A stretch of DNA of 64,000 bases from Paracidovorax konjaci (GTDB taxonomy: Bacteria > Pseudomonadota > Gammaproteobacteria > Burkholderiales > Burkholderiaceae_C), in contig NZ_FOMQ01000013.1 of NCBI RefSeq assembly GCF_900112675.1, positions 1 through 64,000 of the forward strand, in the 5' to 3' direction. The translations under genes were made by a program, and so were the position numbers. Shown piece by piece: positions 1 through 64,000 of the stretch. The notes beneath the pieces are model-generated. The model saw nothing but the letters and a program-made list of their open reading frames with translations, was not told the origin of the DNA and ran no database searches. The number at the start of each line of letters is the position of its first letter. The stretch's first letter is position 1.

Positions 1-270
1 GAGCAACAGCAGATGCAGGCGATGCCACACTCCCACGGCCTGCCAGTCACGTAGACGCCGCCAGCAAGTCATGCCGCTGCCAAAGCCCAGTTCCTGGGGC
101 AACTCTTCCCAAGGGATGCCGGTGCGCAAAACGAACAGGATGCCGTTGAGGGCCATCTCGTCGCTCACCCGCGGGCGACCGCCCTTGGCCGAGGCGGCGA
201 CTACCGGCAACAGCGGCGCAACCTTCTTGAACAGTGCTGCGCTTATCTCTTTTTTCTTGTTTCGACTCAT
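1..270 (-). CDS. IS5-family transposase, N-terminal part (truncated by window edge)
   Basis: Ninety residues are readable, from the ATG at 268-270 to the window edge. The protein opens with a basic stretch (MSRNKKKEIS), then GGRPRVSDEMALNGILFVLR and GIPWEELPQELGFGSGMTCW. This is the usual DNA-binding N-terminal domain of IS5-family (DUF4096-type) transposases. The DDE catalytic domain would lie outside the window, so whether the element is intact or of the two-frame kind cannot be told. It is transcribed in the same direction as the hamB gene it interrupts. Confidence 0.8.
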   Translation of the reverse strand, partial: MSRNKKKEISAALFKKVAPLLPVVAASAKGGRPRVSDEMALNGILFVLRTGIPWEELPQELGFGSGMTCWRRLRDWQAVGVWHRLHLLLL

Positions 271-321
271 GCATCACCAAACGCTCTTCGCTCGATTTGC
301 GATGACATGGTTTTGTTAGCC
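1..321 (-). mobile_element. IS5-family-like insertion sequence, right part only
   Basis: The transposase start at 270 and about 50 bases beyond it belong to an insertion sequence that continues off the left edge of the window. The outer end is probably near 321, where the minus strand reads GGCTAACAAAACC. That boundary is an inference from where the hamB protein stops looking native; the other terminal inverted repeat is outside the window, so it cannot be paired. A short palindrome (CCGCTTTAAGCGG, 320-332) lies at the junction. Confidence 0.65.
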
Positions 322-2161
322 GCTTTAAGCGGGGGGCTTTGAAGCCAACCCATTGCCTAGCAAATTCGAGGAAACTTTCAAGCGCCTCGTCTGCGTCGTC
401 ACCGGACTTACCGCTCAGCGCCGCGCGCAGCTGTACTGCAAAGCTCGGCTGCATTCGGTACTGGTTGACTCTGAATGTGAGCTGCTTGGGACTGACGACG
501 CCGGCGAGCGCCCTCACCTTGAAATGACGCCAAGCCAAGTCGAAAACCGTAAGCATTTGGTCGTAGGTCGGATACCCCGTCCAAGAAAGCATGGGGGCCA
601 GCCTGTCAATGTTCTCTTCAATCTCCCGCGCTAGTTCGATCTGTCCCCAGGGTTCGATGCCGACGTTCTTTTTAATGGTCTCCAAAGAAAGCGAGTTCTG
701 TTCCCATATCTGCCGCATCCGACCTGCCACGCCCGGAGCGAGGTCGTTCTCATCCAGCTGAACGAGCAAGGAATCCGGCGCATCGTCGTTCTGCGTGAAA
801 ACAGGGACGTCGACGAACTCAAGCTTCTTTTCGGGCGGGTCGTTGAACAGATACACGTGCCCGACGTAGTGCTCCCACATGCGGCCGGAACGCCCTCGGA
901 TGTTGTTGAAGGTGAAGAAGTCGTACTTCTTGCGGTTGATGGTGTTGTCCGCCACAACCACGTTGCGTGCCGCAGTGTTCACGCCTTCAATGAGCGTAGA
1001 TGTACACACCAAGTAGCTGAGATGTCCGCCGTTAAACAGGCGCACTAGCATTTGGGCGATGGACCTCGGAAGCTTGCCGTGATGGATGCCGACCCCGGCC
1101 TTGAGTGCCTTCACTAAGCCCCATTTGGGGCTGTAGTTGGTGCTGAGCCAGTCGATGGCGCCTACCAATCCTGACTTGGCTTCGAAGCCCTTATGAACGT
1201 CCGAAACGGCCTTACCAAGGTTTCTTGCTCCCTTCACGGAGCCGCTGAAAACCAGCGTTGGTCCCGTAAGTAGCGGCACGAGCTTTTTCAGACGCGCCAC
1301 GTCGTCGCCCCCAGCAGGCACTAGGTGCGTATCGGACGCCACCGTACTGAACTCAGTCTTGATGAATGAGCAACGGTAGTTGGCACCGAACCCGTCGGGG
1401 AGTTCATTGATGTTTGGGCCGAGCATGTAGAACTGCTTGGCTTGCTTCACAAGGCGGTAGAACGCATGATTCAGCAGAACCGCGCGCTCATTTCCCTCGC
1501 CGGAATCTTCGATCTGTAGCTTGTAGAACTCGTCGATGACAAAGAAGTCGATCTGCTTGATGTGAGGGTTCTCGACCACGCGCTCTTGCGTGTGGACGAA
1601 GATGTTTTGCTCGGCAGGCTCTTGGCTCAGGTGCGTAATAACCTTGTACTGGCTGCGGAAACGCATCAGCCGCTTCCGGGTCTCGTCCACCAGCGCCAGC
1701 GTCGGTACGACAACGACGATGTTGCGGTGCCGCCTGCTGGCGACCACCGCGTCGATGATGAGGCTCTTCCCGAAACTCGTCGGCGCGCTCAGGATCACGC
1801 TGCGTCCCGCCATCAGCTCTCGGTACACCTCGGCTTGCTTGGTGGTAAAGATGATTCCCTCAGGCATCGCCTCGGGGCGATGCGTCTCTGTGGCAATCTG
1901 CGCGGCGACGCCAGAGACCGCTGCATCAACGTACGGAAAGAGCCCCACCTTGCGTAGCAGTGTCTGAACGATGGGTTCGTATGACGCGAACACTGCCTTG
2001 TGTTCAAGAACGCGGACCAAAAGCTCACGAGCTGACTGCAGTTGTTCCTCGTTCTCTGCGAGCGAGGTAAATGAAGAGAGCTGCGCTAGGAAGCGGAAGG
2101 CGTCTATCTTCTCGCGAAAACCGAGCGCGTCTAGCGTGCTCCGAAGTTCGCTGTAGCTCAT
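47..2161 (-). CDS. hamB: HamB-like superfamily II helicase of a Hachiman system, 3' end replaced by IS sequence
   Basis: Helicase partner of the HamA protein encoded just upstream. Visible motifs are Walker A (APTSFGKS, residues 126-133), a DEAH-like Walker B (DEFY, 210-213), SAT-like FSGS, motif V (TSTLIEGVN) and motif VI (IRGRSGR). The ATG overlaps the hamA stop as ATGA, so the pair is translationally coupled. The native reading frame runs to about 322. From there to the stop at 47 the frame reads through the insertion sequence on the same strand as the transposase but in another frame, adding about 91 basic, unrelated residues. HamB helicases are generally longer than the roughly 613 native residues left, so the C-terminal part is probably lost or lies beyond the element. 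Function is therefore doubtful. Family assignment rests on the helicase motifs plus the neighbouring DUF1837 gene. Confidence 0.8.
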   Translation of the reverse strand: MSYSELRSTLDALGFREKIDAFRFLAQLSSFTSLAENEEQLQSARELLVRVLEHKAVFASYEPIVQTLLRKVGLFPYVDAAVSGVAAQIATETHRPEAMPEGIIFTTKQAEVYRELMAGRSVILSAPTSFGKSLIIDAVVASRRHRNIVVVVPTLALVDETRKRLMRFRSQYKVITHLSQEPAEQNIFVHTQERVVENPHIKQIDFFVIDEFYKLQIEDSGEGNERAVLLNHAFYRLVKQAKQFYMLGPNINELPDGFGANYRCSFIKTEFSTVASDTHLVPAGGDDVARLKKLVPLLTGPTLVFSGSVKGARNLGKAVSDVHKGFEAKSGLVGAIDWLSTNYSPKWGLVKALKAGVGIHHGKLPRSIAQMLVRLFNGGHLSYLVCTSTLIEGVNTAARNVVVADNTINRKKYDFFTFNNIRGRSGRMWEHYVGHVYLFNDPPEKKLEFVDVPVFTQNDDAPDSLLVQLDENDLAPGVAGRMRQIWEQNSLSLETIKKNVGIEPWGQIELAREIEENIDRLAPMLSWTGYPTYDQMLTVFDLAWRHFKVRALAGVVSPKQLTFRVNQYRMQPSFAVQLRAALSGKSGDDADEALESFLEFARQWVGFKAPRLKRLTKPCHRKSSEERLVMHESKQEKRDKRSTVQEGCAAVAGSRRLGQGRSPAGERRDGPQRHPVRFAHRHPLGRVAPGTGLWQRHDLLAAST

Positions 2162-2994
2162 AGATCCTGAGCCGCCTGCAGGCGCTTGTTCAGTTGAGCC
2201 AGCAGGTCATCCTTGCTGGCCATCGGGAACAGGAACAGCTCGATGCGAACCTTGGTGACGCTGTTCTTGGCGACGAATTTCTTGTGGTTTGCCGTCAGCT
2301 CAGCCTCCAGCGCTGCCTTGTATTGTGCTGAGGCCTGATCGAAGTTCTTCACCGTCGAACTGTCGTACGTCAGCAGCACAGGCACCACGATGGCGGTTAC
2401 GACCTCATCGAGCGACCGGTTGCGATGAAGGAGGTCCTTCACCTTTTCCGTGCCATCCCATTTCGGGTCGAGCTTGTTGGTGATGAGTACGAATTCCTTC
2501 TTAAGATAGTCGTCTTGGAAGTGGGCCTCCAGCTCTGGCACAACATCTGCAATTGCCCGCGTAATGCTCTTGTAGAACTTGACTTCGCCAAGCCACAGTT
2601 CAAGGCCATTCGGTGTCGACAAGACGTGCACGGCGTCGAAACCTTTGACCGTGTTGTTGACGGAGTCCTTGAAGTAGATTTTGCTAATAGCGGACTGCGT
2701 CCCCACGGCCTCGCGCATCAATGCGTGAAGAATGAGCTCGCCGAACTCACCGCGTCGGTCGTATTTGTCGGTGTCGTAGACGATCTGGGCCGCCTTGCGG
2801 AGCTGGCTTACCAAGTTCGTGTCGTTGATGGATTCGCGCTCCGAAAAGGAGAGCGAGAACTCCGGCAACCATTCCATCAGGTAGCGTGAAAGCTGCTCGA
2901 CGCGCCATGCTCCAGACTCATACCCTGCACACACGCCGTGCAGTCTGGGCTGCAGAGTTAGCTGACGGCAATGGATACTGAAGAATGGAACCAT
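2158..2994 (-). CDS. hamA: HamA-like DUF1837 nuclease of a Hachiman anti-phage system
   Basis: 278 residues from the ATG at 2992-2994, preceded by AAAGGGAT; a TTG at 3048 would add 18 residues but has no better ribosome site. The N-terminal part has the family-like GVCAGYESGAWR. The centre has GFDAVHV (Asp120) followed by LELWLGEVKFYKS (Glu137, Lys139), which is a D...ExK nuclease signature of the PD-(D/E)XK type. An acidic GEFGEL lies before it. HamA with the helicase HamB forms the Hachiman defence system. The gene follows gyrB on the same strand and is visibly less G+C-rich than gyrB, which suggests acquisition. The nuclease core looks intact even though its partner is interrupted. Confidence 0.85.
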   Translation of the reverse strand: MVPFFSIHCRQLTLQPRLHGVCAGYESGAWRVEQLSRYLMEWLPEFSLSFSERESINDTNLVSQLRKAAQIVYDTDKYDRRGEFGELILHALMREAVGTQSAISKIYFKDSVNNTVKGFDAVHVLSTPNGLELWLGEVKFYKSITRAIADVVPELEAHFQDDYLKKEFVLITNKLDPKWDGTEKVKDLLHRNRSLDEVVTAIVVPVLLTYDSSTVKNFDQASAQYKAALEAELTANHKKFVAKNSVTKVRIELFLFPMASKDDLLAQLNKRLQAAQDL

Positions 2995-3050
2995 ATCCCT
3001 TTGCTGCCTCGCGTCGATAGCTAGTGAATACGCTGCGCAAAGAACCAAAG

Positions 3051-3087
3051 GTTTCGCATCTTATGGCTCGCCGTTTCGCGCCTTATG
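3051..3087 (+). repeat. Imperfect direct repeat upstream of hamA
   Basis: GTTTCGCATCTTATG (3051-3065) recurs as GTTTCGCGCCTTATG (3073-3087), with 13 of 15 bases identical and a 22-base period. It lies between the gyrB stop and the hamA start. It could be two half-turn-spaced operator sites for hamAB, or a scar of insertion next to gyrB. Confidence 0.5.
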
Positions 3088-3104
3088 CTTCGCTCTGCAC
3101 CCCC

Positions 3105-5783
<2,679 letters not shown>

Positions 5784-5803
5784 TCAAAAGAAGTCTTTGG
5801 GGC

Positions 5804-5852
5804 CTCATGTCGGCGGATTCATTGAATAGTTTGCTATAAAAATAGTAGCAAT
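5804..5852 (+). repeat. Interspersed hairpin repeat, copy a
   Basis: Between gyrB and dnaN. The unit reads CTCATGTCGGCGGATTCATT, then GAATAGTTTGCTAT, a short A/T loop, and TAGTAGCAAT. Its core, TTTGCTAT...ATAGCAAA in the family consensus, can fold as a hairpin. The same element recurs at 32870, 53777 and 62562, and reversed at 41288. Confidence 0.8.
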
Positions 5853-5878
5853 CCGATCCGGCGGAGGCCGCGCATGCG

Positions 5879-6997
5879 TCAGATGCGCATGGGCATCACG
5901 ACGTACTTGAAGCGGTCGTTTTCAGGAATGGACATCAGCGCCGAGCTGTTGCCGTCGGAGAGTTCGACCTGGACCATGTCCTGGTCCATGTTCGCGAGCG
6001 CGTCGATGAGGTAGGTCACGTTGAAGCCGATCTCGATCGTGTCGCCGCCGTAGTCGATGTCGAGCTCGTCCACGGCCTCTTCCTGCTCGGCGTTGTTCGA
6101 CGCCACGCGCAGCAGGCCGGGTTCCAGGTTCAGGCGCACGCCCTTGAACTTGTCGCTCGTCATGATGGCCGTGCGCTGCAGGCTGGCCAGCAGGGGCGCG
6201 CGGCCCAGCGTGATGCTGTTCTTGTGGTTCTTGGGGATCACGCGGTTGTAGTCGGGGAACTTGCCCTCCACCAGCTTGGTGACGAACTCCATGCCGCCGA
6301 AGGTGAACTTCGCCTGGTTGTTGGCGAACTGCATCTCGATGTGGGGCTGGTTCTCGCCGCCGGCGTCCGACAGCAGGCGCTGCAGCTCCAGCACCGTCTT
6401 GCGGGGCAGGATCACCTCCTGCTTGGGCACTTCGACGTCGAGCGTGGCGCTCGCGAAGGCGAGGCGGTGGCCGTCGGTGGCCACCAGCGAGAGCGTGTTG
6501 CCCTCGGCCACGAAGAGGATGCCGTTCAGGTAGTAGCGGATGTCCTGCACCGCCATCGCGAAGGAGACCTGGCCGAGCAGTTCCTTGAGCACCTTCTGCG
6601 GCACGCTGAAGGCGGGGCCGAACGCGGCCGATTCCTGCACCAGGGGGAAGTCCTCGGCCGGCAGCGACTGCAGCGTGAAACGGCTCTTGCCGCCCTTGAG
6701 CACCAGCTTGGACTGCTGCGATTCCAGGCTCACCGTCTGGTCGGCGGGCATGGTCTTCAGGATGTCGATGAGCTTGCGCGCGCCCACCGTGGTGGTGAAG
6801 TCGCCCGTGTCGCCTCCCAGTTCCGCGGTGGTGCGGATCTGGATCTCCAGGTCGCTCGTGGTGAGCTGCAGGGCGTTGCCGGTCTTGCGGATCAGCACGT
6901 TGGCCAGGATGGGCAGCGTATGGCGGCGCTCGACGATGCCCGAGACCGATTGCAGTACCGCGAGAACCTTGTCTTGTGTTGCCTTCAGGACGATCAT
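5879..6997 (-). CDS. dnaN: DNA polymerase III beta sliding clamp
   Basis: 372 residues, the normal length for a bacterial sliding clamp that tethers polymerase III to DNA. It starts MIVLKATQDKVLAVLQSVSG, with VERRHTLPILANVLI typical of domain 1. The C-terminus ends KYVVMPMRI, matching the conserved MPMRL-type tail that lines the partner-binding cleft. It lies between dnaA and gyrB on the same strand; the 154-base gap to dnaA and 143-base gap to gyrB leave room for separate promoters. Confidence 0.98.
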   Translation of the reverse strand: MIVLKATQDKVLAVLQSVSGIVERRHTLPILANVLIRKTGNALQLTTSDLEIQIRTTAELGGDTGDFTTTVGARKLIDILKTMPADQTVSLESQQSKLVLKGGKSRFTLQSLPAEDFPLVQESAAFGPAFSVPQKVLKELLGQVSFAMAVQDIRYYLNGILFVAEGNTLSLVATDGHRLAFASATLDVEVPKQEVILPRKTVLELQRLLSDAGGENQPHIEMQFANNQAKFTFGGMEFVTKLVEGKFPDYNRVIPKNHKNSITLGRAPLLASLQRTAIMTSDKFKGVRLNLEPGLLRVASNNAEQEEAVDELDIDYGGDTIEIGFNVTYLIDALANMDQDMVQVELSDGNSSALMSIPENDRFKYVVMPMRI

Positions 6998-7151
6998 GTC
7001 TTCAACCCCTAATGATTTTTGCGACGGTGCCAGGGCGGCGGGCGGCCGCGCGGGATCGGCCCTCGCCGGCCGCCCACGGCCAACCTGGCATTTTGCCTGC
7101 GAACCGGGGCATTTCCTGGGTGCGCGGGGGCATCGCCGGCACGGTACGCGC

Positions 7152-8573
7152 TCAGCCCTTGAGCGTCTGTTCCAGCACGTGCAGCTGCTGGTTCAGTTCG
7201 GTGAGCTGCTGGCGCTCGCCGGCGATCTTGCGCACCGCGTGCAGCACCGTCGTGTGGTCGCGTCCGCCGAAGAGCTCGCCGATCTCGGGCAGGCTCTTCT
7301 GCGTGAGTTCCTTGGCCAGGTACATGGCGATCTGGCGGGGCCGCGCGATCGAGGCCGGGCGCTTCTTGCTGTACATGTCGGCCACCTTGATCTTGTAGTA
7401 GTCGGCCACGGTCTTCTGGATGTTTTCCACACTGATCTGCCGGTTCTGGATCGACAGCAGGTCGCGCAGCGCCTCGCGCGCGAGCTGGATGGAGACTTCC
7501 TTCTGGTTGAAGCGCGAATAGGCCAGGATCTTGCGCAGCGCACCTTCGAGTTCGCGCACGTTGGAGCGCACGTTCTTGGCGACGAAGAACGCCACTTCCT
7601 CGGGCATCTCGGCGCTCTCGGCGCGGGCCTTGTTGATCAGGATCGCCACGCGCATCTCCAGCTCGGGCGGCTCGATGGTCACCGTGAGGCCCGAATCGAA
7701 GCGCGACACCAGCCGCTCGTGGATGTTCGCGAGGCCCTTCGGATAGGTGTCCGACGTCATCACGATGTGGCTCTTCTTGGCGAGCAGCGCCTCGAAGGCA
7801 TTGAAGAATTCTTCCTGGGTGCGGTCCTTGTTGGCGAAGAACTGCACATCGTCGATCAGCAGCAGATCGAGCGAATGGTAGTGGGCCTTGAATTCATCGA
7901 AAGTGCGGCGCTGGTAGGCCTTAACCACATCCGAGACGAACTGCTCGGCATGGATGTAGAGAACTTTCGCGTCGGGCTTGTCCTGCAGCAGCCGGTTGCC
8001 CACGGCATGCACCAGGTGGGTCTTGCCCAGGCCCACGCCGCCGTAGATGAAGAGCGGGTTGTACAGGTGGCCCGGCGAGCCGGCGACGTGCATGGCGGCC
8101 GAGCGCGCCATGCGGTTGGCCGTGCCTTCCACGAGGGTCTCGAACGTGAGCGCGGGATTGAGGCGCGAACGGAACGGCACCGCCGCGGGCTCTTCCGGAG
8201 CGGTGCCGCCGGACGAGGGTTCCGCAGCCATCGCCGTCTGTTGGCTGACGGGCCGAACCACCGTACGGGTAACGCTTTCCCGCTGAGCGAGCGCTAACTC
8301 CAGGGTCACGGGCTGGCCGTAGAGGCCTTCCAGCAGGGCCGTGATGCGGCCGGAGTACTGGGAGCGGATCCAGTCGAGCTTGAAGCGGTTGGCCACCAGC
8401 AGGGTGACCTTGGAGAAGTCGGGGGCGACCTGGGCGGCGAGGGGCTTGATCCAGGTGTTGAACTGCTGTTCGGGCAGGTCCTGCGCGAGCTGTTCCACGC
8501 AGGCTTGCCACAGCCCTTGGCCGGGATCGGCGCCGGCATCGAGGTCGGGGCTGTGGGAGGGTTCCTCGGTCAT
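7152..8573 (-). CDS. dnaA: Chromosomal replication initiator DnaA
   Basis: 473 residues. Domain I (about 1-90) starts with [21 protein letters not shown]. Domain II is a low-complexity linker. The AAA+ core has Walker A GGVGLGKT (178-185), Walker [11 protein letters not shown] and sensor regions. The C-terminal DNA-binding domain carries the DnaA-box recognition signature [11 protein letters not shown]. It starts next to the probable origin and is read away from rpmH, which is the common proteobacterial arrangement. Confidence 0.98.
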
Positions 8574-8916
8574 GAAGTCGGTTTGTTGTTGTGGATAGGA
8601 GGAACGGATCAGGGCCGTAGATTGTAGCTTTTCAAGGGGTTATCCACAAGCTGGGCGGGGCGTTGGAAGGCCTGCTATAAACGCGCGTCCGTTCCCCAAG
8701 CATTGCCACCAGGAGCCAAGCCTGTGATAATCGCCGGTTTCCCTGAATGTGTTCAGGGCGATAAAGCCCGGGCGGCTCCTACCTTGCAAGGCCTTGAGAG
8801 CCCTGCGATGGGGAGCGCGTGCGGCTCGCACGGCCCGAGTGGTGGGCCATGCGACACGCGACGGGCCGGCCGATCGAAGCCGGGCCTGCAACCTAAGAAC
8901 CTTCCAGGAATCGATC
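8574..8916. other. dnaA-rpmH intergenic region, probable part of oriC
   Basis: This 343-base gap between divergent dnaA and rpmH holds one perfect DnaA box and one close variant (TGTGGATAG, 8590-8598). Promoter-like hexamers include TATAAA at 8676-8681 and GATAAT at 8726-8731 (plus strand), the latter a possible rpmH promoter. No long AT-rich melting region is obvious, so the rest of the origin may lie in the dnaA-dnaN gap or elsewhere nearby. Confidence 0.6.
8640..8648 (+). promoter_or_regulatory. DnaA box (perfect TTATCCACA)
   Basis: TTATCCACA matches the high-affinity DnaA box exactly and sits 67 bases from the dnaA start. It can serve both origin firing and dnaA autoregulation. Confidence 0.85.
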
Positions 8917-9051
8917 ATGAAACGTACCTACCAGCCTTCCAAGACGCGCCGTGCGCGCACCCACGGTTTCCTCGTGCGCATGAAGACGCGCGGCGGCCGT
9001 GCCGTCATCAACGCACGCCGCGCCAAGGGCCGCAAGCGTCTGGCCGTCTGA
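8917..9051 (+). CDS. rpmH: 50S ribosomal protein L34
   Basis: 44 residues, [20 protein letters not shown] onward, ending [11 protein letters not shown]; this is a full-length, strongly basic L34. The start is set by the conserved MKRTYQPS; a longer open frame upstream from 8749 is not conserved in style. It leads the rpmH-rnpA-yidD-yidC cluster read rightward from the origin. Confidence 0.98.
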
Positions 9052-9202
9052 TACGGCTTTGCCATCGGAAGAGGCGCCTGCGTTGCTTCGCCTGGCCGTG
9101 CTGCTGCACTGCCCGGAGCCCAGCGCCTTGCCCTCTTCCTGATCGCCGACCCGTATGAGGCCGCCACGGCGTCCGGCCCGCGCCGCGGGCGATGGGGGTT
9201 CC

Positions 9203-9766
9203 ATGCAACGGCTCAAGACCCGTCCGCAGTTCCAGGCCGCCATGGCCGGGGGAACCATTTCCCGGACTCCGCACTTCGCACTGCACCGCCTGCGCCTGGA
9301 TGCGGCCCCGGCCGACCCGGCTTCGGGCGCCGCCCTCCCGGCTCCGGCTCCATCGAACGCTTCCCCTGCTTCAGGGCCCGGCGCCTTGCCTTCGCGGCAA
9401 GGCCCGCAGGCCCTGTTTGCCATGGGCGGCGGCATTGCGGGCGATCCCTGGCTGGGGGCGATGGTGCCCAAGCGCTGGGCGCGCCGCGCGGTGACGCGCA
9501 ATGCCATCAAGCGGCAGATCTACGCCGTGGCCCCTGCTTTCGGGCCGCAGCTGGGAGCTGCCGCGCATGTGGTGCGGCTGCGTGCGGGGTTCGACCGCAA
9601 GCAGTTTCCCAGTGCCGTGTCGGAGGCGCTCAAGCAGGCGGTGCGCGCAGAGCTGCTGCAGCTTTTCGCCCAGGCCGTGCGCAAGCCCGGCAAGGCGCAG
9701 GCACCGGCCAGGCCCGCGGCGGATTTGCCGGCGGCGCAGCCGCTTTCGGAAACCTCCGGGCCGTGA
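9203..9766 (+). CDS. rnpA: Ribonuclease P protein component, with an extra insertion
   Basis: Protein subunit of RNase P that helps the catalytic RNA mature tRNA 5' ends. I take the ATG at 9203 (MQRLKTRPQFQAAMAG). The RNR signature is present as RRAVTRNAIKRQIYAV. The protein is 187 residues, against about 120 for most RnpA, because an Ala/Pro/Ser/Gly-rich stretch of roughly 40 residues separates the first strand (HFALHRLRLD) from LGAMVPKRWARRAV. A further Ala/Pro-rich tail follows. Its stop overlaps the yidD start. Confidence 0.93.
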   Translation: MQRLKTRPQFQAAMAGGTISRTPHFALHRLRLDAAPADPASGAALPAPAPSNASPASGPGALPSRQGPQALFAMGGGIAGDPWLGAMVPKRWARRAVTRNAIKRQIYAVAPAFGPQLGAAAHVVRLRAGFDRKQFPSAVSEALKQAVRAELLQLFAQAVRKPGKAQAPARPAADLPAAQPLSETSGP

Positions 9767-10059
9767 TGCGCACGCTGCTCATGGCGCTGGTGCGCGGCTA
9801 CCGCTTCTTCCTGAGCCCCTGGCTCGGGTCCGCGTGCCGTTTCGAGCCCACGTGCTCCGTCTATTCGCTGCAGGCTCTGGAGCGCCATGGCGCTGCGGCC
9901 GGCAGCTATCTCACTTTGCGGCGCCTCGCGCGTTGCCATCCCTGGTGCGATGGCGGCCACGATCCGGTGCCGGACCAGCCGCCGCGCCTTTTCTCGCGGC
10001 TGACGGGCACCCCCGCGACCGAGACCCCCACTCCTTCCTCTCCAAAGAAGTCTTCATGA
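9766..10059 (+). CDS. yidD: Membrane protein insertion efficiency factor YidD
   Basis: 97 residues from the ATG that overlaps the rnpA stop (TGATG); a GTG one codon earlier is also possible. The family core is clear: YRFFLSPWLGSACRFEPTCS, YSLQALERHG and RRLARCHPWCDGGHDPVP, with conserved cysteines. YidD is a small amphipathic inner-membrane-associated protein that aids YidC-dependent insertion. It overlaps yidC by ATGA, so the three genes are coupled. Confidence 0.95.
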   Translation: MRTLLMALVRGYRFFLSPWLGSACRFEPTCSVYSLQALERHGAAAGSYLTLRRLARCHPWCDGGHDPVPDQPPRLFSRLTGTPATETPTPSSPKKSS

Positions 10060-11777
10060 ACGACATTCGCCGCACCATCCTGTGGGTGATATTTGGCTTT
10101 TCCATGGTTCTGCTGTGGGACAAGTGGCAAGTGCACAACGGCCACAAGGCCACTTTCTTCCCCGCTGCGGCGCCTGCCGCCGTCGCTTCGGCGCCCGCGT
10201 CCACCGGCAGTGCCAGCGTGCCGGGCGGCGGAGTGCCCGCGCCGAGCGCCACCGCCAATGCCGCGCCTGCGGCCGGGGCGCAGCAGGTGCCTGCCGGCAC
10301 CACGCCTGCACCTTCCGTGAACGCACCGCGCGAGCGGGTCACCGTCACCACCGACGTGCTGCGGCTGACGTTCGACAGCGAAGGCGGCTCGCTCACGCAC
10401 GGCGAACTGCTGGGCTATCCCGACATGGCGGACAAGTCCAAGCCCTTCACGCTGCTCGACGAGAGCGCGCAGCGCGTCTATGTGGCGCAGACGGGCCTGG
10501 TCGGCAACGGCAACGCCTACCCCACCCACAAGACGCCGATGTCCGTGGCGCCGGGCAACCGCACCCTACAGGACGGGCAGAACGAGGTCAGCGTCCGCTT
10601 TGAATCGCCCGACCTGGGCGGCGTGAAGCTGGTCAAGACCTGGACCGTGAAGCGCGGCGCCTACGACGTGGCCGTGAAGCACGAGGTGGTGAACACCGGC
10701 ACGGCGCCCGTCTCGCCGCAGCTCTACCTGCAGCTCGTGCGCGACGGCAACAAGCCGCCGGGCGAATCGTCGTTCTATTCCACGTTCACCGGCCCCGCCG
10801 TCTACACGGAAGCCAAGAAGTACCACAAGGTGGATTTCAAGGACATCGAGAACGGCAAGGCCGAGATCGACAAGTCGTCCTCCAACGGCTACGTGGCCAT
10901 GGTGCAGCACTATTTCGCGTCCGCCTGGCTGCTGGCCGATGGCGTGCAGCGCGACCTGTTCGTGCGCAAGGTGGACACCAACCTGTATTCCGTCGGCATG
11001 CTCGCCTCCATCGGCGAGATCGCCCCGGGCCAGACCAAGACGGTCGATGCGCGCTTCTTCGCGGGTCCGCAGATCGAGACGATGCTCGAGAAGCTCACGC
11101 CCGGCCTGGAACTGGTCAAGGATTACGGCTGGCTCACCATCCTGGCCAAGCCGCTCTACTGGCTGCTGGACCAACTGCACAAGGTGCTGAACAACTGGGG
11201 CTGGTCGATCGTCGCGCTGGTGTTCCTGCTCAAGATCGCGTTCTACTGGCTCAACGCCAAGGCGTACGCCTCCATGGCCAAGATGAAGGCCATCAACCCG
11301 AAGATCATGGAAATGCGCGAGCGGCTGAAGGACAAGCCGCAGCAGATGCAGCAGGAGATGATGCGCATCTACCGCGAGGAGAAGGTCAACCCGATGGGCG
11401 GCTGCTTCCCCATCATGATCCAGATCCCCGTGTTCATCGCGCTCTACTGGGTGCTGCTGTCGAGCGTGGAAATGCGCAACGCGCCCTGGATCGGCTGGAT
11501 CAAGGATTTGTCCTCGCCCGATCCGTTCTTCATCCTGCCCCTGCTCATGACCGCCAGCTCGCTGCTGCAGACGGCGCTCAACCCTGCGCCGCCGGATCCG
11601 ATGCAGGCCAAGATGATGTGGTTCATGCCGCTGATCTTCAGCGTGATGTTCTTCTTCTTCCCGGCCGGCCTCGTGCTGTACTGGCTGACGAACAACATCC
11701 TGTCGATCGCTCAGCAGTGGATCATCAACACCCGCATGGGCGTGCCGCCGCAGTTCAACCTGCCCAAGTTCCGCTGA
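10056..11777 (+). CDS. yidC: Membrane protein insertase YidC
   Basis: 573 residues. It opens with an inner-membrane anchor (RTILWVIFGFSMVLLWDKW), followed by an Ala/Pro linker and a large periplasmic beta domain (about 100-340). The conserved five-helix insertase core is at the C-terminus, including KPLYWLLDQLHKVLNNWGWS and GGCFPIMIQIPVFIALYWVL. YidC inserts membrane proteins alone or with SecYEG. It is the last gene of the cluster and is followed by a good terminator. Confidence 0.98.
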   Translation: MNDIRRTILWVIFGFSMVLLWDKWQVHNGHKATFFPAAAPAAVASAPASTGSASVPGGGVPAPSATANAAPAAGAQQVPAGTTPAPSVNAPRERVTVTTDVLRLTFDSEGGSLTHGELLGYPDMADKSKPFTLLDESAQRVYVAQTGLVGNGNAYPTHKTPMSVAPGNRTLQDGQNEVSVRFESPDLGGVKLVKTWTVKRGAYDVAVKHEVVNTGTAPVSPQLYLQLVRDGNKPPGESSFYSTFTGPAVYTEAKKYHKVDFKDIENGKAEIDKSSSNGYVAMVQHYFASAWLLADGVQRDLFVRKVDTNLYSVGMLASIGEIAPGQTKTVDARFFAGPQIETMLEKLTPGLELVKDYGWLTILAKPLYWLLDQLHKVLNNWGWSIVALVFLLKIAFYWLNAKAYASMAKMKAINPKIMEMRERLKDKPQQMQQEMMRIYREEKVNPMGGCFPIMIQIPVFIALYWVLLSSVEMRNAPWIGWIKDLSSPDPFFILPLLMTASSLLQTALNPAPPDPMQAKMMWFMPLIFSVMFFFFPAGLVLYWLTNNILSIAQQWIINTRMGVPPQFNLPKFR

Positions 11778-11831
11778 TCCCCCGCTGCAGGATGGAGCAC
11801 CGCTTTCGCGGTGCGCCATCCGGGCAATCCC

Positions 11832-11864
11832 CAACGGCCACCTGCGTGTGGCCGTTGTCTTTTG
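11832..11864 (+). terminator. Rho-independent terminator after yidC
   Basis: A perfect 10-base stem (CAACGGCCAC / GTGGCCGTTG) with a 6-base loop is followed by TCTTTTGG. It closes the rpmH-rnpA-yidD-yidC transcript. Confidence 0.85.
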
Positions 11865-11924
11865 GGTACGAGGATTGCTAGTCTTGCTGTTCTTCTATCG
11901 ACTCCCCTTTTTGGAGGCTTGCTG

Positions 11925-13511
11925 ATGACGCAGCGTTTGAATTTATCCCTCGGAACGATCGCCCTGGCGGCCCTGCTCAGTGCCGGCGCGGCGAACGCCG
12001 CCACGATGCGCTGGGCTGGTGCAAACGACATCCTGACCGTGGATCCGCATGCCCAGAACCACCAGACCACGCACGCCTTCCTTCAGCAGGTGTACGAGAG
12101 CCTGGTCCGCTACGACCAGAAGTACCAGATCCAGCCTTCCCTGGCCACCAAGTGGACGCAGGTCTCGCCCACGCAGGTGCGCTTCGAATTGCGCAAGGGC
12201 GTCAAATTCCACGATGGCGCGCCGTTCACGGCCGATGACGTGGTGTTCTCGCTCACCCGCGCGATGACGCCGCCTTCCAACATGCAGTCGTCCGTGCAGA
12301 GCGTGAAGGAAGTGAAGAAGGTCGACGACTTCACCGTGGACCTCATCCTCAAGGGCCCCAACCCGGTGCTGCTGCGCGAGCTGACCGAGGCGCGCATCAT
12401 GAACAAGGCTTGGGCCGAGAAGAACAACTCGACCAAGGCGCAGGACTACGCAGGCAAGGAAGAGAACTTCGCCTCGCGCAACGCCAACGGCACCGGTCCG
12501 TTCATCCTGGTGGGCTGGCAGCCGGACGTGAAGGTCACGCTCAAGAAGAACCCCGAGTGGTGGGACAAGCCCTCGGGCAACATCGACGAGGTGGTCTTCA
12601 CGCCCATCAAGTCCGCCGCCACGCGCTCGGCCGCGCTGATTTCGGGCCAGGTGGATTTCGTCGTCGATCCGCCGCCGCAGGATCTGGCCCGCATGAAGGC
12701 CAGCCCCGACATCAAGCTGATCGAAGGCGCCGAGAACCGCACCATCTACCTGGGCCTGGACCAGTTCCGCGACGAACTGCCGGGCGCCGGCACGCCGGGC
12801 AAGAACCCGCTCAAGGACAAGCGCGTGCGGCAGGCGCTCTACCAAGCCGTCGATTCGGCCGGCATCCACAGCCGCACCATGCGCAACCTGTCGGTGCCCG
12901 CCGGCACCATGGTCGCGCCGATGGTGAACGGCTGGAGCAAGAGCCTGGACGAGCGTGCCGCCAAGTACGACGTGGAGGCCGCCAAGAAGCTGCTGGCCGA
13001 CGCCGGCTATCCCAACGGCTTCTCGCTCAAGCTCGATTGCCCCAATGACCGCTACGTGAACGACGAGGCGATCTGCCAGGCCGTCACCGCCATGTGGACC
13101 CGCATCGGCGTCAAGACCACGCTGCAGGCCGCGCCCATGGCCCAGTTCGTCAGCCGCGTGATGAACAACGACGTGAACGCCTACCTGTTCGGCTGGGGCG
13201 TGGCCACGTTCGACGCGCTCTACTCGCTGGATTCGCTGATGTCCACGAAGGACGGCAAGACCGCCGCGGGCGTCTACAACGGCGGCCGCTTCAGCGATGC
13301 CAAGCTCGACGGCATGATCGGCCAGATCAAGGTGGAAATGGACACGGCCAAGCGCGACGCACTCATCGCCGATGCGCTGAAGCTGGTCAAGGACGAGTAC
13401 TACTACATCCCCCTGCACCACCAGATCCGCCCCTGGGCGATGCGCAAGGGCGTGGAGACGCTGCACCGCGCGGACGACCGCCCGATGCCCAACTGGACGA
13501 CCATCAAGTAA
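11925..13511 (+). CDS. Peptide-type ABC transporter periplasmic binding protein (SBP_bac_5)
   Basis: 528 residues from the ATG at 11925, which has TTTTGGAGG upstream. The Sec signal peptide runs to about residue 25 (LAALLSAGAANA-A). The mature part shows the family-5 binding-protein features LTVDPHAQNHQTTHAFLQQV, YESLVRYD and VRFELRKGVKFHDGAPFTAD. Such receptors feed oligopeptides, dipeptides or related compounds to an ABC permease. No permease or ATPase gene lies next to it, so it is an orphan receptor here or shares a distant transporter. The ligand cannot be read from sequence. Confidence 0.9.
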   Translation: MTQRLNLSLGTIALAALLSAGAANAATMRWAGANDILTVDPHAQNHQTTHAFLQQVYESLVRYDQKYQIQPSLATKWTQVSPTQVRFELRKGVKFHDGAPFTADDVVFSLTRAMTPPSNMQSSVQSVKEVKKVDDFTVDLILKGPNPVLLRELTEARIMNKAWAEKNNSTKAQDYAGKEENFASRNANGTGPFILVGWQPDVKVTLKKNPEWWDKPSGNIDEVVFTPIKSAATRSAALISGQVDFVVDPPPQDLARMKASPDIKLIEGAENRTIYLGLDQFRDELPGAGTPGKNPLKDKRVRQALYQAVDSAGIHSRTMRNLSVPAGTMVAPMVNGWSKSLDERAAKYDVEAAKKLLADAGYPNGFSLKLDCPNDRYVNDEAICQAVTAMWTRIGVKTTLQAAPMAQFVSRVMNNDVNAYLFGWGVATFDALYSLDSLMSTKDGKTAAGVYNGGRFSDAKLDGMIGQIKVEMDTAKRDALIADALKLVKDEYYYIPLHHQIRPWAMRKGVETLHRADDRPMPNWTTIK

Positions 13512-13535
13512 GCGCAGCGGCGGCCGCGGGCCGTC

Positions 13536-13566
13536 TGCTATCGAAGCTATTGATTTGGTAGCAAAT
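13536..13566 (+). repeat. Degenerate hairpin repeat, possible copy f
   Basis: TGCTATCGAAGCTATTGATT then TGGTAGCAAAT resembles the TTTGCTAT...ATAGCAAA core of the interspersed repeat, with a longer loop. It lies between the binding-protein gene and mnmE. The match is partial. Confidence 0.35.
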
Positions 13567-13666
13567 CCGCGGATGGCATGGGGATGGACGGACGGCCGGC
13601 GGCTATCATGCGCGGCGTTCCTGGCGGCCGACCGGCCCGCGCCTTTCTCCTTCCTTTTCTGCCCCC

Positions 13667-15109
13667 ATGCTGTCCCGCCATTCCGACCCCATCGCCGCCA
13701 TCGCCACCGCTCCGGGGCGCGGGGCCGTGGGCATCGTGCGTGTCTCCGGCAAAGGGCTGGATGCGCTGGTGCAGGCGCTGTGCGGCCGCGCGCTGCGGCC
13801 GCGCGAGGCCACCTATCTTCCGTTCCGCGACGCAGCGGGACAGGCCATCGACCAGGGCCTGGCGCTCTACTTTCCCGCGCCCCACAGCTACACCGGCGAG
13901 GACGTGCTGGAACTGCAGGCGCACGGCGGGCCCGTGGTGCTCCAGTTGCTGCTGGCGCGTTGCCTGGCCGCTGCCGCCACGGCCGACGCCGCCACCGGCC
14001 GGCCCGCGCTGGCCGGCCTGCGGCTCGCGCAGCCGGGCGAGTTCACCGAGCGCGCCTTCCTCAACGACAAGATCGATCTGGCACAGGCCGAGGCCATCGC
14101 CGATCTGATCGACGCCAGCACCGAGGCCGCCGCGCGCAGCGCCAGCCGTTCGCTCGCGGGTGCGTTCTCGGACGAGATCCACCGCCTGCGCGACGCCCTG
14201 GTGCACCTGCGCATGCTGGTGGAGGCCACGCTCGACTTCCCCGAGGAAGAGATCGACTTCCTGCGCAAGGCCGATGCCCATGGCCAGTTGGCGGCGCTGC
14301 AGGCCACGCTCGCGGAGGTGATGCGCCGCACGCGCCAGGGCGCCCTGCTGCGCGAGGGCATCAAGGTGGTGATCGCGGGGCAGCCCAACGCAGGCAAGAG
14401 TTCGCTGCTGAATGCGCTGGCCGGCGCCGAACTGGCCATCGTCACCCCGATCGCCGGCACCACGCGCGACAAGGTGCAGCAGACCATCCAGATCGAGGGC
14501 GTGCCTCTGCACGTGATCGACACGGCCGGCCTGCGCGAGAGCGAGGACGAGGTCGAGAAGATCGGCATCGAGCGGGCATGGCAGGAGATCGCCGCGGCCG
14601 ACGCCGTGCTGTTCCTGCACGACCTCACGCGTGCGGATGCTCCTGAATACATAGCGGCAGATTCAATGATTGCGGCGGCAATCGGGCAAAAACTGCCCAG
14701 CCACGTGCCGGTGGTCGATGTCTGGAACAAAAGCGACCGTGCCGAGGGGGCTGCCGCTGCGCGGGAGTCCGCGCCGGCCCCGGCGGCCGGCGGCCACGCC
14801 TCGGTGCGCCTGTCCGCGCGCACCGGCGATGGACTGGACACCCTGCGCCGCGTGCTGCTGGACATTGCCGGCTGGCAGTCCGCGCCCGAGGGCATCTACA
14901 CCGCCCGGGCGCGCCACGTCGAGGCATTGCAGGCGGTGGATGCGCACCTGATGGAAGCGGCTGCTCAGCTGCAGGCGCAGGGGCCGGCATTGGACCTGCT
15001 GGCCGAGGAACTGCGGTTGGCCCAGCAGGCGCTGAACGCGATCACCGGCGAATTCACCTCCGACGACCTGCTGGGCGTGATCTTTTCGAGCTTCTGCATC
15101 GGGAAATGA
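13667..15109 (+). CDS. mnmE: tRNA uridine-5-carboxymethylaminomethyl modification GTPase MnmE
   Basis: 480 residues. It acts with MnmG to modify wobble U34 of certain tRNAs. The N-terminal tetrahydrofolate-binding domain starts [20 protein letters not shown]. The G domain shows GQPNAGKSS (G1), GTTRD (G2), DTAG (G3) and NKSD (G4). The C-terminus ends FSSFCIGK, the invariant CxGK motif. Its place after yidC is the usual one, here with a binding-protein gene inserted between them. Confidence 0.98.
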
Positions 15110-15180
15110 GGCAGCTGCTTTGTAAAAAGAGGTAAGGACTGCTTGTGTGCGGGGGGTTGCGGGGATACCGTCCCGCCACT

Positions 15181-15681
15181 ATGAATGCCGTGCTGTCTCC
15201 TCCCTCTTCCACCACCAAGGCCGATCTCAGCGGCCTCGTGTACGCGATTGCCCAGTCCGTGGCGGAAGACGGACTCCCCAACCCCTTCACGACCGAGCAG
15301 TGGGATTTGCTGGCCGGCTACCTCTTGCCGATGCAGGTGGATGCGGGCCACACGCTGTTCACCCAGGGCGTGAAGGACCGCACGCTCTATCTCATCGAAA
15401 GCGGCAGCTGCAGCGTGCATTACGAGGACGAGAAGGGCCGGCTGCGGCTGGCCATCGTGGGGCCGGGCTCTCTGGTGGGCGAAGGCGCCTTCTTCTCGCA
15501 CCGCCCCCGCAGCGCGACGGTGCAGACAGGCGCCCCCAGCAAGCTGTGGACCCTGACGGCGCTGCGGTTCACCGAATTGTCCAACCGGCAACCGGCCGTG
15601 GCGCTCGGACTGGCCATGGCTGCGGGCTCGGTGCTGTCGCGGCGGCTGGGCAACCGCCGTCGCCGTGTTGCGGCAACCTGA
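15181..15681 (+). CDS. Cyclic-nucleotide-binding-fold (CRP-like sensor) protein without DNA-binding domain
   Basis: 166 residues. The central part (about 45-150) is a cNMP-binding beta roll: AGHTLFTQGVKDRTLYLIES, GSCSVHYEDEKGRLRLAIVG and LVGEGAFFSHRPRSATVQ. The phosphate-binding cassette position reads GEGAFFSHRPRSATV, close to the classical GE...RxA pattern. No helix-turn-helix follows; the chain ends soon after in a basic tail (RRLGNRRRRVAAT). It may therefore act as a stand-alone sensor or regulatory subunit. It follows mnmE by 71 bases. Confidence 0.8.
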   Translation: MNAVLSPPSSTTKADLSGLVYAIAQSVAEDGLPNPFTTEQWDLLAGYLLPMQVDAGHTLFTQGVKDRTLYLIESGSCSVHYEDEKGRLRLAIVGPGSLVGEGAFFSHRPRSATVQTGAPSKLWTLTALRFTELSNRQPAVALGLAMAAGSVLSRRLGNRRRRVAAT

Positions 15682-15799
15682 CAGAACACGGCGGCGCAGC
15701 GACCGGACGGGGGAGGTTCCGGATCCGCAGCCCGGGAGGGCCGGATGCCACGATTACACTTGTTGCAGTCGTCCGCCCTGTTGAAAGAAGGCCCGTCGC

Positions 15800-16693
15800 A
15801 TGTCCCTGTTCAGCTGGTTTTCCCGCAAAACGCCCTCGCCCCGGCCCCGTCCCGCCGCGGAGCCCACCGGCCTGCTGAACGCGGACGCCACCATCCCCCT
15901 CATCCCCGGTCGCAGCGGAAGGCCTGCCGTGCCACCGGCGCCCGCCGACCACGCCGCCAACCGCAAGAACGAACGCATGGAGCGGCGCGAGTTGCTCTAC
16001 ACGGTGGTGCGCGATGCCATGGTCCGTGCCAGCGTGCTGTCGGCCGGCTACAAGTTCAAGGTCCTGTCGCTGGACCAGCGGGGGCGCCAGTTCCTCGTGA
16101 TGATCGACCTCGCACGCGAATACGGCGGCGAGACCGTCCGCCTCAGTGAGATTGAGGCACTCATCGCCCAGACGGCGAAATCGCGTTTCGACATCCTCGT
16201 GACGGCCGTGTACTGGCGCATCAACGACCATGTGGCCGTGGGCGTGCCGGGCAAGAGCATCCCCGTGCCGGCAGGCCATTCCAGCCCTGCGCATTCCCCC
16301 GCGCACGGCCCGGTGTCTGCACCCGCACCGCTGCTTCCCCCTGCCGCCGTCCGTCCTCCAGCCCCTGCGGAACCGGTGTCGTTGCTGGCGCCCCGCAATC
16401 CGTCGCCCCTGCTGCCGCCCGCACCGGTCGAAGGCGCCTCCAAGGGCGCGGCGCCCGGCAAGACCTATGAGCCGATCGAGGCGGACGAGGTGGCGGCCTT
16501 CAAGCGCGCGCTGGGTACCGCGGCCGCTGCCGCGCGTGCGCCGGCCGCCGCCGCCTCGCCGGGAACCACCGTGCGCAGCGGGCCGCTGCTGCCGCCGGCC
16601 CCGTCGGGATTCGAAGACACCGAGATGCCCGGCCATGGCGCAGAAGGGTCGGCACCCGATCTGAGCACCACGCAGTACGGCGAACTGCGCTGA
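15800..16693 (+). CDS. Protein of unknown function with conserved core and proline-rich tail
   Basis: 297 residues, not recognised. It starts MSLFSWFSRKTPSPRPRPAA, with no clear signal peptide. A folded segment at about 55-155 (RRELLYTVVRDAMVRASVLS, YKFKVLSLDQRGRQFLVMID, FDILVTAVYWRINDHVAVG) looks like a small alpha/beta domain. The rest is rich in Pro and Ala and ends with acidic, disorder-like sequence. It lies after the cyclic-nucleotide-fold gene on the same strand, 118 bases away, and converges on the PepSY flavoreductase. Function unknown. Confidence 0.7.
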   Translation: MSLFSWFSRKTPSPRPRPAAEPTGLLNADATIPLIPGRSGRPAVPPAPADHAANRKNERMERRELLYTVVRDAMVRASVLSAGYKFKVLSLDQRGRQFLVMIDLAREYGGETVRLSEIEALIAQTAKSRFDILVTAVYWRINDHVAVGVPGKSIPVPAGHSSPAHSPAHGPVSAPAPLLPPAAVRPPAPAEPVSLLAPRNPSPLLPPAPVEGASKGAAPGKTYEPIEADEVAAFKRALGTAAAAARAPAAAASPGTTVRSGPLLPPAPSGFEDTEMPGHGAEGSAPDLSTTQYGELR

Positions 16694-16795
16694 CGTTCCA
16701 GCGGCGCGGGTCGGTGGCCAGGCCGTGCAGTCCGGGTTCTGGCTCCTGGTCAACGGCCGTGGTGGCGGCACCGCCCGCCGCAGCCCGCGGTGGGT

Positions 16796-19495
16796 TCAAT
16801 ACACATCGCGCCGGTAGCGGCCCTCAGCGATCAGCTTTTCTGTTGCCTCGTCGCCCAGCGTGTCCAGGAGGACCCGGTCCACGCCGGCGGCCATGCCCTC
16901 CGCGCTGCCGCACACGAACAGCACCGCGCCTTCGTTCAACCATCCGCGCAGTTCCGGCAGGGCCGCCTGCAAGGCCTCCTGCACATAGCGGTGCGGGGTA
17001 TCCGCGTCGCGGGAGAACACGCGCTGCAACCGCGGCAGATAGCCCTGCGACTGCCAGGAGGCGATCTCCTCGGCGCACAGGCTGTCGACCGCCTGTTGCC
17101 TCTCCCCGAAGAGCAGCCAATTGCGCCGTTGCCCCGACCGCACCCGCGCACGCAGATGGGCCCGCAGGCCGGCGAGCCCGGATCCGTTGCCGATGAAGAT
17201 GCAAGGCCGTCCCTCGGTTGCCTCCGCGCTGAAGCGGGGGTTCTCGACGAACCGCAGCGATTGCACGCTGCCCAGGGGCGCGTGGGCCGTCAGCCAGCCC
17301 GATGCGATGCCCAGGCCATGCGCGTGCCGTTCCTGGCGCACCAGCAATTGCAGCGCGCCGTCCTCCGGCAGCGAAGCGACCGAATAGGTGCGTGGCGCCA
17401 GGGGTACCAGTCCATCCACGCAGGCCTGCGGGCTGGATTCGGCGGGCAAGGGAGGGAGCACGCTCCTCGCCAGCGCTTCGGCCAGCGGCTCCCGCCCCGC
17501 GCCGCTGCGCACTAGGGCCCGCCCGTCGAGCCCGGCGGCCTTCAGCCAGACCGCCACGGTGTCGGGGGAGTGGCGGGGAAGGATGTCCACGAGGGCGCCA
17601 GGGTGCCAATGGCGAGCCTCGCTCGCATCGACCGGGCGCAGGGTGATTTCCAGCAGCGGGCCGCCCAGGCTGCCGGGGTTCAGTAGTTCCCGGTTTTCGA
17701 GGCGCCACGGCTCCATGGCCGGGGCGGGAGCCTCCGTGTCCGGTGGGGTGGTTGGGACCGTTGCCAGGTTTTCCAGGCCGTCCAGAGCGGCCAGCGCTTC
17801 GTGCCAGCGCCCCAGCGCGCCCGCATCCCCATCGTCCACTTCGATCAGGGGGAACAGCGGCTGTGCGCCCCATCGCCGCAGTTCTGCGTCCAGGGCATGC
17901 CCGAAGCCGCAGAAGTGGGTGTAGTGGCGATCGCCCAGCGCCAGCAGGGCATAGCGCGTGCGTCCCAGCGGAGCCGCTCCTTGCCCGCTCGGACCCTGCT
18001 GCAGGGTCCGCATGAAGCGGCGCGCGCTGTCGGGCGGTTCACCCTCGCCGAAGCTGCTGGCGACGATCAACAGGCGGGCGTGGCTGCCCAGGTCTTCCGG
18101 CGCCAGGTCCTGCAGCGCACGGACTTGCGATGGAAGCCCCGCCCGTTGCAGGGCGCTGGCGGTCTGCAGCGCGATGCGCTCCGCCGTACCGGCCTGGCTT
18201 GCATAGGCGACGAGCAGAGAGCCGGTTCCGGTGGGCCTTCCCTGCTGGGCGGCGGCCAGGCCGCGCTCCGCTGCGTGCCGGGCGGCGTCCGCGGCCCGCC
18301 GCTGGCGCCGCCGGCCCAGGTAGAGCATCCAGCCCGTGATGGCGAAAAGCGGCAGCGCCAGGCTGGCCGCGGTGACCGCCATGCGGCCGGGCAGACCGAA
18401 GTAGGTGCCCATGTGCAGCGGGTAGATGGTGGAAAGTGCGCGCACCCCGAGGCTGCGGTGGCCATAGCGGTCGTCGGTGGTGATGTCGCCGGTGCGCAGG
18501 TCGATCAGCGTGCGGTGGCGGGCCCGCTCGTGCGGGGCATCCTGGTCCAGCCACTGGATCTGCAGGGGCTGGTCAGCGCGCTGCGGGAAGCGCAGCACGG
18601 CCAGCCGCCAGCCCGGCGCCTGTTGTGAAAAGCTGCGCCATGCGGGAGCGAGGTCCGGCGCCGTCCCCGATGGCACCCGGGCTCCGCCGTCGGCGGACCG
18701 GGCGGGCGTGGCCATGGCTTGCCGCGGCGGGCGCTGCTGTCCGGCCCAGCCGTCCACGGTGTCGCGGATGGCGTCGAAGGACCAGTACAGGCCCGTGGCA
18801 GTGAGCGCCACGTAGACGACCAGGGCCCAGGTCCCGGCCACCGCGTGCAGATTCCAGAGGAAAGGCCGGCCCTTGAGCTGCATGTCGAATGCCAGCCAGG
18901 TGCGCCAGCGCAGGGGATGGCGGGGCCAGCGCAGGTACAGGCCGGACAGCGCGAGGCCCAGCAGGCACAGCGCGAGCACACCCGTGGTGACGCGCCCGGG
19001 CTCGCGCGGCAGCAGCAGCCAGCGGTGCAGGGATTCGATCCACTCGAAGGCATCGTGCCCTTTCAAGCCGGGCTGCACGGCGCCGGTGTAGGGGTGCAGG
19101 TAGGCGGATTCCCCCCGGCGCTCCCCGTTTCGCGCCGCGAAGCTGATGCGCGCTGCCGTGCCGGGCTCCGCATCCACGGTGAGCACATTGACGCGGCGGT
19201 CGTCGCCGCGCCGCGCGAGCGCTTCCAGCAACTGCGGCGGAGTCAGCGCGGGCACGGTCTGCGGTGCGACGTGCCGAACGCCCGGGTTGACCAGGTCCAG
19301 CAGTTCCTCCCGGAAGGCCAGCAGGGCGCCCGTCATCCCGATCACGATGAGCACCGTGCCGGCCGTGATCCCGACGAACCAATGCAGCTGGAACAAGACC
19401 TGGCGCAGCGATGGCAGTGCGAGCCGCCGGCTGCTGCGGGCCGAGGCGGTGGGCTCCGGCGTGGATGGGAGCGCGTCGCGCGCCGGGGCGGTCAC
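16796..19495 (-). CDS. PepSY-transmembrane / flavodoxin / FAD-NAD(P)H reductase fusion, probable iron-linked reductase
   Basis: 899 residues from a GTG at 19493-19495 preceded by GAAGGGC. The N-terminal half is a PepSY_TM unit with four membrane segments, including LHWFVGITAGTVLIVIGMTG, LALCLLGLALSGLYLRW and ALPLFAITGWMLYLG. Next comes a flavodoxin domain (LLVAYASQAGTAERIAL, SSFGEGEPPDSARRF, YALLALGDRHYTHFCGFG). A ferredoxin-reductase-like C-terminus has RTYSVASLP for FAD and FIGNGSGLAGLR and VLFVCGS for NAD(P)H. The protein resembles fused PiuB-type and sulfite-reductase-flavoprotein-type reductases, likely moving electrons from NADPH across the inner membrane to ferric siderophores or a similar acceptor. 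A Fur-like box lies about 200 bases upstream. Substrate is inferred. Confidence 0.88.
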   Translation of the reverse strand: MTAPARDALPSTPEPTASARSSRRLALPSLRQVLFQLHWFVGITAGTVLIVIGMTGALLAFREELLDLVNPGVRHVAPQTVPALTPPQLLEALARRGDDRRVNVLTVDAEPGTAARISFAARNGERRGESAYLHPYTGAVQPGLKGHDAFEWIESLHRWLLLPREPGRVTTGVLALCLLGLALSGLYLRWPRHPLRWRTWLAFDMQLKGRPFLWNLHAVAGTWALVVYVALTATGLYWSFDAIRDTVDGWAGQQRPPRQAMATPARSADGGARVPSGTAPDLAPAWRSFSQQAPGWRLAVLRFPQRADQPLQIQWLDQDAPHERARHRTLIDLRTGDITTDDRYGHRSLGVRALSTIYPLHMGTYFGLPGRMAVTAASLALPLFAITGWMLYLGRRRQRRAADAARHAAERGLAAAQQGRPTGTGSLLVAYASQAGTAERIALQTASALQRAGLPSQVRALQDLAPEDLGSHARLLIVASSFGEGEPPDSARRFMRTLQQGPSGQGAAPLGRTRYALLALGDRHYTHFCGFGHALDAELRRWGAQPLFPLIEVDDGDAGALGRWHEALAALDGLENLATVPTTPPDTEAPAPAMEPWRLENRELLNPGSLGGPLLEITLRPVDASEARHWHPGALVDILPRHSPDTVAVWLKAAGLDGRALVRSGAGREPLAEALARSVLPPLPAESSPQACVDGLVPLAPRTYSVASLPEDGALQLLVRQERHAHGLGIASGWLTAHAPLGSVQSLRFVENPRFSAEATEGRPCIFIGNGSGLAGLRAHLRARVRSGQRRNWLLFGERQQAVDSLCAEEIASWQSQGYLPRLQRVFSRDADTPHRYVQEALQAALPELRGWLNEGAVLFVCGSAEGMAAGVDRVLLDTLGDEATEKLIAEGRYRRDVY

Positions 19496-19695
19496 CGAAC
19501 GCCCTTCACCATTGCGCCGGCCAAACGCGTGCCCTTGCCGGCGAAGGGATCCGCCAGGCCAACGCTTGGGGCGAGCTGGGGGCACGACAGAAGGTGAAGG
19601 CGGAGCGGCGGCAGGGCAGGCATGGGAGACAAGCGGGAAACGGCCCGCGTGGCACGCGCGCAGGCGAGCCCGGGCCTGTCGGCCCGGGAGAATTA

Positions 19696-19712
19696 TGAGA
19701 ATGATTGTTATT
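19696..19712 (-). promoter_or_regulatory. Fur-box-like iron operator
   Basis: TGAGAATGATTGTTATT matches TGATAATGATTATCATT at 14 of 17 bases. It lies between apt and the PepSY flavoreductase and is read with the latter. Repression by Fur in iron-replete cells is the expected effect; binding is inferred. Confidence 0.6.
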
Positions 19713-19788
19713 TTACCGCCGAGCCCCGGCGGCGTTGCCGCGGGGCCGTGGTGTCCGAACGGCCGGCGCAGCGGCCGGGCGCATTGGT

Positions 19789-20343
19789 TCAATGGCCTGC
19801 GAAATCGACCAGCGTGAAAAGCGGCAGGCCGGATTCACGCAGCCGGCGGGAGCCGCCGAGTTCCGGCAGGTCCACGATGGCCGCGCCTTCGGTCACCGTC
19901 GCGCCCAGCCGCTCCAGCAGCTTGCGGCCCGCCATCATCGTGCCGCCGGTCGCGATCAGGTCGTCGATCAGCAGCACCCGGTCGCCGGCTTTGACGGCGT
20001 CGGCATGCAATTCCACCGTGGCACTGCCGTATTCCAACTCATAGGTCTCCTCGACCGTGGTGAACGGCAGCTTGCCCTTCTTGCGGATCGGCACGAAGCC
20101 GATGTTGAGCTCATAGGCGACCACGGCGCCGAGGATGAAGCCGCGCGCGTCGAGCCCGGCCACCACGTCGGGACGCAGCCCCTTGTCCATGTACCGGTGG
20201 ACGAAGGCATCGATGAGCACGCGGAAAACCTTCGGGTTCTGCAGCAGTGGCGTGATGTCCCGGAACTGCACACCCGGCGCGGGCCAGTCGGGCACGGTGC
20301 GGATGTATTGGCGGAGGTATTCGTTGACGCTGAGGTCTTGCAT
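19789..20343 (-). CDS. apt: Adenine phosphoribosyltransferase
   Basis: 184 residues, normal length. It converts adenine and PRPP to AMP in purine salvage. The PRPP-binding motif is [13 protein letters not shown], and [11 protein letters not shown] is the second conserved Apt block. The N-terminus ([20 protein letters not shown]) is typical. It is read toward the PepSY gene, with the antiporter gene upstream on the same strand at 100 bases. Confidence 0.97.
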
Positions 20344-20443
20344 GGCGTGAATCCGCCCGGGAGGCGGCCGCGTGGCCGGTCGGGCGAGGCAAAACCGGCA
20401 GTGTAGGGCGGGAGCGGATGCGGCCCCAACCGCCCCCTGCGCA

Positions 20444-22429
20444 TCAGCCGCGCAGCAGCGCGTCTTCCGCCAGCGCCAGCGCGGCGGGATGGCCCGAGAT
20501 CACGAGCGTGTCGCCTTCGGAGAGCACGCTTTCCTCCGACGGCGTGGAGCTGCGGCCGTCCTTGTGGCGAAGGTTGACCACCCGCACGCCGATGGCGTGC
20601 ATGGGCAGGTCGGCCAGTGCCTGGCCCAGCGTGCCGGCGCCGGGGGGCAGGGTGACCGTGGCGAGGCGCTCCTGTTCGCGCTCCGAGCCGGTGTCGTCGT
20701 CCGCACCGTGGAAGTAGCCGCGCAGCAGGTTGTAGCGCGCATCGCGCTGCTCCTGCACGAGCCGAAGCACCCGCCGCATCGGAACGCCCACGAGCGCCAG
20801 CGCATGGCTGGCCAGCATGAGGGATCCTTCGATGGCCTCGGGCACCACTTCGGTCGCGCCGGCCGCCTGCAGCTTGTCGAGGTGGAGGTCGTCCTGGGTG
20901 CGCACCACCACCGGTACCTGCGGCGCGTGCGCCCGGGTGTTCGCAAGCACTTTCAGGGTGGCGGGAATGTCGAGATAGGTCACCGCCACGGCGCTGGCGC
21001 GCACCAGCCCTGCCGCCATCAGCGCCTGCAGGCGCGTGGCGTCGCCGTAGACCACCGAATCGCCCGCGGCGGCGGCCTGCCGCACGCGGTCGGGATCGAG
21101 GTCGAGCGCCATGTAGGGGATGTGCTCGCGCTCCAGCATGCGCGCCAGGTTCTGCCCGCAACGCCCATAGCCGCAGATCAGCACGTGGCCGCTGGTATTG
21201 ATGGCCTTGCGCGCGATGGTGGTCATCTGCAGCGACTGCTGCAGCCAGTCGCTGGCGACCAGTTTCATCACGATGGGATTGCTGTACTGGATCAGGAACG
21301 GCGTGGCCAGCATCGACAGGACCATGGCCGCCAGCACGGGGTTCATGAGCGCGGGCTCGATCAGCGCATGCTCCTGCGTGAGGGAGAGCAGCACGAAACC
21401 GAACTCGCCGGCCTGCGCCAGGTAGAGCCCCGTGCGCAGCGACACACCCGTGGTGGCGCCCATGCCACGCGCGAGCAGCAGGATCACGCCGGCCTTGAGG
21501 AGCAGGGGCACGACCAGCAGCACCAGCACCAGCGCCCAGCGCTCCAGCAGGATGTGCCAGTCGAGCATCATGCCGACGGTGATGAAGAACAGCCCGAGCA
21601 GCACATCGTGGAACGGGCGGATGTCGGTGCCCACCTGGTGCCGGTATTCGGTTTCGGACACCAGCACGCCCGCGATGAATGCGCCCAGCGCGAGCGACAG
21701 GCCCGCCACCTCCGTGAGCCACGCCAGACCGAGCGTGATGAGCAGCAGGTTCAGCATGAACAACTCGTCGCTCTTGCGGCGCGCCACCAGGGTGAGCCAC
21801 CAGCGCATCACGCGCTGCCCGCCTACCAGCAGCACCGCCACGAGCACGGTGGCCTTGAGCAGCGCGAGCCCCAGCGCCACCAGCAGCCGCTCCGGCGAGG
21901 ATCCGAGCGCGGGTATCAGCACCAGCAGCGGCACCACGGCCAGGTCCTGGAACAGCAGCACTCCCAGCACGCGCCGGCCGTGTTCCGTTTCCAGTTCCGC
22001 GCGCTCGCTCATGAGCTTGACCACGATGGCCGTGCTGCTCATCACGAGCGTGCCGCCCAGGGCCAGCGCGGTCTGCCAGCCCATCTGCCACAAGCCGCCC
22101 ACGAAGCGCGAAAGCAGCAGCATGCCTGCCATGCCGGCTGTCAGCGTCAGGCCCACCTGGAGCAGGCCCAGCCCGAAGACGAACTGGCGCATGGCGCGCA
22201 GCTTGGAAAGGCTGAATTCCAGGCCGATCGAGAACATCAGGAAAACGACCCCGAACTCGCCGAGGTGGCGCACGCCTTCGGAGTTCTGGGTGAGCGCAAG
22301 CGCATGGGGCCCGATCAGGATGCCTGCGGCCAGGTAGCCCAGCATCGGCGGCAGCTTGAGGCTGCGGCATGCCACCACACCGAGCACGGCGGCCAGCAGG
22401 TAGAGCAACGTCAGGGCAAGCGAGGACAT
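20444..22429 (-). CDS. Kef-type cation:proton antiporter with RCK domains (CPA2 family)
   Basis: 661 residues from the ATG at 22427-22429; the longer open frame upstream is not convincing. About 385 N-terminal residues form a 12-helix Na+/H+-exchanger-type membrane domain, starting [20 protein letters not shown] with [13 protein letters not shown]. Then comes an RCK_N/TrkA-N domain with [19 protein letters not shown] and a C-terminal TrkA_C domain ([17 protein letters not shown]). This layout matches KefB/KefC/YbaL-like potassium efflux or pH-homeostasis systems. No ancillary KefF/KefG gene is adjacent, so glutathione control is unproven. Confidence 0.92.
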
Positions 22430-22590
22430 GCCCGATGCTAGCCGAGCGTCGCGGTGTTTCTGCGCTTGCGCTGGGCTGCCATGGCGGTATCGCCATGGCC
22501 CCGCGCAGACGCAGCGCGGGGCCCGAGTCCCGCGGGCGGGGCATTGGCGACCGCCGCGGGCGGGGAAGGGGCGACGAATAGAATCCTGGG

Positions 22591-23613
22591 ATGCCTTCCG
22601 CTCCCTCTGCACCGGTGCCGACCGCCATGCCTGCGGCGCCTTTTTCCACCGAACGCGCCCTCCGCCTGGCCCGCGAAACCTTCGACATCGAGGCCGCCGC
22701 GCTGGCAGGCCTGGCGGCCCGTGTGGGCGACGCGTTCGCCGAAGCGGTGCGCCGCATCCTGGACACCTCGGGGCGCGTGGTGGTCATGGGCATGGGCAAG
22801 AGCGGGCACGTGGGCCGCAAGATCGCGGCCACCCTGGCATCCACGGGCACCCCGGCGTTTTTCGTCCATCCGGCCGAGGCCGCCCATGGCGACCTCGGCA
22901 TGGTGACATCCGGCGATCTGGTGCTGGCCATCTCCAACAGCGGCGAGAGCGGCGAACTCACCGTGCTGCTGCCCGTGCTCAAGCGCCTGGGCATTCCGCT
23001 GGTGGCCATGACGGGGGGCCTGCACTCCACGCTGGCCCGCCATGCCGATCTGGTGCTCGATTGCAGCGTCGATCGCGAAGCCTGCCCCCTCAACCTTGCG
23101 CCGACGGCCAGCACCACCGCCCAGCTGGCCATGGGCGATGCACTGGCCGTGGCCCTGCTGGATGCGCGGGGTTTCCGGTCCGAAGACTTCGCACGGTCCC
23201 ATCCCGGAGGAGCGCTGGGCCGCAAGCTGCTCACCCATGTGAGCGATGTGATGCGCTCGGGCGATGAAGTCCCGCACGTATTGCCGGAGGCTTCCTTCAG
23301 CGAACTGATGCGGGAGATGAGCGCCAAGCGGCTGGGCACGTCGGCGATCGCGGATGCGCACGGCAAGGTGCTCGGCATCTTCACCGATGGCGATCTGCGC
23401 CGCCGCATCGAAGCGGGCGCCGACTTGCGCAGCGTCACGGCCCGCGACGTCATGCAGCCGGGCCCGAGGACCATCGCGCCCGATGCGCTGGCGGTGGATG
23501 CCGCCGAGATGATGGAGCGGCATGCCATCACCAGCGTGCTCGTCACCGCTGCCAATGGCGCGCTGGTGGGTGTCGTCCACATCGGCGACCTCATGCGGGC
23601 GAAGGTCATCTGA
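22591..23613 (+). CDS. kdsD: Arabinose-5-phosphate isomerase (KpsF/GutQ family)
   Basis: 340 residues. It converts ribulose-5-phosphate to arabinose-5-phosphate, the first step to KDO for lipopolysaccharide. The SIS domain shows GRVVVMGMGKSGHVGRKIAA and SNSGESGELTVLLP. Two CBS domains follow (DVMRSGDEVPHVLPEASFSE; DVMQPGPRTIAPDALAVDAA). A second ATG 13 codons in is possible. The gene overlaps kdsC by TGATG, and with lptC forms a LPS unit divergent from the antiporter. Confidence 0.95.
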   Translation: MPSAPSAPVPTAMPAAPFSTERALRLARETFDIEAAALAGLAARVGDAFAEAVRRILDTSGRVVVMGMGKSGHVGRKIAATLASTGTPAFFVHPAEAAHGDLGMVTSGDLVLAISNSGESGELTVLLPVLKRLGIPLVAMTGGLHSTLARHADLVLDCSVDREACPLNLAPTASTTAQLAMGDALAVALLDARGFRSEDFARSHPGGALGRKLLTHVSDVMRSGDEVPHVLPEASFSELMREMSAKRLGTSAIADAHGKVLGIFTDGDLRRRIEAGADLRSVTARDVMQPGPRTIAPDALAVDAAEMMERHAITSVLVTAANGALVGVVHIGDLMRAKVI

Positions 23614-24221
23614 TGCCACATCTGAACATCGCCATGCCTGCATCGACTTCTCCGGTTCCGGATACGCTGCCTGCTCTGCGGCCGGCATTGCAGTTCGATC
23701 CTGCCCTGCTGCTGCGTGCGCAGGATGTCCGGGTCGCTTTCTTCGACGTCGATGGCGTGCTGACCGACGGCGGGCTCTACATCGGCGAGGCTGGCGAAAC
23801 GCTCAAGCGGTTCCATACGCTCGACGGGCACGGCATCAAGCTTCTGCAGAGAGCGGGCATCGTGCCGGCCGTGGTGACCGGGCGCGACGCGCCTGCGCTG
23901 CGCCTGCGCCTGCAGGCCCTGGGCGTGGTCCACGCGCGGTTCGGCACCGAAAACAAGCGCCCGGCAGCCGAAGCCATCCTGGCGGAACTGGGACTCGGCT
24001 GGCACCAGGCGGCCGCGATCGGCGATGACTGGCCCGATCTGCCGGTCATGCGGCGCTGCGCCTTCGCCTGCGCGCCTTTGCAGGCCCATGCGGAAGCTCG
24101 GGCCGTCGCCCACTACACCACTTCGGCCCCTGGCGGCGGCGGTGCGGCCCGCGAGTTCTGCGACCTGTTGCTGGTGGCCAGTGGCCGCTATGCGGCGCTG
24201 CTGGAGGCCCACGCCGCATGA
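23613..24221 (+). CDS. kdsC: KDO-8-phosphate phosphatase (HAD family, type C0)
   Basis: 202 residues. It removes phosphate from KDO-8-phosphate. The HAD nucleophile motif is FFDVDGVLTDG (the second Asp as acid/base), VVTGRDAPALRLR is motif II, NKRPAAEAIL gives the lysine and GDDWPDLPVM is motif III. An extra 30 or so residues precede the core; internal starts are possible. It overlaps kdsD upstream and lptC downstream by four bases. Confidence 0.95.
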   Translation: MPHLNIAMPASTSPVPDTLPALRPALQFDPALLLRAQDVRVAFFDVDGVLTDGGLYIGEAGETLKRFHTLDGHGIKLLQRAGIVPAVVTGRDAPALRLRLQALGVVHARFGTENKRPAAEAILAELGLGWHQAAAIGDDWPDLPVMRRCAFACAPLQAHAEARAVAHYTTSAPGGGGAAREFCDLLLVASGRYAALLEAHAA

Positions 24222-24832
24222 TCGGCCGCGTTCGCAGGGTATGGGACCGGCTTTCCCTGTATCTGCCGGTGGTGCTCATGGGCGTCATGGCCTTGGGCAC
24301 CTGGTGGCTGGTGCGCAACGCGCCGAAGCCGGCGCGGCCCGCCCAGGTGGCGGCTCCCACGCATGAGCCCGACTATTTCATGCGCGATTTCTCGGTCAAG
24401 AGTTTCGATGCAACGGGGCGGCTTCAGAGCGAAGTGCGCGGCAAGGTCGCTCGGCACTACCCCGATAACGACACGCTGGAAATCGACAACGCGCACATGC
24501 GTTCGGTGGGGCCGGACGGCCGCATCACCGTGGCCACCGGCAACCGGGCGCTCACCAACGCCGATGGCTCGGAAGTCCAGCTTTTCGGCAATGCCGTCGT
24601 CACGCGGGAGCCTTTGAACCGGCCCGGCCATGAGCCCATGCCCCAGTTGCAGTTCCGTGGCGAATTCCTCCATGCCTGGCTCAACAGCGAGCGTGTCCGC
24701 TCGAACCAGCCGGTCACGCTGACCCGGGGCGCGGACCAGTTCACCGCCGAGAGCATGGAGTACGACAACCTGGAGCAGATCATGCAATTGCGCGGCCGGG
24801 TGCGCGGCATGCTGATGCCGCCGTCCCGCTGA
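24218..24832 (+). CDS. lptC: LPS export system protein LptC
   Basis: 204 residues: a bitopic inner-membrane protein of the LptBFGC exporter that passes LPS to LptA. One N-terminal membrane helix (LYLPVVLMGVMALGTWWLV) is followed by a beta-jellyroll domain with HEPDYFMRDFSVKSFDATG, LEIDNAHM and AESMEYDNLEQIMQLRGRVR. It overlaps kdsC by ATGA. The usual next genes lptA and lptB are absent; a dehydrogenase follows. Confidence 0.92.
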   Translation: MIGRVRRVWDRLSLYLPVVLMGVMALGTWWLVRNAPKPARPAQVAAPTHEPDYFMRDFSVKSFDATGRLQSEVRGKVARHYPDNDTLEIDNAHMRSVGPDGRITVATGNRALTNADGSEVQLFGNAVVTREPLNRPGHEPMPQLQFRGEFLHAWLNSERVRSNQPVTLTRGADQFTAESMEYDNLEQIMQLRGRVRGMLMPPSR

Positions 24833-24885
24833 CCTGGGCCTGCACCCGCCGAACCGAACCGCTCCATCGTCATGGGAGACCTGCA

Positions 24886-25710
24886 ATGAGCCCTCGCCCC
24901 CTGGTTTTCATCACCGGTGCATCCAGCGGCATCGGACAGGCGTTGGCGCTCCGCTACCACCAGGCGGGCTACCGTTTGGCCCTGGTGGCACGGCGCGCAG
25001 CGGAAATCCAGGCCTGGGCGGATGCCAGCGGCCTGGGTACCCACGATTTTCGGATCTACCGCGCCGACGTGGCGCAACCCGACAGCATCATCGCGGCGGG
25101 CGGGGAGTGCATGGCCGAGCAAGGACTGCCTGACGTGGTGATCGCGAATGCCGGCATCAGCGTCGGCATGGACACGGCGGAGCGGGAAGACCTCGATGTC
25201 ATGGCCCGGACCTTCGCCACCAACAACCTCGGCATGGCGGCGACGTTCCATCCGTTCGTGCCGGGCATGGTCCAACGGGGAAGCGGCACGCTGGTGGGCA
25301 TCGGAAGCGTGGCCGGCATCCGCGGCCTGCCGGGTCACGGTGCCTATTGCTCCAGCAAGGCGGCTGTCATCAGCTACTGCGAGAGCCTGCGGGGTGAATT
25401 GCGGCCCAGTGGTGTGCGGGTGGTCACGCTCTGCCCGGGTTATATCGACACGCCGCTCACGTGCCAGAACCGCTATGCCATGCCGTTCCTCATGCAACCC
25501 GCCGATTTTGCCGACAAGGCGTATGCCGCCATCGGCGCAGGAGCCCGGTACCGCGTGATCCCCTGGCAAATGGGCGTGGTCGGCAAGTTGCTGCGCCTGC
25601 TGCCCGGCGGCTTGTTCGATCGATTGCTGGCAGGTCGGCCCCGCAAGCATCGGACGGGCGATGCGAATGGCAGGACCGCGGATGCGCCGCGCGGAGACCG
25701 GCAGAGCTGA
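24886..25710 (+). CDS. Short-chain dehydrogenase/reductase (SDR)
   Basis: 274 residues. The classical SDR signatures are present: TGASSGIGQ (cofactor loop), IANAGIS (NAG), GSVAGIRG (catalytic Ser) and YCSSK (catalytic Tyr and Lys). A C-terminal basic tail follows a hydrophobic stretch (GVVGKLLRLLPGGLFDRLL), which might associate with the membrane. It has its own ribosome site (GGGAGACCTGCA) 53 bases after lptC, so it may be in the same transcript. Substrate unknown. Confidence 0.9.
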   Translation: MSPRPLVFITGASSGIGQALALRYHQAGYRLALVARRAAEIQAWADASGLGTHDFRIYRADVAQPDSIIAAGGECMAEQGLPDVVIANAGISVGMDTAEREDLDVMARTFATNNLGMAATFHPFVPGMVQRGSGTLVGIGSVAGIRGLPGHGAYCSSKAAVISYCESLRGELRPSGVRVVTLCPGYIDTPLTCQNRYAMPFLMQPADFADKAYAAIGAGARYRVIPWQMGVVGKLLRLLPGGLFDRLLAGRPRKHRTGDANGRTADAPRGDRQS

Positions 25711-25816
25711 AGAGCCTGAGCGACTCGCAGGCCCGAAAAGGTCTTGCCCGACTCTGCGATGGAGTACCGTATGGCCCTGAAGCAGGCGCTGCCAGAACGT
25801 GCGGCACCGTCAAAGC

Positions 25817-25840
25817 AAAAAGGCCCCGAAGGGCCTTTGG
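25817..25840 (-). terminator. Rho-independent terminator after the first RRM gene
   Basis: On the minus strand the stem AGGCCC / GGGCCT with a TTCG-type loop is followed by TTTTTGC. It lies 65 bases past the stop of the 25905-26435 gene. Confidence 0.75.
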
Positions 25841-25904
25841 ACAGAAAGAAAGAGGGGCTGGGTCTCCTCGCAGAAGCAACCCAGCTGACGCACGCTGCAG
25901 GTGC

Positions 25905-26435
25905 TCAGTAGCCGCCGCCGTTGTTGCCGCCGCCACCGCCGTAACCGCCGCGGCCACCACCGCCGCCGCCATTGCGGGCACCGGAGCCATAGGGGCTGCG
26001 GAAGCCGCCGTCACCACGGCCGCCATAGCCACCACCGCCGCCGCCTTCGCGACCGCCGCCGCCATAGCCGCCACCGCCATCACCACGTCCACCGCCGTAT
26101 CCACCACCGCCGCCGCCACTGCGTCCACCGCCGTAGCCGCCACCACCGCCGCCGCCAAAGCCGCCACCGCTACGGGGAGGGCGGGCTTCCATCGGGCGAG
26201 CTTCGTTGACCACGATGCTGCGGCCGCCCAGGGATTGGCCGTTCATGCCGTTGATGGCCGCCTGGGCCTCGGCGTCACTGCCCATCTCGACAAAGCCGAA
26301 ACCTTTGGAGCGGCCCGTGTCACGCTCCATCATGACTTTCGCGCTGGTCACGGCGCCGAATTCGCCGAAGGCCTGCTCGAGATCGCTGTCGCGCACGGAG
26401 TACGGCAGGTTGCCTACGTACAGTTTGTTGCCCAT
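25905..26435 (-). CDS. RRM-type RNA-binding protein with glycine-rich tail
   Basis: 176 residues from MGNKLYVGNLPYSVRDSDLE; the ATG is preceded by AGGAGTCC. An RNA-recognition motif fills residues 1-80, with RNP2 (LYVGNL) and RNP1 (RSKGFGFVEM). The rest is a Gly/Arg/Tyr tail with many GGYGGG and RGD repeats. Such bacterial glycine-rich RRM proteins are often cold-induced RNA chaperones. A paralogue lies directly upstream at 26699-27073, so the pair is a tandem duplication. Confidence 0.93.
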   Translation of the reverse strand: MGNKLYVGNLPYSVRDSDLEQAFGEFGAVTSAKVMMERDTGRSKGFGFVEMGSDAEAQAAINGMNGQSLGGRSIVVNEARPMEARPPRSGGGFGGGGGGGYGGGRSGGGGGGYGGGRGDGGGGYGGGGREGGGGGGYGGRGDGGFRSPYGSGARNGGGGGGRGGYGGGGGNNGGGY

Positions 26436-26635
26436 CACGGGACTCCTCAAAAACACATGGAAAAAGCGATGGAGTCCCGAAAACGCAGCCAGTCGGTCAT
26501 TTAGAGCCCCTATGCGCGAAACTGACGGATCCCCGCAATGCAACGCGAAAAAACATTTTTCGCCGAAGCATTATGGGCCATAAAGAGTTGAAAAGATCAA
26601 GCCATCCAAAGCCTCTGATTCGCTCGGGCATGAAT

Positions 26636-26664
26636 AAAAAAAGGACCCGCGAGGGTCCTTTTTT
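26636..26664 (-). terminator. Rho-independent terminator after the second RRM gene
   Basis: Perfect stem AAAAAAGGACCC / GGGTCCTTTTTT with a four-base loop. It is symmetrical and could act on both strands; it lies 35 bases beyond the stop of the minus-strand gene at 26699. Confidence 0.9.
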
Positions 26665-26698
26665 GTATCTGTTGGCAACCGCGCTGGGCGGTAACCCA

Positions 26699-27073
26699 TC
26701 AGTAGTTGCGGCCGCCGCCGTAGCCACCGCCATTGCCGCCGCCGAAGCCGCCGCTGCGGCCACCGCCGCCGTAGCCACCGCCACCATTGCCGCCGCCGAA
26801 GCCGCCGCTACGGGGAGGGCGGGCTTCCATCGGGCGAGCCTCGTTCACGACGAGATCACGGCCACCGAAGTTCTGGCCGTGCGCGCCTTGGATGGCGGCT
26901 TGTGCTTCGGCATCGCTGCCCATTTCGACGAAGCCGAAACCCTTGGAGCGGCCGGTGTCACGTTCCATCATGACCTTGGCGCTGGAGACGGAGCCGTATT
27001 GGCTGAACGTCTGTTGCAGGTCGTCGTCACGGAAGGAATAGGGCAGGTTGCCCACGTAGAGTTTGTTGCCCAT
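26699..27073 (-). CDS. RRM-type RNA-binding protein with short glycine-rich tail (paralogue)
   Basis: 124 residues, MGNKLYVGNLPYSFRDDDLQ onward. The RRM (residues 1-80) has RNP2 LYVGNL and RNP1 RSKGFGFVEM, and is close to identical in layout to its neighbour at 25905-26435, including the linker NEARPMEARPPRSGG. The Gly-rich tail is about 50 residues shorter. Its leader also resembles that of the neighbour (GGACTCCT...GCGATGGAG...CCCGA on the plus strand), so the duplication included the 5' region. Separate terminators suggest separate transcripts. Confidence 0.93.
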   Translation of the reverse strand: MGNKLYVGNLPYSFRDDDLQQTFSQYGSVSSAKVMMERDTGRSKGFGFVEMGSDAEAQAAIQGAHGQNFGGRDLVVNEARPMEARPPRSGGFGGGNGGGGYGGGGRSGGFGGGNGGGYGGGRNY

Positions 27074-27340
27074 GAAGGACTCCTAAAAAAAACAAGAAAA
27101 CGCGATGGAGCCCGACGCAACCAGCAAACCTGTGACGATTTCAGAGACGCGAAACCGACCAATCACCGCAATTTGCATCCCTGCAAGCAGAAACGCCGAA
27201 CCATTATCAACCAACTATTCCGGAGTGCAGGATGAAAATTGGCGCGGTTGCAACGTTCGAGGGGGGTATTTACCCGGGTTTTGCGTGGCGTGGGCGGTTT
27301 TTGCCGACCGATGGGCGGCTCCGGGCTCGCACTACAATCG

Positions 27341-27503
27341 CGACAGTCTTTGGGGAGTAGCCCGCCCGGCGCCATGTTTCGCACGGGGGCATGCGTCAAC
27401 AAACTTGGGCCGTTCCGGCCTATGGCGCATGCGGTTCCACCGAACTGGGCGAGACCATTGACTGCGTACCGATCCAATGGCCGGAGTCGGGGCGCAGTCA
27501 ATG
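27341..27503 (+). ncRNA. yybP-ykoY (Mn2+) riboswitch with switching hairpin
   Basis: The conserved blocks of this family are all visible in order: CTTTGGGGAGTAGCC (27349-27362), GCATGCGTCAACAAACTTGG (27390-27408) and GGGCGAGACC (27446-27455). The P1 stem pairs CGACAGTC with GACTGCG. The same 3' strand can instead pair perfectly over 11 bases with CGCAGTCAATG (27493-27503), giving an alternative hairpin as the expression platform. A TACAAT -10-like hexamer is at 27333-27338. The downstream gene is a manganese exporter, the family's usual target. Confidence 0.88.
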
Positions 27504-27539
27504 CTGTCTGCTCATATATCCGGCCGGATACCCCACGCC

Positions 27540-28118
27540 ATGGAAGCCTTTCTCGTTTCTACGTCCATCGTCGCGCTCGCCGAGATGGGCGACAAGACCC
27601 AACTCCTGTCCCTCGTCCTCGCGGCCCGTTTCCGCAAGCCCTGGCCCATCGTGCTCGGCATTCTCGTGGCGACCACCGCCAACCATGCCCTGGCGGGTGC
27701 GGTGGGCGCCTGGGTGACCACCGTCATCGGCCCGCAGATGCTGCGGTGGATCCTGGGTTTGTCGTTCATCGCCATGGCCGCGTGGATGCTGATTCCCGAC
27801 AAGCTGGATGAAGACGAGGCCGGTGGGCCGCCGCGCTTCGGCGTGTTCGGCACCACGCTGGTGGCGTTCTTCTTGGCCGAGATGGGCGACAAGACCCAGG
27901 TGGCGACGGTGATGCTGGCTGCGCAGTACAACGCCTATGCATGGGTGGTGGCGGGCACCACGCTCGGGATGATGCTGGCCAACGCGCCGGTCGTCTGGCT
28001 GGGCGAGCGCATCACGCGGCGTGTGCCGATCCGCGCGGTGCACGTGGTGTCGGCGGTCATTTTCCTGGTGCTGGGGCTGATCGCGCTGTTCGCTCCTGCG
28101 GCCGGTCCTTTGGCATAA
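27540..28118 (+). CDS. UPF0016/GDT1-family manganese exporter
   Basis: 192 residues from MEAFLVSTSIVALAEMGDKT. Two copies of the signature EMGDKTQ, one in each half (residues about 15 and 115), mark the internally duplicated GDT1/TMEM165 fold with six membrane helices. Bacterial members export Mn2+ (MneA-type). A typical Mn2+ riboswitch precedes it, so expression probably rises with manganese. No strong Shine-Dalgarno sequence is visible before the ATG; longer starts upstream fall inside the riboswitch and are unlikely. Confidence 0.92.
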   Translation: MEAFLVSTSIVALAEMGDKTQLLSLVLAARFRKPWPIVLGILVATTANHALAGAVGAWVTTVIGPQMLRWILGLSFIAMAAWMLIPDKLDEDEAGGPPRFGVFGTTLVAFFLAEMGDKTQVATVMLAAQYNAYAWVVAGTTLGMMLANAPVVWLGERITRRVPIRAVHVVSAVIFLVLGLIALFAPAAGPLA

Positions 28119-28128
28119 TTGCCGCTCA

Positions 28129-28178
28129 CGCGCCGATTTGCCAAAGCTTGCGGGCGCTTTATAAATCCAGCTAAAGAC
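28129..28178 (+). ncRNA. SAM-II riboswitch
   Basis: The compact SAM-II consensus is readable: P1 GCGCC (28130-28134) pairs with GGCGC (28153-28157), enclosing GATTTG and AGCTTGCGG. TTTATAAAT and GCTAAAG follow and form the pseudoknot region. A CATAAT hexamer (28114-28119) could be the -10. The next gene is metX, a standard target in proteobacteria. Confidence 0.88.
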
Positions 28179-28201
28179 CCGACCGATGGTGCACAGCGAC
28201 G

Positions 28202-28235
28202 ACCCGGCCTCGTTTTTAGCGATGCCGGGTTTTTC
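28202..28235 (+). terminator. Attenuator-type terminator between SAM-II and metX
   Basis: ACCCGGC (28202-28208) pairs with GCCGGGT (28224-28230), with an extra TCG/CGA after one mismatch, and is followed by TTTTC. It ends six bases before the metX ATG. It probably links SAM binding to transcription termination. Confidence 0.75.
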
Positions 28236-28240
28236 TTTCC

Positions 28241-29371
28241 ATGTCGTTCATCGCCACACCGCAATCCATGCATTTCGCGGAGCCGCTGCCCCTGCTGGGG
28301 GGCGCATCGATCCGCGACTACACGCTGGCCTACGAAACCTACGGAACCCTGAACGCCGACCGCTCCAACGCGGTGCTGGTGTGCCATGCGCTCAACGCGT
28401 CGCACCACGTGGCGGGCGTCTACGAAGGCCAGCCGCGCAGCGAGGGCTGGTGGGACAACATGATCGGCCCGGGCAAGCCGGTGGACACGGACCGGTTCTT
28501 CGTGATCGGCATCAACAACCTGGGCTCCTGCTTCGGGTCGACGGGGCCGATGCATCCGCACCCCGATACCGGCGAAATCTACGGCGCCGATTTTCCCGTG
28601 GTGACCGTGGAGGACTGGGTGACCGCCCAGGCGCGCCTGCTGGACCGGCTGGGCGTGCAGCAGCTCGCCGCCGTGCTGGGCGGCAGCCTCGGCGGCATGC
28701 AGGCGCTGTCGTGGTCGCTGCAGTACCCGGAGCGCATGCGCCATGCGGTGGTGGTGGCGAGCGCCCCCAACCTCACGGCCGAGAACATCGCGTTCAACGA
28801 GGTGGCGCGCCGCGCGATCGTGACCGACCCGGATTTCCATGGCGGCCATTTCTACCGCTACGGCACGGTGCCCAAGCGGGGCCTGCGCATCGCCCGGATG
28901 ATCGGCCACATCACGTACCTGTCCGATGACGTGATGAACGAGAAATTCGGCCGCCAGCTGCGCGAGGGGCTCGCGCCCAAGTACAGCACGCAGGACATCG
29001 AGTTCCAGATCGAGAGCTACCTGCGCTACCAGGGCGACAAGTTCAGCGACTACTTCGACGCCAACACCTACCTGCACATCACCCGTGCGCTCGACTATTT
29101 CGATCCGGCGCTGGCCTACGGAGGCAACCTCACGTTGGCGCTGGCGCGCGCCAGCGCGAAATTCCTGCTCGTGAGCTTCACGACCGACTGGCGCTTTTCC
29201 CCGGCGCGCAGCCGGGAGATCGTGAAGGCGCTGCTCGACAACCGGCGCAGCGTGAGCTACGCGGAGATCGACGCGCCGCACGGCCACGACGCCTTCCTGC
29301 TGGACGACGCGCGCTACCTGGGCGTGATGCGCTCTTATTTCGAAGGCATTGCCAAGGAGTCCGCCGCATGA
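28241..29371 (+). CDS. metX: Homoserine O-acyltransferase MetX
   Basis: 376 residues: an alpha/beta-hydrolase-fold enzyme that acylates homoserine in methionine synthesis. The nucleophile elbow is GGSLGGMQ, and HGHDAFLLD near the end holds the catalytic histidine. [20 protein letters not shown] and [17 protein letters not shown] are typical MetX blocks. Some MetX enzymes use succinyl-CoA rather than acetyl-CoA, and this cannot be settled here. The start lies just after the terminator hairpin with no clear ribosome site. It overlaps metW by ATGA. Confidence 0.95.
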
Positions 29372-29952
29372 GCGATCCATCCACCATGCATGCGATCGCA
29401 CGCCTCGTGCCCCACGGCGCCCGCGTGCTCGACCTCGGCTGCGGCGACGGGGCGCTGCTCGCGATGCTGCAGCGCGAGCGCGGCTGCACCGGCTACGGCG
29501 TGGAGATTGCCGACGAGAACGTGCTGGCCTGCGTGCGCCGCGGCGTGAACGTGGTGCAGCTCAACCTCGACGAAGGGCTGGCCATGTTCAACGACAACTC
29601 GTTCGACGTGGTGCTGCAGATCGACACGCTGCAGCACCTGCGCAATGCCGAGGTGATGCTGCGCGAGACGGCGCGCGTCGGCCGCGCGGGCATCGTCGCG
29701 TTCCCCAATTTCGCGCACTGGCCCAACCGCCTGTCCGTGCTGCGCGGGCGCATGCCGGTCACGCGGCGCCTGCCCTACCAGTGGTACGACACGCCCAACA
29801 TCCGTGTGGGCACGTTCAAGGATTTCGAGGTGCTCGCGCACAAGAACAACCTGCGGGTGCTCGATGCCTTCGGGCTGCAGGGCGGCCGCGAGGTGCGCGT
29901 GCTGCCCAATGCGATGGCGGGAACGGCCGTGTTCCATTTCGAACACGACTGA
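29368..29952 (+). CDS. metW: Methionine biosynthesis protein MetW
   Basis: 194 residues. A class I methyltransferase fold is indicated by [16 protein letters not shown] (SAM loop) and [34 protein letters not shown] and [11 protein letters not shown] are MetW hallmarks. MetW is found paired with MetX and is needed for full MetX activity in several bacteria. It is translationally coupled to metX and under the same SAM-II control. Confidence 0.95.
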
Positions 29953-30085
29953 GCAGTCCGGCCGGCCTTCCCCGCGCGGCGGCCTGGCCTGGCAGGCGCA
30001 GGGGTGGCTGACAGTACCGGGCTCTTCGTTTATTCTCCGGCGCCCCGCGCGCCCCAGGATTTCCCTGCCCGATCCGCTTTCCGCC

Positions 30086-31309
30086 ATGCCCCAGTTCACG
30101 CTGCACTTGCCGACCATGCTGGTGATGACCGTCGTGGGCTCCCTGGTGATGGCGGCCGGGTTGCTGCTGGTGGGCGTGCAGCGGCGGCGCGAGGGCCTCG
30201 GCCTGTGGGCGGCGGCACTGTTGATGCAGTCGCTGGCGTATGTGCTGCTCGCGCTGCGCGGGCGGGTGCCGGACGCGGTGTCCATCGTGGCGGCGAACGG
30301 CCTGCTGGCCGGCGTGTTCGCCAGTCTGCTCGCGGCCCTCTACCAATACCTGCGCCGCCCGATGCCGTGGCTGCAGATCGTGCTGCCGGTGCTGCTCACG
30401 CTGGCGCTGTTCATCGCGTTCCGCGAGGACTACACCGCGCGGCTGGTGCTGGCGGGTGTCATCTATCCGCTGCAACTCGGCCTGGTGCTGTGGACGCTGG
30501 GCCGGCATCCCTCGGAGGGGTACGGCGCCCGGCTCGTGGCCGCGGGCATCTGGCTGCAGGGGGCGATGCTGGTGGCCCGCGCGCTGGCCGCCGCCACCGG
30601 GCACATGCCCACGGGCGGGCTGCTGGAGGCGAGTTTCTGGCAGCACGCGACCTTCCTCACGACGTTCGTCACGGTGCAGGCATCGTCCTTCGGGTTCATC
30701 TTCATGGCGCGCGACCGCGCCGACGCCATCAACCGCCGCATGGCCGCGCGCGATCCGCTCACCGGCGTGCCCAACCGCCGAGCGACCATCGCCGCGCTGG
30801 ACCGCGATGTGGGCCGCGCCATCCGCTCGCGGGAGCCGCTGTCGCTCATGATGGTGGACATCGACCACTTCAAGCGCGTCAACGACGGGCTGGGCCACCT
30901 CGTGGGCGACCAGGTGCTGCGCGGCGTGGTGGACGTGATGGGCACGCGCATCCGCGCGCAGGACATGATCGGGCGCTACGGCGGCGAGGAGTTCCTCGTG
31001 CTGCTGCCCGACACCCCGCTGGCGGGGGCGCAGCGGCTGGCGGCCGACCTTTGCCGCAGTGTGGAAAAAGCCCGCTTCGACACCTCCGCGGGGCCCGTGC
31101 AGGTTACGCTGAGCATCGGCGTGTTCGGCGGCCGGCTGGAGCCCGGCGACGGCTGGGACATGCTGATCGCCGCGGCCGACCGGGCGATGTACGACGCCAA
31201 GCACGGTGGCCGCAACCGTGTCGTCGTGGCGGACGCTCCGCTGCGGCTGCTTCCCCACGGCGCGGGCCTCCGGGACGGTCCCGAGACCCTCGCGCCCGGC
31301 GGCCCCTGA
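30086..31309 (+). CDS. Membrane-bound diguanylate cyclase (GGDEF)
   Basis: 407 residues from MPQFTLHLPTMLVMTVVGSL. About 210 residues of six or seven hydrophobic helices form an uncharacterised membrane sensor. A GGDEF domain follows with DPLTGVPNRRA, MMVDIDHFKRVNDGLGH and the active-site RYGGEEF. The motif is intact, so c-di-GMP synthesis is likely. The position five residues before GGEEF reads IGRYG, not the RxxD inhibitory site. It follows metW by 133 bases. Confidence 0.92.
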   Translation: MPQFTLHLPTMLVMTVVGSLVMAAGLLLVGVQRRREGLGLWAAALLMQSLAYVLLALRGRVPDAVSIVAANGLLAGVFASLLAALYQYLRRPMPWLQIVLPVLLTLALFIAFREDYTARLVLAGVIYPLQLGLVLWTLGRHPSEGYGARLVAAGIWLQGAMLVARALAAATGHMPTGGLLEASFWQHATFLTTFVTVQASSFGFIFMARDRADAINRRMAARDPLTGVPNRRATIAALDRDVGRAIRSREPLSLMMVDIDHFKRVNDGLGHLVGDQVLRGVVDVMGTRIRAQDMIGRYGGEEFLVLLPDTPLAGAQRLAADLCRSVEKARFDTSAGPVQVTLSIGVFGGRLEPGDGWDMLIAAADRAMYDAKHGGRNRVVVADAPLRLLPHGAGLRDGPETLAPGGP

Positions 31310-31366
31310 AACGCCCGCCCCCCGCGTTTTGCGGCTGCGGCACCGCGCCATCTTCCGAGGAACACC

Positions 31367-32845
31367 ATGAACGCCCCCATCGCCCCGCACCTCCTCCAAC
31401 CGGCCGAAGCGCTGGACCACGTCAGCCGCCAGTGGGACGGCGACATCGTGCGCCAGCTCACCGACTACATCGCCATCCCCGCCAAATCGCCCGGTTTCGC
31501 GCCCGACTGGGAGCAGCTCGGCCTGCTCGACACGGTGCTGCGCAATGCCGCCGCGTGGGTGGAAGCGCAGCGCGTGGAGGGCCTGCGGCTGGAGGTCATC
31601 CGCCAGCCGGGCCGCACGCCGGTGCTGTTCTTCGAGGTGGAGGCCACGCGGCCGCGTTCGGACCAGACCGTGCTCATGTACGGCCACCTCGACAAGCAGC
31701 CCGAGTTCGACGGCTGGCGCAAGGATCTGGGCCCGTGGACGCCCAAGTACGAGGACGGCAAGCTCTACGGCCGCGGCGGCGCGGACGACGGCTATGCGGT
31801 CTACGCCAGCATCGCCGCCGTGCAGGAGATCAAGCGGCAGGGCGTGCCGCACCCGCGCATCGTGGGCCTGATCGAGACCTGCGAGGAAAGCGGCTCGCGC
31901 GACCTGCTGCCCTATATCGATCTGCTGCGCCCGCGCCTGGGCAACGTGGAGCTGGTGATCTGCCTGGATTCCGGCGCCGGCAACTATGACCAGCTCTGGC
32001 TCACCACCAGCCTGCGCGGCATGGTGAGCGGCACGCTCAAGGTGCAGATCCTCACCGAGGGCGTGCATTCGGGCGATGCCTCGGGCCTCGTGCCCTCGTC
32101 GTTCCGCATCATGCGGCAGGTGCTCGACCGGCTGGAGGATTCCGCCAGCGGCCGCCTGCTGCCGGCGAGCTTCCACTGCGAGGTACCGCCCGACCGCCTC
32201 GCGCAGGCGCGCGCCACGGCCGCGATCCTGGGCGACGAGGTGATGCGGCGCTTTCCCTGGGCGCACTACGACTGCGGCGGCTCCACCGCCTTTGCGCTGC
32301 CCACCACCGACGACCCGGTGCAGGCGCTCATCAACCGCACCTGGACGCCCACGCTCAGCGTGACGGGCGCCGAGGGGCTGCCGGCCCTGCAGGACGCGGG
32401 CAACGTGCTGCGCCCCTACACCGCCTTCAAGCTCAGCCTGCGCCTGCCCCCCGTGGTGGACGCCGCCGAGAGCGTGCAGACGCTCAAAGCGCTGCTGGAG
32501 GACAACGCGCCCTACCAGGCCCGCGTGACCTTCGAGCCCGGCAGCGCGGCCAGCGGCTGGAACGCACCGGCCATCACGCCGTGGTTCGAGACCGCGCTCA
32601 ACGCCGCGAGCCAGGCGCATTTCGGCGCCCCCTGCGGCTACATCGGGCAGGGCGGCACCATCCCGCTCATGAACATGCTGAGCCAGGGTTTCCCCACGGC
32701 GCAGATGATGGTCTGCGGCGTGCTCGGCCCCAAGAGCAACGCCCATGGCCCGAACGAGTTCCTGCACGTGCCCTACGCCAAGAAGCTGACCGCCGCCGTG
32801 GCCCAGGTGGTCACGAGCCTGCCCGAGCCCGCTGCCGGAGGGTAG
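31367..32845 (+). CDS. M20-family metallopeptidase (dipeptidase/deacylase)
   Basis: 492 residues, cytosolic. Metal-binding motifs are visible in order: LMYGHLDKQPEF (His, Asp), YGRGGADDG (bridging Asp), ETCEESGS (catalytic and metal Glu), CLDSGAG (Asp) and NAHGPNEFLHV (His). The dimerisation-domain block TEGVHSGDASG lies in the middle. The length and motif spacing match carnosinase-like M20 dipeptidases. Substrate unknown. It starts 57 bases after the GGDEF gene. Confidence 0.92.
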   Translation: MNAPIAPHLLQPAEALDHVSRQWDGDIVRQLTDYIAIPAKSPGFAPDWEQLGLLDTVLRNAAAWVEAQRVEGLRLEVIRQPGRTPVLFFEVEATRPRSDQTVLMYGHLDKQPEFDGWRKDLGPWTPKYEDGKLYGRGGADDGYAVYASIAAVQEIKRQGVPHPRIVGLIETCEESGSRDLLPYIDLLRPRLGNVELVICLDSGAGNYDQLWLTTSLRGMVSGTLKVQILTEGVHSGDASGLVPSSFRIMRQVLDRLEDSASGRLLPASFHCEVPPDRLAQARATAAILGDEVMRRFPWAHYDCGGSTAFALPTTDDPVQALINRTWTPTLSVTGAEGLPALQDAGNVLRPYTAFKLSLRLPPVVDAAESVQTLKALLEDNAPYQARVTFEPGSAASGWNAPAITPWFETALNAASQAHFGAPCGYIGQGGTIPLMNMLSQGFPTAQMMVCGVLGPKSNAHGPNEFLHVPYAKKLTAAVAQVVTSLPEPAAGG

Positions 32846-32869
32846 AACGCCGGGTTGGAGCCAAAGGGG

Positions 32870-32920
32870 CTCCATGCCGCCGTATCCATTGAATAGTTTG
32901 CTATATATTTAATAGCAAAA
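32870..32920 (+). repeat. Interspersed hairpin repeat, copy b
   Basis: CTCCATGCCGCCGTATCCAT, then TGAATAGTTTGCTATATATT and TAATAGCAAAA. It sits between the convergent peptidase and MFS genes. Confidence 0.85.
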
Positions 32921-32932
32921 TGGACGTGCTTC

Positions 32933-34120
32933 TCAGGCGGCCTGCGTGCGCCGCTGCCGCAGCGCCAGCCACAGCAGCCCCGCGCCCGTGAGGGCGATGG
33001 GCACGATGGAGCCGTAGTTCAGCAGCTTCCAGCCCTGGGTGGTGACCAGCGCCCCGGACGCGAACGACGTGAGCGCCATGGTGGCGAACACGCCGAAGTT
33101 GATCGCCGCCTGGGCGCGGTCCTTCTCCTCAGGCCGCCAGGCGCGCATCGCCAGCGCGGTGCTGCCCGTGAAGAGGAAATTCCAGCCCACGCCCAGCAGG
33201 AACAGCGCCCCCACGAAGTGCTGCAGCTCCACCCCGGCGAGCGCGATCGCCACGCAGGCGGCATTCAGCGCCACCCCGGCGCCCATCACGCGCAGCACGC
33301 CGAAGCGCCGGATCAGGTGGCCCGTGAAGAAGCCCGGCGCGAACATGCCGATCACGTGCCACTCCAGAACGAAGGCGGCGTCGCTGAACGTGTGGCCGCA
33401 GACCTGCATGGCGAGCGGCGTGGCGGCCATGAGCAGGTTCATAACCCCGTAGCCCAGCGCCGCGGCCAGCATCGCGACGGCGAACACCGGGTCGCGCACC
33501 AGCCCCGCCACCGACCGGCCCGCCGCGGCGCCGGCTGCGGCCGCGTGGGGCGGCGCCGGCGGGAACCGCACGAAGGCCATGCAGCCCATCGACACCAGCG
33601 CCACGCCGACCAGCGCCAGGTACGCCCCCACGAAGGGCACGCCCAGCAGGTCGCGCGTGTGGTTGGCGAGGTTGGGCCCGGCCACGGCGCCCAGCAGCCC
33701 GCCCGCCATCACGAGCGACATGGCCGTGTCGCGCTGCGGTGCGGGCGCGATCTCGGCGGCCGCGAAGCGGTAGAGCTGCCCGTTGGCGCTGTAGTAGCCC
33801 GCGACCACCGTGGCCGCGCACAGCAGCCAGAAGGCGTGCGACCACACGGCCAGCGCGCACAGCAGCGCCGACACCGCCGCCACGGCCAGCCCGAGCTGGA
33901 ACGACGCCTGCCGGCCCCAGCGCCGCTGCGCGCGCGCCACGAGCCCCGTGGACAGCGCCCCGCCCACCACGTAGCCCATCACGGGCAGCGTGGCCATCCA
34001 GCCGCGCGGCGCGAGCTGCAGGCCCACCAGCCCGTTGATGGCGATGAAGACGACGTTGTTGGTGAGGAACAGGCCCTGGCACAGCGCCAGCAGGCCGAGA
34101 GGCACGCGGTGGGAGGTCAT
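32933..34120 (-). CDS. MFS transporter
   Basis: 395 residues with about 12 hydrophobic helices, for example LLALCQGLFLTNNVVFIAIN and LPVMGYVVGGALSTGLVARA followed by the basic loop QRRWGRQ in the place of the MFS motif A. A long polar loop at about 185-205 separates the two halves. The layout resembles YbfB/YfcJ-like drug or metabolite exporters. Substrate unknown. A diguanylate cyclase gene lies 49 bases upstream on the same strand, so they could be co-transcribed. Confidence 0.88.
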   Translation of the reverse strand: MTSHRVPLGLLALCQGLFLTNNVVFIAINGLVGLQLAPRGWMATLPVMGYVVGGALSTGLVARAQRRWGRQASFQLGLAVAAVSALLCALAVWSHAFWLLCAATVVAGYYSANGQLYRFAAAEIAPAPQRDTAMSLVMAGGLLGAVAGPNLANHTRDLLGVPFVGAYLALVGVALVSMGCMAFVRFPPAPPHAAAAGAAAGRSVAGLVRDPVFAVAMLAAALGYGVMNLLMAATPLAMQVCGHTFSDAAFVLEWHVIGMFAPGFFTGHLIRRFGVLRVMGAGVALNAACVAIALAGVELQHFVGALFLLGVGWNFLFTGSTALAMRAWRPEEKDRAQAAINFGVFATMALTSFASGALVTTQGWKLLNYGSIVPIALTGAGLLWLALRQRRTQAA

Positions 34121-34169
34121 GCGCCGATCTTGCCTGCTGCCACTGTGTCAAGGTCAAGCGGGGCGGGCA

Positions 34170-35432
34170 TCAGCGCGCGGCGGGCTCGCCCGGCGCCTTC
34201 AGCCGGCCTTCGGTCCGGTTGCGGCCGCCTTCCTTGGCGGCGTAGAGCGCCTGGTCGGCGCGCTCCAGGGTGTCTTCGATCTTCTCGCCGGGAATGTGCA
34301 GCGTGAAGCCGATGGAGACGGTGACGCGCAGCGGCGCCGGTGGGGCCGCGGAGGAGGCGTTGCGCGGGGCGTCCGGTGCCTGCGCCGCGACCTGCAGCCG
34401 CGCCACCGCCTCGCGCAGGCGCTCCAGCAGCGCGCGCGCCGCCTCGGGCGGGGTGTTGCAGAGCATCAGCACGAACTCTTCGCCGCCCCAGCGCGAGAGC
34501 ACGTCGGCCTCGCGCACGCACTGGCGGGCGGCCTGGGCGAAGGCGCGCAGCACGCGGTCGCCGGCCGCATGGCCGTGGGTGTCGTTGACGGCCTTGAAGT
34601 GGTCCAGGTCCAGCAGGGCGATCGTGAGCTGGTGGCCCGAGCGCGCCACCCGCCGCTGCTCCAGCCGCATCAGCTCCAGCATGTGCCGCCGGTTGAGCAG
34701 GCCCGTCAGCTCGTCGTGCGTGGCCAGTTCGCGGATGTGGTCCAGTGCGCGCGCCAGCTCGTGCTTCTGCCGCCGCAGCAGCTCGCGCGTGGCCTGCAGC
34801 CGCGTGGTGAGGAAGGTGCTGCCCAGCAGCACCACCGCGGTCATGATCCCGTAGGCGGCCGAGAGCGCGGGCGAATGGCCGGGCTCCCCGCGCAGCTCCA
34901 CCGCCATGATGGCGATGCCGAAAGCGGCCAGGGCGTAGAGCATCACGCCGAGCATCTGCCGCGTGGACAGCCCGAACATGCCGAACATCAGGATCACCGC
35001 CAGGATCGGCAGCGCGATGCCGCGTGCCTGCCCGCCGATCGAGTACGCCACCGCGTTGCAGGCGATGGCATAGACGATCTGCGCCAGCGTGAGGGAAGGG
35101 TCGGCCCAGCGCTGCGACACGCCGCTGCGGATGAGCCCGTACACCAGCAACAGGCCGCCGGCCGACATCACGGTCCAGATCCGCACGGGACCCGCCGCGG
35201 CCAGCCCCGCCGCGACCGCGATGTGCATCGCGGCCATGCAGCAGGCCATCAGCAGTGCCGCCAGGCCGGCCATGGACAGGCGCGTGCGCTGGCGCCGGTC
35301 GGTCGTGAGGATGGCGTCGAGCAGGCGCGATCCAGCGGTCTTGCCGCCGGGTTTCGCGGACCGTCCTCGTGGCGGGGACGCTGGCGGCAATGGCACCGTG
35401 GGTACTCCTTCGGGGCGCGGGGGCGCCGCCAC
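34170..35432 (-). CDS. Membrane-bound diguanylate cyclase (GGDEF)
   Basis: 420 residues. After a basic N-terminal stretch, about six membrane helices (residues 50-210; GLAALLMACCMAAMHIAVAA and others) lead by a short coiled segment (LQATRELLRRQKHELARALD) to the GGDEF domain. That domain has DELTGLLNRRHM, LLDLDHFKAVNDTHGHAAGD and the intact SRWGGEEFVLML. A Pro/Ala-rich insertion interrupts the C-terminal part. It is the second GGDEF gene in 5 kb, with no EAL or HD-GYP gene nearby. Confidence 0.92.
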   Translation of the reverse strand: MAAPPRPEGVPTVPLPPASPPRGRSAKPGGKTAGSRLLDAILTTDRRQRTRLSMAGLAALLMACCMAAMHIAVAAGLAAAGPVRIWTVMSAGGLLLVYGLIRSGVSQRWADPSLTLAQIVYAIACNAVAYSIGGQARGIALPILAVILMFGMFGLSTRQMLGVMLYALAAFGIAIMAVELRGEPGHSPALSAAYGIMTAVVLLGSTFLTTRLQATRELLRRQKHELARALDHIRELATHDELTGLLNRRHMLELMRLEQRRVARSGHQLTIALLDLDHFKAVNDTHGHAAGDRVLRAFAQAARQCVREADVLSRWGGEEFVLMLCNTPPEAARALLERLREAVARLQVAAQAPDAPRNASSAAPPAPLRVTVSIGFTLHIPGEKIEDTLERADQALYAAKEGGRNRTEGRLKAPGEPAAR

Positions 35433-35517
35433 GGTTTTACTCCAGGCTCCCGCGTGGGGACACTGGCCGGACTGCGCCCGAGGCTGGGAAAAACCCTAGG
35501 GCCGCAGGAGCGCGCCG

Positions 35518-38352
35518 CTACCCCTCCATCGGCGCCAGTTGCGGCACGCCGCGCCGCTTGGCCACGGCGATGGGCGGCGCCCAGCGCGAGCCCTGGGGTT
35601 TCTTGCTGGTCACGAGGGTGATCTCGGCTGGCTCGAACACCTCCAGGTTGTGGGTGATGGGCGTGGTCAGCACGTACTGCGCCTGGGTGGAGCGCAGGAA
35701 GTGCCCCACGAGCTGGATGTTGCGCACGTCCAGGTGGGCGAAGGGCTCGTCGATGAAGACGAAGCCGCCCGAGCCGCTTTCCTCGTCCTTGAGCAGGCCC
35801 ACGAGCAGGATCAGCGACTTGATGACCTGCTGGCCGCCCGAGGCCTCGCCGTCGTTCATGCCGATGCTGCCCTTGCCGTCGAAGGCGAAGTGCACCTTGA
35901 GGCCGGCCTGCGCGAGCACGGTGTCGTCGTTCTCCAGGAGCGGCAGGTCGGCCGCGACCTCGACGCCCGCGAGCGCGCCCAGCTCCTGGATGTTCTTGCG
36001 GTAGCGGCGCACGGTGCTGCGCAGCACCTCGATGTAGCTCTCGCGCGCGTTGTGCACGGCCGTGCCGGCCTGGGCATTCTTGACCTGGTGGTCCGAGAGG
36101 CTCAGGGCCTGCTCGCGCACGGTGGCCTCCATGCGGCGGAAGCGCTCTTCCACGGTGGCGTCCTGCTCCCAGGTGCCCTGGTCGAGCTCCTGCTCCACGG
36201 CCTGCAGGCGCAGCTTGGCCTGGGTGTCGTTGACGTAGTCGTCCTCCAGCGCGCGCAGCGCGGCCGCGGCCGTCCAGCGGGCGGGGAACTGCCGGCGCCG
36301 GGCCTGGCTGCGGCGCGCGGCCTCGAGGTGGCCGCGGCGGCGGGCCGTCCATTCCTGCGCGGCGCGGTCGGTGTCGCCGCGCGCGCGCTTGAGCTGCTGC
36401 TCCAGGCGCTGGTGCTCGTCGGTGAAGGCGCGGTGGCGGTCGTGGGCGCGCGTGGCCTCGGTGTCCAGGCGCTGCCAGCGCTGCGCGGCCGCGATGCGCG
36501 CCTGCCTGCCCGCCGGCAGTTCCTCGCGGGCCTGGGCGAACTCGTCGCTGCGGCGCGCGAGTTCTTCCGAGGCGCTGTGGCCTTCGAGCGCGCGGCGCGT
36601 GTCGGTGACCTGGCGCTTCAGGGCCATCAGCCGGTCGAGCACGGGCGCGAGCTGCGCGTCGATCTGCGCCAGATCGCGCTCGGCGGCGTTGCGGCGCGCA
36701 TGCACGGCCGCGGCGCCGAACTGGTGGTCGCGCGGTTCCACCCACATCGAGCGGGCGCCGCGTCCGTCGTGCATGTAGGCCTGCGGCGTGATCCAGGTGC
36801 CGCCCACGCGCTTGCCCTCGCGCGGATCGGCCACGCAGCGCAGTTGCTGGAGCTGCTGCACCAGCCAGCGCGGCACCGGCGCGGTGAAGCGCACGTGGGC
36901 CAGCAGCGTGCCGGGTTCGCCGCGCAGCGGCTTTTCGCCGGGGCCGACGAGGTAGTGGCGGTAGCGCTCGCGCTCGCCGATGTCGTAGGCCTCGGCGAGG
37001 TCGCTGTCCTTGTCGAGCAGCACCACCCAGCGGTGCCCGCGCAGCACGCCTTCGATGGCCGCGCGCCAGGTTTCGTCGGCCACCTCGACCACTTCGGCCA
37101 CGAACTGGTGGCCGATGCCCTGGGCCACGAGGCGCTTGCGGAACTGCAGCACCTCGGGCGGCAGCGGCGGCAGCGGCTGGCCTTCGAGCGCCTTGAGCGA
37201 TTCCTGCGCGATGCGGCGGCGCTGCTGCAGCGCCGAGCGCTCGTCCTGCGCCTCGGATTCCTGCGCCTGCAGCTGGCGCAGGTGCGCCTGCAGTTCGTCG
37301 GCGTTGCTGCCCTTGTCCACCAGCGCGAGCAGTTCGGCCTCGCGCTTGGCCAGCTGCTCCAGCGGGGCTTCGTGGCGCGTGGCGCCGTCGAGCGCGGTGC
37401 GTGCCTCGTCGCGCTCGGCGCGCAGGCGTTCGGCGTCGGACTGCGCGAGCGTGCTCTCCTGCAGCAGCGTGAGCAGGCGCTTGTTCTGCGCGGCCTGCTC
37501 GGCCAGGGCCGTGCGGTGCTGGGTCTTCTGGCGGCGCAGTTCGCGCGCCTGCTTCACGAGCCCTTCGCGCTCGCCGTGCCAGGCCAGCACCGGCAGCACC
37601 TCGGTGGCGAGGCGCTCGCGCTCGGAGAGCTTGAGCTGCCACGTCTTGTAGCTCGCCACGCGGTTCTGCAGTTCGGAGAGCTGGGTGCGGCTGTGGTCGA
37701 GTTCGCGCTCGGCCTGCACCATCTCGCGCGCGAGCTGATGCTGGTGCTCGCGCGCCTGGTCGTAGGCGTCGAGCACCTGCTGGTCGCCGAACACGTCGAA
37801 CACCAGGCGCAGGAGTTCGCGCGGGCTGAATTCGCAGAGCCGGTCGGTCTGGCCCTGTTCCAGCGAGAGCACGCGCGCGATGGCGGCCGAGAGCCCGGCT
37901 GCGCCGAGCACGCGGCTCCAGGCCTCGACGCCCATGAAACCGAGGTCCTTCTCGGGCGTGTCGCGCAGCTGCTCGATGGAGACGTCGCCGTCCAGCAGGC
38001 AGTAGCGGCGCTGCCAGTCGCCGCCGTTCTTGTCGATGCGGCAGGCGAGGGTCACCTGGTCGGAGTAGAGCAGCCGGCGCGCGAACGGGCGGCTGGAGGT
38101 CTGGCGGCCCTGCGGGCGGTTGTCCACCACGGCGCGCAGCCAGGCGGTCTGCGCGCCCGCATGGCGGGCGTAGGTGCGGTAGTCGCGCGGGGCCGAGCAG
38201 CGCAGGCCCAGCAGCGTGCGCATGGCGTCCAGCAGCGTGGTCTTGCCCGAGCCGTTGGGGCCGGCGATGGTGATGATGGACGCGTCCAGCGGCAGCGCGA
38301 CGCGCTGGCAGTAGTCCCAGTGGACGAGTTCGAGGGTTTGCAGATGGAACAT
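35518..38352 (-). CDS. mksB: MksB-like SMC ATPase (MukB-related condensin)
   Basis: 944 residues. The N-terminal head has Walker A AGPNGSGKTTLLDAM (residues 30-44). Long charged coiled-coil arms follow (about 230-420 and 560-800), with a hinge-like segment between them. The C-terminal head carries the ABC signature ASGGQQVIKSLILL and Walker B FVFIDEPFAHLD. The short arms and the three-gene context fit MksB rather than Smc (about 1,170) or MukB (about 1,490). It starts four bases after the MksE stop. The complex is expected to extrude DNA loops for chromosome organisation. Confidence 0.82.
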   Translation of the reverse strand: MFHLQTLELVHWDYCQRVALPLDASIITIAGPNGSGKTTLLDAMRTLLGLRCSAPRDYRTYARHAGAQTAWLRAVVDNRPQGRQTSSRPFARRLLYSDQVTLACRIDKNGGDWQRRYCLLDGDVSIEQLRDTPEKDLGFMGVEAWSRVLGAAGLSAAIARVLSLEQGQTDRLCEFSPRELLRLVFDVFGDQQVLDAYDQAREHQHQLAREMVQAERELDHSRTQLSELQNRVASYKTWQLKLSERERLATEVLPVLAWHGEREGLVKQARELRRQKTQHRTALAEQAAQNKRLLTLLQESTLAQSDAERLRAERDEARTALDGATRHEAPLEQLAKREAELLALVDKGSNADELQAHLRQLQAQESEAQDERSALQQRRRIAQESLKALEGQPLPPLPPEVLQFRKRLVAQGIGHQFVAEVVEVADETWRAAIEGVLRGHRWVVLLDKDSDLAEAYDIGERERYRHYLVGPGEKPLRGEPGTLLAHVRFTAPVPRWLVQQLQQLRCVADPREGKRVGGTWITPQAYMHDGRGARSMWVEPRDHQFGAAAVHARRNAAERDLAQIDAQLAPVLDRLMALKRQVTDTRRALEGHSASEELARRSDEFAQAREELPAGRQARIAAAQRWQRLDTEATRAHDRHRAFTDEHQRLEQQLKRARGDTDRAAQEWTARRRGHLEAARRSQARRRQFPARWTAAAALRALEDDYVNDTQAKLRLQAVEQELDQGTWEQDATVEERFRRMEATVREQALSLSDHQVKNAQAGTAVHNARESYIEVLRSTVRRYRKNIQELGALAGVEVAADLPLLENDDTVLAQAGLKVHFAFDGKGSIGMNDGEASGGQQVIKSLILLVGLLKDEESGSGGFVFIDEPFAHLDVRNIQLVGHFLRSTQAQYVLTTPITHNLEVFEPAEITLVTSKKPQGSRWAPPIAVAKRRGVPQLAPMEG

Positions 38353-38355
38353 GGG

Positions 38356-39045
38356 TCAGGCGGGCTCGGACTCGGGGGAGGGCGGCGGGGGCGCTGCGGC
38401 GTCCGCGGCCGGTGCGGCGGCGCGCTCGCGCGCGAGCACGTCGGCCAGCGCGCCGTCGAGGATGCGCGGGGCCAGCACGTCGTAGTCGAGCAGCACATCG
38501 AGCAGCGGGCCCTCGGCGATCTCGTCCTGCCGGCGCACGATGAAGCCGTGGCGCTCCAGCAGCTTGAGGTTGGCATCCAGCCGCAGCTTCTTGCCGAGCT
38601 GGTTGCCGTAGTCCTCCAACAAAGTCTTGTACGACAGCACGGGGCTGGCGAGCCGCGCGGAGGGCAGCGGCTTGGCGCCGGGGAAGAAGTCGTTCTGGCC
38701 GTCGCCCTCGGCCTCGGTGCGGCTCGTCTGGCGCTCGCGCTTGGGCAAAACGATGAGCGCCCACAGCACCACCAGCAGGGCCTGCGCGTCGCGCGGCAGG
38801 TCGAGGTTGTTGTTGGCGTTGAGCGCGCCTTCGCCCATCACGGCGTTCTGCGCGGGCGGCAGCAGGGCCACGCTCACGTGGTCCGCATAGATGCTGTCCA
38901 CGAAGCGCAGGCCGGCCTGCGCGAGGCGCTGCTCGACCTGGGCGAACAGTTCGGCATCGACCAGCGCGCGCTTGACGCGCGGGTGGCTGCGCGGCAGCCA
39001 GCGGCGCGTGAGGAGTTCTGCGATCAGCAGGGCGGCGTCGTCCAT
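38356..39045 (-). CDS. mksE: MksE-like KITE subunit of the SMC complex
   Basis: 229 residues, not strongly conserved in sequence, identified mainly by context. It starts MDDAALLIAELLTRRWLPRS. The two winged-helix-like halves expected for KITE proteins are plausible: LLVVLWALIVLP early, and KTLLEDYGNQLGKKLRLDAN with LKLLERHGFIVRR later. A Pro/Ala-rich tail ends it. It lies between the kleisin and SMC genes in the usual Mks order, with almost no gap to mksB. Confidence 0.72.
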   Translation of the reverse strand: MDDAALLIAELLTRRWLPRSHPRVKRALVDAELFAQVEQRLAQAGLRFVDSIYADHVSVALLPPAQNAVMGEGALNANNNLDLPRDAQALLVVLWALIVLPKRERQTSRTEAEGDGQNDFFPGAKPLPSARLASPVLSYKTLLEDYGNQLGKKLRLDANLKLLERHGFIVRRQDEIAEGPLLDVLLDYDVLAPRILDGALADVLARERAAAPAADAAAPPPPSPESEPA

Positions 39046-39121
39046 GGGCAGCGGTCCATCCGGGAAAAGAAACGGGAAGAAAGAAAAGGCACGGAAAGCA
39101 GGGCAGCGGCGGCGGGCGGGT

Positions 39122-40567
39122 TCAAGGGGCGGGCTCGGCTGGCGCGTGCGCTGGCGCCGGAGCGTCCGCGGGCCAGTCGGCCGGCACCACGTGCCCGCAG
39201 CTCATGAGTTCCACCTGCGCATGGTCCAGCGCCTGCGTGGCCGCCTCCCACTGCACGCGCCACGGCTGCCGCGCGAGCGCGCCCGTGGCGCCCGGCAGCA
39301 CGCCGGCCTGCGGGTCGCCGAGCAGCGGCAAGAGCTGGGCCTTGTAGGCCACCTGGGCATAGCGCGCGGACGCCGGCACGGCGCCCAGCAGCGCCTCGGC
39401 CACGTCGCGCGGAGCGGCCTGGCCGCCCTGCGCCCAGGCGGACAGCAGATCGGCCAGATCGCCCAGCTCGCGGGGCAGGGCCACGGCGGAGAGCGTGCCC
39501 ACGGGCGCTTCCTGCGCGCCGGGCAGGTCCTCGGCGGGCCCCTGCGTGGGGCGGTCGCGCTCGAACTCGGCCTCGGTCACGTCCAGCAGTTCGTGCGGCG
39601 CGAGCGCGCACATCCCCACGGGCATGGCGATCGCGCCCTCCGCCAGTGCGCCGGGCTGGCGCAGCGTCTGCAGCCAGCGCTTCACGTCGGTGCTGGTGAT
39701 GCCGGTGGTGCCGAGCGTCACGCGCTGGCGGTCCACCTGCTGCAGCGCGCGGTTGAACTGGCTCGCCATGGCGAGCAGGCGCGACTGGGCCTGGCCCAGG
39801 GCGCGTGCCGCGCGCTCCATGGCGATGTGGCCGTGCGCGTGGCCGATGATGGCCGTGATGGCATCCGAGGCGCGGTCGATGAGCTGCGCCGCGCGGTCGT
39901 AGCGCTGGCGCGCCGCGCGCAGCCGGAATTCGGAGCCGCTCGCGATGGCATCGGCGAATTCGCCGTGCAGCCGCGTGAGCTGCGCCTGCAGCATCTGCAA
40001 TTGGCCGGGATCGAGCGCGCCCAGCTGGTTGGCGCCCACCACCTGCCCGAGCAGCGCGGCCAGCTCGCCGCCTTCGGTGTCCTGCACGGCCGCATCGCTG
40101 TTGGCCAGCGGCGCGAGCAGCCCGGCCACGCGCTGCGCGAGCGGCGGCAGTGCATAGGCGCGCAGGCTGTCGTCCCAGACCAGCAGGCCCACGTCGCGGA
40201 AGCGCTTGAGCACCGTGTCCAGCGCCTCGGGGCGCAGCGCGTGGAACAGCTCGTCGATGCGCTCGCGCGAGAGCTGCGCCTCGCCCTGGCGCGCGAGCTG
40301 CAGGAACGCCCAGAGGCGCAGCTGCACGAGCGCCGCCGGGCCGTGGAAGAGCCCGCTCAGCGCCTGCGACAGTTCCTGCTCGCGCGCAATGCGCCAGAGC
40401 AGCGGATCGTCGGTGGCGGCATCCGTGTCGCGGAAGAAGTCGAACAGCGCGCCGGCCGATTCGCCCAGGCCCCCGGCCGCGGCCAGGTCGGCATCGGGCG
40501 CGTCGCTCCAGGGGGTGTCGGTGCCGGCCGTCGAGGGCCGGGCGAAGGTGTCGGGGGGCGCCGTCAT
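39122..40567 (-). CDS. mksF: MksF-like kleisin subunit of the SMC complex
   Basis: 481 residues from an ATG that overlaps the rsmE stop as ATGA. The N-terminal region (about 40-140) looks like a winged helix (QLRLWAFLQLARQGEAQLSR, RRFRDVGLLVWDD-like). A helical middle holds heptad-like segments (LQMLQAQLTRLHGEFADAIA), and a C-terminal domain follows. This layout and length match MksF/MukF-type kleisins that bridge the SMC heads. Assignment depends on the neighbouring SMC gene. Confidence 0.72.
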   Translation of the reverse strand: MTAPPDTFARPSTAGTDTPWSDAPDADLAAAGGLGESAGALFDFFRDTDAATDDPLLWRIAREQELSQALSGLFHGPAALVQLRLWAFLQLARQGEAQLSRERIDELFHALRPEALDTVLKRFRDVGLLVWDDSLRAYALPPLAQRVAGLLAPLANSDAAVQDTEGGELAALLGQVVGANQLGALDPGQLQMLQAQLTRLHGEFADAIASGSEFRLRAARQRYDRAAQLIDRASDAITAIIGHAHGHIAMERAARALGQAQSRLLAMASQFNRALQQVDRQRVTLGTTGITSTDVKRWLQTLRQPGALAEGAIAMPVGMCALAPHELLDVTEAEFERDRPTQGPAEDLPGAQEAPVGTLSAVALPRELGDLADLLSAWAQGGQAAPRDVAEALLGAVPASARYAQVAYKAQLLPLLGDPQAGVLPGATGALARQPWRVQWEAATQALDHAQVELMSCGHVVPADWPADAPAPAHAPAEPAP

Positions 40568-41286
40568 CCGCAGGCCAGCAGCGAGAGCGCCGCCACGGAG
40601 GCCGTCTCGGCGCGCAGCACGCGCGCCCCCAGGCTGGCGGGCAGGAAGCCCTGCGCCAGCGCCAGGTCCTCCTCGTGCGGGGCCAGGCCGCCCTCGGGGC
40701 CATGCAGCACCTGCACGGCCGGCGAGGCACCGGCGGCATCCAGCAGGGGCCGGCTGCCGTCCCGCAGCGACAGCACGAGCCGCGTGGCGCCGGGCGCAGG
40801 GCCCAGGCGCAGCCAGTCGGCGAGGGCGATGGGCGCGCCCACCGGCGGCACGCGGTTGCGCCCGCATTGCTCGCAGGCGGCCGCGGCGATGGCCTGCCAG
40901 TGGGCCTGGCGCTTCGCGGCCCGCTCGCCCGCGAGCTTGAGCACGCTGCGCGCCGCCGCCACGGGCTGGATGCCCGCCACGCCGAGTTCGGTGGCTTTTT
41001 CGACCAGCCAGTCCATGCGCTCGTTGGCCGGCATGCCCACGACGAGGTGCACGGCGCGGGGCGCTTCGCGCTCCACGGGGTCGTGCGCGCCCACCTCCAC
41101 GTCCACGTCCGAGCGGCCCATGCGCGCCACGGTGGCCGCATATTCGCCGCCGCGCCCGTCGAACAGCGTGATCGCATCGCCGGGCTGCAGGCGCAGCACC
41201 TGCACGTGGCGGGCGGCAGCGGGCGGCAGGGCCAGCGCGGCCCCGCTGGCGAGCGGCTCGGGGCAGTGGAATCGGGGAATGTTCAC
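40564..41286 (-). CDS. rsmE: 16S rRNA (uracil-1498-N3)-methyltransferase RsmE
   Basis: 240 residues, a SPOUT-fold enzyme. It begins MNIPRFHCPEPL with LPPAAARHVQVLRLQPGDAI, the PUA-like N-terminal part. The knotted SAM site shows VHLVVGMPANERMDWLVEKA, ELGVAGIQPV and VLHGPEGGLAPHEEDLA. It normally stands alone or with glutathione synthase genes; here its stop codon overlaps the kleisin start, suggesting one operon with the SMC genes. Confidence 0.95.
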   Translation of the reverse strand: MNIPRFHCPEPLASGAALALPPAAARHVQVLRLQPGDAITLFDGRGGEYAATVARMGRSDVDVEVGAHDPVEREAPRAVHLVVGMPANERMDWLVEKATELGVAGIQPVAAARSVLKLAGERAAKRQAHWQAIAAAACEQCGRNRVPPVGAPIALADWLRLGPAPGATRLVLSLRDGSRPLLDAAGASPAVQVLHGPEGGLAPHEEDLALAQGFLPASLGARVLRAETASVAALSLLACG

Positions 41287-41287
41287 T

Positions 41288-41324
41288 ATTGCTATGTTTT
41301 TGATAGCTGACTATTCAGCAAATA
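41288..41324 (-). repeat. Interspersed hairpin repeat, inverted copy e
   Basis: The minus strand reads TGCTGAATAGTCAGCTATC, then AAAAACATAGCAAT, matching copies a-d with small changes. It lies between amgK and rsmE and is the only copy in this orientation. Confidence 0.7.
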
Positions 41325-41368
41325 CAGCGGCATGGGCACCAAAACCCTTGGAATGGTGCGGCAGGCGC

Positions 41369-42487
41369 TCAGACGCGGCCGAAGGCGTAGCCCGCCACGG
41401 CCTCGGTGCCTTCGATCGCGTCGATCAGCCGCAGCAGCGGCGCGAGTTCGCGGTAGCGCCCTGCCGTGGCGCGCAGGTAGGCGATGAAGCGCGGCGTATC
41501 GGCAAGGTAGCGGGGCTTGCCGTCGCGCAGCGTGATCCGCGCGAAGATGCCGGCCACCTTCAGGTGCCGCTGCAGGCCCATCCACTCCACCGCACGGTAG
41601 AACTCGCCGAAATCGTCGCCCCAGCCGGACGCGCTGGCGGCGCCGAGAATGCCCGCACGCCGGGCCTTCTCCCAGTAACGCACGGTAATGTCGATGACGA
41701 AATCCTCGTCCCAGCTGATGAAGGCATCGCGCAGCAGGCTGGCGATGTCGTAGGTCACGGGGCCGTACACCGCGTCCTGGAAGTCGAGCACGCCCAGGGG
41801 CGCATCCGCCGTGCGCGGCACCATGAGGTTGCGCATCATGAAGTCGCGGTGCACGTACACGGAGGGCGCCGAGAGGTTGTTCGCCACGATGGCGTCGAAG
41901 GCGCGCGCCAGCGTTGCCTGCTGCGCGTCGGAGAGCTGCACGCCGCGGTGGCGGGCGAGGTACCAGTCGGGGAAGAGGGCCAACTCGCGGCGCAGCAGGG
42001 GCTCGTCGTATGCCGGCAGCACGCCGGGGCGCGAGGCCTGCTGCCATTGCAGCAGCACGTCGGTGGCCTGCAGGTACCACGCGTGGGCATCGGCGGGCCG
42101 CTCGGGGTCGAGGCGCTCGATCACCGTCTGGGCCCCCAGGTCGGTGAGCAGCATGAAGCCGTGCGCCTCGTCCCACGCCAGGATCTGCGGCACGTTCAGG
42201 CCGGCATCGGCCATGAGGCGCTGCACGTGCGCGAACGGGCGGCAATCCTCCTTGTCGGGCGGGGCGTCCATGGCGATGCGGCTCGTGCCGTCCGCGGCGT
42301 CGATGCGCAGGTAGCGGCGGAAGCTCGCGTCGGCCGATGCCGGGCGCAGGCTGGCGATCGCCAGGCCGTGCTCGGCTGCCAGGGGCGCGAGCCAGGCTTC
42401 GAAGGCGGCACGGCGGGCGGGGTCGGACCACGCAACGGTGGGGGCGCCGGCATCGTCGGCCGGGCAGGGGGGGCGGGGGTGGCTCAT
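41369..42487 (-). CDS. amgK: Anomeric N-acetylmuramate/N-acetylglucosamine kinase
   Basis: 372 residues from the ATG at 42485-42487. It is an aminoglycoside-phosphotransferase-fold kinase with the catalytic loop VYVHRDFMMRN and metal motif LDFQDAVYGP. SFRRYLRID and MDAPPDKEDCRPF are typical of AmgK, which phosphorylates MurNAc and GlcNAc at C1 for peptidoglycan recycling. It is divergent from lptD, as in pseudomonads. The usual partner murU is not next to it; rsmE follows instead. Confidence 0.87.
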   Translation of the reverse strand: MSHPRPPCPADDAGAPTVAWSDPARRAAFEAWLAPLAAEHGLAIASLRPASADASFRRYLRIDAADGTSRIAMDAPPDKEDCRPFAHVQRLMADAGLNVPQILAWDEAHGFMLLTDLGAQTVIERLDPERPADAHAWYLQATDVLLQWQQASRPGVLPAYDEPLLRRELALFPDWYLARHRGVQLSDAQQATLARAFDAIVANNLSAPSVYVHRDFMMRNLMVPRTADAPLGVLDFQDAVYGPVTYDIASLLRDAFISWDEDFVIDITVRYWEKARRAGILGAASASGWGDDFGEFYRAVEWMGLQRHLKVAGIFARITLRDGKPRYLADTPRFIAYLRATAGRYRELAPLLRLIDAIEGTEAVAGYAFGRV

Positions 42488-42580
42488 GGATAATCCGATT
42501 TTACAAACCCGGCCTGCCCGGACCGGGTGGCCTGCGGCGCCGGCCTTTTCTGGCAAGCGCGCCGCCGACCGGTTGAATCC

Positions 42581-45043
42581 ATGGACCCTTCTTCCTTGCC
42601 CGATCCTCTCCGACCGACGCATCCCCTCCCGCCTGCCCGCCGCCGCGGCCGTGCCGAACCGCCGATGTTCGAGCGCCGGGCGCTGGCGCGGCTGGCCGCC
42701 TGGATGCTGTGCGGCGTGCCGCTGGCGGTTCTTGCACAAAGCGAATCCGAACCCGGTGCGCCGGCCGACGCCGCGCCCGCGCTGCGTTCCAGCCCGCTGC
42801 TGCAGGAAAAGATTCCCGAAGACGTCCGCCCCAGGCTGCCGATCTTCGTGCGGGGCGACCGGGTCACTGGCCAGCCCGACATCAACGCCACCGTCGAAGG
42901 CAACGCCGAACTGCGGCGCGGCGACACCATCATCCGTGCCGAGCGGCTGGACTACGCGGTGCCCGATGACCTGGCCAAGGCCCGTGGCAACGTGCGCATC
43001 AACCGCGCGGGCAACGTGTACGAAGGTTCGGTGCTCGAACTGCAGGTGGACGCGTTCAAGGGGTTCTTCGACGACGCCAACTACCGCTTCCTCATCAATG
43101 GCGCGCACGGCGATGCGCGCCGCGTGGACTTCCTCGACCGCGACCGCGCCGTGGTCCACGACGCCACCTACACCACCTGCCAGAAGGACGACGAATCCAC
43201 CTGGCAGCCGGCCTGGATCGTGCGCGCGCGCTCCATCCGGATCGACAACGCCGAGCAGGTGGGCACGGCCGAGGGCGGCGTGCTCGAATTCCAGGGCGTG
43301 CCCATCCTGCCGGTGCCCGGCAGCTTCACGTTTCCGCTTTCCGACAAGCGCAAGTCCGGGCTGCTGCCGCCCACCATCGGCATCGACAGCGTGAGCGGCG
43401 CCGAGTATTCGCAGCCCTACTACTGGAACATCGCGCCCAACCGCGACGCCACGATCACGCCCACGGTCATGTCCAAGCGCGGCGTGAACCTGGGCGGCGA
43501 GTTCCGCTACCTGGAGCCGACCTACAGCGGCGAGCTGCGCGGCGACTACATGCCCTCGGACCGCCTGCGCGAACGCGACCGCTGGGGCTACGGACTCAAG
43601 CACCGCGGCACGATCGACACCGGCATCGGAGGCATCGGCCTGAACGTGGACGTGAGCCGCGTGAGCGACGACAACTACTGGCGCGACTTCACCACGCGCA
43701 CCAACGGTGGCGTCACCCAGCTCACGCAGCGCCTGCTGCCGGCCGATGCGTCGCTCTTCTGGGGGCGCAACGACATGTCGCTCAGCCTGCGCACCCTCAA
43801 GTGGCAGACGCTGCAGGACGTGAACGCACCCATCGTGCCGCCCTACGACCGCATGCCGCAGCTCCACTGGGGCTATACGCCTTCGGTGCTGCCGAACGGC
43901 TTCGATGCGAGCGTGGAGGCCGACTACACCAATTTCCATGCCGATCGCGCGCTCACGGGCCAGCCCAACGCGCGCCGCACCTATGCCATGGCACAGGTCA
44001 GCCGGCCCTTCCTGGCGCCTGCGGGCTTCATCACGCCGCGCCTGCAGTTCCACGCCACGCAGTACGACTTCGACAGCGCGCTGCCCGCCAACGGCCGCCG
44101 CACGGCCACGCGTGCGCTGCCCACGTTCAGCCTGGACAGCGGCCTCGTCTTCGAGCGCGATGCGCGGTACTTCGGCCGCAACTTCGTGCAGACGCTCGAA
44201 CCCCGGGCGTTCTATACCTACACGCCGTACCGCGACCAGAGCATGATCCCGGTGTACGACACGGCGGCGAACGACTTCAACTTCGCCACCATCTACACCG
44301 AGAACGGCTATGGCGGCAACGACCGCATCGCCGACAACAACCTGCTGACGCTGGGCGTGACCACGCGCCTGCTGGACCCCGTGGACGGCGGCGAGGCCGC
44401 GCGCTTCGGGATCGCGCAGCGCGTGCGGTTCAGCGACCAGGACGTCGTGCTGCCGGGCGAATCCCCCGTGAGCGAGCGCCTCTCCGACGTGCTGCTGGGC
44501 GCGGGCATCAACTGGACGCGCCAGTGGGGCTTCGACTCCACTGTGCAGTACAACCCCAAGACCGGCCGCTCCATCCGCTCCACCGTGGGCGCGCGCTACA
44601 ACCCGAGCGATTACCGCGTCATCAGCGCGGCCTATCGCCTGCAGCGCGGAACCAGCGAGCAGATCGACGTGGGCTGGCAATGGCCGATCAACGACCTCTG
44701 GGGCGACAAGGGCCAGAACCTGGGCCCGGGCCGCGGGCAGGGCCCCGGCCGCTGGTACTCGGTGGGCCGCCTCAACTACAGCCTGCAGGACCGCAAGCTC
44801 GTGGACATGGTCGTCGGCTTCGAATACGACAGCTGCTGCTGGATCGGCCGCGTGGTGCTCGAACGCCTGCAGAGCAGCGTGACCACGGCCAATACGCGCC
44901 TGCTGTTCCAGATCGAGTTCGTGAGTTTCTCGCGCCTCTCGCTGGGCTCCAATCCGCTCACGACGCTGAAGCAGAACATCCCGCGCTACCAGTACCTGCG
45001 CGAGCAGGTCAGCGCGCCGAGCCGCTTCACCAATTACGACTGA
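42581..45043 (+). CDS. lptD: LPS-assembly protein LptD
   Basis: Outer-membrane beta-barrel that with LptE places LPS on the cell surface. The frame gives 820 residues from 42581; an ATG at 42665 gives 792 and starts directly with a good signal peptide (MFERRALARLAAWMLCGVPL, cleavage near VLAQ), so it may be the true start. The N-terminal LptA-like jellyroll includes GNAELRRGDTIIRAERLDY. Cysteines in TTCQKDD and YDSCCWIG fit the paired disulfides of the family. It ends in an aromatic-containing barrel strand. surA follows. Confidence 0.96.
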   Translation: MDPSSLPDPLRPTHPLPPARRRGRAEPPMFERRALARLAAWMLCGVPLAVLAQSESEPGAPADAAPALRSSPLLQEKIPEDVRPRLPIFVRGDRVTGQPDINATVEGNAELRRGDTIIRAERLDYAVPDDLAKARGNVRINRAGNVYEGSVLELQVDAFKGFFDDANYRFLINGAHGDARRVDFLDRDRAVVHDATYTTCQKDDESTWQPAWIVRARSIRIDNAEQVGTAEGGVLEFQGVPILPVPGSFTFPLSDKRKSGLLPPTIGIDSVSGAEYSQPYYWNIAPNRDATITPTVMSKRGVNLGGEFRYLEPTYSGELRGDYMPSDRLRERDRWGYGLKHRGTIDTGIGGIGLNVDVSRVSDDNYWRDFTTRTNGGVTQLTQRLLPADASLFWGRNDMSLSLRTLKWQTLQDVNAPIVPPYDRMPQLHWGYTPSVLPNGFDASVEADYTNFHADRALTGQPNARRTYAMAQVSRPFLAPAGFITPRLQFHATQYDFDSALPANGRRTATRALPTFSLDSGLVFERDARYFGRNFVQTLEPRAFYTYTPYRDQSMIPVYDTAANDFNFATIYTENGYGGNDRIADNNLLTLGVTTRLLDPVDGGEAARFGIAQRVRFSDQDVVLPGESPVSERLSDVLLGAGINWTRQWGFDSTVQYNPKTGRSIRSTVGARYNPSDYRVISAAYRLQRGTSEQIDVGWQWPINDLWGDKGQNLGPGRGQGPGRWYSVGRLNYSLQDRKLVDMVVGFEYDSCCWIGRVVLERLQSSVTTANTRLLFQIEFVSFSRLSLGSNPLTTLKQNIPRYQYLREQVSAPSRFTNYD

Positions 45044-45088
45044 CCGTCCGTCCGTTCCCGACAACCGCCTCGACATCGACGCTTCCCC

Positions 45089-46525
45089 ATGAACCATCGT
45101 GCATTCACCCTGGGCCTGGCGTGCACCGCCTCGGCCATCGTCTTCCTCGCACCGGCCGTGGCCGGCGCACAGGGCCTGCGCACCCCGGGTGGCTCCGGGC
45201 TGTCGGCGCCCGCCGCCGCGCCGTCGCTGCGCAGTGCACCCAACATCACGCTGCCGGCCCCCGGGGCCGCGGCGCGGGGCACGCCGTCCACGCGGCAGGC
45301 CGACTACATCGTGGCCGTGGTGAACACCGAGCCGCTCACCAACAACGAAGTGCAGGCCCGGCTCTCGCGCGTGGAGCAGCAGCTGGCTGCGCAGGGCGGC
45401 GAGCGCCCGTCCCGGCAGGTCCTGGCGCGCGAGGTGATGGAGCGCCTCATCAACGAGAAGATCCAGGTGCAGATGGCCACGGAGAGCGGCATCAAGGTCG
45501 ATGACTACGCCATTGCCCAGGCCGAGCAGTCCGTGGCGCGCCAGAACAGTGTGAGCATCGACGAGATGCACCGCCGCCTGGCCGCCGATGGCATCAGCCC
45601 CGAGCGTTTCCGTGCCGAGCTGCGCAACCAGTTGCTGGTGCAGCGCCTGCGCGAGCGCGACGTGGAAGGGCGTGTGCGCGTGAGCGACATCGAGGTCGAC
45701 CAGTACATGCGCGAGCAGCAGCAGTCCACCGCGACGGATTTCTCCAAGATCGAACTCAATCTGGGCCACATCCTCATCACCGTTCCGGAAAATGCCACGC
45801 CCGACGTGGTCGAGCAGCGCCGCCAGCGTGCGCAGCAGGCCGCCGACAAGGTGCGCGGGGGCGAGGATTTCGGCGAGGTCGCCCGCGAGTTCTCGGACGC
45901 CGCGGAGCGCTCCAGCGGCGGCCAGCTAGGCCTGCGCCCTGCCGACCGCTATCCGGAACTGTTCCTGCGCTCCACGCAGCAGTTGCCGGTGGGCGGCATC
46001 GCCGGCCCGGTGCGCTCGCCGGCAGGTTTCCACGTGCTCAGGGTGATCGAGCGCTCGCGCGCCGGCATCCCGGTCACGGCCGTGCAGACCCATGCCCGCC
46101 ACATCCTGCTGCGCGCCGGCCCGCAGGTGAGCGAGTCCGCCTCCGCGGAACGCCTGGCCGAATACCGCCGCCGCATCGAGGCCGGCCAGGCCGATTTCGC
46201 CACGCTCGCGCGCGAGCATTCGCAGGACGGCAGCGCCAAGCAGGGCGGCGACCTGGGCTGGGCCGGCCCGGGCCGCTACGTGCCGGAATTCGAGGAAGTG
46301 CTGGAAACGCTCAAGCCCGGCGAGATCAGCCAGCCCGTGGCCACGCGCTTCGGTGTGCACCTGATCCAGTTGCTGGAGCGCCGCGAGGCCAAGCTCACGC
46401 AGCGCGAGCAACGCGACATGGTCCGCGACACCGTGCGCGAGAAAAAACTCGACGAGGCCTTCGCCACCTGGGCGCAGGAAGCCCGCGCCCGCGCATACGT
46501 GGAATACCGCGACCCGCCGCAATGA
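45089..46525 (+). CDS. surA: Periplasmic chaperone / peptidyl-prolyl isomerase SurA
   Basis: 478 residues. The signal peptide ends near residue 28 ([12 protein letters not shown]). A SurA N-terminal chaperone domain ([20 protein letters not shown]) is followed by two parvulin domains ([15 protein letters not shown] and [11 protein letters not shown]) and a C-terminal helix. SurA guides outer-membrane proteins such as LptD to the BAM machine; the adjacent genes reflect that. It overlaps rsmA by ATGA. Confidence 0.96.
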
Positions 46526-47304
46526 AGCCGCACATCCCGCGCAAGCGTTTCGGCCAGCACTTCCTGTCCGACCAGGGCATCATCGACGCCATCGTCCGCG
46601 CCATTGCGCCGGCGCCGGGGCAGCCCATGGTGGAGATCGGCCCTGGCCTGGCGGCGCTGACGCAGCCGCTCGTGGAGCGGCTCGGCCGTTTGACCGTGGT
46701 GGAACTGGACCGCGACCTTGCGGCCCGCCTGCGCGCGCACGGCCACCTCGATGTGATCGAGTCGGACGTGCTCAAGGTGGACTTCGCCGCCGTGGCGGCA
46801 ACGCTCGGCGCTCCGCGCGTCCGGGTGGTGGGCAACCTGCCCTACAACATCTCCACGCCGATCCTGTTCCACCTGCTGGAGCATGTGGCGGTGATCGAGG
46901 ACCAGCACTTCATGCTGCAGAAGGAAGTCATCGACCGCATGGTGGCCGAGCCTGCCACCGCAGCCTATGGGCGCCTGTCGGTGATGCTGCAGTGGCGCTA
47001 TGCCATGGAGGATGTGCTCTTCGTGCCGCCCGAGAGCTTCGATCCGCCGCCCCGGGTGGACAGCGCCGTGGTGCGCATGGTCCCGCATGAGCGACCCGCT
47101 CCGGTGCGCGTGGAACTACTGTCCGAACTGGTGCAGGTGGCTTTCAGCCAGCGGCGCAAGATCCTACGGCACACGCTGGGGCGCTGGCTCGACGACCGCG
47201 GAATCGGTGGCGGCTTCGACACCCAGCGCCGTGCAGAAGAAGTGCCTGTGCAGGAATACGTCGATCTGGCACTGGCCGCAGCCGGGGCGCAGCCTGCGGC
47301 ATAG
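46522..47304 (+). CDS. rsmA: 16S rRNA (adenine-1518/1519-N6)-dimethyltransferase RsmA (KsgA)
   Basis: 260 residues. The SAM-binding motif is [19 protein letters not shown] and the catalytic motif is [26 protein letters not shown] is the standard N-terminal block. It follows surA directly; pdxA, which often sits between them, is absent. A terminator follows 66 bases after the stop. Confidence 0.97.
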
Positions 47305-47650
47305 CCCCGTTCCTGGCATGCGTGCCAGGGACTGGTGGATCCACCCCACCAACCCACCACAAAACCGAAAACCGCCGTGTGGCGGTCTTCTTGTCGCGCC
47401 TTGGGCGCGGCCCTGTTGGACACCCTGGGCCCTGGCCCTACCAGGGTCCCGAAACCGCAGTGTCAGGCTGCAGCGAGCCAGTAGCCTGCATTGAACGGGC
47501 TGCTCATGCGCAGCGCCAGGGGGGACACGTCCACGAGCTTGTCGGTGGGCATCTTCTCTGCGCCGGGATCGAGGGTGATCTCGATGGGCTCCGCAGCGGC
47601 TTCGTTAGCCTCGTTCGCCCGTTCTGCCTGGCTGGTGGATGCAGAACGGG
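47305..47650. other. Intergenic region between rsmA and the barstar gene
   Basis: 346 bases without a convincing gene. It holds the terminator at 47371-47392 and a perfect 11-base inverted repeat (GCCCGTTCTGC, 47617-47627; GCAGAACGGGC, 47641-47651) that starts in the barstar stop codon. The hairpin lacks a T-run, so it may protect the 3' end of the transcript rather than terminate. Confidence 0.6.
47371..47392 (+). terminator. Rho-independent terminator after rsmA
   Basis: ACCGCC / GGCGGT with loop GTGT, followed by CTTCTTG. It closes the lptD-surA-rsmA unit. The A-rich left flank (AAAACCGAAA) suggests it also works on the minus strand. Confidence 0.75.
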
Positions 47651-48070
47651 CTACAGAAAAGAATAGAAACACCGGAACGGAATTTTGCGTTCCGCCCAGT
47701 AATCCGACGCCTCCCGGAAGATGTCCAGCAGTTGCTCGCGCGCTTCCTTGTCGAACTTCACGGTGGTGGGAATCTGCTCCAGCACCACGATGAAGCCGGG
47801 TTGCGGGCCCGATTTATGCAAAGGGTCGGTCATGCAGTCGTACAGCGCGTCGAAGTTCTTTCCGAAGTGGGCCGGGAACATGAACTGGCTGGCGATGAGT
47901 TCGAGGACGTCCTGCTTGGTCTGGGCGTGCGCGAGGTTGGCATACAGGAAGTGCTGGCCCAGCGACTGGGCGGAAGCCTGCAGATCCTGCACACGAAACG
48001 CCCGGATCGACTGCACGATATTCGGGCGCACGCCGCGCAAGGGGTTTTCCTGGTCGTTACGAAGTGGCAT
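47651..48070 (-). CDS. Barstar-like RNase inhibitor
   Basis: 139 residues from the ATG at 48070, which has GGAG six bases before it; an ATG two codons upstream overlaps that site. The C-terminal two-thirds is barstar-like: DVLELIASQFMFPAHFGKNF then DALYDCMTDP, the conserved helix that plugs the RNase active site, and PGFIVVLEQI. Barstar neutralises barnase-type RNases inside the cell. The gene lies downstream of a secreted RNase on the same strand, so it is probably the immunity partner. Confidence 0.87.
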   Translation of the reverse strand: MPLRNDQENPLRGVRPNIVQSIRAFRVQDLQASAQSLGQHFLYANLAHAQTKQDVLELIASQFMFPAHFGKNFDALYDCMTDPLHKSGPQPGFIVVLEQIPTTVKFDKEAREQLLDIFREASDYWAERKIPFRCFYSFL

Positions 48071-48214
48071 TTCCATCTCCGCTGCTCTTTCTTTATGTAG
48101 TCACCAATGAGGAATATCGTCGGAAACCGCCATGGACGCGGTTCACTCAGGAAGGGAGTCGGCAGGCCTGCAATCGTTCAGTGCGGCGTCCCTGCCCGGA
48201 GGCACAGGGCGGCG

Positions 48215-48619
48215 TCATTCCACGATCTTCCGAAAACTCGCGTAGTGGTCGCTGGTGTAGTAGCAGGCGTCCGGCGTACGGGGTGGTCCACCGCAGACGA
48301 TCCGCCGCGCACCACGGTTGCGCGCACCCGGCGTCCTGACGGTGTATTCCCGGTAATAGCCCCGCTTGTACTGGGGCAACAGGCGTTCCCGGTTGCCAAA
48401 GACCGTGCCGTCCTTGTCGTAGGGGAAAGGCCCGCCTTCGCGGATGAGGCCGAAGGTGGCGCGCCCCTGCGGAGGCAGCTCGGCCAGAGCGATGGTGTCA
48501 ATTCCGCCCGGAGACGGAGCGTTCCGGGCTTCTCCCGAGGTGGGAGCCAGAACGAACGCGGCACCCAGAGCGCATGCAATACCTGCCTTGTACGCCCGGA
48601 TGGCGATGGCCTTCAGCAT
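48215..48619 (-). CDS. Secreted barnase/RNase Sa-like guanyl-specific ribonuclease
   Basis: 134 residues from the ATG at 48617-48619. A signal peptide covers about the first 32 residues (GIACALGAAFVLAPTSGEAR). The mature part carries the microbial RNase N1/barnase fold: FGNRERLLP, YYREYTVRTPG (catalytic Glu), RGARRIVCGG (Arg) and YYTSDHYASFRKI (catalytic His). Two cysteines could form a disulfide outside the cytoplasm. With the barstar gene 144 bases downstream it makes an RNase-inhibitor pair, used for nutrition or competition. Confidence 0.88.
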   Translation of the reverse strand: MLKAIAIRAYKAGIACALGAAFVLAPTSGEARNAPSPGGIDTIALAELPPQGRATFGLIREGGPFPYDKDGTVFGNRERLLPQYKRGYYREYTVRTPGARNRGARRIVCGGPPRTPDACYYTSDHYASFRKIVE

Positions 48620-48641
48620 CAACTACACCTTTCAGAAACTA

Positions 48642-48653
48642 CGGGTTAACCCG
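48642..48653. promoter_or_regulatory. Perfect palindrome upstream of the RNase gene
   Basis: CGGGTTAACCCG lies 23 bases before the RNase start, a place where a repressor would block transcription or translation. No regulator gene is adjacent. Its role is a guess from position. Confidence 0.35.
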
Positions 48654-48687
48654 AAATTTCGAGCCAGTAGTTTGACGGAAAGACCCC

Positions 48688-48724
48688 CAAAAAGCAAGCG
48701 CCTGCCCAAGAAATAGGCAGGCGC
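48688..48724 (-). terminator. Rho-independent terminator after maeB
   Basis: On the minus strand a perfect nine-base stem, GCGCCTGCC / GGCAGGCGC, with a nine-base loop is followed by TTGCTTTTTGG. It lies 50 bases past the maeB stop. Confidence 0.85.
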
Positions 48725-48774
48725 CTGCGGGGATTGCATCCGCTAAAAGTTAGCGCTCGCTGTGGCGGATGGGG

Positions 48775-51087
48775 TCAGCGCGCGGCGTTGGCGTCGGCCA
48801 CGGTGAGGGCCGTCATGTTGACGATGCGGCGGACGGTGGCGCTGGCCGTCAGGATGTGCACCGGCTCGGCAGCGCCCAGCAGCACCGGCCCGATGGCGAT
48901 GCCGCCGCCGGCCGCCGTCTTGAGCAGGTTGTACGAGATGTTCGCGGCGTCGATGTTGGGCAGCACCAGCAGGTTGGCGCTGCCGGCCAGCGTGCTGTGC
49001 GGCATGACGTTGGCGCGCTGGGCGGCATCGAGCGCGACGTCGCCGTGCATTTCACCGTCCACTTCCAGCCAGGGCGCCTGCACGCGCAGCAGCTCCAGCG
49101 TCTGGCGCATCTTGACGGCGCTGGGCTGGTTGCTGGAGCCGAAATTGGAGTGCGACAGCAGCGCGGCCTTGGGCTTGATGCCGAAGCGCATCATTTCCTC
49201 GGCGGCCATCACCGTGATCTCGGCGAGCTGCTCGGCCGTGGGGTCGTAGTTGACGTGCGTGTCCACCAGGAACACCTGGCGGTCGGGCAGCAGCAGGCCG
49301 TTCATGCAGGCGTAAGTGTTGACGCCGGCGCGCTTGCCGATCACCTGGTCGATGTAGTTCAGGTGCAGGGCGGTGTGGCCCCAGGTGCCCACGATGAGGC
49401 CGTCCACTTCGCCCTTGTGCAGCAGCATGGAGCCGATCAGCGCCAGGCGACGGCGCATTTCGATCTTGGCGATGGGCACGGTGATGCCCTTGCGCTCGGT
49501 CATGCGGTGGTAGGTCTGCCAGAAGTCGCGGTAGCGGTGGTCGTTCTCCACGTTGACCACGTCGTAGTCCACGCCTTCCTTCAGGCGCAGGCCGAACTTC
49601 TCGATGCGCTGGGCGATGATGGCCGGGCGCCCGATCAGGGTCGGCCGGGCGACCTTCTCGTCCACCACGATCTGCGCGGCGCGCAGCACGCGTTCCTCTT
49701 CGCCTTCGGCGTAGGCCACGCGTTTCTTGCTGGCGGCCTTGGCGGCGGTGAAGATCGGCTTCATCGTGGTGCCCGAGGCATACACGAAGGTCTGCAGGTG
49801 GTCGCGGTAGGCGTCCATGTCGGTGATGGGGCGCTGGGCCACGCCGCTGTCCGCGGCGGCCTGGGCGACGGCCGGCGCGATCTTCATCATCAGGCGCGGA
49901 TCGAACGGCTTCGGGATCAGGTATTCGGGCCCGAACGCCAGTTGCTCGCCCACGTAGGCGGCAGCCACCACCTCGCTCTGCTCCGCCTGGGCCAGCTCGG
50001 CGATGGCGTGGATGGCGGCGATCTCCATCTCCAGCGTGATGGTCGTGGCGCCGCAGTCGAGCGCGCCGCGGAAGATGTAGGGGAAGCACAGGACGTTGTT
50101 GACCTGGTTCGGGTAGTCGGTGCGGCCGGTGGCCATGACGACGTCGCCGCGCACTGCATGGGCGTCTTCCGGGGAGATTTCGGGGTTGGGGTTGGCCAGC
50201 GCGAAGATGATGGGGCGGGCTGCCATCTTGGCCACCATGGCGGGCTTGAGCACGCCGCCGGCCGACAGGCCCAGGAAGATGTCGGCGCCGTCGATGACCT
50301 CGGCCAGCGTGCGCGCGTCGGTCTTCTGGGCGAACTGGATCTTGTCCTCGTCCATCAGTTCGGTGCGGCCTTCGTAGACCACGCCCGCGAGGTCGGTCAC
50401 GAAGACGTTCTCGCGCTTCAGGCCCACCTTCAGCAGCAGGTTCAGGCAGGCCAGCGCCGCGGCGCCGGCGCCCGAGGCGACCAGGCGCACCGCGCCGATG
50501 TCCTTGCCCACGACCTTCAGCGCGTTGAGCATGGCGGCCGCCACGGTGATCGCGGTGCCGTGCTGGTCGTCGTGGAAGACCGGGATCTTCAGGCGCTTGC
50601 GCAGTTCGCGCTCGACGTAGAAGCACTCGGGCGCCTTGATGTCCTCGAGGTTGATGGCACCGAACGTGGGTTCGAGGGCCGCGATGACTTCGACGAGCTT
50701 CGCCGGGTCCTTCTCGTCGATCTCGATGTCGAACACGTCCACGCCGGCGAACTTCTTGAACAGGACGCCCTTGCCCTCCATCACCGGCTTGGACGCCAGG
50801 GCGCCGATGTCGCCCAGCCCCAGCACTGCCGTGCCGTTGGAGATCACTCCCACCAGGTTGCCGCGCGCCGTGTACTTGAATGCAGCGGCCGGGTCCTTGA
50901 CGATCTCTTCGCAGGGGGCTGCCACGCCCGGCGAGTAGGCCAGGGCCAGATCGTGCTGGTTGACCATCTGCTTGGTCGCGGCGATGGCGATCTTGCCGGG
51001 CTTGGGGAACTCGTGGTACTCGAGGGCTGCCTTGCGCAGCAGGGCACGTTTGTCGGGCGCGGGGGTCACCGGGGTGGTGTCGGACAT
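48775..51087 (-). CDS. maeB: NADP-dependent malic enzyme with C-terminal phosphotransacetylase-like domain
   Basis: 770 residues from the ATG at 51085-51087 (GGAGAG upstream). It converts malate to pyruvate, CO2 and NADPH. The malic N domain shows [16 protein letters not shown] and [17 protein letters not shown]; the NAD(P)-binding domain has [17 protein letters not shown]. From about residue 430 a PTA_PTB-type domain follows ([36 protein letters not shown]-like), usually regulatory and binding acetyl-CoA in MaeB enzymes. Divergent from the OmpA-like lipoprotein gene. Confidence 0.95.
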
Positions 51088-51575
51088 CAAGCTCTCTCCA
51101 ACTCAGGGGAAATGGGCAGATGAAGCTGCGCCGGCGGCGATGCCGCCGGGGGCTTCGATAAGGGGGAATCCTGGCTCTCGGGGGTCTGCGATTGTAGACA
51201 GCCTGTCGTAAACCCTGGTAAGCATTTCTGCCTAAGCCGGACGGGTGCGAAAAGCCGCCGGACGACGGCGCCGCCGGGGTTGCCAGCCCGGCCGTGGCGG
51301 GCCACGAAGCGATGGCGGCGGCGCGGCAAAAGATGCTGCGGCGGCCCCGGAGCCCGCCCTCCGGGCACGGGCCCGCGCCGGCCGGGCGCGCTGCATTTTC
51401 CGCACGGGTGCGCGGGGTGCGTGGTGCCGGCTGCGCAATGCGGAGACAATCGGCCTCCAGCGCGGCCCGTCCGCGCGCTCGGGGAGGGCGCGCGGGAACC
51501 GGGCACCGGGTGTTCCGGGCGCCGGCCCATGCCGGCAGCGCCGCTTTTTTTCCAGCCACGACAACAGGTGAATCG
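51088..51575. other. Divergent intergenic region, maeB / OmpA-like lipoprotein
   Basis: 488 bases with no convincing gene; the open frames present are high-G+C shadows. On the minus strand TACAAT (51191-51196) could be the maeB -10. On the plus strand GACAAT (51445-51450) could serve the lipoprotein. A G+C-rich inverted region around 51350-51400 has no T-run. Confidence 0.45.
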
Positions 51576-52052
51576 ATGCGTTCTATGCGTTCCTACAGCC
51601 AACTCTTGGGCCTTCTCTGCGCTGCCGCGGTGCTCGGCGGATGCGCGGGCGGCGCGCCCGGCCAGCCTTCGTCCGGCACGCCTGCCGAAGCCCAGGCCCC
51701 GGCCCCGGCTCCTGCCCCCGAGCCCACGCCTGCTCCGGCGCCCGCTCCCGAGCCGCTGCGCGTGCCCGAAGACGGCACCGTGGCCGAGTTCACCGGCACG
51801 GACGCCACGCTGCGCCCCGAGGCGCTGGCCCTGCTGGACGTGATCGCCGCCGACAAGTCCTCGGCCGGCCAGCGCTGGGAGATCAAGGGCTACAGCGACC
51901 GCAAGACCGTCAAGAACGCCCGCGAAGTCGCCCTGGCCCGCGCGCTCGCCGTGCGCAAGGAACTCGTGGCGCGCGGCATCCCCGCGCAGAACCTGCGCGC
52001 CATGTACAGCACGTCGGAAGCCCGCGAAGCGGTCACCGTGCTGCCCCGGTAA
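51576..52052 (+). CDS. OmpA-like lipoprotein
   Basis: 158 residues from the ATG at 51576. The lipobox is AAAVLGGC, so Cys at about residue 23 should be lipidated. A Pro/Ala linker (APAPAPAPEPTPAPAPAPEP) leads to a short OmpA-family-like C-terminus: EFTGTDATLRPEALALLDVI, WEIKGYSDRKTVKNAREVAL, ARALAVRKELVARGIPAQNL. These match the peptidoglycan-binding OmpA/Pal pattern, though the first strand is shortened. It would sit at the outer membrane facing the periplasm. Confidence 0.83.
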   Translation: MRSMRSYSQLLGLLCAAAVLGGCAGGAPGQPSSGTPAEAQAPAPAPAPEPTPAPAPAPEPLRVPEDGTVAEFTGTDATLRPEALALLDVIAADKSSAGQRWEIKGYSDRKTVKNAREVALARALAVRKELVARGIPAQNLRAMYSTSEAREAVTVLPR

Positions 52053-52238
52053 TCACGCTGGACCCTGGGTCGCCTTTGGCGCTTTCTCCCGAGGGGGACG
52101 GCGCCAGCGGCCGGGCGAAGCCCATTGCGCGGCGTCCGCTGGCGTGGCCTGATGCGCCGCGCTTTCTGCGCGCAGCGCTGTCTTTGAACAGGGGTGGACG
52201 AAGCGGCAGCCTGAGCCGGGGCTGCCGCCGCGCGAGCG

Positions 52239-53756
<1,518 letters not shown>

Positions 53757-53776
53757 GGTTCGGAGTCGAAGTGGCG

Positions 53777-53824
53777 GCATGCCGCCGGATTCATTCAATA
53801 GTTTGCTATGAAAATAATAGCGAT
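53777..53824 (+). repeat. Interspersed hairpin repeat, copy c
   Basis: GCATGCCGCCGGATTCATTC, then AATAGTTTGCTATGAAAATA and ATAGCGAT. It lies between the mmsA and transaminase genes, so it would be transcribed if they are one operon. Confidence 0.85.
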
Positions 53825-53829
53825 CGGGT

Positions 53830-55197
53830 TCATGCCGTCTCGGCCAGCGCATCGCCCAACGCGCTCACCAGCCGGTCGATTTCCGCCTCCGTGCTGATGA
53901 AGGGCGGCGCGAGCTGGATCGTGTCGCCGCCATAGCGCACGTAGAAGCCCTTTTCCCAGCACTTCATCGCCACCTCGTAGGGCCGGCGCGCGGGCTCGCC
54001 CGGCAGCGCGGCGATGGTGAAGCCGGCGGCCAGGCCGTAGTTGCGGATGTCGGCCACGTGCTTCGCGCCGCGCAGGCCGTGCACGGCCTTCTCGAAGAAC
54101 GGCGCCAGCGCCTTCACGCGCGCGGGCATGGCTTCCTTCTCGAGGATGTCGAGCACCGCGTTGCCGGCCGCGCAGGCGACGGGGTGGGCCGAGTAGGTGT
54201 AGCCGTGCGGGAACTCCAGCAGGTACTCCGGCCCGCCCTGCGCCATGAAGGTGTCGTAGATCTCCTTCGTGGCGATCGTGCCGCCCAGCGGCTGCGCGCC
54301 GTTGGTCACCTGCTTGGCGAAGTTGAGGATGTCCGGTGTCACGCCGAAGGCCTCCGAGCCCGTCCAGGCGCCGCAGCGGCCGAAGCCCGTGATGACTTCG
54401 TCGAAGATCAGCAGGATGAGGTTCTGCGTGCAGATCTCGCGGATGCGCTCCAGGTAGCCCTTCGGGGGAATCACCACGCCGGCCGAGCCCGAGAACGGCT
54501 CCACGATCACCGCGGCGATGTTGGAGGCGTCGTGCAGCGCGATCACGTCCAGCAGCTTGTCGGCCAGCGCCCGGCCGCCGTCCTCGGCCATGCCCTTCTG
54601 GAAGCTGCCCAGGGGCGGCTGCGTGTGGGGAATGTGGTCGGCCTCCACGGCCTGCCCGAACAGCTTGCGGTTGCCCACGATGCCGCCCACCGAGATGCCG
54701 CCGAAGTTCACGCCGTGGTAGCCCTTCTCGCGGCCCACGAGGCGCGTCTTCTGGCCCTGGCCCTTGGCGCGCCAGTAGGCCCGCGCCATCTTGAGCGAGG
54801 TGTCAGCGGCCTCCGACCCCGAGCCCGTGAAGAACACGTAGTCCAGCCCCTCGGGCGTGAGCGCCTTGAGCCGGTTGGCCAGCTCGAACGAAGCGGGGTG
54901 GCCGAACTGGAAGGCCGGCGCGTAGTCCAGCGCGGCGGCGGCGCGGCCGATGGCCTGGGCCACCTCCGTGCGGCCGTGGCCCAGGCCCGAGCACCACAGG
55001 CCCGAGAGCCCGTCGAAGATCTTGCGGCCCTCGGCATCGGTGTAGTAGGCGCCCTGGCCGCCCACGATCATGCGCGGCTTGGCCTTGAAATTGCGGTTCG
55101 CGGTGAAGGGCATCCAGTGCGCGTCGAGCCACGCGGCATCCATGCGGGGGGCGGCGGTGTCGGCGCCGGGGGTCGTGTCGAGGACGGAAAAGCCCAT
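53830..55197 (-). CDS. Class III aminotransferase, probable beta-alanine--pyruvate type
   Basis: 455 residues from the ATG at 55195-55197. PLP enzyme with FDGLSGLWCSGLGHGR, FFTGSGSEAADTSLKMARAY, LILLIFDEVITGFGR (Asp for PLP nitrogen) and ILNFAKQVTNG (Schiff-base Lys). The WMPFTANRNF start and YHGVNFGGISVGG block resemble omega-amino-acid:pyruvate transaminases. Next to mmsA it would make malonate semialdehyde from beta-alanine. Divergent from a LysR gene. Confidence 0.92.
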   Translation of the reverse strand: MGFSVLDTTPGADTAAPRMDAAWLDAHWMPFTANRNFKAKPRMIVGGQGAYYTDAEGRKIFDGLSGLWCSGLGHGRTEVAQAIGRAAAALDYAPAFQFGHPASFELANRLKALTPEGLDYVFFTGSGSEAADTSLKMARAYWRAKGQGQKTRLVGREKGYHGVNFGGISVGGIVGNRKLFGQAVEADHIPHTQPPLGSFQKGMAEDGGRALADKLLDVIALHDASNIAAVIVEPFSGSAGVVIPPKGYLERIREICTQNLILLIFDEVITGFGRCGAWTGSEAFGVTPDILNFAKQVTNGAQPLGGTIATKEIYDTFMAQGGPEYLLEFPHGYTYSAHPVACAAGNAVLDILEKEAMPARVKALAPFFEKAVHGLRGAKHVADIRNYGLAAGFTIAALPGEPARRPYEVAMKCWEKGFYVRYGGDTIQLAPPFISTEAEIDRLVSALGDALAETA

Positions 55198-55289
55198 GGT
55201 CGGTCCTTTCGGGACAAGAGAGAGGTGAAGCCAGGCGGTGGATTGCGCGCGCACGCGGCGCGGCACCTGCACGGCATTGTTCCGGGTGC

Positions 55290-55317
55290 GGATAATTCCT
55301 TGAATGGTCAAATATCC
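55290..55317. promoter_or_regulatory. Possible LysR operator in the divergent promoter region
   Basis: An inverted repeat GGATA...TATCC (55290-55294, 55313-55317) surrounds TTGAATGGTCAA (55300-55311), itself an interrupted palindrome of the T-N11-A kind. It lies between the transaminase and LysR starts. Binding is inferred only. Confidence 0.4.
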
Positions 55318-55335
55318 ATGTTCACTTGACGATCC

Positions 55336-56340
55336 ATGCAAGTAAAACGCCCCGCGCACTCCCTTCTGGGGGCGGCCGATGCCGCGCCGGACACGCCCCC
55401 GTTGGCCGCCCCGGCGCCCGCCACGCGCGAACGCGCCGTGCTCGGCCAGATCAGCGACATGGACCTGCGGCTCCTGCAGGTCTTCAAGAGCGTGGCCGAA
55501 TGCGGCGGCATGGCGGCCGCCGAGCTGGAGCTGAACATCGCCACCAGCACCGTGAGCCGCCACATGAAGGACCTGGAGACGCGACTGGGCCTCACCCTCT
55601 GCCGCCGCGGCCGCGCCGGCTTCGCGCTCACGCCCGAGGGCCAGCGCGTGTACGAGGAGACGCTGCGCCTGCTCGCCTCGGTGCGCAGCTTCCGTGACGG
55701 CATCGACGACATCCACGCCCGCATGGGCGGCCAGCTCGCCGTGGCCGTGTTCGACAAGACCGCCACCAACCCGGCCGCCCGCATCGGCGAGGCGATCGCG
55801 GCCTTCGCGCGGCAGGCACCCGACGTGGAGCTGCAACTGCACGTGGGCTCCATCAACGCCATCGAGCGCGGCGTGATCGACGGCAGCTACCAGGTGGGCA
55901 TCATTCCCGCGCACCGCAGTTCGCAGAGCCTGCTCTACACCGACCTTTTCGGGGAGACCATGCTGCTCTACTGCGGCCCGGGCCACCCGCTTTTCGGCGC
56001 CGACCACGCCGGCCTGGACTGGGACGCCGTGCGCGCCCACCCCTTCGCGGGCCTGGGCTACCACTCGCCCAACATGGAGCTGAGCCACCGCGCCCGGCTC
56101 ACGCGCGCCGCCACGGGCTTCGACCAGGAATCGATCGCCACGCTGATCCTCTCGGGGCGCTACCTGGGCTTTCTGCCCGACCACTACGCCGAAGCCTTCG
56201 AACGCCGCGGCCGCCTGCAGGCGGTGCGGCCGGATTTGCTGCGCTACGACTGCCGCTTCGTGGGCCTGGTGCGCAGGTCGCCCGCGCCGTCACGGGCGGC
56301 GCAGGCGTTCGGGGAGTGTTTGGTCCAGGCCCATGCCTGA
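55336..56340 (+). CDS. LysR-family transcriptional regulator
   Basis: 334 residues. The winged helix-turn-helix is at about 40-100: MDLRLLQVFKSVAECGGMAA and LNIATSTVSRHMKDLETRLG then LTLCRRGRAGFALTPEG. The substrate-binding domain follows. An extra 35-residue N-terminal extension precedes the usual start; an internal Met (ISDMDLRLL) could be the true start. Divergent from the transaminase, which it probably controls. It ends in a long perfect hairpin. Confidence 0.92.
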   Translation: MQVKRPAHSLLGAADAAPDTPPLAAPAPATRERAVLGQISDMDLRLLQVFKSVAECGGMAAAELELNIATSTVSRHMKDLETRLGLTLCRRGRAGFALTPEGQRVYEETLRLLASVRSFRDGIDDIHARMGGQLAVAVFDKTATNPAARIGEAIAAFARQAPDVELQLHVGSINAIERGVIDGSYQVGIIPAHRSSQSLLYTDLFGETMLLYCGPGHPLFGADHAGLDWDAVRAHPFAGLGYHSPNMELSHRARLTRAATGFDQESIATLILSGRYLGFLPDHYAEAFERRGRLQAVRPDLLRYDCRFVGLVRRSPAPSRAAQAFGECLVQAHA

Positions 56341-56353
56341 GGGCATGGGCCTG
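56326..56353. repeat. Perfect 12-base inverted repeat at the LysR stop codon
   Basis: CAGGCCCATGCC (56326-56337) and GGCATGGGCCTG (56342-56353) with a four-base loop containing the stop. It lies between converging genes but has no T-run, so factor-independent termination is uncertain. Confidence 0.6.
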
Positions 56354-56368
56354 CATGCGGCGTAAAGC

Positions 56369-58024
<1,656 letters not shown>

Positions 58025-58117
58025 TGTGTCCTCTGTATCAATTTGAAAGAATTACAGAGCAATTGTATGAATTCCCTATCGCGTAAAGGGGTGGGGCTGC
58101 GAGTTTCCGAAAACAAA

Positions 58118-58143
58118 ATGGCCCGCTGTCACCAGCGGGCCAT
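58118..58143 (-). terminator. Rho-independent terminator after the Bug receptor gene
   Basis: Perfect 11-base stem ATGGCCCGCTG / CAGCGGGCCAT with a four-base loop; on the minus strand it is followed by TTTGTTTTCGG. It starts 20 bases past the Bug receptor stop. Confidence 0.85.
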
Positions 58144-58162
58144 GTCTAAGGCAACGAACAGA

Positions 58163-59149
58163 TCAATCCGCCGAAGCCCCCGATTTCTTCACCAGCTCCG
58201 CCCAGCGCGGAATCTCCTTGGCCATGTGCGCGGCCAGTTCTTCCGGGGTGCTGCCGACGATGGTCATGCCGAGCTGGTCCTGCAGCTTGGACTGCACGTC
58301 GGGCTGCTTGAGGGCCTTGACGATCTCGGCGTTGAGGCGCTGCACGATGGGCTTGGGCGTGCCCTTGGGGGCGTAGACGGCCTGCCAGGAGGACATCTCG
58401 AAGCCCGCCACGCCGGATTCGATCATGGTCGGCAGTTCGGGCGCGAGGGGGATGCGCTTGGCGGTGGTCACGGCCAGCAGCTTGACGCGGCCGGCCTTGG
58501 CCAGGGGCAGGGCGGCGGTCATCTGGTCGAACATGAAGGACACCTGCCCGGCAGCCACGTCGGTGAGCGCGGGCGGGGTGCCCTTGTACGGCACGTGGGT
58601 GAGCTTCACGCCGATGAGGTCGCCGAACAGTTCGCCGGCCAGGTGCGTGGAGGTGCCGGCCCCCGAGGACGCGAACATGCGCTTGGCCGGGTCTTTCTTG
58701 AGCAGGGCGACGAGTTCCTGGACCGAGTTCACGCCCAGGTTGGGGTCGATGATGAGCACGTTGGGCAGCGTGGCCACGAGGGTCACGGGCTCGAAGTCGC
58801 GCACGGGGTCGTAGGGCAGCTTCTTGTAGAGGCTGGCGTTGATGGCGTGCGTGCTGATGGTGCCGCCGAAGAGGGTGTAGCCGTCGGCTGGCGCCTTGGC
58901 CGCATAGGCCGCGCCGATGCCGCCGCCCTGTCCGGGTTTGTTCTCGACCACCACGGCCTGCTTGAGCGACTCCCCCAGCTTGTTGGCGAGCACGCGGCCG
59001 ATGATGTCGGTGGAGCCGCCGGGCGTGAAGGGCACGACGTAGGTGATGGGTTTGGCGCCGGGCCACTCCTGGGCGTGGGCGCCGAAGGGCACGGCGGTGG
59101 CGGCCAGGGCGGCGAGCGCCTGCAGCGCGTTGCGTCGGTTCGGGTGCAT
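58163..59149 (-). CDS. Bug/TctC-family periplasmic solute-binding protein
   Basis: 328 residues with a twin-arginine-like or Sec signal (MHPNRRNALQALAALAATAV, cleavage near AHAQ). Family blocks are ITYVVPFTPGGSTDIIGR, VVENKPGQGGGIGA, KKLPYDPVRDFEPVTLVAT and GTSTHLAGELF. Such receptors bind carboxylates and serve tripartite tricarboxylate transporters or act alone; no TctA/TctB gene is adjacent. GGAGACAACC precedes the ATG. The neighbours suggest a sugar acid as ligand. Confidence 0.93.
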   Translation of the reverse strand: MHPNRRNALQALAALAATAVPFGAHAQEWPGAKPITYVVPFTPGGSTDIIGRVLANKLGESLKQAVVVENKPGQGGGIGAAYAAKAPADGYTLFGGTISTHAINASLYKKLPYDPVRDFEPVTLVATLPNVLIIDPNLGVNSVQELVALLKKDPAKRMFASSGAGTSTHLAGELFGDLIGVKLTHVPYKGTPPALTDVAAGQVSFMFDQMTAALPLAKAGRVKLLAVTTAKRIPLAPELPTMIESGVAGFEMSSWQAVYAPKGTPKPIVQRLNAEIVKALKQPDVQSKLQDQLGMTIVGSTPEELAAHMAKEIPRWAELVKKSGASAD

Positions 59150-59232
59150 GGGTTGTCTCCTGCGGGATGGATGGGGGGTGTCGTCGTTGTTGTTGTCGTC
59201 GTCGTCTTGGCGGAAGGCGGGGCCGCTGCGGC

Positions 59233-59943
59233 TCAGCGCCCGTGCTGCTTGCGCCAGGCGGCGAAGGCCTCGGGCGTGCGCGGGTCGGTGGGCGGGTAGA
59301 GGCCGATGATGGTGTCGCCGGCCTGCACGCGCTCGGTGACGAAGTCCTCGAAGGCGGTCATCTCTGTGGCCTCGGCGGCGATCTCGTCGGCCAGGTGCGC
59401 CGGGACCACGATCACGCCCTCGCTGTCGCCCACCACCACGTCGCCCGGGAACACGGCCACGTCGCCGCAGCCGATGGGCACGTTGATGTCGATGGCCTGG
59501 TGCAGCGTGAGGTTGGTGGGCGCCGAGGGGCGCTGGTGGTAGGCGGGCATGTCGAGCGCTGCGATGTCGGGCGTGTCGCGGAAGCCGCCGTCGGTCACCA
59601 GCCCGGCCGCGCCGCGCCGCATCAGGCGCGTGGCGAGGATGGAGCCGGCGGAGGCGGCGCGCGCGTCCTGGCGGCTGTCGATCACCAGCACGGCGCCGGG
59701 CGGGCAGTCCTCCACGGCCTTGCGCTGCGGGTGGTCGGGGTTCTGGAAGACGGCGATGGTGTTCAGGTCTTCGCGCGCGGGGATGTAGCGCAGCGTGAAG
59801 GCCTCGCCGACCATGTTCGGGCGGCCCGTGCGCAGCGGGTGCACGTTCTGCAGGAACTGGTTGCGCAGGCCGCGCTTGAAGAGCGCGGTGCAGAGCGTGG
59901 CGGTGCTGACTTTGGCGAGCAGCTCGCGGGTGGCGGGATTCAA
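59233..59943 (-). CDS. RraA-like / HMG-aldolase family protein
   Basis: 236 residues from a TTG at 59941-59943, chosen because CCGGAGA lies nine bases before it and no ATG fits better. LLAKVSTATLCTALFKRGLR opens the fold; GSILATRLMRRGAAGLVTDG with GFRDTPDI is the substrate and metal site; IGCGDVAVFPGDVVVGDSEG follows. Relatives include the RNase E regulator RraA and 4-hydroxy-4-methyl-2-oxoglutarate aldolases. Between a dehydratase and a Bug receptor gene, a 2-keto-3-deoxy-acid aldolase role is more likely than RNase control. Confidence 0.85.
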   Translation of the reverse strand: MNPATRELLAKVSTATLCTALFKRGLRNQFLQNVHPLRTGRPNMVGEAFTLRYIPAREDLNTIAVFQNPDHPQRKAVEDCPPGAVLVIDSRQDARAASAGSILATRLMRRGAAGLVTDGGFRDTPDIAALDMPAYHQRPSAPTNLTLHQAIDINVPIGCGDVAVFPGDVVVGDSEGVIVVPAHLADEIAAEATEMTAFEDFVTERVQAGDTIIGLYPPTDPRTPEAFAAWRKQHGR

Positions 59944-59996
59944 GGGCAGGTCTCCGGAAAGGGACGAAAGGGCGAACGGAAAAATGCGGGATGCGG

Positions 59997-61751
59997 TCAG
60001 AAGATGTCGGGCTCGGCCACGGGCGCGCCGAAGCCGGTTTCGAGGAAGTCGAAGTCGCAGCCCTGGTCGGCCTGCAGGATGTGGCGGCTGAACATCCAGC
60101 CGTAGCCGCGCTCGAAGCGCGGGGGCGGCGGCGTCCAGGCGGCGCGGCGCAGGGCGAGTTCCTCGTCGCTCACTTCGAGGTGGATGCGGCGTGCGGGCAC
60201 GTCCACGGTGATGCGGTCGCCCGTCTTCACCAGCGCCAGCGGGCCGCCGATGTAGGCCTCGGGCGCGGCGTGCAGGATGCAGGCGCCGTAGCTGGTGCCG
60301 CTCATGCGCGCGTCCGACAGGCGCAGCATGTCGCGCACGCCCTGCTTCACGAGCTTGGCCGGGATGGGCAGCATGCCCCACTCCGGCATGCCGGGGCCGC
60401 CCTGCGGGCCGGCGTTGCGCAGCACGAGGATGTGCTCGGCCGTCACGTCGAGGTCGGGGTCTTCCACGGCGGCCTTCATGCTCGGGTAGTCGTCGAAGAC
60501 CAGGGCCGGGCCGGTGTGCCGCTGCAGGTGCGGCGCGGCGGCGCAGGGCTTCATCACCGCGCCGCCGGGCGCGATATTGCCGCGCAGCACGGCCAGCGCG
60601 CCTTCGGCGTAGACGGGGTTCTCCACGGTGCGGATCACATCGTCGTTGAACACGGCCGCGCCCTCGATGTTCTCGCCCAGGGTGCGGCCGGTGACGGTGG
60701 CCGCCCCCAGCCGCAGGTGGCCCGGCAGGCGCGACATGAGGCCCGGCAGGCCGCCCGCGTAGTAGAAGTCTTCCATCAGGTAGGTGGTGCCGGTGGGCCG
60801 CACGTTGGCGATCACCGGCACGCGGTGGCTGGCGGCGTCGAAATCCTCGAGCGTCACGGCACAGTCGGCGCCCGCGCGGCGCGACATGGCCACCAGGTGC
60901 ACGATGGCGTTGGTGGAGCAGCCCACGGCCATGGCCACGTCGATGGCGTTCAGGAACGAATCCCGGCTCAGGACCCGGGCCGGGGTGAGGTCGTTCCAGA
61001 CCATGTCCACGATGCGGCGGCCGCTCTCGGCGCTCATGCGCACGTGGCCCGCGTCCGGCGCGGGGATGGACGAAGCGCCGGGCAGCGTGAGGCCCATCGC
61101 CTCGATGATGGCCGTCATGGTGCTGGCGGTGCCCATGGTCATGCAGGTGCCGTGGCTGCGCGCGATGCCGGTCTCCACGCCCAGCCACTGCGTGGGCGTG
61201 ATCTGGCCGGCGCGGCGCTCGTCCCAGAATTTCCAGGCATCGGAGCCCGAGCCCAGCACCTGGCCGTTGTAGTTGCCGCGCAGCATCGGCCCGGCGGGCA
61301 CGAAGATGCAGGGAAGGCCCATGCTGATGGCGCCCATCACGAGGCCGGGGCCGGTCTTGTCGCAGCCGCCCATCAGCACCGCACCATCGACCGGGTGGCT
61401 GCGCAGCAGCTCCTCGGTTTCCATGGCCAGCAGGTTGCGGTAGAGCATCGTGGTGGGTTTCACGAACGCCTCGGCCAGCGAGATGGCCGGCAGCTCCACC
61501 GGGAAGCCGCCCGCCTGCAGGATGCCGCGCTTCACGTCTTCCACGCGCTGCTTGAAATGGCCGTGGCACGGATTGATGTCCGACCACGTGTTCACGATGG
61601 CGATGATGGGCTTGCCCACCCAGTCTTCGGGCGCGTAGCCCATCTGCATGATGCGCGAGCGGTGGCCGAAGGAGCGCAGGTCGTCGGGCGCGAACCAGCG
61701 GGCGCTGCGCAGGGAGTCGGGGGAGCGGCGGGGTGGGGTCATGGTCGGCAT
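59997..61751 (-). CDS. IlvD/EDD-family sugar-acid dehydratase
   Basis: 584 residues; ATGs at 61751 and 61742 are both possible. Iron-sulfur cysteines are in DINPCHGHF, MGGCDKTGP and RSHGTCMTMGTAST. SDARMSGTSYG near the C-terminus holds the catalytic serine. The start SLRSARWFAPDDLRSFGHRS and ARVLSRDSFLNAIDV are those of the sugar-acid (arabonate, xylonate and similar) branch rather than dihydroxy-acid dehydratase. The product, a 2-keto-3-deoxy sugar acid, could be split by the RraA-like enzyme. Divergent from a GntR gene. Confidence 0.92.
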   Translation of the reverse strand: MPTMTPPRRSPDSLRSARWFAPDDLRSFGHRSRIMQMGYAPEDWVGKPIIAIVNTWSDINPCHGHFKQRVEDVKRGILQAGGFPVELPAISLAEAFVKPTTMLYRNLLAMETEELLRSHPVDGAVLMGGCDKTGPGLVMGAISMGLPCIFVPAGPMLRGNYNGQVLGSGSDAWKFWDERRAGQITPTQWLGVETGIARSHGTCMTMGTASTMTAIIEAMGLTLPGASSIPAPDAGHVRMSAESGRRIVDMVWNDLTPARVLSRDSFLNAIDVAMAVGCSTNAIVHLVAMSRRAGADCAVTLEDFDAASHRVPVIANVRPTGTTYLMEDFYYAGGLPGLMSRLPGHLRLGAATVTGRTLGENIEGAAVFNDDVIRTVENPVYAEGALAVLRGNIAPGGAVMKPCAAAPHLQRHTGPALVFDDYPSMKAAVEDPDLDVTAEHILVLRNAGPQGGPGMPEWGMLPIPAKLVKQGVRDMLRLSDARMSGTSYGACILHAAPEAYIGGPLALVKTGDRITVDVPARRIHLEVSDEELALRRAAWTPPPPRFERGYGWMFSRHILQADQGCDFDFLETGFGAPVAEPDIF

Positions 61752-61772
61752 CGTGTGTTCTGGCGCATTAAA

Positions 61773-61790
61773 GCACTAATATATTAGTGC
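61773..61790. promoter_or_regulatory. Perfect palindromic operator between dehydratase and gntR
   Basis: GCACTAATATATTAGTGC is an 18-base perfect palindrome in the 71-base gap between the divergent starts. The symmetry and position fit a GntR/FadR-type dimer site that controls both genes. Its AT-rich centre overlaps likely -10 sequences. Confidence 0.75.
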
Positions 61791-61822
61791 GTCAAAACAC
61801 CACGGTGCACAATCGCCCGCCT

Positions 61823-62512
61823 ATGCATGTGAGAGAGAAAGTCCGCCTCGACCGCTCGCGCCACGCCGCGCCGCAGGTGTTCGAGAAGCTGCGCGAGGCC
61901 ATCGTGAACCTGGACCTGGCGCCCGGCACCGTGCTGGCGCGGGCCGAGCTGGCCGAGCGCTTCGGCATCAGCCAGACGCCCGTGCGCGACGCGTTGCTGC
62001 GCCTGGGCGAGGAAGGGCTGGTGGACATCTTCCCGCAGCATGCGACGGTGGTGAGCCGCATCGACGTGCCGGCCGCGCGGCAGGCCCACTACCTGCGCCG
62101 CTCGATCGAGCTGGAGGTGGTGCGCACCCTGGCGCTGGAGCCGGCCGAGGCCACGATCGCGCGCCTGCGGGCGCAGATCGATGCCATGGCAGCGATGGCC
62201 GGGCCGCAGACCTACCGCGAGTTCGTCGAGGCCGACCAGGGCTTCCACCGCCTCATGTACGAGGCCGCGGGCGTGCCCGGCCTGTGGGACCTGGTGCGGC
62301 GCCGCTCCGGCCACGTCGATCGGCTGCGCCGCCTGCACCTGCCGACCGAGGGCAAGGCCCAGGCGGTGCTGGCCGACCACCGGCGCATCGCCGATGCCGT
62401 CGCGGCGGGCGACGCGCCAGCGGCACAGGAGGCGCTGCGCGCGCACCTTTCGGGCACGCTGAGCCAGGTGGACGAGATCTGCGCGCGGTACCCCGAGTTC
62501 GTGGAAACCTAG
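61823..62512 (+). CDS. GntR-family (FadR/FCD type) transcriptional regulator
   Basis: 229 residues from the ATG at 61823; a GTG at 61787 would lie inside the operator. The winged helix has PQVFEKLREAIVNLDLAPGT and LAERFGISQTPVRDALLRLG. The all-helical FCD effector domain shows FVEADQGFHRLMYEAAG and ADHRRIADAVAAGDAPAAQE, whose Asp and His residues usually bind a metal and a carboxylate. It probably responds to the sugar acid handled by the divergent genes. Confidence 0.94.
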   Translation: MHVREKVRLDRSRHAAPQVFEKLREAIVNLDLAPGTVLARAELAERFGISQTPVRDALLRLGEEGLVDIFPQHATVVSRIDVPAARQAHYLRRSIELEVVRTLALEPAEATIARLRAQIDAMAAMAGPQTYREFVEADQGFHRLMYEAAGVPGLWDLVRRRSGHVDRLRRLHLPTEGKAQAVLADHRRIADAVAAGDAPAAQEALRAHLSGTLSQVDEICARYPEFVET

Positions 62513-62561
62513 CGCGGCGAGGGCCTGCGGTGTCCGGGCAAGGGTGTGGATGAAAAGTGCT

Positions 62562-62612
62562 CCATGCCGCCGGTTTCATTCAATAGTTTGCTATTAAATA
62601 AATAGCAAACGA
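62562..62612 (+). repeat. Interspersed hairpin repeat, copy d
   Basis: CTCCATGCCGCCGGTTTCAT, then TCAATAGTTTGCTATTAAAT and AAATAGCAAAC. The TTTGCTAT / ATAGCAAA arms are a perfect eight-base stem. It lies 49 bases after gntR. Confidence 0.88.
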
Positions 62613-62773
62613 CGTGCCGCGCCGGCCGTGCGGGGGCTGGCCGCCACGGCCGCGCCGTCCGATAATCCCGCGGGTGCCTTAGCCGCCCACCCGGGCCGGC
62701 CCGGCCCGTTTTCCCGCACCGGTCCTCCGGCGCCCCGCCCCCGCCCCCGTCCCCGCTTCAGGAGCACTCCGCC

Positions 62774-63076
62774 ATGGCTTCCATCTCCTCGATCGCTTCC
62801 TCCGGCCTGCGCGCCGCGCAGCTGCAGTTGGACACCTCGGCGCACAACGTGGCCAACCTGAACACCGAGGGCTTTCGCCGGCAGACGGTGGAGCAGGAGG
62901 CGGTGCCCGACCAGGGCGGGGTCGAAGCGCGCGCCGGCCGGGCCGCCGCCGCAGGCGCCTCGCTCGAAGAGGATGCGGTGAGCCAGATGTCCGCCACCTA
63001 TGCGTTCTCGGCCAACCTGCAGATGGTGAAGACCGAGGACCGCATGCTCGGTTCGCTGCTCGATACCAAGGCTTGA
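62774..63076 (+). CDS. Orphan flagellar basal-body-rod-like small protein
   Basis: 100 residues. The N-terminal 35 residues (MASISSIASSGLRAAQLQLD then TSAHNVANLNTEGFRRQ) match the flagellar rod/hook N-terminal motif, including the SAHNVANLNT block. The C-terminal half (EDAVSQMSATYAFSANLQMV, KTEDRMLGSLLDTKA) resembles the C-terminal rod/hook helix. The central rod domain is missing, so it is a minimal FlgB/FlgC-like protein. No flagellar gene lies nearby. GGAGCACTCCGCC precedes the ATG. Confidence 0.82.
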   Translation: MASISSIASSGLRAAQLQLDTSAHNVANLNTEGFRRQTVEQEAVPDQGGVEARAGRAAAAGASLEEDAVSQMSATYAFSANLQMVKTEDRMLGSLLDTKA

Positions 63077-63098
63077 ACGGTGCCGGGCGCGGGTCCGG

Positions 63099-63170
63099 TC
63101 AGCGCCCTGCGGCCATGCCGGCCAGGCGCTCCACGAGCCAGTGCGCGAAGGGGTGGGCGTTGCGGGGCAT
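63099..63170 (-). CDS. Possible 23-residue small protein
   Basis: ATG at 63168-63170 with AGAGGACG upstream; it encodes MPRNAHPFAHWLVERLAGMA and AGR. It lies 30 bases after the DUF2061 gene on the same strand. Only the ribosome site and position support it; it may be a remnant or an unused frame. Confidence 0.3.
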   Translation of the reverse strand: MPRNAHPFAHWLVERLAGMAAGR

Positions 63171-63200
63171 GGTGTCGTCCTCTGTGGCTGGATGCTGCGT

Positions 63201-63461
63201 TCAGGCGCCCGCGGCGGCGGGCTGCAGGGCCGCGGCCTCGGCCGCACGGCGGCGGCCTGCGCGGTCCCACGCCTTTTCATGGAAGAAGAACGCCACGGCC
63301 TGCACCGTGGGCTCCAGCAGGCTCAGCGTGAGCGAGGCGACGAGGTTGCCCGTGACCGCGTAGGCCACCAATGCGGCCACGCAGATGTGGATGAGGTAGT
63401 AGCTGCCCGTCTTCATGAGGGTGGGCAGGTTCTGGCGGGTGGCCTGGCGGATGCGGTTCAT
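63201..63461 (-). CDS. DUF2061 small membrane protein
   Basis: 86 residues. Two hydrophobic helices: SYYLIHICVAALVAYAVTGN and VASLTLSLLEPTVQAVAFFF, followed by HEKAWDRAG. This matches DUF2061 proteins (conserved HxxxW-like HEKAWDR end), whose function is unknown. An Ala-rich tail ends it. It is divergent from the SPFH gene, 206 bases away. Confidence 0.87.
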   Translation of the reverse strand: MNRIRQATRQNLPTLMKTGSYYLIHICVAALVAYAVTGNLVASLTLSLLEPTVQAVAFFFHEKAWDRAGRRRAAEAAALQPAAAGA

Positions 63462-63667
63462 GGCGGGGCTCTTTTCGTACGGGGTTTCGGGGGATGCGGA
63501 GAATTCGCGGGGGACATGTGAATGCTAGGCATTCGCATCCATGCGGGCCAATTGATCCTCTCGAAACCGGCGATAGCGCCGCGGCCGGCCGCCGCTATGA
63601 TCGGCCACCGCACGGACGGGTTGGCAGTCCGTTTTTGTTCCCCCACTCTTCACAGCCGGAGCACCGC

Positions 63668-64000
63668 ATGGCCCTCATGGACTTCATCAAGAAGCAGTTC
63701 ATCGACATCATCCAGTGGACGGAGGAGAGCGACGGCACGCTGGCGTGGCGCTTTCCCATGCGCGACCTGGAAATCCAGAACGGCGGCACGCTGGTGGTGC
63801 GCGAATCGCAGATGGCGGTGTTCGTCAACGAAGGCACGGTGGCCGACGTGTTCGGCCCGGGCACCCACAAGCTGACCACGCAGACGCTGCCGGTGCTGAC
63901 CTACCTGAAGAACTGGGACAAGCTCTTCGAGTCCCCGTTCAAGAGCGACGTGTACTTCTTCAGCACGCGCCAGCAGGTCGACCAGAAGTGGGGCACGCCC
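63668..64000 (+). CDS. SPFH/Band 7 domain protein (truncated by window edge)
   Basis: 111 residues are present, starting MALMDFIKKQFIDIIQWTEE. SDGTLAWRFPMRDLEIQNGG and LVVRESQMAVFVNEGTVADV then FGPGTHKLTT are typical of the YdjI/virion-core-like SPFH group, which often has a C-terminal zinc-ribbon or short domain. These proteins assemble on membranes and are linked to stress responses. The rest lies beyond the right edge. Confidence 0.85.
   Translation, partial: MALMDFIKKQFIDIIQWTEESDGTLAWRFPMRDLEIQNGGTLVVRESQMAVFVNEGTVADVFGPGTHKLTTQTLPVLTYLKNWDKLFESPFKSDVYFFSTRQQVDQKWGTP

What the first reader, a model, noticed from the sequence alone, without database searches (positions are those of the whole stretch)
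35518..41286. Mks-type SMC operon (MksF-MksE-MksB) fused to rsmE translation, without the nuclease subunit
Kleisin, KITE and a short-armed SMC ATPase follow rsmE with an ATGA overlap. The order fits MksFEB. No JetD/MksG-like nuclease gene follows (a GGDEF gene does), so it is likely a chromosome-organising condensin rather than a Wadjet plasmid-defence set. It lies about 30 kb from the origin.
Basis: partly seen in the sequence, partly recalled or inferred. Interest (0 to 1): 0.65.

Follow-up and report, generated by a model that had tools for sequence, protein, structure and literature searches.

The report
SMC motor that lost its nuclease
The three genes encode a DNA-looping machine of the kind that some bacteria use to destroy plasmids, but here the DNA-cutting gene has dropped out while sister species still carry it in the same place, so it looks like a defence machine turned to another, probably chromosome-related, use.

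Summary
Kleisin, KITE and SMC genes are there as described, behind rsmE with an ATGA overlap, 27-33 kb from dnaA. They are not P. aeruginosa-type MksFEB: by profile comparison the SMC is nearest to JetC (Wadjet), then canonical Smc, then MksB. The KITE model's best solved folds are KITE-sized chains of JetABC; the kleisin's, weakly, MukF/JetA-like ones. PADLOC JetA/JetB and Pfam MksE models miss both. No JetD is found in the window or its whole genome. Yet relatives carry a JetD-type TOPRIM gene directly behind this SMC: 17 of 68 genomes with the SMC (16 unbroken, 1 broken), 5 of 16 in the genus; 0 of 12 without it. The window's SMC stop is followed by the sequence that follows jetD in sister species. 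jetD state changes at least 12 times on an SMC tree, 10 forced by starred branches; jetABC stays under purifying selection without it (dN/dS 0.045-0.18). Best reading: a divergent JetABCD-type system stripped of its nuclease here and kept as a nuclease-free loop extruder, probably for chromosome organisation (inferred).

The parts
40564..41286 (-). rsmE, 16S rRNA U1498 methyltransferase; gene at the insertion site, overlapping the kleisin gene
   Evidence: NCBIfam equivalog 1.6e-95; ATGA overlap; directly upstream of and, by extrapolated starts, overlapping the kleisin gene in the window and in 14 of 14 same-genus stretches
39122..40567 (-). JetA/MksF-like kleisin, 481 aa
   Evidence: No NCBIfam or PADLOC family and only weak unrelated Pfam hits. 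Model pLDDT 73.5; the five best Foldseek rows are chains of MukBEF/MukEF (4) and JetABCD (1) structures, 315-466 residues, best E 3.6e-3, i.e. weak (that these chains are the kleisins is inferred from their length). Conserved next to KITE and SMC
38356..39045 (-). JetB/MksE-like KITE (two winged-helix-like halves), 229 aa
   Evidence: Model pLDDT 71; the only three Foldseek PDB matches under 1e-3 are 176-195-residue chains of JetABC structures (8as8_C 4.9e-6; JetB inferred from length); VIA-align Z 9.5 to 8as8_C at rmsd 14.9 over 151; weak DUF4194 in 4 of 27 homologues, best 0.0019
35518..38352 (-). JetC-like short-armed SMC ATPase, 944 aa, heads about aa 1-205 and 775-944, Smc/JetC-type hinge about aa 406-526
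   Evidence: SMC_N 2.6e-14; PADLOC JetC1 5.4e-32; hinge stretch alone: 13 of 13 PADLOC matches are JetC1; SMC_hinge in 14 of 20 homologous hinges, the window's own only at E 0.079; hhalign JetC > Smc > MksB > RecN
35433..35517 (-). 85-bp junction between the SMC stop and the GGDEF gene, the place where jetD stands in sister species
   Evidence: From 15 bp behind the SMC stop into the GGDEF gene it matches G015 (72.7% over 132 bp, E 2.5e-11), G012 and G011 from about 20 bp behind the jetD stop on; gap 85 bp here against 1287-1584 bp in the 5 jetD+ same-genus genomes
34170..35432 (-). GGDEF protein next to the set; neighbour, not part of the complex
   Evidence: GGDEF 1.4e-43; next to rsmE in G001, where kleisin, KITE and SMC have no match

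Best explanation
The set encodes a diverged JetABC-type SMC complex (kleisin, KITE, short SMC) of a Burkholderiales-centred branch of the Wadjet/Mks superfamily. The full version is a JetABCD-like four-gene operon whose last gene is a JetD-type TOPRIM nuclease. In the window's lineage jetD was lost from between the SMC gene and the GGDEF gene, and jetABC was kept. Mechanism (inferred from family knowledge): ATP-driven engagement of the SMC heads, bridged by the kleisin and KITE dimer, extrudes DNA loops; in jetD+ relatives a fully extruded small circle would be cut by JetD; without JetD the motor still loads and extrudes but cannot cut, and most likely works on the chromosome beside Smc-ScpAB, as MksBEF does in P. 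aeruginosa. Shown here: gene anatomy, JetC affinity, presence of jetD in relatives, its absence here, the junction, purifying selection without it. Inferred: loop extrusion, the direction (loss) for most lineages, and the chromosomal role.
For: JetC affinity; the JetC comparison set is JetC1 by PADLOC in 8 of 8. KITE fold. jetD in 17 of 68 genomes with this SMC and in 0 of 12 without it; each hit lies next to the SMC except the second piece of G894's gene, on another contig (positions). JetD identity: PADLOC JetD1 in 14 of 14 (13 distinct), best 3.9e-16; DUF2399 in 3 of 14; invariant ENR.SFE and CDPDPAG. SMC and JetD distances agree over 13 taxa (Mantel r 0.91, 0 of 500 shuffles). Junction. 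At least 12 changes of jetD state over 80 SMCs, 10 forced by starred branches; 5 in the genus and near kin, 4 forced. Broken jetD pieces in G026. dN/dS of the three genes in four jetD-less pairs 0.045-0.180; 11 of these 12 values are below that of rsmE in the same pair (0.141-0.235), the exception being KITE in G016-G003. Of 64 named loci L050-L113, 60 lack jetD behind the SMC and 4 cannot be read. Precedent: P. [quoted passage not shown]).
Against: No wet-lab data. Kleisin identification rests on order and a weak fold match. KITE and kleisin profiles do not align significantly with canonical JetB/MksE or JetA/MksF, though canonical MksF against JetA does not either. JetC is not first in every test: with heads taken alone the PADLOC model mad3 scores above JetC (9.6e-11 against 5.3e-8; 2.2e-7 against 7e-7), the best solved-structure rows are cohesin Smc3/Rad50-like chains, and with five JetC sequences the C head scores below Smc. 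Parsimony counts cannot tell gain from loss; a remnant was found in one lineage only (G026). The set is patchy: 46 of 300 Burkholderiales genomes, absent from G001 of the same genus, odd for a chromosome organiser and more usual for defence. Window-G010 dN/dS of the SMC (0.097) is twice that of the jetD+ pair G008-G015 (0.048), though rsmE rises alike (0.141 against 0.078).
Confidence: 0.55

Rival explanations
1. Still defence without its own nuclease: JetABC entraps or fully extrudes small circular DNA and thereby silences or destabilises it, or hands it to an unrelated host nuclease.
For: The set is patchy and cassette-like, absent from the rsmE-GGDEF interval in G001; the SMC is nearest to JetC, a defence family; kept under selection without jetD.
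Against: Among the neighbour clusters shared by several of 41 loci (the 25 largest printed) I recognised no other nuclease, by eye and without a family search of all of them; recurrent neighbours look like housekeeping genes (rsmE; obgE-, rplU- and ispB-like by eye, rlmL by Pfam for one).
Confidence: 0.22
2. Gain direction: the branch was first a chromosome-type SMC complex and jetD was added several times, or moves in and out by recombination between strains.
For: Counts of changes do not give direction; large jetD-less groups such as the loci L050-L113, mostly Oxalobacteraceae.
Against: jetD sits in one place and orientation in distant lineages inside and outside the order (G425, G814, G815, G860, G840), its distances follow the SMC's (r 0.91), it overlaps or abuts the SMC stop, and G026 holds broken pieces.
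Confidence: 0.13
3. A disarmed leftover: the window's jetABC is a non-functional remnant of a recent jetD loss and will decay.
For: Loss looks young in some lineages (G013 and G009 group with jetD+ genomes).
Against: All three frames are intact; dN/dS 0.085, 0.045 and 0.097 between the window and G010, jetD-less sisters, below rsmE at 0.141; whole jetD-less groups keep the three genes.
Confidence: 0.1

Closest known systems
Wadjet type I, JetABCD (also MksBEFG, EptABCD)
   Same: Gene order kleisin-KITE-SMC-(TOPRIM nuclease in relatives); SMC profile closest to JetC; KITE fold like KITE-sized JetABC chains; the relatives' fourth gene is JetD1 by PADLOC
   Different: No jetD found in the window or its genome; kleisin and KITE match no PADLOC JetA/JetB model, here or in the four jetD+ relatives tested; SMC 944 aa against 1107-1180 aa in the eight JetC sequences compared
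   Same: Kleisin, KITE and SMC; SMC of similar size (917-943 aa in the five stand-ins)
   Different: The MksB profile is more distant from this SMC than JetC and Smc are, with no hinge match; MksE PF21980 does not detect the KITE nor anything in the own genome
Smc-ScpAB
   Same: Smc-type hinge recognisable (SMC_hinge in 14 of 20; 4rsj at 2e-4)
   Different: The canonical smc and scpA are separate loci in the same genome
MukBEF
   Same: Kleisin model's best Foldseek rows are MukBEF/MukEF chains
   Different: MukB N-terminal model only E 0.017, below cut-off

Membership tests
Wadjet type I (JetABCD) | JetC-type SMC ATPase | tested here: met
   hhalign to eight JetC (all JetC1 by PADLOC) ranks first in full length, N head, hinge and C head; with five JetC the C head falls behind Smc. 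Hinge stretch hits JetC1 models only; heads alone score higher to mad3
Wadjet type I (JetABCD) | JetB-type KITE | tested here: inconclusive
   Fold: the three PDB rows under 1e-3 are KITE-sized JetABC chains. Sequence: no PADLOC model, hhalign to JetB co-linear but E 0.036
Wadjet type I (JetABCD) | JetA-type kleisin | tested here: inconclusive
   Fold rows of MukBEF/MukEF and JetABCD chains at E 3.6e-3 to 3.7e-2; no sequence match
Wadjet type I (JetABCD) | JetD TOPRIM nuclease in the operon | tested here: not met
   Not found in window or genome; met in 16 of 68 genomes with this SMC plus 1 broken. The window's set is therefore filed as JetABC-type, Wadjet-derived, not as a Wadjet system
Wadjet type I (JetABCD) | Restriction of small circular plasmids | not testable with these tools
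   Needs transformation and plasmid stability assays
MksBEF (P. aeruginosa type) | MksE (PF21980) KITE | tested here: not met
   No match in the window protein or in its 26 homologues; none in the own genome
MksBEF (P. aeruginosa type) | SMC closest to MksB | tested here: not met
MksBEF (P. aeruginosa type) | No nuclease subunit; coexists with Smc-ScpAB | tested here: met
   (scpB not looked for)
MksBEF (P. aeruginosa type) | Role in chromosome organisation and segregation | not testable with these tools
   Needs Hi-C and segregation assays
RecN / SbcC / RecF | SMC-like ATPase closer to RecN, SbcC or RecF than to kleisin-bearing SMCs | tested here: not met
   RecN last (one sequence); NCBIfam sbcc 0.015 and recf 9.9e-11, both far below cut-off; kleisin and KITE partners present

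The most novel reading that the evidence does not exclude
A JetABCD branch of Burkholderiales, missed by the JetA, JetB and MksE models used here, in which the nuclease is an optional module: the JetABC motor is the conserved core and jetD has been dropped many times, so that anti-plasmid defence and a nuclease-free chromosomal (or silencing) role interchange between sister species at one fixed locus. This would show the proposed Wadjet-to-MksBEF transition caught repeatedly and recently.
Probability: 0.4. Interest if true: 0.82.

Novelty: new variant of a known kind. Interest (0 to 1): 0.68.

Why it matters
A review proposes that MksBEF arose from Wadjet by losing JetD (PMC10586767). Here jetD+ and jetD-less versions stand at one locus in sister species of one genus, with a readable junction and with the remaining motor under purifying selection. 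That makes the question 'what does a Wadjet motor do without its nuclease?' directly testable with natural, closely matched pairs. The kleisin and KITE are also missed by the PADLOC JetA/JetB and Pfam MksE models, so tools that demand all four Wadjet genes may overlook the branch.

Tried and rejected
Plain MksFEB label: rejected because MksB and MksE fit worse than JetC or not at all. A first comparison with 3 MksB sequences was repeated with 5, which raised MksB (full length E 3.8e-14) without changing the order. Single-sequence segment searches were ambiguous: the C head hit Smc better than JetC, the N head both alike, and the hinge hits lay mostly in coiled coil. The full-length NCBIfam SMC_prok_B hit (4e-22) and PADLOC JetC hit (5e-32) lie largely in coiled coil, so heads and hinge were tested apart; there mad3, Smc3 and Rad50-like rows also came up (see evidence against).

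A first conclusion 'no nuclease' (JetD_C in the own genome) was overturned for the family by the neighbour clusters. Kleisin and KITE profiles found no solved structure by sequence; the JetD profile found three unrelated weak rows. VIA rows for the kleisin are mostly MarR-like winged helices and long helices: not used. Weak Pfam hits of the kleisins (Peptidase_M48 0.0096) and PADLOC JukB for two kleisins (7.7e-5 and 0.0023) were judged chance or shared winged helix. Extra gene between kleisin and KITE in three loci: no Pfam family, not pursued.

Literature: the listed rows (20 of 30 listed; 5 of 1,070 listed; 12 of 783 listed) show no title on this set; 'rsmE'+'SMC'+'kleisin' gives 0 papers. 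Petrushenko 2011 (PMC3179180) and PMC4119464 are not held, so I cannot say whether that survey listed these proteins. Wadjet is reported in Ralstonia solanacearum (PMC7251935, passages); whether it is this branch was not tested. Papers seen: PMC10586767 passages and section 7; PMC10123090, PMC10512200, PMC12153180, PMC7251935, PMC12287153 passages only; the rest as search listings.

Rows dropped: A1 used 26 of 35 dereplicated KITEs, A2 all 21 kleisins, A3 19 of 22 SMCs, each plus the window. Of 11 large SMCs beside PF21980 genes, 8 made the JetC set; L138 and L146 were left out and L135 was moved to MksB. Tree: 137 SMCs reduced to 80 by a similarity filter, 5 of unknown jetD state not counted; quick method, with warnings that long branches meet. 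One search took the 68 genomes with this SMC known by then (G052's 36% piece left out) and 12 chosen ones without. Neighbours were compared in 41 chosen loci. dN/dS: 9 chosen pairs of 15 genomes, Nei-Gojobori.
Full report
Observation. The operon is as described. On the minus strand rsmE (40564-41286) overlaps by ATGA a 481-aa kleisin-like gene (39122-40567), followed by a 229-aa KITE-like gene (38356-39045) and a 944-aa SMC (35518-38352), then a GGDEF gene. dnaA is at about 7152-8573, so the set is about 27-33 kb from the origin. In four same-genus genomes the SMC lies about 30-36 kb from the end of a chromosome-sized contig (G007, G008, G013, G016), which fits conserved origin proximity if those records start at dnaA (assumed). 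The own genome has a canonical smc and scpA; scpB was not looked for.

Conservation (own genome counted each time). The SMC is found in 25 of 60 near relatives (E <= 1e-3; one of them, G052, is only a 36% piece at E 3e-4), in 46 of 300 Burkholderiales genomes and 26 of 134 genera, in 6 of 398 of the phylum and in 2 of 369 of the class; in these samples only G425 and G688 lie outside the order. In the genome collection 218 stretches encode relatives, of which the best 80 were kept. Of 164 fetched loci 153 hold kleisin, KITE and SMC; of 41 chosen loci 40 have them in this order on one strand, the other being cut by its contig end.

What the subunits are. The libraries recognise only the SMC. Profile comparison ranks JetC first, Smc second, P. 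aeruginosa-type MksB third and RecN last (full length E 5.7e-26, 4.1e-20, 3.8e-14, 7e-4; N head 2.8e-13, 1.2e-9, 2.2e-7, 9e-5; hinge 4.8e-7, 7.9e-7, 0.0074, 0.6; C head 2.1e-6, 6.6e-6, 0.0058, 0.038; sets of 8, 20, 5 and 1 sequences). All 8 JetC sequences are JetC1 by PADLOC. The hinge and C-head leads of JetC over Smc are small, and with five JetC sequences the C head falls behind Smc (1.5e-5). The hinge stretch alone matches 13 PADLOC models, all JetC1, but each head alone scores best to mad3, another defence ATPase, with JetC1 next. Against solved structures the whole profile hits JetC first (8.3e-9), the N head a cohesin Smc chain (4.5e-6, JetC 2.7e-5) and the C head a Rad50-like and Smc3 chains (about 1e-4, no JetC row; Rad50 recalled for 5da9). 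SMC_hinge is seen in 14 of 20 homologues, weakly in the window (0.079). The KITE model (pLDDT 71) has three PDB matches under 1e-3, KITE-sized chains of JetABC. The kleisin model (pLDDT 73.5) has none under 1e-3, but its five best rows of 350,542 chains are from MukBEF/MukEF (4) and JetABCD (1), of kleisin size. By sequence neither KITE nor kleisin aligns significantly with canonical JetB/MksE or JetA/MksF; canonical MksF against JetA fails too. So an SMC of JetC affinity is well supported, the KITE good, the kleisin probable.

The missing nuclease. JetD_C has no match in the genome. However, in 7 of 41 loci a gene of about 400 aa follows the SMC directly. Its profile found it also in same-genus loci. 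PADLOC calls it JetD1 in 14 of 14 (13 distinct; best 3.9e-16), Pfam DUF2399 in 3 of 14; ENR.SFE and CDPDPAG are invariant, as expected of a TOPRIM nuclease (meaning recalled). Over whole genomes it occurs in 17 of 68 genomes with this SMC and 0 of 12 without. Each hit is next to the SMC (positions), except the second piece of G894's gene, which runs over a contig end; G026's is broken into three pieces; the stop that flags for G008 lies just before the ATG. In the window's genus it is in 5 of 16; named records with it are P. anthurii, P. oryzae ATCC 19882 and P. cattleyae.

Loss at the window. In jetD+ same-genus genomes 1287-1584 bp separate the SMC stop from the GGDEF gene; in the window 85 bp. 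From 15 bp behind the SMC stop into the GGDEF gene the window matches, at 73%, what lies from about 20 bp behind the jetD stop in G015, G012 and G011. So the gene is missing, to within some 20 bp, from stop to stop. G010 and G002 show the same junction homology; other jetD-less genomes have other sequence there, an acetyltransferase-like frame in G003 and G016 and a repeat-rich one in G013 (judged by eye). In G001 kleisin, KITE and SMC have no match and rsmE and GGDEF are neighbours.

History. On a tree of 80 SMCs jetD state (broken counted as present) changes at least 12 times; starred branches force 10 (quick tree with long-branch warnings). On a better supported DNA tree of the genus and near kin it changes 5 times, 4 forced (broken counted as absent). 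SMC and JetD distances agree over 13 taxa (Mantel r 0.91, 0 of 500 shuffles). With one fixed position in distant lineages and broken pieces in G026 I read most changes as losses; the counts alone cannot show direction.

Selection. Between the window and G010, jetD-less sisters, dN/dS is 0.085 (kleisin), 0.045 (KITE) and 0.097 (SMC), against 0.141 for rsmE and 0.253 for GGDEF; three other jetD-less pairs give 0.052-0.180 for the three genes, in 8 of 9 values below rsmE (exception: KITE 0.180 against 0.141 in G016-G003); three jetD+ pairs give 0.041-0.175. jetABC is thus kept without jetD. In the named loci L050-L113 none of the 60 that could be read has jetD behind the SMC.

Mechanism. From the families (loop extrusion by JetABC, cutting of fully extruded small circles by JetD: PMC10586767 and PMC12287153, passages) the jetD+ version should be an anti-plasmid system. 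Without JetD the motor would extrude but not cut. The nearest precedent is P. [quoted passage not shown] I therefore commit to a nuclease-free loop extruder with a chromosomal role at 0.55; steps beyond anatomy, history and selection are inference. Housekeeping-like surroundings (rsmE here; an Obg-like gene in 13 of 41 loci, named by eye) fit; the patchy presence of the whole cassette speaks against and leaves room for nuclease-free defence.

Verdict on the finding. Observation confirmed; interpretation partly supported. The label should be JetABC-type, Wadjet-derived, jetD lost; not MksFEB proper, and not a member of Wadjet as it stands because the nuclease test is not met.

Noticed in passing
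L220:7263-7943, L224:6884-7537, L228:6606-7271: An extra gene of about 220 aa (M(G/S)LLD(E/D)LKQQA near its start) between kleisin and KITE in three loci; no Pfam match. A possible additional subunit.
   Followed up: partly
L231 (G994), SMC from oriented position 7830: The SMC matches only to residue 880 and runs on in a 2572-aa open frame; fusion or frame slip not resolved.
   Followed up: no
L280 (G013), L275 (G016), L276 (G003), directly behind the SMC: Other sequence stands in jetD's place: a frame with long dipeptide-like repeats in G013, an acetyltransferase-like frame (by eye) in G016 and G003.
   Followed up: partly
NZ_LR594663.1 179627-182217 and NZ_LR594690.1 515007-544562: Two Variovorax plasmids carry half-length matches to this SMC and JetD-like matches; perhaps broken or interrupted copies of the four-gene set on large plasmids.
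   Followed up: no
L041 and L044: Two loci have the SMC (L044 also jetD) but no kleisin or KITE frame found in the 3.2-6 kb upstream.
   Followed up: no
L150-L152, L213, L214, L220-L222, L225, L227-L229, L231: In 13 of 41 loci the set stands near an Obg-like GTPase gene, with rplU- and ispB-like genes in some (names by eye); none of the 13 has jetD behind the SMC.
   Followed up: partly
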